Below, piece after piece: positions 1 through 32,237 of a stretch of DNA of 32,237 bases. The stretch spans positions 1 through 32,237 of the forward strand of contig SUWC01000035.1 in NCBI GenBank assembly GCA_015061665.1, written 5' to 3'. A model generated the notes under the pieces. The model did not search any database, was not told the DNA's origin, and was given only the letters and a program-made list of their open reading frames with translations. The position numbers and the translations under genes are program-made. Positions within the stretch are counted from its first letter, which is position 1. Each line of letters opens with the position of its first letter. This stretch comes from Lentisphaerota bacterium. Its GTDB lineage: Bacteria > Verrucomicrobiota > Kiritimatiellia > RFP12 > UBA1067.

Positions 1-252
1 GTGGTCTCGACGATTGCGCGCGACCTCTCCGAAGGCGGCGCGAGGCGCGGCGAACGCTGGCGCGAGGATCTTGTCGCGAAGTCGGTGGCGAGATCGTTCG
101 CCGGGATGTCGCTTGCGCTCGACGAGATGGGGGCGACAAGGCTTGTCGAAGAGCTCGCATCGTGCAGGATGCCGTATGTAAGCCCCGGCGGGAAGCCGAC
201 GATGATATTCACGTCGACGAACGAGCTCGACAGAAAGTTCGCGAAGAGCTGA
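1..252 (+). CDS. mutL: MutL C-terminal fragment (DNA mismatch repair), 5' end outside the window
   Basis: The 83 visible residues match the end of the MutL dimerisation domain. They follow the usual order: the helix before the A-C-R motif, a helix ending in L-V-E-E-L, then PYVSPGGKPTMIF and a final E-L-D-R-K-F. MutL works with MutS in mismatch repair. In endonuclease-type MutL the last motifs read A-C-R and C-P-H-G-R-P and bind a metal. Here they read V-A-R and S-P-G-G-K-P, so both cysteines and the histidine are missing, which suggests a MutL without intrinsic nicking activity. The GTG at position 1 is only the window edge, not a real start. The gene converges with the ATPase gene at 307. 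Confidence 0.72.
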   Translation: MVSTIARDLSEGGARRGERWREDLVAKSVARSFAGMSLALDEMGATRLVEELASCRMPYVSPGGKPTMIFTSTNELDRKFAKS

Positions 253-306
253 TGTCTCGTCCGCAGTCTTCGTGACGACTCCCGCCTCCTGCTTTCGGCC
301 GCACTG

Positions 307-1902
307 TCACGCCGGCTCTACGAGAGGGTCGTCGATGCCGCGCTTTTCCGGGTCGTAGTTGACGCCCACGTAGAACACAGGCAGGGAGGAGTCCATCCAC
401 GGGTTGCCGTATTCCTTCGTCCTCGCCTGCTCCATCGCCTCCTGCGCGGTCTTGCCGTACTTGAACTCGAAGACGTACGTCCCAGCCTTGTCCTGCAGAA
501 CCGCGTCTGCGCGTCCGCGCGCGCTCTGGCGCTCGCCGGAGATGTCCGCGCCGATGAGCTTCATGAAGAGGAGGAAGTACCGCTTCGCCTCCCTCTCGCC
601 GTCGATCTTCCATTCGTGCGGGACCGCCGCGAAAGCGGCCTTGAGGTTCTTCTTGAGGAGCGTCTCGACGCCCTTCTCGATGATGTCGTCCTGCGCGCAT
701 GCGAGTTCTTCGCTCCAGTCGGGCATTCCGTTTCGCAGCAGAGTCGCGACATACCCCTTTGCAAGCGAGCTTGACACCTCTTCGTTGGGGATGCCGAGCT
801 CCAGGCGCCCGGAGGGTCGAACGCGCTTGATCGTCAGGTACCCGCCCTGGTAGAGCAGTGCCGTGAGCGGCATCGTCTCTGCGTCGCATACGTCAAGGTC
901 AAGCTGGTCGGCCACCATCCCGTTCAAGTCGGCCGGTATCTCATCCGCCGCCTTGATGCGGTTGACGATCATCGTGGCGTGCCCCGTCGCCTCCCAGTAG
1001 TTCTTCAGCTCGCCGGTCTCAAGCGCATTTCCGAGGGACACGGGGTTGCAGACCTTCGCTTCCGACTTCGGCGAGAAGCGGTAGCCGTCGTACCAAGAAA
1101 GCAACGCCTTCTTCGCGGCCGCGAAGTCCATTCCGTTCCTTGCTGCGAACTCCTCTATGTTCTCTCTTAAAGGACCGTCAAGTTCCTCCGGCGTGTAGCC
1201 TAGGAGCGTCGCGAATCGCGGGTCCATCGTACGGTCCTTGAGATGGTTGAGGCCCGAGAATATCGAGAGCTTCGTCAGCTTCGTGACGCCGGTCAGCATC
1301 AGGAAGCGTATCGACCCCGAATTGACCTTGAGGCGGCAGTAGAAATCATGCAGGAAGAACCTCATCCAGCGCAGATATTCGGGGTCGTCAAGGACGCTCG
1401 TCATGGGCGCGTCGTATTCGTCCACCAGGACAACGACTTTGCCGTCGCCGGATGTCGCCGCCACCTTCCCGATCAACTCGTCGAACGCGAACCCGATGGA
1501 ACCGGTGTCAAGCGGGCCGACGCCAAACGCATCCGCCGCCGCGCGAATCTGCCCGGCAAGCGCGATTTTCATCGCGTCACGGCCTTCTGACGGCGACAGG
1601 CGCGACATGTCGAAATGCAGAACAGGCCGAGGCTGCGTCCACCCTTCCCACGGAAGCGAGTCGAGGGCAAGCCCCTTGAAAAGCTCGCGCCGCCCCTCGA
1701 ACATCGCCTTCAGGGTGGAGAGCATGAGCGACTTGCCGAAGCGCCGCGGACGGGAGATGAAGAGCTGTTGGTCGGCGTCGCTGCACATTTCGTAGAGAAG
1801 CGCCGTCTTGTCTATGTACATTCCCTTCCCGCCCTCGATCAGCGTTGGGAAATCGAACACGCCCGTAGTCGGAACCTTAATTCTTCTTTCAGCCGTTTCC
1901 AT
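307..1902 (-). CDS. AAA-ATPase with C-terminal PD-(D/E)XK nuclease-like domain
   Basis: This 531-residue protein belongs to the AAA-ATPase-like/DUF1703 family, which is expanded in gut Bacteroidota and PVC bacteria. Residues about 15-60 hold the family's entry motif (TTGVFDFPTLIEGG) and a Walker A in the typical form RPRRFGKSL. Walker B is VVVLVDEYDAP. The C-terminal 120 residues carry a PD-(D/E)XK core, with an Asp in G-R-A-D-A and an E-F-K triad. The cellular role of the family is not established; defence or mobile-element functions are often suspected. I start at the ATG at 1902, because the frame stays open upstream only by running antisense-like through the neighbouring esterase gene. 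A promoter (TTGAAG, 17 bp, TAGAAT) ends 7 nt before this ATG. It is therefore a separate transcription unit from the enzyme operon. Confidence 0.85.
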   Translation of the reverse strand: METAERRIKVPTTGVFDFPTLIEGGKGMYIDKTALLYEMCSDADQQLFISRPRRFGKSLMLSTLKAMFEGRRELFKGLALDSLPWEGWTQPRPVLHFDMSRLSPSEGRDAMKIALAGQIRAAADAFGVGPLDTGSIGFAFDELIGKVAATSGDGKVVVLVDEYDAPMTSVLDDPEYLRWMRFFLHDFYCRLKVNSGSIRFLMLTGVTKLTKLSIFSGLNHLKDRTMDPRFATLLGYTPEELDGPLRENIEEFAARNGMDFAAAKKALLSWYDGYRFSPKSEAKVCNPVSLGNALETGELKNYWEATGHATMIVNRIKAADEIPADLNGMVADQLDLDVCDAETMPLTALLYQGGYLTIKRVRPSGRLELGIPNEEVSSSLAKGYVATLLRNGMPDWSEELACAQDDIIEKGVETLLKKNLKAAFAAVPHEWKIDGEREAKRYFLLFMKLIGADISGERQSARGRADAVLQDKAGTYVFEFKYGKTAQEAMEQARTKEYGNPWMDSSLPVFYVGVNYDPEKRGIDDPLVEPA

Positions 1903-1909
1903 GTTGCAT

Positions 1910-1938
1910 ATTCTATCAAAATCACCGATGTGCTTCAA
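1910..1938 (-). promoter_or_regulatory. Sigma-70-like promoter of the AAA-ATPase gene, leaderless spacing
   Basis: The -35 box TTGAAG (1933-1938) and -10 box TAGAAT (1910-1915) are separated by 17 bp. Only 7 nt lie between the -10 box and the ATG at 1900-1902, so transcription should start at or next to the start codon. No Shine-Dalgarno sequence is present. Confidence 0.6.
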
Positions 1939-2018
1939 TGGAGATTGCGCGCCGTGTGCCCGGTGGCTATGTGGTTCGCGCAGGCAATCGTGTTGACGAG
2001 GAGTTCGCCTGCGGGGGA

Positions 2019-3386
2019 TTATTGTTTTCCCGTCATGAAGTAGCCCAGCATGATGCGACCGATGATCTGCTTGCCAAGCTCGCCGGAGTGGACAAAGTCG
2101 CGGCTGTAGTACTGGTTGGGCAGCCCCGAACCATAAAGCCACGTGTAGCAAGGCAAGAACTCGTCCCACCACTGCATCCTGTTCGCCGAGCAGAGCTTCT
2201 TCAGCGCTCCGTATTCCGTCTCCATCTCGCGCATCCTGAACTGCGACGGACCGAACGGCATCTTCGGAACCGGCGCGGCGGGATTCGCCTCGTCGTACGG
2301 ACGCGTATCGACGGAAAGCGGCGAATTGACGAGCAGAACTTCGCAACCGAGGCGTTCGCGGGCGACCTTCGCTACGCGCACCATCGCGTCCGCGCCGGTC
2401 GGACCAACGTCCTTCCCGCCTTTCTCGTCGTGTTTCCTGTTGTTGGAGATGCCGCCGATTATCAGGAGGTCTGGCTTGTGGTCTACAACGTAAGGATAAA
2501 AGTTCTCGGCGAGAATGTAGTGCCAGCAGCCCGTCCCGCCGCGCATAGAAAGTATCCACTCGACGTTTGACTGCGGAAACTCGCGCTTGACGAGCGCGTG
2601 GAACTGCGAGTGGAACGTATCCTGTATGATCGAATCGCCGAGCATCACGATGCGCCACGGCTTGCCGGTCTTGAGCGCATCCATAGTGCGGGGGAGAAGA
2701 GCAGTCCAGTCGCCTTCCGGCGCAAAGTCGAGCGGCGCTTTCGCCGCGACCTCGCCGTAGATGCGATCGGCATACTCCGCCGCGTCCTCCCATGTCGCCG
2801 TCTCGATCTTGACGTTCGACACCTCCAGAGTGCACTTGTCGCCGTTCTTCTCGTTCATCTGCCACGGCTTCTGGAAGAACACCTCCAAGGTGTCCACCTC
2901 GTCCCATGCATACAAAACCCTCTCATAATGCCTCGCCGCGACTTCCCCTGCCTCTTCACTTTCAACTTTACACTTTACACTTTCAACTTTCGCTGGATAC
3001 AGCGTATCATAGCAGTCGGGCAAGACCTTTCCCTGCTTGTCGTAGAAGAACACTCCCTGGTTGCAACGCTGCGGCTTGCCGCCCGGAACGCCGGGAGTGA
3101 AGACGTACTTGCAGTCGAATGAGAACTTGAAGTACGCGCCCTTCCCCTGCTCCTTGTGCGGAAGGCGAAGCTTCTTCGTCGTAAGCCGCCCTTTAGCCGT
3201 CTCGGACATCTCCACCGCGTCGAACTTCGCGCAGACGCGGTCGTTGTCGGTGAACGTCACGTTCCCGAACCTGAATCCCGGCGTCTTGTCCGTGACCGGA
3301 CCCTTCGCCTCGAATATCGTCTCGGCGTTCGCCGTGACTGCAACGGCAACCGCTGCCGCAAGAATTATTACGCATCTAGTTCTCAT
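2019..3386 (-). CDS. Secreted SGNH/GDSL-type esterase (with N-terminal accessory region)
   Basis: The 455-residue protein starts with the shared signal-peptide cassette (MRTRCVIILAAA). A roughly 200-residue N-terminal region of probable beta-sandwich type follows, then an SGNH hydrolase domain. That domain has GDSI with Ser252, G-G-I-S-N for the oxyanion-hole Asn, and D-F-V-H with Asp430 and His433. Such enzymes usually remove acyl (often acetyl) groups from polysaccharides. I chose the ATG at 3386: its A-T-G-A overlaps the stop of the upstream esterase, and AAGGA lies nine nt before it. The longer open frame has no such support. An in-frame low-complexity insert (2955-2992) reads KVESVKCKVESEE. 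A near-identical but broken copy lies at 31185-31388. The substrate is unknown. Confidence 0.82.
   Translation of the reverse strand: MRTRCVIILAAAVAVAVTANAETIFEAKGPVTDKTPGFRFGNVTFTDNDRVCAKFDAVEMSETAKGRLTTKKLRLPHKEQGKGAYFKFSFDCKYVFTPGVPGGKPQRCNQGVFFYDKQGKVLPDCYDTLYPAKVESVKCKVESEEAGEVAARHYERVLYAWDEVDTLEVFFQKPWQMNEKNGDKCTLEVSNVKIETATWEDAAEYADRIYGEVAAKAPLDFAPEGDWTALLPRTMDALKTGKPWRIVMLGDSIIQDTFHSQFHALVKREFPQSNVEWILSMRGGTGCWHYILAENFYPYVVDHKPDLLIIGGISNNRKHDEKGGKDVGPTGADAMVRVAKVARERLGCEVLLVNSPLSVDTRPYDEANPAAPVPKMPFGPSQFRMREMETEYGALKKLCSANRMQWWDEFLPCYTWLYGSGLPNQYYSRDFVHSGELGKQIIGRIMLGYFMTGKQ
2955..2992 (-). repeat. In-frame degenerate repeat of the GAAAGTT/GTAAAGT family inside the SGNH esterase
   Basis: Units such as AAAGTTGAAAGTGTAAAGTG repeat imperfectly and are translated as KVESVKCKVESEE. 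The stretch is far more AT-rich than the gene around it. The same family occurs in the six-hairpin glycosidase and in two intergenic gaps of this window. Confidence 0.75.
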
Positions 3387-4216
3387 TTTGGATTTTCCTT
3401 GTGCTGCTCTGACGAGCGGATTGCATTCTTCTCGCAACTTTGTTCATCGCAGGACATCCGACGAAGAATCGCCTTTTCAATCAGTTCGTGTCCTGCATTG
3501 TTGGGATGCAGCATGTCGCGCTCCTCGTTGCTGAAAAAGCGCGAGTGAGACTTCAGCATCGGAAACAGACCCGATTCGGCATTCAGATCAATCACATTCA
3601 CCGCCCAGACGTTGCCGACCTCCTTCACTGCGGCAACGTAGTCGTCTATGAACAATCCGATTCCATTGGAATGCGATTCGTCCGGCTGAACATTCCCCGG
3701 GCCAAACGCCGCATACCCTCTGTGGATTGGCGTCATGACATAGATGGGCGTTCCCGGATAGTCGTCCTTAAGGCGGTTCATTACCTTGTTTATGCGCCCT
3801 CTTAAAGTCTCGTCGCCGAAAACGAACGAACGGCACTTCACGACTGTTGTGCCCTTCTTGCCGCGATCGACTTCTTTTTCCGCAACCGAAAACCATTCCC
3901 CTAGGGGAACGTCCGAATTGTAGTCGTTCGTCCCCGCAAAGACGAATATCGCCGAAATCCCCTGCGGATGCTCCCTCTTCAGAAGCTCGGCCTGGTGGAA
4001 AACCCCTGACCACTGAGCTCCGTTGCGTCCGTAGACAAGTGGGATTACGCCGACATCCCGCTCAAGGTAGTTCCAGTAATTTGACGTGCAGCCGATGTGG
4101 TTTTTGTCAGTGATCGAATCGCCGAGAAACGCCACTTTCGCCCCGGCGAACACACCGCCATCCGCGGCAACCGACAGCAACGCCGCCGCAAGAATTGTTC
4201 CGCATTTAATTCCCAT
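3383..4216 (-). CDS. Secreted SGNH/GDSL hydrolase (short form)
   Basis: This 277-residue GDSL_2-like esterase begins with the shared signal-peptide cassette (MGIKCGTILAAALLS). The catalytic blocks are complete: G-D-S-I-T with Ser34, F-A-G-T-N-D with Asn97, and D-M-L-H-P-N with Asp234 and His237. It is likely a secreted carbohydrate deacylase, though lysophospholipase or thioesterase activity cannot be excluded. The start at 4216 has AGGAGA upstream and lies 11 nt inside the end of the six-hairpin glycosidase gene. Its stop overlaps the next esterase by ATGA, so the three genes are probably translationally coupled. It is not closely similar to the second esterase apart from the leader, which argues against simple tandem duplication. 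Confidence 0.83.
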   Translation of the reverse strand: MGIKCGTILAAALLSVAADGGVFAGAKVAFLGDSITDKNHIGCTSNYWNYLERDVGVIPLVYGRNGAQWSGVFHQAELLKREHPQGISAIFVFAGTNDYNSDVPLGEWFSVAEKEVDRGKKGTTVVKCRSFVFGDETLRGRINKVMNRLKDDYPGTPIYVMTPIHRGYAAFGPGNVQPDESHSNGIGLFIDDYVAAVKEVGNVWAVNVIDLNAESGLFPMLKSHSRFFSNEERDMLHPNNAGHELIEKAILRRMSCDEQSCEKNAIRSSEQHKENPK

Positions 4217-6404
4217 TTGTTTCTCCTGTCAATGTTATAGAAAGCAGATTACGCCCTTCGCGCAACTTCGCCCAAGGAATGAAGTTGCTCGAAATTGTTT
4301 CTCCATTAAGCGCATAGCTGGCGCTTGTTCCAATGCCCGACATTTCCACGTCGAGCGTTTTGCCACGAAGAGAAAGTCCGCGCACGGCAAACGGCCTCCC
4401 GTCGTTCATTGGATTGAACCGGGCGCCGTCTTTCGAGGCACGAATCCCAAGCCAAAGATCGAGCGCGTCAGAAAGCCATCCCTTTGCTGCAAAGAACTGC
4501 TTGTTGCCAAGCTCGTCGGAATAGTCCGCCGGATCGCCGTTCATTACGTCGGCGGTCTGTCCTTCGGGATAGGTCAAGACGCGGGAGTGACGTGAGACGA
4601 TGTTCCTGAAGTCGGCTATCGCATCAACGCGCCCCGCCGCGTTCATGGCGTTCCAGTACGTGCGATCCGTGACGGGATAATAGGAGCCGAGCTGGTTGCC
4701 GTCCGTGCACCACGACTTCGTTCGCCATCCGAACATGACGAGCCTGTCGCCCATAAAGAACTCGCGCTTTAGATAGTCTGCTGTCGTTTCCTTCGAGAAG
4801 CCCTTTGCGTCGCTATATATGTCGCGTCCGAACGGCGAGACGTGGAAAAAGCCGTAAAGCGGATAATGCTCGCGACGACACCCGTTTGCAACGTCCCACG
4901 AATCTGCCCACCAGCCTTTCTCCGCATTCCAGAGTTTGGCGGCAACGGCCTTGCCGATGGACTCTATATCCTCTGTACCCTCACCGGAAAGTTCACGCCA
5001 CGCGCAAAGCCCCTGCCAGTACACTGCGCAGTTGATAAGCGCGATGTCGTCTTTCTGCTGGTCCACCGCATACGGGTTGTCGGGATAATAGCTATACTTG
5101 TGGGGAAGAAGATCGGAAGCATCAACAGACGCCTTCGCACGTTCGACGAGCTTTCTCGCAAAGCCCATGCACTCCGCCTTGAACGCCTCGTCGCCTGTTG
5201 CGTTTACGTAGTCGTTGAGCAGAACAACCCAGAAAAGCTGCACCGTCGGCGGCATAGTGTACGATTGCCCCGGCTTGTCGCTACCCTTGCCCTCGAACTT
5301 GAAAGCCGTTCCGTAGGCATGAAGAATGCCGGCCTCCTCGCTCGCGGTGTCGCGGAAAAACGACAACATCCTCTTCACCTCCGCCGCGCGTCCGCAGAAT
5401 GCAAGTGTCCCCGCATGAACCATCGCGTCCCATCCCCACACCCAATACGTAGGAGAGGCTCGAAAAGCGCCGATGCCGTCCACTTCATGCGCCGCGCTCA
5501 TCGGCGCGACATATCCTAGCCAACCGTCCACCATGGCATCGCCGGTCTCGAAACGGGCGTCCTCAGCGTGGCGTTTGCGGAAGTCCGCGAAAACGCGCTC
5601 GACTCTCGCTTCGGAAAGTTCTTCGCCATCCTTCCTGTCGAACACCCACCAGAATAGATGCTTGTCGCCCGGCTCCATCTCGTCCATGTTGAAGCGGAAG
5701 TTAGGCCGGTGGTCGCCGTTCCTGTAGGCGAGCGGCTGCGGTGGACGGTCGTTCAGCGGAAAGGAAACGGGGTTTGCGGACCCTATCTCCATCGTCACCC
5801 GCTCCCCGCCATCGAATTCCGCCTCGGCGACAAGCCGGCTCACGCATCCTGCAACTTTATACTTTACATTCTCAACATTCAACTTTCCACTTTCAACTCT
5901 CCACTTGGCCCCCTGCCCCATTCCGGCCTGCATCTGCACGATTCTGCAGCGGACAGACTTCTTCTGCGGATTTTCGATGACTATTATCCGGCGGAACACG
6001 GCATTCCCATCGAGGACGAACTCATGACGCAGCTTCACGTCCTCGATCACGCACTCACTCGCGTAGCCGAACGGATAGTGGACGGTGTTCTCGAACGTCA
6101 GCCGATACGGAACGTCGTCTATCAGAACATACGGCGCGAAACCGTGCATCCAGTGGCAGTTCTCTGCGGCGGATCGATAGAAGTTCTGCTTGTGGTATGG
6201 CTGCGAACCGACATAGTTCAGCTCAAAAAGCCCGGCTATGTCGGACACCTTCGCGGAGATGCGTCCCGACTGGTAGAAGTTGCGCCTGACGCCGAAGCCT
6301 TCGCGGGCAAACGGCAGCCCCTCCGCGTCAAATCCGTCGATCGCCGCAACAGTGCAAAAAGGCAGCGTCAGCAAGGCAAGAATTATTCCGCAAATTGTTC
6401 TCAT
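4206..6404 (-). CDS. Secreted six-hairpin (alpha/alpha)6 glycoside hydrolase
   Basis: The 732-residue protein has the cassette signal peptide (MRTICGIILALL), an N-terminal beta-sandwich region (about 30-280) and a large helical domain. The helical domain carries YWVWGWDAMVHAGTLAF near residue 320, a motif typical of six-hairpin glycosidases (GH63/GH37/GH78-like and MGH1-like). Late motifs such as TDGNQLGSYYPVTDRTYWN fit the same fold. A short C-terminal beta domain follows. The exact family and linkage cannot be set from sequence reading alone. The start at 6404 has AGGAAGGG upstream. Residues around 175-190 (WRVESGKLNVENVKYKV) come from an in-frame degenerate repeat at 5851-5906. The gene overlaps the downstream esterase by 11 nt. 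Confidence 0.75.
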   Translation of the reverse strand: MRTICGIILALLTLPFCTVAAIDGFDAEGLPFAREGFGVRRNFYQSGRISAKVSDIAGLFELNYVGSQPYHKQNFYRSAAENCHWMHGFAPYVLIDDVPYRLTFENTVHYPFGYASECVIEDVKLRHEFVLDGNAVFRRIIVIENPQKKSVRCRIVQMQAGMGQGAKWRVESGKLNVENVKYKVAGCVSRLVAEAEFDGGERVTMEIGSANPVSFPLNDRPPQPLAYRNGDHRPNFRFNMDEMEPGDKHLFWWVFDRKDGEELSEARVERVFADFRKRHAEDARFETGDAMVDGWLGYVAPMSAAHEVDGIGAFRASPTYWVWGWDAMVHAGTLAFCGRAAEVKRMLSFFRDTASEEAGILHAYGTAFKFEGKGSDKPGQSYTMPPTVQLFWVVLLNDYVNATGDEAFKAECMGFARKLVERAKASVDASDLLPHKYSYYPDNPYAVDQQKDDIALINCAVYWQGLCAWRELSGEGTEDIESIGKAVAAKLWNAEKGWWADSWDVANGCRREHYPLYGFFHVSPFGRDIYSDAKGFSKETTADYLKREFFMGDRLVMFGWRTKSWCTDGNQLGSYYPVTDRTYWNAMNAAGRVDAIADFRNIVSRHSRVLTYPEGQTADVMNGDPADYSDELGNKQFFAAKGWLSDALDLWLGIRASKDGARFNPMNDGRPFAVRGLSLRGKTLDVEMSGIGTSASYALNGETISSNFIPWAKLREGRNLLSITLTGETNGN
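5851..5906 (-). repeat. In-frame degenerate GAAAGTT/GTAAAGT-family repeat inside the six-hairpin glycosidase
   Basis: Imperfect copies of GAAAGTT, GAATGTT and GTAAAGT are translated as RVESGKLNVENVKYKV. The stretch is AT-rich in a GC-rich gene and related to the repeats at 2955-2992, 6455-6492 and 18516-18544. Confidence 0.72.
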
Positions 6405-6493
6405 TTAGCCCTTCCTCATATTCTCCGTTTCGGCGCGCTCGGTGATCGCGCCCTACCTTTCAACTTTTCAACCTTTCAACTTTTCAACTTTAT
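6405..6493 (-). other. Operon gap with hairpin and GTTGAAAAGTTGAAAGG repeat
   Basis: The 89-nt gap between the FAD oxidoreductase and the six-hairpin glycosidase holds three items. Tandem TTGAAAAG/TTGAAAGG units lie at 6455-6492. A GC hairpin lies at 6432-6452, with a 6-bp GGCGCG/CGCGCC stem and a 9-nt loop. The ribosome-binding site of the next gene follows. There is no T-run after the hairpin, so it may stabilise mRNA rather than terminate it. Confidence 0.6.
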
Positions 6494-8338
6494 TCAGTAC
6501 ACCTCAAACGAGAAGACCCTTTGTTCCGTAGTCTCACCCCAAGGGCGAGTCCAGACAACGCGGCAGGCATCACCTGCAATCGGCATATCAAATCGAAGGT
6601 CCAGCCAGCGGCGATAGTTGTCGCGGACAACCTTGACTGTTTTCCACTCACCCCCCGATCTTACCTGTACATTGAAGTCACGCGGCATCTCGTCGGGAAG
6701 CCGCCGCGCTTTCTTGGGTCCTATCCACCAGACGAGCCAGCGGTTGTCGTTCATATTCGTGTCGACGACGAGGCGGACTCCCGAAAACGTCGCTGGACTG
6801 TCGAATGAATATTCCGTAGTCTCGCCGGGCTTGAGCCATGCACCGTGTCCGCCGTCGAGTCTTATCCTGTCCATGCCGTCGCGCAGGACTTCATGCGAAA
6901 TGCGCCCTTTCTTTGAAAGCGCCGTTATCTTCCTGTCGCGCCACGGAATGAACTGGTCCTGCCACTGGAGCGTGTCCTGGAGTTCGGCAAGATGATTCTT
7001 GTACACACCGCGCGGCGTCGTATTCTCTCGCACCGCAATCGCCGCCGCAGTACCGACGGCCTGCCCCATCACGGCGCACGTCGCCTGGACTCGCGTGGAC
7101 GAAAGCGCCATGTGCGTGGCGGAAATGTCGCGTCCGGCGAACATAAGGTTCTCAACGTTCTTCGAATAGAGAGAGCGGTACGGAATGCCATAGACTTTCG
7201 GACAGGGGTTGAATACTGTCTGCTTCGGCGCGTACAAGCCCGAAGAGTAATGGTCGTCCATCGGCCAGCCGCCGTGCCCGATGTTGTCCCTGAACGCCTT
7301 TCCCTCGGCGAGAAGGTCGTTCTGGGTGAGGATATGGTCGCCGATGAATCGGATCGACTCGCGCTTCCCGGGGAGGGACGAGACGAACGTCCTCTCCCAG
7401 ATGCGGCCCTTTGCATCGCGCCCGTCTTTGAGAACGCCCTTCTCCATCTCCCACTGTCCGTACGACCAGCGGAAAAGCTCGTCGCGTATATGGCTCGCCG
7501 CCTCTATCGTGTTGGTCTCACCACCCCATTCAAGCGATCCGCACGTCCAATAGCAGTCGCGCGAGCCGTCGAACGTATCGTTGCCGCGCTTGTATCCGTC
7601 GTACGGCCTTGCCGTTTCGGGCGTCGCCAGCGGCTCTGCGGCTACGCCGGTAGGCTCCTTGAATACATTAAGCGTCGACCCCATCACGGTGAGGTTCCCC
7701 TCCTCCGGCGCATACGACTCGCCGAAGTCGCGCCGGCTCTCGCGGCCCTTCATCCACTCGGCACCGGAAAGCCGTAGTATCCCGTCGCCCGAGCAATCGA
7801 TGAATATCTTTGCCGCGACGGTGACGCGCGTGTAGCTGATTGAATCCCAGCCCGTCACTGAGACGATGCGGCTGCCGTTCGTCGCGCATTCCATGACGGA
7901 CGTATTCAGCAAAACCGTAAGATTCGGTTCCCTTGCGCAGAAGTTCCAGAGGACATGATCCCAGACCTGCCAGCTGCAAGACGGGTTTCTGTATATGTTC
8001 TCGAGGCGAATCTCCTCGATAAGCCCGCCCTCGCGGTTCTCGAGAACCTTGCCGTTCGGCAGCACGTCGCCGTATGCGCCGCTCACTGGGACGCGGATCT
8101 CGCTCGACGCATTGCCGCCGAGCATGGGCCTGTCCTGCACAAGGACGACCTTCGCGCCGTTCCGCGCCGCCGCCACGCTCGCGCATATCCCGGCCATGCC
8201 GCCTCCGACTACGCACACCTCCGTCTCGTACGTCTTCTTCGCGACCGTCGGTTCGGTCGCCTCGGTATGCACTTCCGCGCCGTACGCGGCAAACACCATC
8301 ACTTCAGCCGCGAGAATTGTTCTACAAAGGGTTCTCAT
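6494..8338 (-). CDS. Secreted FAD-dependent oxidoreductase (FAD_oxidored family) with C-terminal beta-sandwich
   Basis: The 614-residue protein has the cassette signal peptide (MRTLCRTILAAEV). The Rossmann dinucleotide motif is V-V-G-G-G-M-A-G (Gly45, Gly47, Gly50), followed by LGGNASSEIRVPVSG, a hallmark of the FAD_oxidored family. Later motifs include FAGRDISATHMALSSTRVQ and C-A-V-M-G-Q-A-V-G. The last 110 residues look like an F5/8-type C (discoidin-like) sandwich, as often found in carbohydrate-active proteins. Family members occur widely in polysaccharide loci of planctomycetes, Verrucomicrobia and Lentisphaerae, but their substrate is usually unknown. The start at 8338 overlaps the upstream stop by ATGA and has GAGGAG upstream. 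How FAD reaches an exported protein is unclear; Tat export is not indicated, as there is no twin Arg. Confidence 0.82.
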   Translation of the reverse strand: MRTLCRTILAAEVMVFAAYGAEVHTEATEPTVAKKTYETEVCVVGGGMAGICASVAAARNGAKVVLVQDRPMLGGNASSEIRVPVSGAYGDVLPNGKVLENREGGLIEEIRLENIYRNPSCSWQVWDHVLWNFCAREPNLTVLLNTSVMECATNGSRIVSVTGWDSISYTRVTVAAKIFIDCSGDGILRLSGAEWMKGRESRRDFGESYAPEEGNLTVMGSTLNVFKEPTGVAAEPLATPETARPYDGYKRGNDTFDGSRDCYWTCGSLEWGGETNTIEAASHIRDELFRWSYGQWEMEKGVLKDGRDAKGRIWERTFVSSLPGKRESIRFIGDHILTQNDLLAEGKAFRDNIGHGGWPMDDHYSSGLYAPKQTVFNPCPKVYGIPYRSLYSKNVENLMFAGRDISATHMALSSTRVQATCAVMGQAVGTAAAIAVRENTTPRGVYKNHLAELQDTLQWQDQFIPWRDRKITALSKKGRISHEVLRDGMDRIRLDGGHGAWLKPGETTEYSFDSPATFSGVRLVVDTNMNDNRWLVWWIGPKKARRLPDEMPRDFNVQVRSGGEWKTVKVVRDNYRRWLDLRFDMPIAGDACRVVWTRPWGETTEQRVFSFEVY

Positions 8339-11010
8339 TTAGTCTCCTCAATGTCATAGACTCGGACGTAATCGACCAGAAACTCGTCGCCGGACGCCAC
8401 AGCAGCTTCAAGTTCGGGGACGCCCTTGCCGGTCATGTGATCGTTGCGGTACCACTTCGCCTCGGTCGTAAGCAATATGAATTCCTCCGTCTGCGAGACG
8501 GCTTCCCCTTCGCCCTGACCGACCTTCGGCCCGTGCTGGCGTCCGTCGATGTAGAGCGTGTAGCCGTCAGGCTCCCAGAGCATCCCGAACGTGTGGAACT
8601 GCGTCTTGTCGAGTTTGTAGATCGCGTCCTCGTTCTTCTTGACGCGTGGACATCTGAAGCCAAGATAGTCCGCGCCGTAGCCGTTGGCGTGGAAGCAGTG
8701 CGGAACCACCTCGCCGGGGTCGAACGACTCCATGATGTCGTGTTCGATTCCGGCACGGCGCGGATCGAGCGAACACCCCTGCATAGGGGTCTGCATCCAG
8801 AACGCCGACCACCATCCCGGCAGCTGCTGTAGACGACAGCGGCATTCGTAGTATCCGTAGCGGTGCATGAACTTCGGCTTCTCGCGTTTCGGAATCGGCC
8901 AGAAGCCCTTCGGGTTCTCCTGATGCGGGACATCCCAGACAAGTTCGCCCGTCTGCAGCTGCGGCGAGACGAACTGTCCGTCCGCGCGCTTGACGAGCTT
9001 CAGATGCAGAAGCCCGTCCTTCACATCCACCGCGCCGTCTTCGGGCGTTGCGAACCAGTGCGCGCGTCTGCCCCAGAAGTTCGTCCGGTAGCTCCACTTG
9101 GATTCATCCAGCCTATCACCGTCAAACTCGTCGTTCCAGACGAGGCTGAATTTCCTCCCCTTGGGCAGAAGCGACGGCTCGCGTCCCTCCACCGCCGAAA
9201 CGCACTCGCATGTCGCAGTGGAATCCACGTCGAGCCTGACGGAGAATATCCTGTCTGCGTATCGGCGGACAGCATCCCCGAGGCCTTCGCGATGCGTGGC
9301 TCCGCTATGCCCCGGCCGCTTGACGTAGAACGGGTATTCGTCGCGGAAAAGAGAGGCGCAGTCCGGACGTTCCGCCTTGAGCGCGTAGAAGTCGGCCCAG
9401 GCGCGGTCGTAGTCCGCCGCTGCTCTGGAAATCAACGCCCTGTCCGGCTCGCATCCGCGTTTCTCCGCCTCGTAGCCCTTGAAGATGACCGTGCATCCGT
9501 GCAGCATGATGCGATGCAGGATCTCGCCGTAGCGCGCCGACGTCGAGAGATATGAGGCAACGGCCTCATCGGAGGCACGTATACCGCCGGCGAGCCCGAC
9601 GATCTCCTTCCAGATGCAGACAGCCTCGGCCATCTCTCCGAGACGGGCGTCCAGCAGTCCATCCGCGATCAGACCGTCCATCGTCTTGCGCAGCTCGTCT
9701 ATCCCGCCGAGGCAGTCGTCTCGCATCCAGCCGACGAAGAGCCAGTTGTCCGGCTCTTTCATGTACGCCGGGAGCGCATCCCCGCAGAGAAGCATCGTTC
9801 CCCGGCCTCGGATGATCGCCTTCTGCGACAGCAGACACAGTCTGCGGAAGTCCGCCAGCGATTCGGGCGCGATGCCGGACTTCTCCGCAAACGACCGGAA
9901 CGCGGTCTCCTCGCCGTCTTCAGGATGCCTGGCCCAGCGCGACAGGACGTATGCGTTCATGTCGCACCAGAACTCGTTGCGCAGATAGGGCCCCTGTCCG
10001 CCGCCGCCGCGGCTCCAGGTCCACACGCCCGCGAAAAGCGGCGACTTGGCGAACTCCGCGAGGCACTTCATTCCTGCGTCGCCCGCGTTCTCCTCGAATC
10101 CATCTATCACGGACTGGCCGATGTAGTTGGGGAAGGCGCCCTTTCCCTCGTACTCGCGCGCGCACTGCACCTCGACGATCTGCCTGTGTCGCCCGATGCC
10201 GAGAGTGGGGTTGAAGCGGAACGTACGCAAGTAGTCGCCCTTCGTGTGCTTGACAGCCATGACGAGGTTCGTGTGCGGCTCGACGCGCTCCGTGACGTCA
10301 AGGTAGTAGTCGGGGCGCGTGTGGAAGAAGCCGAAGTCCCATGTGCGGTAATAGACCTGCTTGCCGCGCTTGACGCAGACCTCGTCGCGCAGGAGATTCA
10401 TCAGCGCGGCGTGGATTCCCTTCGACTCCTCGTATGCGTTCTTGTAGTCTACGGGGCCGTTCCCCGTGTGGTAGGGGGTGTTGTTCAGATAGGTCTCGCC
10501 TGTGCGCACTACGAGCCCATCAAGTTCCGGCACCACCTCGAACAGCTCGTCGAGCATGATGCGGTGCAGCTTCCTCGTCAGCGGCCTGGAGAAGGATATG
10601 CGCCCGTCTGGGCCGCACACATCGTCGCGGTACAGTTCGACAAGCCGCTTCGGAAAGACGATTATGTCCATGAAGTAGTAGCACTTCAGCCCTGCGGCAT
10701 GGCACTTGCGGCACTTTTCGCGCATCCGGTCCCTTGCTGCCATGACCCACGCGCGCTCTGGGGAGCCTTCCGGGAATACGCGCCTGTCGAAGGAGTCAAA
10801 CGTGACGGCGCACTGCGGAAACACAAACTCGTTGACGACCATCGCATCGTAGCCGTACGACGCGAGCGTGCCGGGGTCTGTGAATGCGGTCCTCGTGAAA
10901 GGTTCGCCGGGGTTGTGGTGAACCATGTCCATAACCTCGGCGCGCGATTCCGCGCCATGCACGGAAAGCGCCATCGCCGCCGCAAGAATTGTTCCGCACA
11001 GGATTCTCAT
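8335..11010 (-). CDS. Two-domain secreted glycosidase: TIM-barrel-like region fused to a GH16 domain
   Basis: This 891-residue protein starts with the cassette signal peptide (MRILCGTILAAAM). Residues about 30-610 look like a (beta/alpha)8 glycosidase-like region, with helical parts after it; I do not recognise its family. From about residue 618 the start of GH16 is clear (F-S-L-V-W-N-D-E-F-D-G). The GH16 catalytic E-x-D-x-x-E is intact as Glu756, Asp758 and Glu761 in GIEHDIMES. GH16 enzymes cut beta-1,3/1,4-glucans or galactans. The gene overlaps both neighbours by ATGA. The join of an unassigned barrel with GH16 in one polypeptide suggests stepwise attack on one glycan. The GH16 assignment is firm; the N-terminal one is not. 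Confidence 0.83.
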   Translation of the reverse strand: MRILCGTILAAAMALSVHGAESRAEVMDMVHHNPGEPFTRTAFTDPGTLASYGYDAMVVNEFVFPQCAVTFDSFDRRVFPEGSPERAWVMAARDRMREKCRKCHAAGLKCYYFMDIIVFPKRLVELYRDDVCGPDGRISFSRPLTRKLHRIMLDELFEVVPELDGLVVRTGETYLNNTPYHTGNGPVDYKNAYEESKGIHAALMNLLRDEVCVKRGKQVYYRTWDFGFFHTRPDYYLDVTERVEPHTNLVMAVKHTKGDYLRTFRFNPTLGIGRHRQIVEVQCAREYEGKGAFPNYIGQSVIDGFEENAGDAGMKCLAEFAKSPLFAGVWTWSRGGGGQGPYLRNEFWCDMNAYVLSRWARHPEDGEETAFRSFAEKSGIAPESLADFRRLCLLSQKAIIRGRGTMLLCGDALPAYMKEPDNWLFVGWMRDDCLGGIDELRKTMDGLIADGLLDARLGEMAEAVCIWKEIVGLAGGIRASDEAVASYLSTSARYGEILHRIMLHGCTVIFKGYEAEKRGCEPDRALISRAAADYDRAWADFYALKAERPDCASLFRDEYPFYVKRPGHSGATHREGLGDAVRRYADRIFSVRLDVDSTATCECVSAVEGREPSLLPKGRKFSLVWNDEFDGDRLDESKWSYRTNFWGRRAHWFATPEDGAVDVKDGLLHLKLVKRADGQFVSPQLQTGELVWDVPHQENPKGFWPIPKREKPKFMHRYGYYECRCRLQQLPGWWSAFWMQTPMQGCSLDPRRAGIEHDIMESFDPGEVVPHCFHANGYGADYLGFRCPRVKKNEDAIYKLDKTQFHTFGMLWEPDGYTLYIDGRQHGPKVGQGEGEAVSQTEEFILLTTEAKWYRNDHMTGKGVPELEAAVASGDEFLVDYVRVYDIEETK

Positions 11011-12800
11011 TTCAGGAGTCCCTTTCTCAAAACGTCAAAATCATCCGCCGTCATTGGCGTGGGACCTGAAAACTCGTCGTCGTTCATCTCGAAGAGGTTT
11101 CCAACATGGACAGGAACGCCGAGTCTGCGTGCCGAGCCGAGCCATTCGGCGAATGTCGTCCTGCATCCGAAATGCTGCATGTCATAGACAGGCAATACGC
11201 CAGGCGCCGTCGCCATAAGCATCCTGGCGCGGTTCTCGTGTTCGCGAGGGTTGTCTCCGGCAACATCGTACGTCCTGTTGAGATCCATGTACTCCGCAAG
11301 GAACCAGTTGCCGGCGCATCCGCAGTGCTGCGCGTCCGGCTTGTATTTCCGCATCTCAGACGTAAAAAGCACATAGAGCCGACGGAAGTAGTTTTCCTCG
11401 CCACGCCATGCGGGGTCTTGTGCAGGAAGGTCAAAATGTATCTTGTCGGCCTGGTAGTCGGTCTTAACGCCGTCAAGGTCGTAGCATCCCGGCTCAGAAG
11501 AGAAAAGCCTCCGCATTGTCGGCTTCAGCCATTCCTCCTGCGCAGACTTCTTGGAAAAGTCGGCCATCCATCGCCCATGGCAGTTGCGCTTCCCTTCAAG
11601 CATCGTGTTGTGGCGTCCAATCGCCTTTTCGCAGTTCTCGTCGCGGCATTCGCTCCACGTCCACCACACCATCACCTTGAAGCCCATCGCATGAAGCCGG
11701 TCGACCATCCCCCTGAAATCGGGGAACCGCGACGGATCGGCGCGGAAGTCCATCGTGTTCAGCATCCACCCGCCGTCGATGAGAATTGTGCGTATAGGCA
11801 GTCTTTCGCGCTTGATGCGTTCCGCCGCGTCCATCACCATCTTCTCGTTCAGCACTAGCCAGCTCTTGCCGCGTATAGATGGATTCGCAAGCGACTGTTT
11901 CTTGAGGTCTGCATCGGGGATGTATCCCGAAAGAAGCATCTGGTCGCCCCATGTGCAGTAGTAGTGTTCGCTATGCCACGGAACGGCCTTGCGCTTTGAC
12001 GGATCGGCAATCTTGCCGTCCGTGGCGAGGTCTTCCGCAAAAAGCCGCCACGACGCATGCACGTCGCCGCCACGATCAAACGCAAAGTAGAACTCCGGCG
12101 ACTTCCAGGTCTCGCCCGCCTTCATCCCCCAGCCCCATTCTCCGTCACCGTAGTGAAGATAGAATCCGGAAAGAATCCACTTCCCACCCTGCGCATATAG
12201 CCCGTACCCGCCGACCGGCGCTTCGGTCGTTCCGACAAGCAGATGCGCGTCGTTTCGGGTAAAAAGCATCGCACTCGGATGAGGCGCAAACTGCCAGTCC
12301 TTGGAATACGTATTGCAGGCAAACTCCCGCGCCCCGAGCACAACACGCTCGAACACCTGATCTGTCGCGTGCTGGTTGCGGTAGTTGTTGATTTCGTAGA
12401 AGAGTGTCTTCGTACCCGACGGGAGGATTTCGAGGCGGTTCATGATCACGTCTTCGTCCGGAACGAACTCACCCTTGACGAGAAAACCTCTGCGATGGGG
12501 CGTTGCCGTCACAATGCCGCGCCCGAGCTTCACGCTCTTGAACTCAAGCCGCACCACGCCGCCCTCGCCAACCGTCTTCGCGATGAGCGCGGCATCCTTC
12601 GCGAAGTCCGGCAGCATCAGTCGCGCCTCGGGAATAGAGAAAAGTTTTTCGCCACGCGCAGAATCGACCAGCACGAGTGCCCCGTCCGGCTGGCACTTGA
12701 ATGCGACTGCGGCGGCATCGCCCCCGGCCTCGCACCGCTCGTCACCGAACGCGTTCAGAGCGAACACCGCCGCAAGAATTGCTCCGCACCGTAATCTCAT
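11007..12800 (-). CDS. Secreted GH36/GH31-clan alpha-galactosidase-like enzyme
   Basis: From the cassette ATG at 12800 (MRLRCGAILAAVF) the product has 597 residues. An N-terminal beta-sandwich is followed by a TIM barrel with I-D-G-G-W near residue 341, the phrase RFPDFRGMVDRLHAMGFKV typical of GH36-type barrels, and G-V-K-T-D-Y with Asp448 in the nucleophile position. The late motif APGVLPVYDMQHFGC also fits a retaining alpha-glycosidase barrel. Alpha-galactosidase activity is the most likely reading, but other GH-D clan activities are possible. The longer open frame starts inside the upstream MurQ-like gene and lacks support. The ATG used lies eight nt after that gene's stop. The 3' end overlaps the next gene by ATGA. 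Confidence 0.74.
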   Translation of the reverse strand: MRLRCGAILAAVFALNAFGDERCEAGGDAAAVAFKCQPDGALVLVDSARGEKLFSIPEARLMLPDFAKDAALIAKTVGEGGVVRLEFKSVKLGRGIVTATPHRRGFLVKGEFVPDEDVIMNRLEILPSGTKTLFYEINNYRNQHATDQVFERVVLGAREFACNTYSKDWQFAPHPSAMLFTRNDAHLLVGTTEAPVGGYGLYAQGGKWILSGFYLHYGDGEWGWGMKAGETWKSPEFYFAFDRGGDVHASWRLFAEDLATDGKIADPSKRKAVPWHSEHYYCTWGDQMLLSGYIPDADLKKQSLANPSIRGKSWLVLNEKMVMDAAERIKRERLPIRTILIDGGWMLNTMDFRADPSRFPDFRGMVDRLHAMGFKVMVWWTWSECRDENCEKAIGRHNTMLEGKRNCHGRWMADFSKKSAQEEWLKPTMRRLFSSEPGCYDLDGVKTDYQADKIHFDLPAQDPAWRGEENYFRRLYVLFTSEMRKYKPDAQHCGCAGNWFLAEYMDLNRTYDVAGDNPREHENRARMLMATAPGVLPVYDMQHFGCRTTFAEWLGSARRLGVPVHVGNLFEMNDDEFSGPTPMTADDFDVLRKGLLK

Positions 12801-12808
12801 TTGGCTTT

Positions 12809-14566
12809 TCACTTTTCGTTGTTCCTTTGTATTGCGGCAAGCGCAACCTGGACTGGCGACGGCTCCTCCTTCTGCGTCCAGTCCTGCGAATTGATCCATT
12901 CCTGCGCAGCGAAGACCGTTTCCGCCGCTGTCACGTAATCGACGCGGCCAAGCTCCACGACAAGCCGGATGCTGCGGTCAATCAGCTTCTTGTTGCTCAT
13001 CGACACGTAGCTCATCCAGTTCCCTGCAACGCGTCCCATTGCCGCCATCGTGCCAGTCGAAAGGCAGTTGAACGCAAGCTTCACTGCAAGGTGCTTCCAT
13101 ATTTCAAGTGGCGAGTCGGCTATAGGGAATTCGAAGCGGAACTCCAACTTTTCCGGCCATGAGGCGGCAAGACGATTCGCGGCACCTACGAAATCATGCG
13201 TCTCGCCAGGAACGCGCAGCACAACCGCCGCCGCGCGAGCAAAGCCCTCGATGCGCTCGGGCGCGGGTTCGTTGCCGATCATGTAGGTGACGAGGTTGGA
13301 ATACTTGATGGCAGGAGGATTGTCAATGAATGTCTGCGGCATTCCAAGGGAGCGGGCGTCGTCTGCCGTGAAGTCAAGGCAACGCGGATGTCGGCGCATC
13401 ATCTCACTCCAGCATTCTTCCGTTGAGTGGAGTGGGTTCTTGACGAATGCCCACGACTGCGCAAGGCCTTTCTCTTGGCTGGAGCGGATCGGCGGAATCA
13501 TGAACGTAGGCGCACGCTCCGTGTTGTCGGTGAAGAGATCGAGCATACACTTGTCGGCAATGTACGTGATACGCCCGCCCGCCTCATAGACTCCCTTCTC
13601 GAACTCGATTGCCTTTACGAGCCCGGCGCGGCCTTCCGGCGATTCAAGCCCCGCAAGAAGATTCTCGAACAACTGCGCATAGTCTTCCGTCGTCTCTTTC
13701 GCGAAGCGCGGCAGCACGCGGCAGAGAGCCGCTTCAAGGGCGCAGGAGCAAAGCACCTGCTCGGAACTCGTCGCCTGCATCCGCGTAGAACCGGCAACGG
13801 ACATTGACCCGCAGTAGAGGTCGATCACCGTAACCTTCGGATTGTCTATCGCCTCGCGACAACGGTCGAGGTGCCTGCGCAGGAGGTAGGCTGGATTGTT
13901 GAAGACGAGAAAACACTTTGCGCCGTGTTCGGTGGCATACATGAGCGAACCCAAGACGGATGATGTTTCGCCACCCTCGGTGATTGCGACAAAGGTATCT
14001 CCTTCGCCAACATCAAGCGCAGAGGCCTGGCGACGACCACCTTCCGCAAAGTCCTCGAAGAACTCGACGGAGCGGATGAGCGCGAAGTCGCCGCCTGTCA
14101 TGATGGACGCCGAGCGATCGGCAAGTGCGCGTTCCTTGTCCGACAGTTCTGCTACGCGGCGATGGAAGAAGTCACGCCACATAGATTCAAGGAGAATCGA
14201 AAGACGCCCTGTCGCACCGCAGCCTGAGAATATGATACGTCCCTTGGGACCTGTCACGGACGCTACCATGGAATCGACGAGCGCGGCAAATCTTCGCCCA
14301 GCGAAGATATGGCGCATCGTGATCGGCATCTGCCTGTCGCCACGCTGCAGACACTGAACACCCGCAAGCGTGGAACGCTTGAAGTCGTCCTCAAGTGTCG
14401 CCGTTATGGGATTCGACTGCTCGGTCGGCAGAAAGCCCAGCTGAAACTGCTTCTCGTTGTCGATAAAGCTGCGAGCCTTGGCCTTCGCCGAGTCTGAGCA
14501 TCGGAATGCACCACTGAAAGATGTCGCCTCAGCATCAGCGCACAGGCATATGTTTTTTGTTTTCAT
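12809..14566 (-). CDS. MurQ/GckR-like double-SIS sugar-phosphate protein (cytoplasmic)
   Basis: The product resembles MurQ etherases: LPTEQSNPITATLEDD near the start, GRIIFSGCGATGRLS, FVAITEGGETSSVLGSL, G-S-T-R-M-Q-A-T-S and the C-terminal AFNCLSTGTMAAMGRVAGNW. At about 585 residues it is nearly twice MurQ length and probably has two SIS domains, as in GckR. The MurQ catalytic Glu, found in an A-S-E motif after the G-R-L, is not at the same place (an L-L-E-S-M sequence follows instead), so etherase activity is uncertain. It has no signal peptide and is the one clearly cytoplasmic protein in the locus. It could process or sense an imported amino-sugar phosphate. I prefer the ATG at 14566, seven nt after a TATAAT box, over the ATG at 14575. 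Confidence 0.75.
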   Translation of the reverse strand: MKTKNICLCADAEATSFSGAFRCSDSAKAKARSFIDNEKQFQLGFLPTEQSNPITATLEDDFKRSTLAGVQCLQRGDRQMPITMRHIFAGRRFAALVDSMVASVTGPKGRIIFSGCGATGRLSILLESMWRDFFHRRVAELSDKERALADRSASIMTGGDFALIRSVEFFEDFAEGGRRQASALDVGEGDTFVAITEGGETSSVLGSLMYATEHGAKCFLVFNNPAYLLRRHLDRCREAIDNPKVTVIDLYCGSMSVAGSTRMQATSSEQVLCSCALEAALCRVLPRFAKETTEDYAQLFENLLAGLESPEGRAGLVKAIEFEKGVYEAGGRITYIADKCMLDLFTDNTERAPTFMIPPIRSSQEKGLAQSWAFVKNPLHSTEECWSEMMRRHPRCLDFTADDARSLGMPQTFIDNPPAIKYSNLVTYMIGNEPAPERIEGFARAAAVVLRVPGETHDFVGAANRLAASWPEKLEFRFEFPIADSPLEIWKHLAVKLAFNCLSTGTMAAMGRVAGNWMSYVSMSNKKLIDRSIRLVVELGRVDYVTAAETVFAAQEWINSQDWTQKEEPSPVQVALAAIQRNNEK

Positions 14567-14573
14567 ATTGCAC

Positions 14574-14579
14574 ATTATA
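14574..14579 (-). promoter_or_regulatory. -10 box (TATAAT) of the MurQ-like gene, leaderless spacing
   Basis: A perfect TATAAT stands 7 nt before the ATG at 14566, with the spacer GTGCAAT. The ATPase promoter at 1910 has the matching ATGCAAC spacer. I see no convincing -35 box, so an activator may be needed. It would give the downstream half of the locus its own promoter. Confidence 0.45.
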
Positions 14580-14612
14580 CTATTCCCTGCTTGGTGTTGA
14601 CGAACTGGACAT

Positions 14613-14672
14613 TCAGACCTTAGACCAACGGACGACCGCCGCAGCGAGAATTGTTTCGCATGCTGTTCTCAT
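14613..14672 (-). other. Orphan copy of the signal-peptide cassette (19-codon mini-ORF)
   Basis: The sequence encodes MRTACETILAAAVVRWSKV and then a TGA stop. The first 12 codons match the cassette that begins six nearby secreted-protein genes, but no gene follows. AAAGGA lies 11 nt before its ATG. It sits between the stop of the 1256-residue enzyme gene and the MurQ-like gene. It is either the stub of a deleted gene or a leader peptide upstream of the MurQ-like gene. Confidence 0.7.
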
Positions 14673-14738
14673 TTTACCGGCAGTCCTTTTTATCATTTCA
14701 TTAATATGGGCAGCATATCAATGACATTTTGGCGAGTT

Positions 14739-17700
14739 TCACTCATACTCCAGAGTGCCATCGTCATCGAACGCCACCCCGCAGTACCAAACGGATCCGG
14801 TGCCGGCCATGGTACGCACAAGGATTGTGTTCACGCCTTTCTTGAGCCATGTACGGCGCGATTCGTATTTACCTGCCGCGCCTTCCATCTTCCCGACGAC
14901 TTCGCGCCCATTGATCCAAATCTTCCCATACCAGTCGTTGGTCCAGTGGATCGTCACCGAGCGGTTCGAGGGCGACTTCACGGTCGCCGCGAGGTAGGAG
15001 ACACAAGTCTCGCCCTTGAAATTGCAGGGCGTCGTCGCCGCCATGTCCACCACACGCTCGCCCTCGCCAAGCGTCACCTCGCGCCACTTCACGTGCTCCC
15101 CGCCTGCGCCATCGTATTCGGCCGCGAAATCGATCTTGCCTGTCTCTGGTGAGAAAGTCCTGTCATACTCGCGCCGTGTCAAGCCGTTTCTCTTCATGTC
15201 GATCATCTCGCCGCCGAACGGCCCCGCCACGCGCCACTTGCGGACCGGACGCGGCAGACGCACGTCTACGTCCTCCTGCGGAGCGGGGCGGATTCCCTCC
15301 GGCCAGCCGAACTTCTTGTACCACCAGGAGTGGTTCTCGCGGAAGTCCGCAAGCTCCGCCTTGAGGCGGAAGATGTCGCCGGATCGCGCCGCCTCGGCGA
15401 CCGGCTCCACGGCCTCCGCGTAAGACAACGAAATGTCTCGCCTCGAGAACGCGCCGGCGCCGGGGCAGTATTCCTCGCCTCCGCCCGCGACGAACTCGCG
15501 GGAATCCCCCGCCTGCCTCGCGATGGACTTGAGATGCGCCCATTCGCGCAGAACCGCCGTTTTTTCCGCCTCGCCCATCGGCGCATCGAACGACAGAAGC
15601 GTCCCCGCGCCCTTCGCGCGGAAGTATCCCGGCATGAAGGGGGTGAGGTATATCTCACGCAGTGTTTTTTTGGCAAGATTTACAGGATTAACAGGATTGC
15701 CAGTCACGGAATCGACAAGCGAAGAAGGATCATGATCAAAATTCAATACGATGCGGCGATTAGTGTCCGTGCGGTTCACCGCCCAGAAGAGAACGTCGTC
15801 GCCATCCTTCGCCCACCAGACGGCGACAGGCGCATTCGCGCCGCCGCATCTGCGCCAGTCGGCCCTGTACGGTATCGCCCGGAACACTCGCGTGAACTCG
15901 CGTAGCGCCTCGTCCAGCGGCGGGAGGCTCCAATGTCCGCCGGACCAGATTATGTCGAGGCGATTCGACGCAAGAGCCTGCGCTGCCGGTTCCAGGTTGT
16001 AGGGAGCGCATAGCGAGCTGTTGTCGCAGCAGAGCGAAAAGGGATGTATTGTTTTCCTGTGGATGAAGAACGGTCCGAAGAAATGCGGATCGAGGGCGTT
16101 CAGCTCAAGGCGCGGTCCGAAAAGATACACATTGTCTGAATCAAACCCCAGGCCGCGCTCCCCCATGAACACGTCGCGATCAAGCCCCGACCCGTCTTCA
16201 ATGCGGTTCCACGACTCGTTCACGACGAAGAACCTTGCCTGCGGCGCGCCTTCGCGAAGGGCCGCCAGCATCTCCTTCTGTAGCGAGCGGCAGACCTCCG
16301 AGCGCCAGGCGTTCCACTCGGTGCCGTGATCTTCGCGGATGCGGCGTTTCCGCGCAGCAAAAGCCATCTCGTTCGTCCCGACCGATTCGAGTGCGATGCC
16401 TGTCGCCTTGCAGAACTCGCCGACGGTGAAGTCGTCAAAGCCAGTGTCTTCGCCCCAGAACCACGGCTCAATGCTTCCAGGCCAGCCTTTCCAGAAGCGG
16501 TGGCGGATTCCGCCGAACGACCTGTAGCGTCCGTAGCGGCGTCCGAACTCGCGGCAGAATTCGACCTGATTGCTCCTCGCCGCCGGATGTGCCGGATTCG
16601 GCAGCAACGTCCCGTTCAAGAAGCTGCGCGGCGCGCCGTCGGCCTTCTCGGAGAGATACATTCCGGTTGTGTCCCCGCCGAAGCCATAGCGTTGCGAAAC
16701 CGCCGTCGCCCACTCCTGACCGATCTGCACCATGCCGTTCACCATGAAATCGGCGGCTAGCGCGACGCCGCGCCGTTCCGCGCACTGCAGCATGAGCGCG
16801 AACACGTCGCGGTCGAACGGATCACGCGCACTGTCCTTCGCCTCGCCCGCGTAGATGTCGCGGAGCGGCTTGATCATCAGCTGTGCATAGCCCTGGTACG
16901 CCTGCATGCCGTAGGACAGCACAGGGTAGGCAACCACCGTGCCGCCGCGCCAGGCCTCCACTTCGAAGGCCCTGTCCCAAGTTGTCTTCAAATCGCTCCA
17001 CTCGTGGCGGGCGTTCGCCTTCTGCTTCTCCCAGGTGCGCTTCGCCGAGTCGTCCGGAAGCGGCGGTGTGGTACGCTCGTTTGGCCCGATATTGATCTGC
17101 TCGCCGTCCCAGCCGAGGCCGCGCGAGAGACTCCATCCGCATGCCGGATCCTCGAGAGGCGGCAGCCCGCCGGGGCACTCGTAAAGCGAGATCGTCGAAG
17201 CTGCGCCGCGCCGGCTCTTCAGCGACACCCCCATGTCCTTACCCTTCGACATGCCGGAGGTGTTGCACACCATCACGTCGATTGCATCCTCGTTGGGCCA
17301 GACAGGAATCTTCAGCTCGCTCCACGCTCCCGCAGCCGGACCGCACCCGGAGAGGATCGCCCAGATGGCGCAGCGCATGACGCGCCTGTCAAACGCCGCG
17401 ACGAAGGTCACGCGGCGCAAGTCGTTGGGGACGCGCACGGAAAGGACGTGCGTTTTGCCGGGATTCTCGACCTTGAGCGTGTAGCCAAACCAATCGAAGG
17501 CATAGTGGCCAAAGGCGCCGGGAGCGTCCTTCCCCGCCGGTTTCCATTCGCCGGACTTGTTCTTGCCCGCGGCAGTGTAGTAGTTCTTGTGTACGCCCTG
17601 CGGCCCGCAAAGGCGGTATGCGCCATCGGGTGTCTCGACGATCTCGCTCTTCCCTCCCTCGCGGAAGTGATGCGCTCCGCCCGCCGGCTCGGTGCAGTCG

Positions 17701-18509
17701 ACTGCGTCAATTAGGATGGGGTTTTTACCGCAGAGACGCGGAGTCGCAGAGGTCGTTGATTCCATATTTTCTTTGCGCCCAATATCCGTCACGACGAAAT
17801 CCCACGGTCCTTCGACAACTTCTCCTTTGTCATCCTTGATGACATACGTGAACGAGCCCTCCTGCGGGCATGGGTATTCAAAGCGGACAGGCGTTTCGCT
17901 GACGGCAAGCGCCTGCGACCAGACTGGGGAATCCTTGCCCGCAGGTCGCACCTCCATCGAAAATTCTCCGCGTCTCTGCGCCTCTGCGTTAAGACCACCG
18001 GCGCATCCGGCGACTACGAGCGGCTCGCCCATGACGCGCGCCATTGAATCGGGGTCGCGGCCCTCCATCCAGAAACCGACTTCGCCTCCCGACAGTCTCG
18101 ACGCACCCGCGCGGACGCCCGGCGTTTTGTCGTTGCCGCGCATGCTGGCCTCCATTGTGTCGATCATGGGAATAGAATCGCCTTGGATGCGCAGGTCGAA
18201 GACGTGACTTCCGCTCTCCAGCCACCGAAAACGGCGGATGCGCCCTTCGGAATCGACCTTCGCGTCGTTGTCCACACTGCCGCGCGTAAACACAATCTGA
18301 ACACCATCGAGAAATGCCTTGACGGGACGTTTTCCGCTTCCAGGCAAAATGTCGATCGCATACAGCCCCGGTACCGCGACGTTGAAGTCCCAAGTGCGGT
18401 AGCCATGCGCAACATGGCGCGCATCCTCGTAAAGGAACTCGCGGTCGAAGTCCGCGCCTATGGAAACGCCGCAAAGCGCGAGCGTGAAAAATAAAGACAC
18501 TGTTTTCAT
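14739..18509 (-). CDS. Very large secreted putative glycosidase with C-terminal beta-sandwich
   Basis: From the ATG at 18509 (MKTVSLFFTLALCGVSIGA) the product has 1256 residues and a clear signal peptide of a different type from its neighbours. N-terminal beta-rich regions (about 20-450) precede a central alpha/beta region with barrel-like phrases such as FVVNESWNRIEDG and IEPWFWGEDTGFDDF. I cannot assign a family. The last 150 residues (K-W-R-V-A-G-P-F-G-G to the end) form a carbohydrate-binding-like sandwich with K-I-W-I-N-G and an L-K-K-G-V-N turn, similar to the end of the fucosidase in this window. Three repeat-derived inserts are read in frame: LNAEAQRRGEF, TSATPRLCGKNP and GNPVNPVNLAKKTL. 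The TTG five codons upstream is a weaker start. Confidence 0.68.
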   Translation of the reverse strand: MKTVSLFFTLALCGVSIGADFDREFLYEDARHVAHGYRTWDFNVAVPGLYAIDILPGSGKRPVKAFLDGVQIVFTRGSVDNDAKVDSEGRIRRFRWLESGSHVFDLRIQGDSIPMIDTMEASMRGNDKTPGVRAGASRLSGGEVGFWMEGRDPDSMARVMGEPLVVAGCAGGLNAEAQRRGEFSMEVRPAGKDSPVWSQALAVSETPVRFEYPCPQEGSFTYVIKDDKGEVVEGPWDFVVTDIGRKENMESTTSATPRLCGKNPILIDAVDCTEPAGGAHHFREGGKSEIVETPDGAYRLCGPQGVHKNYYTAAGKNKSGEWKPAGKDAPGAFGHYAFDWFGYTLKVENPGKTHVLSVRVPNDLRRVTFVAAFDRRVMRCAIWAILSGCGPAAGAWSELKIPVWPNEDAIDVMVCNTSGMSKGKDMGVSLKSRRGAASTISLYECPGGLPPLEDPACGWSLSRGLGWDGEQINIGPNERTTPPLPDDSAKRTWEKQKANARHEWSDLKTTWDRAFEVEAWRGGTVVAYPVLSYGMQAYQGYAQLMIKPLRDIYAGEAKDSARDPFDRDVFALMLQCAERRGVALAADFMVNGMVQIGQEWATAVSQRYGFGGDTTGMYLSEKADGAPRSFLNGTLLPNPAHPAARSNQVEFCREFGRRYGRYRSFGGIRHRFWKGWPGSIEPWFWGEDTGFDDFTVGEFCKATGIALESVGTNEMAFAARKRRIREDHGTEWNAWRSEVCRSLQKEMLAALREGAPQARFFVVNESWNRIEDGSGLDRDVFMGERGLGFDSDNVYLFGPRLELNALDPHFFGPFFIHRKTIHPFSLCCDNSSLCAPYNLEPAAQALASNRLDIIWSGGHWSLPPLDEALREFTRVFRAIPYRADWRRCGGANAPVAVWWAKDGDDVLFWAVNRTDTNRRIVLNFDHDPSSLVDSVTGNPVNPVNLAKKTLREIYLTPFMPGYFRAKGAGTLLSFDAPMGEAEKTAVLREWAHLKSIARQAGDSREFVAGGGEEYCPGAGAFSRRDISLSYAEAVEPVAEAARSGDIFRLKAELADFRENHSWWYKKFGWPEGIRPAPQEDVDVRLPRPVRKWRVAGPFGGEMIDMKRNGLTRREYDRTFSPETGKIDFAAEYDGAGGEHVKWREVTLGEGERVVDMAATTPCNFKGETCVSYLAATVKSPSNRSVTIHWTNDWYGKIWINGREVVGKMEGAAGKYESRRTWLKKGVNTILVRTMAGTGSVWYCGVAFDDDGTLEYE
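15664..15702 (-). repeat. In-frame GTTAATCCTG/GTAAATCTTG repeat in the 1256-residue enzyme
   Basis: The coding strand reads GGCAATCCTGTTAATCCTGT and then GTAAATCTTGCC, translated as G-N-P-V-N-P-V-N-L-A. The unit is a 9-mer of about AATCCTGTT. The AT-rich stretch interrupts GC-rich coding sequence. Confidence 0.7.
17721..17760 (-). repeat. In-frame CTCTGCG/GTCTCTGCGG repeat (copy 1)
   Basis: The coding strand contains CCTCTGCGACTCCGCGTCTC followed by TGCGG, read as T-S-A-T-P-R-L-C-G. It is the same repeat family as 17965-17998 but in the opposite orientation relative to the gene. Confidence 0.7.
17965..17998 (-). repeat. In-frame CGCAGAG repeat (copy 2)
   Basis: The coding strand reads AACGCAGAGGCGCAGAGACG and then CGGAG, translated as N-A-E-A-Q-R-R-G-E. 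Units of GCAGAG(A/G)CG repeat. It is inverted relative to copy 1, so the family can be read in either direction without a stop. Confidence 0.72.
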
Positions 18510-18544
18510 AGTCGTTTCTTTCAACTTTTCAACCTTTCAACTTC
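18510..18544 (-). repeat. GTTGAAAGGTTGAAAAG repeat filling the gap before the 1256-residue enzyme gene
   Basis: Tandem TTGAAAGG/TTGAAAAG units (18516-18544) occupy nearly the whole space between the GH20-like stop and the next ATG. They also supply the only purine-rich stretch that could bind the ribosome. They are the same family as 6455-6492. Confidence 0.65.
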
Positions 18545-20530
18545 TTATTCGCCCATTCCAAGGACGACTTCCGATTTCACGCGGCGTTCGGGATGCAGAA
18601 ACGCACCGATGCCGTCGGGGTTGCCGAAGACGGCCTCGGAGAAGTCGTCGCGAAGCAGGTTTCCCGGCTTCGCGACTTCGCCCTTCGCGGAGACGAGACG
18701 CACAGGCCGCGCAACGGCGTCACGTCCCTCTACGAGGACATACCGCAGCGACGCCTCACCGCTGCCGTCGTATTCGACTTTGACCTCGGTCGGCATCTCC
18801 GCCGACGAGAATGTCGCGAAGCGCGAAAACGCCGCCCATTCCCCGTCGCCGGGCTTCCAGCCGCCCTTCGCGAGTTCCCGCCATTCCCCGGAGAACCTGC
18901 CGCTGACAGTCCACGACGGCCGCCCGTAGAAGTCGACGAGCGTAAGGCAAAGTTCGAGCCTCTTTTCGTCCGCAGCGGCTACGCCCGGATTAGTGCCAAG
19001 GATTGCGTCGATTCCGCCAATGGAGTCATCCAGCAAGGTCGCACATCTGTCCTTTTTGCCCTGCCGCCACTTTGCGGACTGAACAATGCGGCGTTCACGG
19101 ATTGCCGCAAGACGCCTCCGCACTTCCTTCAACATTGCGACCGCTTCATCGACATCCTCCTGCGTCCGCCGCGGATCAGTCAAAAGTCCAGAGCAGCGCA
19201 CGAAGGATTCGTGCGCAAGGCCAGTCTCTCCGCGCAAGACGATATCGTCCAGAAGCGCGCGTTCGCACAGGGGGTCGTCATCGACCTCGCCGGAGCCAGG
19301 CTTCAGCGCCGACGCCTTCAAGAGCTCGACCGCGAGGGCGTCCGCCGTGGCGCGGACGCCGCGCCGCAGACAGGTAACGCGGGCGAACGATTCCGGCACG
19401 GCGCGCGGCGGGGCGCTTTCGAGGATTTCCGCAGCTGCAAGCACCTCCGCCTGTGTCAAGGACGGAAACACGCGACGCACCGCCTCCTCGAAGGCGTCGT
19501 GCAGCTGCCACCTGGACGGCTCCTCGTCCATGAGGACTCTCGCAAGGATGCGCGGGAGGCTTCCTCCGTGGTGGCTGAACATCAACTCCTCCCACTGCGT
19601 GACGAGAAAGCCAACGGATTTGTGCCGCCGGTCGTAGTTGGCCAACGTCCGCATATTTTCCGAACTGAACCAGCATGCGGTCATGGCGTCGAAACCAAGC
19701 CGACCATAGAGCGAAAGCCAATCCGTGCGTTCGTGGCCGTGGAAGTTGAAGCGCGGCCCCAGCGTGGAAATGTTGCGCCCGTAGTTCCATTGGACCATGA
19801 CAATGTCGCGGGGAATCTTTTCGATTGCGCCGCGGTGGAAGCCGAGGAAGTCGTCCCACATCATCATCCGCTTGCCGTTCCTGCGGCAGACGGAATCGGT
19901 CCATCCGACAAACGAGGCGAAAAGCGAATCGCCACCGTCCGAGGCGGCAAGCGGGGCGCAGCGCGCGCAGCGACCCATGTTCCATGCCTCGTCAAAACCG
20001 ACGTGGAAATACGGCCCGGGGAAGATTTCGCAGAGTTCGGCGACATGGCGCTCGAGGAAGTCGCGCGTCGCGGGATTTGAAAGGCAGAAAGTCTGCGGCT
20101 TCGCGTCGGGATCGGGATATCCGTCTGACCTCTCCTCGCAGAAGGCGTCATGCTTTCCGTCCGCGAAGAACTGGTCGGCATGCCCGAGCAACGAAACGGC
20201 GGGGACGAGCGCAATGCCAAGTTCGTCAGCGCGCTTCGCCCATGCCCGCATCTCATCTGGCGAATAGCCTTCCCCTTCCTGCATCGAGAATACCGATGTC
20301 GAGGCCCTGCCCTTAAGGTACAGCACGACCGTGTTCACGCCGTAAGACGAGACGCGCTCCATCCACCGCGAGACGAACTCTGGCGTCTCCGGCTGTTTCG
20401 CAAGATCGAGCAGTGCGGCGCGGATGCGACCCCCGCAAGGCGAGAAATCCCTCACTGACGGAGGAACACGATCCATTGCGTCCGCCGAAACGCTCAAGAC
20501 GCCGGCAAGCAGCGCGATAGCAAGTTTCAT
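18545..20530 (-). CDS. Secreted GH20-like beta-N-acetylhexosaminidase
   Basis: The 661-residue protein has a signal peptide (MKLAIALLAGVLSVSADA). A barrel follows in which Y-F-H-V-G-F-D-E-A supplies the GH20 catalytic Asp-Glu pair as Asp180 and Glu181. The preceding G-I-A-L-V-P-A-V-S-L-L-G-H and the later D-D-F-L-G-F also fit GH20 barrels. GH20 enzymes release terminal N-acetylhexosamine by substrate-assisted catalysis. The usual N-terminal GH20b domain is short or missing, so this belongs to a divergent, barrel-first branch, and the substrate may differ. The C-terminal 300 residues are helical and then beta-rich and are unassigned. AAAGGG precedes the ATG, 11 nt after the stop of the beta-helix gene, so the two are probably co-transcribed. 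Confidence 0.76.
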   Translation of the reverse strand: MKLAIALLAGVLSVSADAMDRVPPSVRDFSPCGGRIRAALLDLAKQPETPEFVSRWMERVSSYGVNTVVLYLKGRASTSVFSMQEGEGYSPDEMRAWAKRADELGIALVPAVSLLGHADQFFADGKHDAFCEERSDGYPDPDAKPQTFCLSNPATRDFLERHVAELCEIFPGPYFHVGFDEAWNMGRCARCAPLAASDGGDSLFASFVGWTDSVCRRNGKRMMMWDDFLGFHRGAIEKIPRDIVMVQWNYGRNISTLGPRFNFHGHERTDWLSLYGRLGFDAMTACWFSSENMRTLANYDRRHKSVGFLVTQWEELMFSHHGGSLPRILARVLMDEEPSRWQLHDAFEEAVRRVFPSLTQAEVLAAAEILESAPPRAVPESFARVTCLRRGVRATADALAVELLKASALKPGSGEVDDDPLCERALLDDIVLRGETGLAHESFVRCSGLLTDPRRTQEDVDEAVAMLKEVRRRLAAIRERRIVQSAKWRQGKKDRCATLLDDSIGGIDAILGTNPGVAAADEKRLELCLTLVDFYGRPSWTVSGRFSGEWRELAKGGWKPGDGEWAAFSRFATFSSAEMPTEVKVEYDGSGEASLRYVLVEGRDAVARPVRLVSAKGEVAKPGNLLRDDFSEAVFGNPDGIGAFLHPERRVKSEVVLGMGE

Positions 20531-20541
20531 TGTCTGGCCCT

Positions 20542-22497
20542 TTACCTAACGAAGATCATCAGTCCGGCGTTTGACGCAAAGAACTCGTAGCAGCCGATAT
20601 CGACGATGGCCGCGTCGTCCACCTTGTCATCGGGGTTGATGCGAAGGTTTTTCCCGCCAAGGTCAACGGCCGTCGCCGTCATCCAGTCGCGGTTCACGCC
20701 CGCGTTGCGCAGAATGCTTCCCTTTGACGGCATCAGGTCACCCGCCGCATAGTCGGCAAAGAGGTCTGCTGTTGTTAGGGATGTATTGACAATGTTGCCG
20801 TTCGCGCCATCAGCAAGCAGCGCGTAGGTTGACGTGGCGTTTTCGAAGCAGTTGGTGCAGCCATTGCGGATAACCCCCTTCTTGCTACTGTTTGCAGGGC
20901 ATGGCAAGTTCCTCGTCTCGTCACCGACCTTGTTGTCGAGAAAGGCGCAATTCACTATCGCCCAGCCATCTATTGAATCTGTCATGGCGCCAATTCCTCC
21001 CGCTTGGTATCCATTCGTCGCCGTTCGGCATGTGTTCCCCGCGAACGTGCAGCTTTCCACAACGGTCGGATACGCCGTCTTGCTGTCCCGAAAAAGCGCC
21101 GATGCCCGCCCCGACGCGCTTTCGTTTATGTTCGTGAGAAACAGGCAGTTCCGCACAAGGGTGTTGACGCCGGACATTCCAAGCATAGCGCCGAGATCCC
21201 CGGCATAGGAGTCCATCGTATGGTTCCCCTCGAAACGGCAGTTGATGGCGGAGCTATTGGCGTTGAGTTCCGCACAGCAGTAGTCGCCGCCGGAGATGTT
21301 GCGGAAGAAGGTGCAGCGCTCCATCGTCAAAACACGAGCGTAGAGAACGTATCCACCGCCTGCCGTGTTCCCCTCAAACTCGCAGTCGTAGGCAAATATC
21401 GTACGGAGCGAGGATGTGTTGCTCGTGTAGTGAGCCGCGACGGCCCCTTGTCCGGAGGAAACGTTAGCACGGAACGTGCAGTTGGAAAAGGTAAAAACGG
21501 GAGTGCTGCTCGAATTGCTCAGGCCCGACGCAACCACGCCACCATGCGCAGCAGAGTTGGCGGTAAAGGAGCATCCAACAAAGTCGTATGGTGTCCCCAC
21601 GTCATTTGCGACAATCCATACGCCGCCGTCCTCGCCCTCCGTTGCGGAGTTGCGGGCGAAGGTGCAACCTATGGCGAAGACGCCGCCGCCGGACCCCGCA
21701 CGTGCCAGATTATCCTTGAACACGCATTTCTCCAGAACCACGCGGCGCGATCCGTCTGTGGCATTGTTGCGACCGCGAAGGGCGACGGAGTTGCAGCGGC
21801 GGAACTCGCAATTCCGGAACGTAACGTTGCCGACCGAACAATCCGCCACGACGCCGCCGGCATACCCCCCCGAACAGTCCTCAAACACGCAGTGATCGAC
21901 AGTATCGCCAGAAGCGGCGTAAAGCGCCCCGCCACTCTGGTATAACCTGGCACTGGTGCTGGTGTTCGAGTTCGTGCAGGCACGGAACACAAGGTTCGTG
22001 AAGAGGTTGTTGCCGGCTGTGGTAATCGGGACGGGGGTACTCTCGTTCGAGCCGACCAATATGCCCGAAGCGGAAGTGTAGCTGGTATTTCGGATTGTGA
22101 AGTTCGCGAAGGTGAGTCCTGTCGCCCCCTTCACGACAAAGGCGCGGCACGAGCCCTGTCCGTCGATCACCACATCCGCCGCCGTATCGCCGTCGCCTAC
22201 GAAAGAAAGGTCGTTCTTCGTGACAGTCGTTCCGCTTGCGAGCGCATAAACGCCCGGTGCGATGTGAATCGTGTCGCCATCCGATGCCAGAGCATGCGCC
22301 TTTGAGATGGTTGCGACTGGGGCAGCCTCGCTTCCGGCTGCGGTATCTACGCCGTTAGTGGCGACGTACCAGTCTGTCGCCTGTGCGCCGAGCGCGGCGA
22401 AGAGCGCGACAGTCGCGGCAAATGCGGCGCGGCGTGACGGAATGCAAGCAGCAGCACAGTGCACTATTCTGCCGATTTTCATCTTGTTGACCCACAT
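20542..22497 (-). CDS. Secreted right-handed parallel beta-helix protein
   Basis: The 651-residue product has a long signal peptide ending near A-L-G-A-Q-A-T-D. WYVATNGVDTAAGSEAAPVA and D-G-D-T-I-H-I-A-P-G-V-Y come next, the standard entry of DUF1565-type beta-helices. Repeated coils of the form N-C-x-F-x-x-N-x-A/S run to about residue 600, and the end reads V-D-I-G-C-Y-E. Such proteins include polysaccharide lyases and large surface adhesins; I see no catalytic motif that decides. I use the ATG at 22497 with GGAGG six nt upstream. The longer frame would start at a GTG at 22533 without a ribosome-binding site. It is the first gene of the main unit, and its promoter lies at 22562-22591. Confidence 0.8.
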   Translation of the reverse strand: MWVNKMKIGRIVHCAAACIPSRRAAFAATVALFAALGAQATDWYVATNGVDTAAGSEAAPVATISKAHALASDGDTIHIAPGVYALASGTTVTKNDLSFVGDGDTAADVVIDGQGSCRAFVVKGATGLTFANFTIRNTSYTSASGILVGSNESTPVPITTAGNNLFTNLVFRACTNSNTSTSARLYQSGGALYAASGDTVDHCVFEDCSGGYAGGVVADCSVGNVTFRNCEFRRCNSVALRGRNNATDGSRRVVLEKCVFKDNLARAGSGGGVFAIGCTFARNSATEGEDGGVWIVANDVGTPYDFVGCSFTANSAAHGGVVASGLSNSSSTPVFTFSNCTFRANVSSGQGAVAAHYTSNTSSLRTIFAYDCEFEGNTAGGGYVLYARVLTMERCTFFRNISGGDYCCAELNANSSAINCRFEGNHTMDSYAGDLGAMLGMSGVNTLVRNCLFLTNINESASGRASALFRDSKTAYPTVVESCTFAGNTCRTATNGYQAGGIGAMTDSIDGWAIVNCAFLDNKVGDETRNLPCPANSSKKGVIRNGCTNCFENATSTYALLADGANGNIVNTSLTTADLFADYAAGDLMPSKGSILRNAGVNRDWMTATAVDLGGKNLRINPDDKVDDAAIVDIGCYEFFASNAGLMIFVR

Positions 22498-22532
22498 ATC
22501 ATACCTCCATTTTTGTGCAAAACTACATTTCA

Positions 22533-22550
22533 CCCTGCAACCAAGCAGGG
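22533..22550 (-). other. Stem-loop in the 5' UTR of the beta-helix operon
   Basis: CCCTGC and GCAGGG form a 6-bp stem with a 6-nt loop. It would lie just inside the transcript from the 22562 promoter, about 35 nt before the start codon. The function is unknown; mRNA stability or regulation is possible. Confidence 0.45.
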
Positions 22551-22561
22551 CTTTTGCGCAA

Positions 22562-22608
22562 ATTATACCCGATTTTCCCCTCTCCCGACAACCATCCTAA
22601 AGTATGGT
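22562..22608 (-). promoter_or_regulatory. Promoter of the glycan operon with upstream CCATACTTTAGGATGG element
   Basis: The -10 box is TATAAT (22562-22567) and the -35 box TTGTCG (22586-22591), 18 bp apart. Directly against the -35 box lies CCATACTTTAGGATGG. The same layout, with CCGTACTTTCGGATGA, TTGTGC and TATAAT, is found before the fucosidase gene, so the element is a candidate activator site shared by both units. Confidence 0.55.
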
Positions 22609-22613
22609 GTCGG
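22573..22613. repeat. Dispersed repeat copy R1 (second module only)
   Basis: The stretch of about 41 bp (TTTTCCCCTCTCCCGACAAC and then CATCCTAAAGTATGGTG) recurs almost unchanged at 23431-23472 and 23821-23858. In this copy it overlaps the operon promoter. Confidence 0.75.
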
Positions 22614-22679
22614 GGATTTTATTCTTTTCTTTGTTTTGCCCGCTCCGCGGCAACCGGCTAAGGAGAAAGGACGGACGAA

Positions 22680-23087
22680 TTATTGTGGATCAATAACCGT
22701 CAGATTGGAAAAATAATCTCGGTAAAATCCCTTGTCTCTCGTCAACAAGCAGTCCGCGCACTCCATCGCGTGGGCTCCTACAAGGAAATCCGCCACCACC
22801 CTTCTTGGCGGTACAGGCTTTCTACGCTTCGCCTCTCTCCATAATTCCGATGCCAATGTTGCAGCCCTTTTAGTCATTGGCGAAAACTGGAGGCCGAGCG
22901 TTTCCATTGCATCTGCAAATTGGCCCATGTCGTCAAAGGCTGCACCTGTCTCAGACCAAACCACATCACATACGATGACATCCCCCGACATGAGCGCGCG
23001 CGACAACGCGACGAATGAAGCCTGACGATATTGTGAATCGTCAAGAAATACATCAAGCAGAATGTTCGTGTCGACTGCAGTTACCAT
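22680..23087 (-). CDS. PIN-domain ribonuclease toxin (VapC family)
   Basis: The 135-residue protein opens with A-V-D-T-N-I-L-L-D and keeps the acidic PIN-domain set: Asp6, Glu46, Asp100 (in V-V-A-D-F-L-V) and Asp118 (in L-L-T-R-D-K-G-F). VapC toxins are Mg-dependent RNases that often cut tRNA or rRNA and are held inactive by the partner antitoxin. The ATG overlaps the end of the antitoxin gene by 7 nt, the usual coupling in VapBC pairs. The pair stands between two copies of a dispersed repeat (22573-22613 and 23371-23472). Confidence 0.85.
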   Translation of the reverse strand: MVTAVDTNILLDVFLDDSQYRQASFVALSRALMSGDVIVCDVVWSETGAAFDDMGQFADAMETLGLQFSPMTKRAATLASELWREAKRRKPVPPRRVVADFLVGAHAMECADCLLTRDKGFYRDYFSNLTVIDPQ

Positions 23088-23308
23088 TGATCATACCCTC
23101 GAAGTTCGCTCACGACATCATCTGTTCGCCTGTCAGTCTTTATGCAGCCAACAAATTGAGAAAGACGGTTTGCCCTACCGGCATGCAAACGGCTTAGTTC
23201 GCGTTTCAAGTAATCGAACAGTATCCGTTCAAGAGTTGTACCCTGAATGGTTGCATACCCTTCCGCATCTTTCGCCATCGCCGGCGGCAAATCTACAGTT
23301 ATGCTCAT
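23081..23308 (-). CDS. VapB-like antitoxin
   Basis: This 75-residue protein (start M-S-I-T-V-D-L-P-P-A-M) has a short N-terminal beta strand and a helix-turn-helix-like stretch (L-E-R-I-L-F-D-Y-L-K-R-E-L) that fits a ribbon-helix-helix antitoxin. The basic C-terminal tail would wrap the toxin. I use the ATG at 23308, which has AAAGGAG eight nt upstream; the longer frame begins at a GTG inside the likely leader. A TATAAT box at 23333-23338 preceded by TG gives an extended -10 promoter. Antitoxin-toxin order and overlap support autoregulation, as known for VapB families. Confidence 0.78.
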   Translation of the reverse strand: MSITVDLPPAMAKDAEGYATIQGTTLERILFDYLKRELSRLHAGRANRLSQFVGCIKTDRRTDDVVSELRGYDQW

Positions 23309-23332
23309 TCCAAATACTCCTTTCTGTCGCAC

Positions 23333-23341
23333 ATTATACCA
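23333..23341 (-). promoter_or_regulatory. Extended -10 promoter of the vapBC-type operon
   Basis: The coding strand reads TGGTATAAT, an extended -10 box, about 25 nt before the antitoxin ATG. No good -35 box is seen. Confidence 0.55.
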
Positions 23342-23370
23342 TATTCACTCGCCCGCGTGTTGGCAGACCA

Positions 23371-23472
23371 GACTTATCACAAAACATGAGCCATTTTAAG
23401 TCGTTATCCGCAAAAATGAGCCCGTACCGAATTTCCCCTCTCCCGACAACCATCCTAAAGTATGGTGTCGGC
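23371..23472. repeat. Dispersed repeat copy R2 (both modules)
   Basis: Module 1 (23371-23422) starts GACTTATCACAAAACATGAG and has ATGAGCC twice, 30 bp apart. Module 2 (23431-23472) holds the CATCCTAAAGTATGGTG motif. Module 1 recurs at 23775-23825 and 25301-25354, module 2 at 22573-22613 and 23821-23858. Confidence 0.8.
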
Positions 23473-23774
23473 AATCGCCGCCGCAGCCCGTTACTTTAGC
23501 CACGGATCCGCCCGAGTGTTTCTCCCTTCAGCTACCGCGCACTTGTGAAGCGCTGCAACCTGCTGCGCGGTGCCTCTGGACGAGAAAGACACAGCAATCC
23601 ACCTGCCTTTTGCAGCTTTGACTTCTACGGTTTAAAACTCGCAATGAAACCGTCTAAGTTTCATTACAAGATCTTTGAGTTGCATTCCCTGCATAACAAA
23701 ACTCCATTTCGCAAGTTTTGGTTGTCTTATACCATGTTTTACCCATGGAACGCAACCGTTTTGCGACAACCACC
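23473..23774. other. Gene-free structured segment between repeats R2 and R3
   Basis: I see no credible gene here. Two perfect inverted repeats stand out. AATGAAAC and GTTTCATT enclose a 7-nt loop (about 23642-23664). TGGTTGTC (23719-23726) and GACAACCA (23765-23772) enclose a second hairpin, CCATG/CATGG. The segment is less GC-rich than the surroundings and may specify a small RNA or be the remains of a mobile element. Confidence 0.4.
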
Positions 23775-23864
23775 CATGAGCCATTTTAAGTCGTTATCCG
23801 CGAAAAATGAGCCCATACCGATTTCCCCCTCTCCCGGCAACCATCCTAAAGTATGGGGTGCGGG
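23775..23864. repeat. Dispersed repeat copy R3 (both modules)
   Basis: It contains CATGAGCCATTTTAAGTCGT, the second ATGAGCC, and ACCATCCTAAAGTATGGGGT, a close match to R2 with few changes. It ends just past the stop of the DUF4143-type ATPase gene. Confidence 0.78.
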
Positions 23865-23871
23865 AGGGAAT

Positions 23872-25155
23872 CTATGGCTTGAGCGCGGACAACGGACATA
23901 CGATTACGCCGTCTTTCTTTCTCCTGTACACAACCTCGCCGACAGCCGTAAGAACCATCTTGAAAGACGGTACCTTCATCTTCGCGGTATCGACTATCTT
24001 GGCCAGTCCGTTCAATGTCGCCGCCCCCTCCTCGATCAAGGTATCCCCACCCAGCTTTATCTCGACAAGGCCATATGTCCCGTTTCTGAGATGGACGATA
24101 GCATCGCATTCGAGTCCGTTTTTGTCGAGGTAGTGGCTGACAGTGCCATAGGACGACTCTGCATATACCCGCAAATCGCGAACAGCCATCACCTCGAACA
24201 GTCTGCCGAAGGAACGCAGGTCGTTCATGAGATCTCCGGGGCCTAAACCCAAAGCAGCCGACGCTATTGACGGATCTGTGAAGTAGCGAGTATCTGAAGT
24301 CCGTACAACCGCCTTTGACAGCAAGTTTGGACACCAAGCCGGCATGTCTTCCACGACAAATATCTTCTTCAAGGCGTTGACATAGGAATATATGGTATCC
24401 TCGTCCAGTCCTCTTGTATCATGCTCCTTCATGTCCAGCCGTATTGCAGACAAGTTGGACTGCGTACCTTGAAGCCTCGCGTATGATCGCATCAACCGCA
24501 TGACACGTTCAGGATCGCGGGGAATCTTGTCGACACGCGATATGTCGGCGTTGACAACTGCATCGTAGTAGTCAAATGACCTCATAAGGGCGATTCTCTC
24601 GCGCTGACCAATCGCCTGAGGCCAGCCACCTCTGCACACGAGAAAGGCGATCCGCTGCAAATCAAGCAGCTTGCATTCGCCCTCAACGAGCGCATCGCCG
24701 CGCAAAAGCGCAGACAGAGATACGCTTCCGCACGAGTCGCCAGACTCCCACAATGTCATAGGGCGCATCGTCATGCGTGAAATTCGCCCAGTGCCGGAAT
24801 GCGATATTTCCGATGTGTCAGGAGGAACAGACGATCCCGTGAGGATGAAATGTCCAAACCCTGCCCTATGGTCAACCTGAAAACGAACTGCATCCCAAAA
24901 ACGCGGAAATTCCTGCCACTCGTCAATAAGCCTCGGTGAATCACCCTCCAGCAGTTGCTTTACATTGATCTCTGCCAACTGAATGTTCCTCTTCTTCGAG
25001 TCGGGATCTCCCATGTAAAGGACACTTTTTGCAACCTGCTCGCATGTTGTGGTCTTGCCACACCATTTCGCTCCTTCAACCAAAACCGCGCCAGCACCTT
25101 CAAGCCTGTCAGCAAGAAGATCATCAGCAATTCGTTTGCAGTATTTTTCTGTCAT
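23872..25155 (-). CDS. DUF4143-family AAA ATPase
   Basis: The 427-residue protein has the AAA_14/DUF4143 layout. Walker A is G-A-K-W-C-G-K-T (about 28-35), L-I-D-E-W-Q-E-F-P is the Walker B region, and H-F-I-L-T-G-S-S is the sensor strand. The C-terminal half includes L-E-C-D-A-I-V-H and G-L-V-E-I-K, a PD-(D/E)XK-like core. The family is common in gut bacteria and archaea; its role is not established. The ATG at 25155 lies nine nt after a TATACT -10 box with TTGTGC 17 bp further up, and no Shine-Dalgarno sequence is seen. Three 23-bp tandem repeats abut the -35 box. Dispersed repeat copies stand at both sides, which suggests acquisition as a module. Confidence 0.82.
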   Translation of the reverse strand: MTEKYCKRIADDLLADRLEGAGAVLVEGAKWCGKTTTCEQVAKSVLYMGDPDSKKRNIQLAEINVKQLLEGDSPRLIDEWQEFPRFWDAVRFQVDHRAGFGHFILTGSSVPPDTSEISHSGTGRISRMTMRPMTLWESGDSCGSVSLSALLRGDALVEGECKLLDLQRIAFLVCRGGWPQAIGQRERIALMRSFDYYDAVVNADISRVDKIPRDPERVMRLMRSYARLQGTQSNLSAIRLDMKEHDTRGLDEDTIYSYVNALKKIFVVEDMPAWCPNLLSKAVVRTSDTRYFTDPSIASAALGLGPGDLMNDLRSFGRLFEVMAVRDLRVYAESSYGTVSHYLDKNGLECDAIVHLRNGTYGLVEIKLGGDTLIEEGAATLNGLAKIVDTAKMKVPSFKMVLTAVGEVVYRRKKDGVIVCPLSALKP

Positions 25156-25164
25156 TTGGTGAGC

Positions 25165-25193
25165 AGTATATCAAATAATGCTCCGCCGCACAA
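25165..25193 (-). promoter_or_regulatory. Promoter of the DUF4143-type ATPase gene, near-leaderless
   Basis: TTGTGC (25188-25193), a 17-bp spacer and TATACT (25165-25170) lie nine nt before the ATG. The first 23-bp repeat unit begins about six nt upstream of the -35 box. Confidence 0.55.
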
Positions 25194-25198
25194 TAGCT

Positions 25199-25281
25199 AT
25201 TCGGTAGTTTGGCGCAATCCCATTCGGTAGTTTGGCGTAATCCCATTCGGTAGTTTGGCGCATTTGCATTCGGTTTTAGCC
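25199..25281 (-). repeat. Tandem 23-bp repeat (three units plus a partial) upstream of a promoter
   Basis: Units at 25199-25221, 25222-25244 and 25245-25267 share ATTCGGTAGTTTGGCG and differ at few positions; a fourth partial unit starts at 25268. There are no spacers and no leader, so it is not a CRISPR. The 23-bp period is about two helical turns, as for a row of protein-binding sites. The partial unit runs into TTTTAGCCGCAAAGAACA, which also occurs inside the fucosidase gene. Confidence 0.8.
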
Positions 25282-25300
25282 GCAAAGAACAGGAGAAGCC

Positions 25301-25354
25301 GACTTATCACAAAACATGAGCCAATTTAAGGCGTTGTCCGCAAAAAAATGAGCC
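25301..25354. repeat. Dispersed repeat copy R4 (first module only)
   Basis: GACTTATCACAAAACATGAG and the following 34 bp match 23371-23422 with a few changes. It lies between the response-regulator gene and the tandem repeat. Confidence 0.8.
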
Positions 25355-25364
25355 ATCCCGAACC

Positions 25365-25988
25365 CTACGCCATCCTGCGGCGGACGGCGAGCGACGCGGC
25401 CTCGGCGCGGTTTGAGACGCCGAGTTTCTCGAAAAGGAGACGTATGTGGTCTTTGACGGTCGGCAGGGCTATGCCGTATTTCACGGAGATGTCGTTGTTC
25501 GTAAACCCCTGCGATATATCCACGAGTATCTCGCGCTGGCGCGGCGTGAGGCTGTCGATCGCGTCGTCCTCTTCGATGAGTCCCTTGAGCGACTGCGAGA
25601 CGAACGTCCCGCCGGAGGCAACCGTGCGGATGGCGCCCACTAGCTCTTCCGGGTCTATGTCTTTTGTCGCGGCTCCACGTGCGCCGGACTTGAGCGCAGT
25701 GCGAATCGCCTCCGCCTCGCCGAATGTCGTAAGCAGTAGGATTTTCGCGTCCGGATCGTTCCTTATGATCTTGAGCGTCGCTTCCAGTCCGTCCATCCCG
25801 GGCATGACGAGATCCATGACTATCGCATCCGGCTGGCACCGTCCTGCGAGAGCGACGGCCTCCTCGCCGTTTTCCGCCTCGCCGACGACTTCGATCCCCC
25901 CATATTCCGCCATGAGCGCAGAAAGCCCCTTGCGAAGAACCGCATGGTCGTCCGCAAGAAGAACTCTTATACGCTTTGATTGTTTCAT
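25365..25988 (-). CDS. NarL/FixJ-type response regulator
   Basis: The 207-residue protein has a receiver domain with acidic Asp13-Asp14, phospho-acceptor Asp59 (in I-V-M-D-L-V-M-P-G), a conserved Thr at 87/88 and Lys109. A LuxR-type DNA-binding domain follows (L-T-P-R-Q-R-E-I-L to L-G-V-S-N-R-A-E-A, about 144-200). Its ATG overlaps the stop of the sensor kinase gene by ATGA, so the two are made together. It probably controls neighbouring glycan genes, an inference from position only. The start at 25988 is supported by the overlap and a GGAGA-like sequence upstream. Confidence 0.92.
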   Translation of the reverse strand: MKQSKRIRVLLADDHAVLRKGLSALMAEYGGIEVVGEAENGEEAVALAGRCQPDAIVMDLVMPGMDGLEATLKIIRNDPDAKILLLTTFGEAEAIRTALKSGARGAATKDIDPEELVGAIRTVASGGTFVSQSLKGLIEEDDAIDSLTPRQREILVDISQGFTNNDISVKYGIALPTVKDHIRLLFEKLGVSNRAEAASLAVRRRMA

Positions 25989-28123
25989 GGATCGTCTCCT
26001 TTCGGGGCCTGCTCCTCGCGAACGACAAAGCGCATTGCCGTCCCTTTGCCTGGTTCGCTTTCCAGCTCGAGTTCGCCGCCGAACATCCTGATGCGCTCGC
26101 GCGCGCCCTGAAGCCCGAAATGCCCTTCGTCAACGCCCGGGCGCGCGGCCACGTCGAATCCGCATCCGTCGTCCCTGACCGAAAACGCGAATCCGTCCCC
26201 GCTGCGCGAACCCGACACGAAAACATTTCTCGCTCCGCCGTGGCGTACCGCATTTATGACGCCCTCGCGCACGGCGCAGACGACCGCGTGGGCGAAGCTT
26301 TCGGAAAAACGCCTTTCTCCGACGTCGATGTCGAGATGAAGCGACGCGCCGTGCAGGTGCGGCTTCGCCGCCTTTGCGATCGCGTCCGCCAGATTCTCTC
26401 CGGCGGCAAGCCCGTTCCTGAGATCCCACAGGTTGTCCCGCAGCTGGGACAGACACGAATGGAGCGAGACGGAGGCTATATCGACCTTCCGCTCCGTATC
26501 CGCGTCGCCGCGCCGCTTCGCCGACATCGCGGCAGTCTTCAGATGGAACATCGCACCGGCCAGATTCTGCGCGATCGTGTCGTGAAGCTCCGTCGCGAGC
26601 GCGTTGCGTTCGCGCATGCGCATCTCGGACGCAAGACGCGCCGCGTCCGCCTTGCGGTAGTTTCCGAAAAGTTCGTTCACGCGGCGGTGCAGCGTCACGT
26701 TCCACGCGAGGGCGGCAAGAACGGCGACCGCCAGCAGAAACGCGATGACGCCGACGTGCGCGGCAGTCCACCACGACGGGCTTTCCACCAGGCGCAAGTC
26801 GTCCACGCCTCGCATTGCGACAAAGAACCCCTTCATGCGCGGAAACGGCGCGTTGGGACGCCAGTTTTCGGTATCCATCACGCATACGCCCGTCGCCTCG
26901 ACAAGGCAGCCGGGCTCCACTTTTTCGCGCAGCCCGTCCGCCGCTTCCGACTCGACCGCGACCAGCCGTCCTCCGCAATCGAGGTAGAACGCCGGGCCTT
27001 CGTCCGGCACCTTTGCCACAACGCCCTTCAGCCGTATGACGCGTCCGTGGAAATCCGCCTCGATGCGCATGACACCGCCCGTCTGGGACACTATATCGCC
27101 GGGCGAGACGTCGACCGCTTCTTCCAACGTCCCTTTCCCCACTTCGCTCTTCCCTTTTACCTCTTCCCCCTTCCGCCATATCGCGCGCGTGAAGTTTATG
27201 CGGTAGAGGTCCGTTTCGGGGAACCCTGCGATCTCGACGGATTCGCCGGCGGACGGAGGGGACTGATCTTCCGAGAGATCGACATTGGAGACGTGTCCGC
27301 TGCGCGACCGGATCAGCATGCGCCGTCCGTCCCAGACGGCAAGGACGCGGCCGCTCGCGCGGCGGCGGCCGAGCAGCGCGTATTGCGAAGGATGCTCGCG
27401 GCGGAACGGCGGCATCTCAGGCACGGCGAACGGATCGTCCGGCGCCGGCCTCACGATGTCGATTCCGCCAGTCTGCGCGACGTGGAGCGTACGCCCGATC
27501 TGTCTGCGGTTCTTGTGGACATACGGCGACACGTTTCCGGTTGCGACGATCTCCGCGCCGATGAGTCGGCGCATGTCGTCGCCTTCCCCATCGCGTACCG
27601 CGCAGTATACGAGCGCTTCGCCGGAGCGGAGCGTCAAATACCGGAAGCGAGGATCGTTCTCGTCGGGAAACACATCGCTGACGACCCCGCGCAAGCTGAC
27701 GGTCAGATAATCGCATTCGCCGGACATGAAGCGCGCGGAGGTGACTTCGCCAACCGGACGAGGCGGCTCGCCAGGCGCGACAAACGCATAGCCGTCGCAG
27801 AAGAAATAGGCGCTGTCGAACTCGCGGCTGATCCATCCGCGAAACCGCCCCGTGCCGTACGGCACGACATCGGCCACATGGACGCTGTTCGTGAAGTAGA
27901 GCGGAATCGCCCCGGTTCCGTCCCGCACGACAAGGCCGATACCCGATGCCGACAATCGCGTTACAGCATGCGCCGTCACGTCGAAGTGCTCTTCGGCTCC
28001 GTCGTTCGTGGTGGATATCTCGACAAGCCGTGCACAGTTCGTGACAACGCCCGCCGCGCCCTCCGCCGCAAGGCAAAGAACCGCAAACGCCAACGACACG
28101 ACAGCCTCGGAAAGCAATCTCAT
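25985..28123 (-). CDS. NarX-type sensor histidine kinase with long extracytoplasmic region
   Basis: From the ATG at 28123 the product has 712 residues. A signal peptide (MRLLSEAVVSLAFAVLCLAA) is followed by about 420 residues of extracytoplasmic sequence with repeated OB-fold-like beta segments, and a membrane helix near 452-474. The HisKA_3 H-box is A-T-E-L-H-D-T-I-A-Q with His514, and the ATPase domain includes E-G-V-I-N-A-V-R-H and D-D-G-C-G-F. A linker in the sensor part reads RKGEEVKGKSEVGKGTLEE and comes from an in-frame purine-rich repeat. The longer frame starts at TTG. A promoter (TTGCTG, 17 bp, TATCAT) ends nine nt before the ATG and overlaps the end of the fucosidase gene. Confidence 0.85.
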   Translation of the reverse strand: MRLLSEAVVSLAFAVLCLAAEGAAGVVTNCARLVEISTTNDGAEEHFDVTAHAVTRLSASGIGLVVRDGTGAIPLYFTNSVHVADVVPYGTGRFRGWISREFDSAYFFCDGYAFVAPGEPPRPVGEVTSARFMSGECDYLTVSLRGVVSDVFPDENDPRFRYLTLRSGEALVYCAVRDGEGDDMRRLIGAEIVATGNVSPYVHKNRRQIGRTLHVAQTGGIDIVRPAPDDPFAVPEMPPFRREHPSQYALLGRRRASGRVLAVWDGRRMLIRSRSGHVSNVDLSEDQSPPSAGESVEIAGFPETDLYRINFTRAIWRKGEEVKGKSEVGKGTLEEAVDVSPGDIVSQTGGVMRIEADFHGRVIRLKGVVAKVPDEGPAFYLDCGGRLVAVESEAADGLREKVEPGCLVEATGVCVMDTENWRPNAPFPRMKGFFVAMRGVDDLRLVESPSWWTAAHVGVIAFLLAVAVLAALAWNVTLHRRVNELFGNYRKADAARLASEMRMRERNALATELHDTIAQNLAGAMFHLKTAAMSAKRRGDADTERKVDIASVSLHSCLSQLRDNLWDLRNGLAAGENLADAIAKAAKPHLHGASLHLDIDVGERRFSESFAHAVVCAVREGVINAVRHGGARNVFVSGSRSGDGFAFSVRDDGCGFDVAARPGVDEGHFGLQGARERIRMFGGELELESEPGKGTAMRFVVREEQAPKGDDP
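27129..27175 (-). repeat. In-frame GGGAAGAGG/GTAAAAGGG purine-rich repeat in the sensor kinase
   Basis: The coding strand is almost pure purine (GGGGGAAGAGGTAAAAGGGA and onward) and is read as K-G-E-E-V-K-G-K-S-E-V-G-K-G. It joins two beta-rich parts of the sensor region. Confidence 0.65.
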
Positions 28124-28132
28124 CAGTATCAA

Positions 28133-28161
28133 ATGATATCAAATTCCACGAATTTCAGCAA
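28133..28161 (-). promoter_or_regulatory. Promoter of the two-component operon, near-leaderless
   Basis: TTGCTG (28156-28161), a 17-bp spacer and TATCAT (28133-28138) lie nine nt before the ATG at 28123. The -35 box lies inside the last codons of the fucosidase gene. Confidence 0.5.
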
Positions 28162-31073
28162 TCGGCATTCACGTAAAAAACGAACCAGTGCTGGCGGGAA
28201 CCGCCGTGAACGACTACGAGAACTTCGTTGTCCCCCTTCTTCAACCTGAGCGGAAAAGGCGTCGGCTTCCACCCGGAACGGACGTCAAGCGCCTTCTCGC
28301 CGTTGACAAAGACCTCGCCCCACCAGTCCGCTCCGAACGCCGCGTAGACCGTCCGCTCGCAGTCGCTCGAGAACTTCCGCCGCGCAAACGCATAGCCTAT
28401 CCGCTTGACGGGAGCGGAATAGTTCAGGTTGATCCGCACATCCGGCTTGTCGGCCTTGTCGTTCTCGTCCCCGACGGGGATGAACTCCGCCGCTTCCGCT
28501 TCCGCGAGAAGGTCTCTCGCAAAAATCTCGCCGACCGTCTTCGCATCGAATCCAGTCGCATAGAATCTGCTCGGAAACACTCCGGCGACATCCCACGATT
28601 TCGGCGGCACGGCTTTCCAGACGGGAGAAACCCTTTTTGCATATACGCCTTTCGCCCCGCAGGGAAGCGCAAACGTTTTAGTTTCCCCGGCCTCCGCCGT
28701 GCAGTCGATCGAATGCGTATCCTTGAAGCCTTCCGGGTTTACATAGCCAATCTCGACTTTCCATATTCCACCGGCAGGAAAAGAGACGGGAATGTTGCCG
28801 ATGTTGCCAGTGTTGCCAATTCCATTGTTGTCAATTTCCACAATCTCCACCTCTCCCGTCGGCGGGGCCTCTCTGTCCGAATCTTCTCCCAGCACCGGCG
28901 CTTCGCCGGGCTTCACTTCGACATCATGGCGTCCGCCAAGCCAGTTGCACGGCCTCGCGTTACGCTTGAACGCTACGCGGTAAACGCCGTCGGCGACTTT
29001 CACCATCTCCGCCGCGTTGTCCAACGCCGGACATATTTTCTCGTTGCGGCTGAAGCTCTCAAATGTGTGAAGCCAGTACGTGCCGTTTGCTTTCGTGACG
29101 ACGCCCGCCTCGTGCGTCGCCTCCGTCCAGTCGTCACGCTCCGCGCCGTATATCGACTCCGGACAGCGCGCCACATATTCACCTAGCCCCTCGAACGCCC
29201 TGACGCACTCCTCCGGCACGGAACCGTCGGCTCGCGGCCCGATGTTTACGAGGATGTTTCCGCCGAAGCGCGCGCAGTGGAGAAGCGAGCGGACGAGCGT
29301 CTCCGTACTCTTCCAGTCCACGTCGTCCTTCACATATCCCCAGCTCCGGTTGCACGTGATGCAGCTTTCCCACATCCTGCCGCGCGGCGGAGGCGTCAGG
29401 CGCTGCTCGGGCGTCGAATAGTCCTCCGGAACGCTTGAGCGGTCGTTTATCAATATGTCCGGCTGGAGCGACCGCACCATGGCGTTCAGATTTTTTATGC
29501 GCCACATTCTCTCCATCGCTTCGGCATCCGTGGAGCCGGGCGCGCTGCATCCGTCGTACCAGAGATAGTCGATCCTGCCGTAGTTCGCCATAAGCTCGCG
29601 TAGCGCCTCGTGGGTCGTGCGCACCTGGGCGTCCCACACCTTCCGGTCGAATACGCCGCCCGGAGAATGGTCGTACTGCCAGTTCATGATGGAGAAATAG
29701 AATCCGACGCGCAGCCCATCTTCGCGGCAGGCGTCCGCAAACTCCCGGACGAAATCGCGTTTCGCCGCCGTCTTGACGGAGTTGAAATCCGTCGTCTTCG
29801 TGTCGAACAGGCAGAAGCCGTCGTGATGCCGCGTCGTGAGGACGGCATAGCGGCATCCGGCGCGTTTCGCAAGCCGCACCCACTCGCGCGGCGAAAACGA
29901 CGCGGGAGGACAAAACTCGTCGGCGAGCCTGTCGTACTGCGCAGCGGGGATGTTTTCGCGGTTCATAAGCCACTCTCCCTTGGCGGGAATGGAATAGAGT
30001 CCCCAGTGGATGAACATTCCAAGCTTGTCCTCCCGCATGCGTTTCAATCTCGCCTCTTTGCGATCTTTGTGTTCTTTGCGGCTAAAACCCTCTATCCTGA
30101 ATGACAGCGTCTGCTCCGCATCGGGACCGAGCGCCATAAACTCAAGCTCGATATAGCCCGTCTGGGCGGATCCCGTCCATTTCGACGGCTCTGCTTTCTT
30201 TCCGGTCGTATAGACTATCGCGCGGGACGGTTTCCCGAACGCGCCGAGGTGTCGTGCGGCGGCGGACTGTTCTATCACAAGCCGTCCGACTCCGGGAATC
30301 GTCGCCGCAAGCGCATCGCCGTCAAGCGTGACTCGCGCGTTCTTCGGCGCGCTCGATAGATCGAGCGCAGCCCATCCGCCGGAACCGGGCGGGGAAAGCG
30401 GCGGACATCCCAAGAAATACTCTGCACGCCCGTCTCCGGCGAGACGCGCCTCGACTCTGTCAACCAGCGGAATCTGCGTCACGCTCCATACGCGACGGCG
30501 ATCGTCATTGTACACAAACGGCAAATTGCAATTGTCATTTGTGTTCATTTGTGATTTGTGAACATTTGAGATTTGTGAACAATCACAGAGTTTCTCCCTG
30601 AGCAAGAGCCTGTCGCCCGTCAGCGTGAATTCGCGTTCGAGCGCAACGGTCCATCCGCAGGCGGAATGGAATCCGGAACGGAGAAGAATGTTCGTCGCGT
30701 CGGCCCTGACGACATCAAGCGGCGCGGAGTCGAACCATGCGGGAGGCGGCCAACCCCTGCCGTCGGACGAAAAACTCTTCCAGTAGTCCGAGCCGATGGT
30801 GCCGACCCAGGTCTTTTCCCCGCCGACGTTCTTCCAGATTCTCGCGCATTTCGCATCGACCGAATTGGTCGAAGCGGACGGATTCGTCCAGAGCGCATTC
30901 TTGCCGCCCGTGCGTCCGAAGAACATGAGACGTCCGCCCCACGCCGGCGACACCTCGGCGCGTAGCGCGTCGTTTTGCAGAACCAGCGTTTCTGCGAAGT
31001 CCGACGACAGCGCCGGTCCTATGGCAGCCACCGCGATCGCGGCGCAAATATAACCTTTTTTCATTTTCAGCAT
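28155..31073 (-). CDS. Multidomain secreted GH29 alpha-L-fucosidase
   Basis: The product of 972 residues has a signal peptide (MKKGYICAAIAVAAIGPALS) and four parts. Residues about 25-320 resemble a galactose-mutarotase-like/DUF4380 sandwich. The GH29 barrel (about 345-700) contains LGMFIHWGLYSIPAKGEW, TTRHHDGFCLFDT and Y-L-W-Y-D-G with Asp507 as the expected nucleophile. A beta domain follows, and the C-terminal sandwich has V-F-V-N-G-E-K and an L-K-K-G-D-N turn. GH29 enzymes release L-fucose with retention. Three repeat-derived inserts are read in frame: CSQISNVHKSQMN, S-R-K-E-H-K-D-R-K-E and G-N-T-G-N-I-G-N-I. I use the ATG at 31073; 31064 is also possible. The gene has its own promoter, which shares an upstream element with the glycan operon. 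Confidence 0.85.
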   Translation of the reverse strand: MLKMKKGYICAAIAVAAIGPALSSDFAETLVLQNDALRAEVSPAWGGRLMFFGRTGGKNALWTNPSASTNSVDAKCARIWKNVGGEKTWVGTIGSDYWKSFSSDGRGWPPPAWFDSAPLDVVRADATNILLRSGFHSACGWTVALEREFTLTGDRLLLREKLCDCSQISNVHKSQMNTNDNCNLPFVYNDDRRRVWSVTQIPLVDRVEARLAGDGRAEYFLGCPPLSPPGSGGWAALDLSSAPKNARVTLDGDALAATIPGVGRLVIEQSAAARHLGAFGKPSRAIVYTTGKKAEPSKWTGSAQTGYIELEFMALGPDAEQTLSFRIEGFSRKEHKDRKEARLKRMREDKLGMFIHWGLYSIPAKGEWLMNRENIPAAQYDRLADEFCPPASFSPREWVRLAKRAGCRYAVLTTRHHDGFCLFDTKTTDFNSVKTAAKRDFVREFADACREDGLRVGFYFSIMNWQYDHSPGGVFDRKVWDAQVRTTHEALRELMANYGRIDYLWYDGCSAPGSTDAEAMERMWRIKNLNAMVRSLQPDILINDRSSVPEDYSTPEQRLTPPPRGRMWESCITCNRSWGYVKDDVDWKSTETLVRSLLHCARFGGNILVNIGPRADGSVPEECVRAFEGLGEYVARCPESIYGAERDDWTEATHEAGVVTKANGTYWLHTFESFSRNEKICPALDNAAEMVKVADGVYRVAFKRNARPCNWLGGRHDVEVKPGEAPVLGEDSDREAPPTGEVEIVEIDNNGIGNTGNIGNIPVSFPAGGIWKVEIGYVNPEGFKDTHSIDCTAEAGETKTFALPCGAKGVYAKRVSPVWKAVPPKSWDVAGVFPSRFYATGFDAKTVGEIFARDLLAEAEAAEFIPVGDENDKADKPDVRINLNYSAPVKRIGYAFARRKFSSDCERTVYAAFGADWWGEVFVNGEKALDVRSGWKPTPFPLRLKKGDNEVLVVVHGGSRQHWFVFYVNADC
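28791..28850 (-). repeat. In-frame GGCAACATTGG-type 9-bp repeat in the fucosidase
   Basis: Degenerate units around AACATTGGC/AACACTGGC are read as N-N-G-I-G-N-T-G-N-I-G-N-I-P in a linker between domains. Confidence 0.68.
30053..30087 (-). repeat. In-frame CAAAGAACACAAAGATCG repeat in the fucosidase
   Basis: The coding strand reads TTTTAGCCGCAAAGAACA and continues CAAAGATCGCAAAGAGG, translated S-R-K-E-H-K-D-R-K-E-A-R. The first part is identical to intergenic 25274-25291. It joins the N-terminal sandwich to the GH29 barrel. Confidence 0.72.
30521..30588 (-). repeat. In-frame CACAAATCTCAAATG repeat in the fucosidase
   Basis: Units of TCACAAATC/TCTCAAATG are read as C-S-Q-I-S-N-V-H-K-S-Q-M-N-T-N. 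The segment is strongly AT-rich and falls inside the N-terminal sandwich, probably in a surface loop. Confidence 0.7.
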
Positions 31074-31095
31074 GATGTACAATTGAGTTTCCCCA

Positions 31096-31142
31096 ATTAT
31101 ACATCATACTACAGAATACGCACAATCATCCGAAAGTACGGG
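31096..31142 (-). promoter_or_regulatory. Promoter of the fucosidase gene with CCGTACTTTCGGATGA element
   Basis: TATAAT (31096-31101) and TTGTGC (31120-31125) are 18 bp apart. CCGTACTTTCGGATGA abuts the -35 box, matching CCATACTTTAGGATGG at the same place in the glycan-operon promoter. Confidence 0.55.
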
Positions 31143-31184
31143 AACATGGCGGTTGCCGCACGGGATTTCGATTTCAGTTCTCAG

Positions 31185-31388
31185 TCATTTTCCCGTAAGG
31201 AAATAGCCCAGCATCACGCGACCGATGATCTGCTTGCCGTATTCGCCGGAATGGACAAAGTCGCGGCTGTAGTACTGGTTCGGCAGCCCCGAACCGTAAA
31301 GCCACGTGTAGCACGGCACGAACTCGTACTTCGCGTCGAACGAGAACTTGAAGTACGCGCCTTTGCCGGTCTCCTTGTGCCACGCAGG
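31185..31388 (-). pseudogene. SGNH esterase remnant with internal deletion
   Basis: The last 46 codons (F-V-P-C-Y-T-W-L-Y to the stop) match the end of the esterase at 2019-3386 almost residue for residue, including D-F-V-H. They are fused to H-K-E-T-G-K-G-A-Y-F-K-F-S-F-D-A-K-Y, which in the intact gene lies about 290 residues earlier. The central catalytic part with G-D-S is missing, and nothing recognisable lies upstream of the first segment. The joint falls at a CGT shared by both source regions (31325-31327). A palindromic element begins just upstream in gene direction (31402). Confidence 0.85.
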
Positions 31389-31401
31389 TGGCATTCGTGT
31401 C

Positions 31402-31522
31402 TTGGCGGGCGGCGGAACTCGCAGGGTTGAAGCAGAGACTTGACGACGGGCCAGGCGAAGCCTGAGGCCCGGCGGCAAGGCGATGGTTCAAATCGCGCTT
31501 GCGCGATTCGCCGCCCGGCCAA
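31402..31522. mobile_element. Palindromic 121-bp element with 13/14-nt terminal inverted repeats
   Basis: The left end TTGGCGGGCGGCG (31402-31414) is the reverse complement of the right end (31509-31522) apart from one extra base. Inside are a long hairpin (GGGCCAGGC, loop GAA, GCCTGAGGCCC) and the palindrome AATCGCGC-TT-GCGCGATT. No open frame is credible. It fits a MITE/REP-like element or a structured RNA. Confidence 0.5.
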
Positions 31523-31620
31523 GGTTCGTGGTCGCGCGCCAGCGCCAAGCAAACATGCCGGCATGGGTCATGCAGAGACTATTGCCTCTGCAGCTCTTCG
31601 CGAACTCGATTCGCAAAAAG
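31523..31620. other. Short gap with further inverted repeats downstream of the permease gene
   Basis: It contains the perfect palindrome CATGCCGGCATG (31554-31565), a 7-bp stem TGCAGAG/CTCTGCA (31571-31592) and GCGAA/TTCGC (31600-31614). None is followed by a T-run in the sense of the permease transcript, so a simple terminator is not supported. Confidence 0.45.
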
Positions 31621-32237
31621 CTAGATGTCGCGCCCTTCTCCGCTGCGGCGCGAGGCGAGAAGCCAGAGAATGAACGGGCCGCCGAATATGGCGCATATCA
31701 CCCCGACGCCCACGTTCGGAAGAAGCGTCGCGGCAACGGCCTGGGCAATCACGAGGAAGACGCCGCCGAACAACGCCGAGAACGGCAGAAGCCGCTCCAT
31801 CCTTGGCCCGAACACGCGCCGCACGAAATGCGGCACGACCAGCCCCACGAAACCGACCGCTCCGGCGAGCGACACGGAGACAGCCGTCGCGAGCGACACC
31901 GCGCCGATCGCGACAATCATCGCCGTGCGCGTGTCGACACCGAGGCATTCGGCCTCGTCATGGCCGAGCTCCATGACGTTGAGCTCCCTGCGGAAGAGGC
32001 AGAGCACGGCCATCACCAGCGCGAGCACGGCGATTCCTGCAGCGAGAGCCGCCGGCCCGACTTCCGAAAGCGAGCCGTAGAGCCATTTGGTGAGGCGGGT
32101 AAACTCCTCGGGCGGGCAGTACGATAGGACGAGCCAGTCGAGCGAACCGGTAAAGCCGCCAACGACGAAGCCGGCGATGACGACGGTCGAGAAGTTCGAC
32201 CTCATCTGCGCGTCCGACCCGTTGGCATCGCGCGCCC
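31621..32237 (-). CDS. FecCD/BtuC-type ABC transporter permease, 5' end outside the window
   Basis: The visible 205 or so residues match the C-terminal two thirds of iron-siderophore, heme or cobalamin permeases. They include W-L-Y-G-S-L-S, the cytoplasmic loop L-N-V-M-E-L-G-H-D-E-A-E-C-L-G-V that contacts the ATPase, G-A-V-G-F-V-G-L-V-V-P-H-F-V-R-R, and the final G-V-I-C-A-I-F-G-G-P-F-I-L-W-L-L. Several membrane helices are evident. The frame is open to the window edge (R-D-A-N-G-S-D-A-Q before the internal Met at 32205), so the gene continues. The substrate cannot be told without the binding protein and ATPase. Confidence 0.88.
   Translation of the reverse strand, partial: ARDANGSDAQMRSNFSTVVIAGFVVGGFTGSLDWLVLSYCPPEEFTRLTKWLYGSLSEVGPAALAAGIAVLALVMAVLCLFRRELNVMELGHDEAECLGVDTRTAMIVAIGAVSLATAVSVSLAGAVGFVGLVVPHFVRRVFGPRMERLLPFSALFGGVFLVIAQAVAATLLPNVGVGVICAIFGGPFILWLLASRRSGEGRDI

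Follow-up and report, generated by a model that had tools for sequence, protein, structure and literature searches.

A piece of DNA of ~36 nt provides the start codon and the first part of the export tag for unrelated secreted enzymes in the Lentisphaerota genome studied here (we refer to this piece as the leader), and we consider it probable, at roughly 60%, that the end of an X-type repeat was co-opted to serve as both start codon and N-terminus of the signal peptide, and then spread by leader recombination. X is a multi-copy gene family bordered by copies of an intergenic hairpin repeat to which the leader is related. The window, the whole stretch of DNA that was analysed, is one entire contig (C79, 32,237 nt) of genome G000, a 3.44-Mb, 92%-complete draft in 177 contigs, the other genomes and loci used in comparisons are also drafts and partly binned. 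Our literature search turned up no paper describing a module of this kind for the group.

Leader copies in the window, the genome and the order

Seven leader copies lie on the same strand inside 11.3 kb of the window (Table 1). The first-pass annotation had described six of these, and their starts are as it reported, with AATTCT(T/C)GC invariant, codons 6 and 7 ending in A, ATT at codon 8 and, in all but one of the six, AGA as second codon, its count was however incomplete, as a seventh copy was found at 14672 (-). The enzyme starting at 12800, which it had named GH36-like, is assigned by Pfam to a GH31-type barrel (PF01055). At 3386, 4216, 8338 and 11010 the stop codon of the upstream gene falls within the leader, whose ATGA or TAA context closes the upstream open-reading frame neatly and thus suits operon-like arrays. 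The esterase at 3386 has a leader-bearing orthologue in genome G126, and the G131 homologue of the 6404 glycosidase is followed by a different leader gene.

Two further observations concern other parts of the contig. Near its other end, fragments of the esterase at 2019-3386 occur at 31174-31564 (-), with an internal deletion and a C-terminal 46 aa that are 91% identical, apparently a leaderless pseudogene copy. Beta-helix/autotransporter-like proteins encoded at window 20542-22533 (-), in L040 near 2507 (-) and in L232:1964-3745 (-) have the C-termini GLMIFVR, GLMLFVR or GFKLIIR, which form a possible sorting signal.

Table 1 Leader copies and associated genes (positions in the window unless a locus is named), with two examples of family X.
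Feature	Position	Strand	Remarks
Leader copy 1 (AA + ATG to codon 12), MRTRCVIILAAA	3351..3388	(-)	R1 E 3.9e-8
Secreted SGNH-type esterase, leader 1	2019..3386	(-)	No Pfam match; SGNH by inference
Leader copy 2, MGIKCGTILAAA	4181..4218	(-)	R1 E 5.0e-9
GDSL lipase/esterase	3383..4216	(-)	Pfam; stop (TAA) of upstream gene within the 4216 leader
Leader copy 3, MRTICGIILALL	6369..6406	(-)	R1 E 1.1e-7
Six-hairpin-type glycosidase	4206..6404	(-)	No Pfam match
Leader copy 4, MRTLCRTILAAE	8303..8340	(-)	R1 E 1.0e-7
FAD-dependent oxidoreductase	6494..8338	(-)	Pfam FAD_oxidored, PF12831
Leader copy 5, MRILCGTILAAA, nearest to consensus	10975..11012	(-)	R1 E 5.2e-11
GH16 fusion protein	8335..11010	(-)	Pfam GH16
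Leader copy 6, MRLRCGAILAAV	12765..12802	(-)	5' arm GAGATT pairing with TTCTT lost
Glycosidase, GH31-type barrel	11007..12800	(-)	Pfam PF01055
Leader copy 7, orphan	14637..14674	(-)	R1 E 1.9e-8
Orphan leader ORF, 19 codons, MRTACETILAAAVVRWSKV-stop	14613..14672	(-)	No enzyme behind
Cytosolic SIS/GKRP-type gene	12809-14575		Preceded by orphan leader ORF 14613-14672
X examples	L232:540-1469 and L195:1521-2465	(-)	Core WLxEN.PEL..KYKTLMRYKA

The profile search of the genome and its relatives that the earlier annotation had proposed was made with R1, a sequence-only model of 39 columns built solely from coding leaders. It detected 17 copies in G000 at E ≤ 0.001 (19 with two start-less relics): C79 holds seven of these, C158 five and C49 three, and C139 and C167 have a single copy each, below this threshold were the start-less relics on C65 (E 0.0014 and 0.003) and a fourth copy on C49 (0.01). 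Searching G000 with a specific pattern gave 19 matches, against 0 for a reversed-pattern control. Across the order, 46 of 162 genomes matched R1, with up to 18 often clustered copies each, whilst 289 genomes sampled evenly across the phylum gave no match outside the order. A phage origin of the leader and X was considered and rejected, as neither was found in IMG/VR. Start-less relics (MVATLKKMILCGTVLAAL, MLRIQTLTCGTILAAAF) are carried by L121:1-4856 (G000 C65) and L119:7467-12332 (G008 C35), which come from different species yet have 99.4% identity along the full contig, a sign of recent transfer or mis-binning.

In an alignment of 68 copies that stand before different bodies and come from several genera, conservation extends from −3 to about codon 12. 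Mean information per base was 0.99 bits (−3 to −1), 1.11 (+4 to +12), 1.51 (+13 to +30) and 1.10 (+31 to +36), absolute values that are inflated within the 39 scored columns because the copies were chosen by score, using a model built from the first copies. Upstream of −12 it was 0.13 bits, and after codon 12 it dropped to 0.37 bits (+37 to +48) and then to 0.15–0.23 bits (0.23 at +49 to +66). This sharp stop, for which the first-pass annotation had proposed a test, falls midway through the hydrophobic region, where there is no signal-peptide boundary. By eye, the translations appear to have the layout of a Sec signal peptide, with a basic n-region, a hydrophobic h-region and an AxA-type c-region, for example MRTRCVIILAAAVAVAVTANA-E.

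The bodies behind the leader belong to unrelated families, as had been claimed: a scan of 40 leader proteins returned 45 Pfam families, none present in more than four members, and among 42 bodies compared only eight homologous pairs were seen. Most are secreted glycosidases and esterases, with an RND efflux adaptor, an FAD oxidoreductase and a lipoprotein also represented. Nor are the leader bases common to the signal peptides of this genome at large. In 57 other secreted-type genes of G000, the third base is A in 25% of cases at codon 6 and 18% at codon 7, and GGA accounts for 4 of 25 Gly codons at positions 4–10, the leader bases therefore reflect neither codon bias nor ordinary signal-peptide usage. 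The one sign that lost its meaning in this comparison is AGA at codon 2, which the earlier annotation had treated as special, and which makes up five of the seven Arg2 codons among these other genes.

Inheritance of leaders and bodies

Two leaders taken from unrelated genes agree at 24.7 ± 2.6 of 33 bases. Pairs with orthologous bodies share 24, 27, 26, 21, 25, 28, 29 and 26 of 33, so that most fall inside the range of unrelated pairs despite their far closer bodies. The esterase at 3386 and its G126 orthologue, for example, are 86–90% identical as proteins, yet their leaders share 24 of 33 bases, the level of a chance pair. Only at very close or unshuffled loci is more of the leader kept, and vertical retention is seen in some close orthologue pairs (L108/L159 and L153/L157). 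The RND adaptor (C158) carries the leader in G000 and in the more distant G121 (85% protein identity), whilst its orthologues in G099 (94%) and G129 (93%) are without it and have the N-termini MKHVVLIAVVCG and MQSLKSCLSMIAACG. Three fucosidase loci share the same 700 upstream bases (92–94% identity), one of these matches the leader of the second and the hydrophobic region of the third.

Blast comparison of the flanks revealed many pairs of loci that are homologous up to the leader on one side only; as gene shuffling also breaks at gene boundaries, such one-sided homologies are by themselves weak evidence. Joins inside genes go beyond what shuffling at boundaries produces. In L115 the leader precedes just the second half of a protein whose L103 form has two domains and 942 aa, in L112 it is fused to an internal fragment of an L040-type gene, and in six orphans the leader breaks off within codons 8–16, with non-coding or out-of-frame DNA following.

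Two observations were made beside these. Orthologous orphan leader ORFs of 20 codons, MRILCGTILAAAVAGACVKP-stop and MRTLCGTILAAAVAGACAKP-stop, are kept in two species at L104:1854 (-) and L201:3141 (-), with an intergenic repeat behind them. A second intergenic repeat, CGAAGCGGCTGTTTCCGGGCGGG-GCTGAAA, lies upstream of the leaders at L039:8675, L040:606, L198:2342 and L199:8247 and also occurs in L150; we rejected CGAAGCGGCTGTTTCCGGGCGGG as part of the module, it precedes only some leaders and is missing from the window.

The intergenic hairpin repeat and gene family X

Scattered between genes in this genus and in related genera is a hairpin repeat of ~28–30 nt, AAATGAGAATTNTATGCGGAAAAWTCTTG, with the stem GAGAATT/AATTCTT and the loop NNATGCGGAA, occurring as single, tandem or inverted copies. 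Such repeats are found in many genomes of the order; R1 picks them up with E-values between 5e-5 and 1e-3 (in G076, G112, G004, G141 and others), and they match its columns 2–31 only. The leader is identical to the ATC-TTG form of the repeat at 25 of 28 bases, the main change being AAA to ACA at codon 7, after which the leader continues with GCGGCG. Read in frame, the repeat encodes M-R-I-L-C-G-K-I/F-L and the leader M-R-T-L-C-G-T-I-L-A, the constant Cys5-Gly6 thus being the loop TGCGGA. An ORF of 90 or more codons is begun by 4 of 50 AAA-type (Lys7) and 43 of 53 ACA-type (Thr7) copies, counts from loci that were partly chosen by the coding model.

Folded as single-stranded DNA and compared with shuffles, intergenic repeats had z-scores of −2.4, −3.4, −4.4 and −5.4, and the g26 copy −1.1, whilst coding leaders ranged from −0.7 to 0 and formed no stable hairpin. 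In the X ends, stem bases pair at 91.7% in register vs. 60% or less when slid. Covariation in these stems amounted to one compensated pair, which is not above shuffles, owing to a sequence set that is too uniform for this test. No clean empty site or target-site duplication was found among the loci examined. G000 itself holds just two intergenic repeats, one on C98 and one on C100, the C100 copy lying ~70 nt from a contig end.

Copies of the same hairpin border X genes (300–490 aa, with a conserved core at residues 110–241): one outward-reading copy lies 15–60 nt upstream and a second ~1.25 kb away, in direct or, as in L195/L252, inverted orientation. X occurs in 60 of the 162 genomes of the order, with a maximum of 14 copies per genome, and like other repeats it is often located at contig ends. 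It had no Pfam, NCBIfam or PHROG match and no convincing sequence relative in the PDB, and a structure model confident in the core only (pLDDT 73, pTM 0.50) gave no fold match in the PDB or BFVD; no X was seen in IMG/VR. With this result, and with stem covariation that was not significant, X would be a transposase only by circumstance. Of the 46 genomes with the leader or repeat, 32 also have X (Fisher p = 2e-7 across the order and p = 6e-4 inside the genus, in both cases ignoring phylogeny). No homologue of X was found in G000 by sequence or profile, which is weak evidence for the absence of a multi-copy gene from a 92%-complete draft. Y1/RAYT transposases were tried as a partner of the leader and rejected, 20 Y1 (PF01797) loci being without a flanking repeat; five such Y1-type genes are in G000 itself (C168, C71, C4, C24 and C177; L212-L216), none of them repeat-flanked.

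Origin of the leader and comparison with known systems

The first-pass annotation had suggested a mobile or gene-converted 5' module, or a shared control element in the coding region, rather than convergent signal peptides, and the evidence supports the module and speaks against convergence: the leader is homologous to a hairpin repeat, is not co-inherited with the bodies, is fused to gene fragments and occurs as orphans, and its edges over 68 copies and the different bases of the 57 other secreted genes speak against convergence. Under our preferred explanation, exaptation of an X-type repeat end, an outward-reading end would once have contributed an ATG together with a short n-region of positive charge and the beginning of a hydrophobic stretch. 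Replacement of Lys7 by Thr, Ile or Ala would then have made this end usable as a signal-peptide start, a signal peptide needing the loss of lysine from the future hydrophobic region. The coding version would have spread by recombination at the leader, which either replaced 5' ends or shuffled leader-plus-gene units within clusters of secreted enzymes, and the mover may be the X machinery or host homologous recombination. We infer the direction of descent as from repeat to leader. Little of the hairpin survives in the coding leader, and it is therefore doubtful that an enzyme recognising hairpins could move the leader directly; a further point against an X-type origin is that G000 has no detectable X and only the two intergenic repeats.

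Considerably less probable, in our view, is that X and its hairpin ends form an undescribed mobile system in which the coding end variant is a recombination site within the start of the signal peptide, secreted-enzyme genes being captured and shuffled as cassettes and exported once joined to it. An integron-like process, with the leader as an active site-specific recombination site that brings leader-plus-gene cassettes into tandem same-strand arrays, is tentative to the same degree. The seven same-strand copies in 11.3 kb fit such arrays, as does the frequent upstream stop (ATGA or TAA) in the leader, and a locus in G121 is arranged as expected after a Campbell-type insertion: one upstream-plus-leader segment is present on both sides of a GH28 gene (98% identity over 62 nt), the body of which matches G000 7383 and its upstream sequence G000 8675. 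RecA-mediated recombination over ~100 nt would however give the same picture, no recombinase was identified near the arrays in a search that left IntI outside its scope, and the coding leader is without a stable hairpin.

Selection on RNA is an unlikely primary cause. Here the 5' coding bases would bind a small RNA, an RNA-binding protein or the ribosome, and the leader genes would be a co-regulated regulon; they are indeed clustered and largely of one functional class, and codons 6 and 7 retain A as third base in 18 of the 19 cases in which they encode a non-consensus amino acid. Selection on the bases themselves would produce such retention, but so would a recent common origin of the copies at the DNA level. 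The hairpin, a conceivable control element, is weak or gone in coding copies, and selection at the RNA level leaves unexplained the match to intergenic hairpins, the orphans, the fusions to fragments and the leaderless orthologues at 93–94% identity. An additional regulatory role of the shared coding bases is possible alongside exaptation. Far less credible is descent of whole genes, by which the enzymes would be duplicates of one secreted ancestor with only the leader still recognisable: the eight homologous pairs of bodies are in its favour, yet unrelated families stand behind near-identical leaders, conservation at the DNA level gives way to near-random sequence from codon 13 onward, and orthologues of the same enzymes carry other N-termini. 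Convergent signal peptides combined with AT-rich codon bias near starts can be dismissed almost entirely, for although Sec signal peptides are generally alike and AGA is a common Arg2 codon in other genes too, the leader bases are not those of the 57 other signal-peptide genes, the control pattern gave 0 matches vs. 19 and no genome outside the order matched.

Exaptation of a repeat end would be a route for one genome to give unrelated enzymes an export tag: an end that differs by a few point changes from its intergenic form starts dozens of genes and is exchanged independently of their bodies. It allows tests, within one clade, of how signal peptides originate and rapidly turn over, and it exposes X as an abundant, order-wide, unannotated family with hairpin ends which may be a new kind of mobile element.

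Several known systems share features with the leader and its repeat. Integron arrays resemble it in their tandem, same-strand, unrelated genes and in a conserved separator whose relatives fold into a hairpin, but here the conserved sequence is itself coding. REP/RAYT systems similarly combine short, often clustered hairpin repeats between genes with an associated protein-coding gene; REPs do not typically serve as coding sequence, X has no Y1 match and the Y1 loci examined here are not repeat-flanked. The nearest known systems are palindromic amphipathic repeat coding sequences (PARCELs; PMC2996958), in-frame MITEs and Rickettsia palindromic elements (both PMC10969869). PARCELs are also palindromic coding DNA repeats found across unrelated surface proteins (PMC2996958), but as intragenic tandem repeats, whereas the leader is a single N-terminal module. 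MITEs and solo IS ends are short, cannot move autonomously and reproduce the ends of a longer element that is itself present in many copies, as X with its bordering hairpins would be, and MITEs are known to form in-frame fusions (PMC10969869); the repeat here is much shorter, and X, lacking any Pfam, NCBIfam, PHROG, PDB or BFVD match, is not a known transposase. Rickettsia palindromic elements (Ogata et al. 2000), as far as they are described in a MITE review (PMC10969869), are likewise interspersed palindromic repeats that lie in frame in many unrelated genes, as the leader does in front of 68 bodies, and encode a conserved peptide. By the same account these elements are ~100–150 bp long and lie inside gene bodies, whereas the leader is a module of ~30 nt at the gene start, from the start codon to codon ~12, which gives the start codon and n-region and is linked to X.
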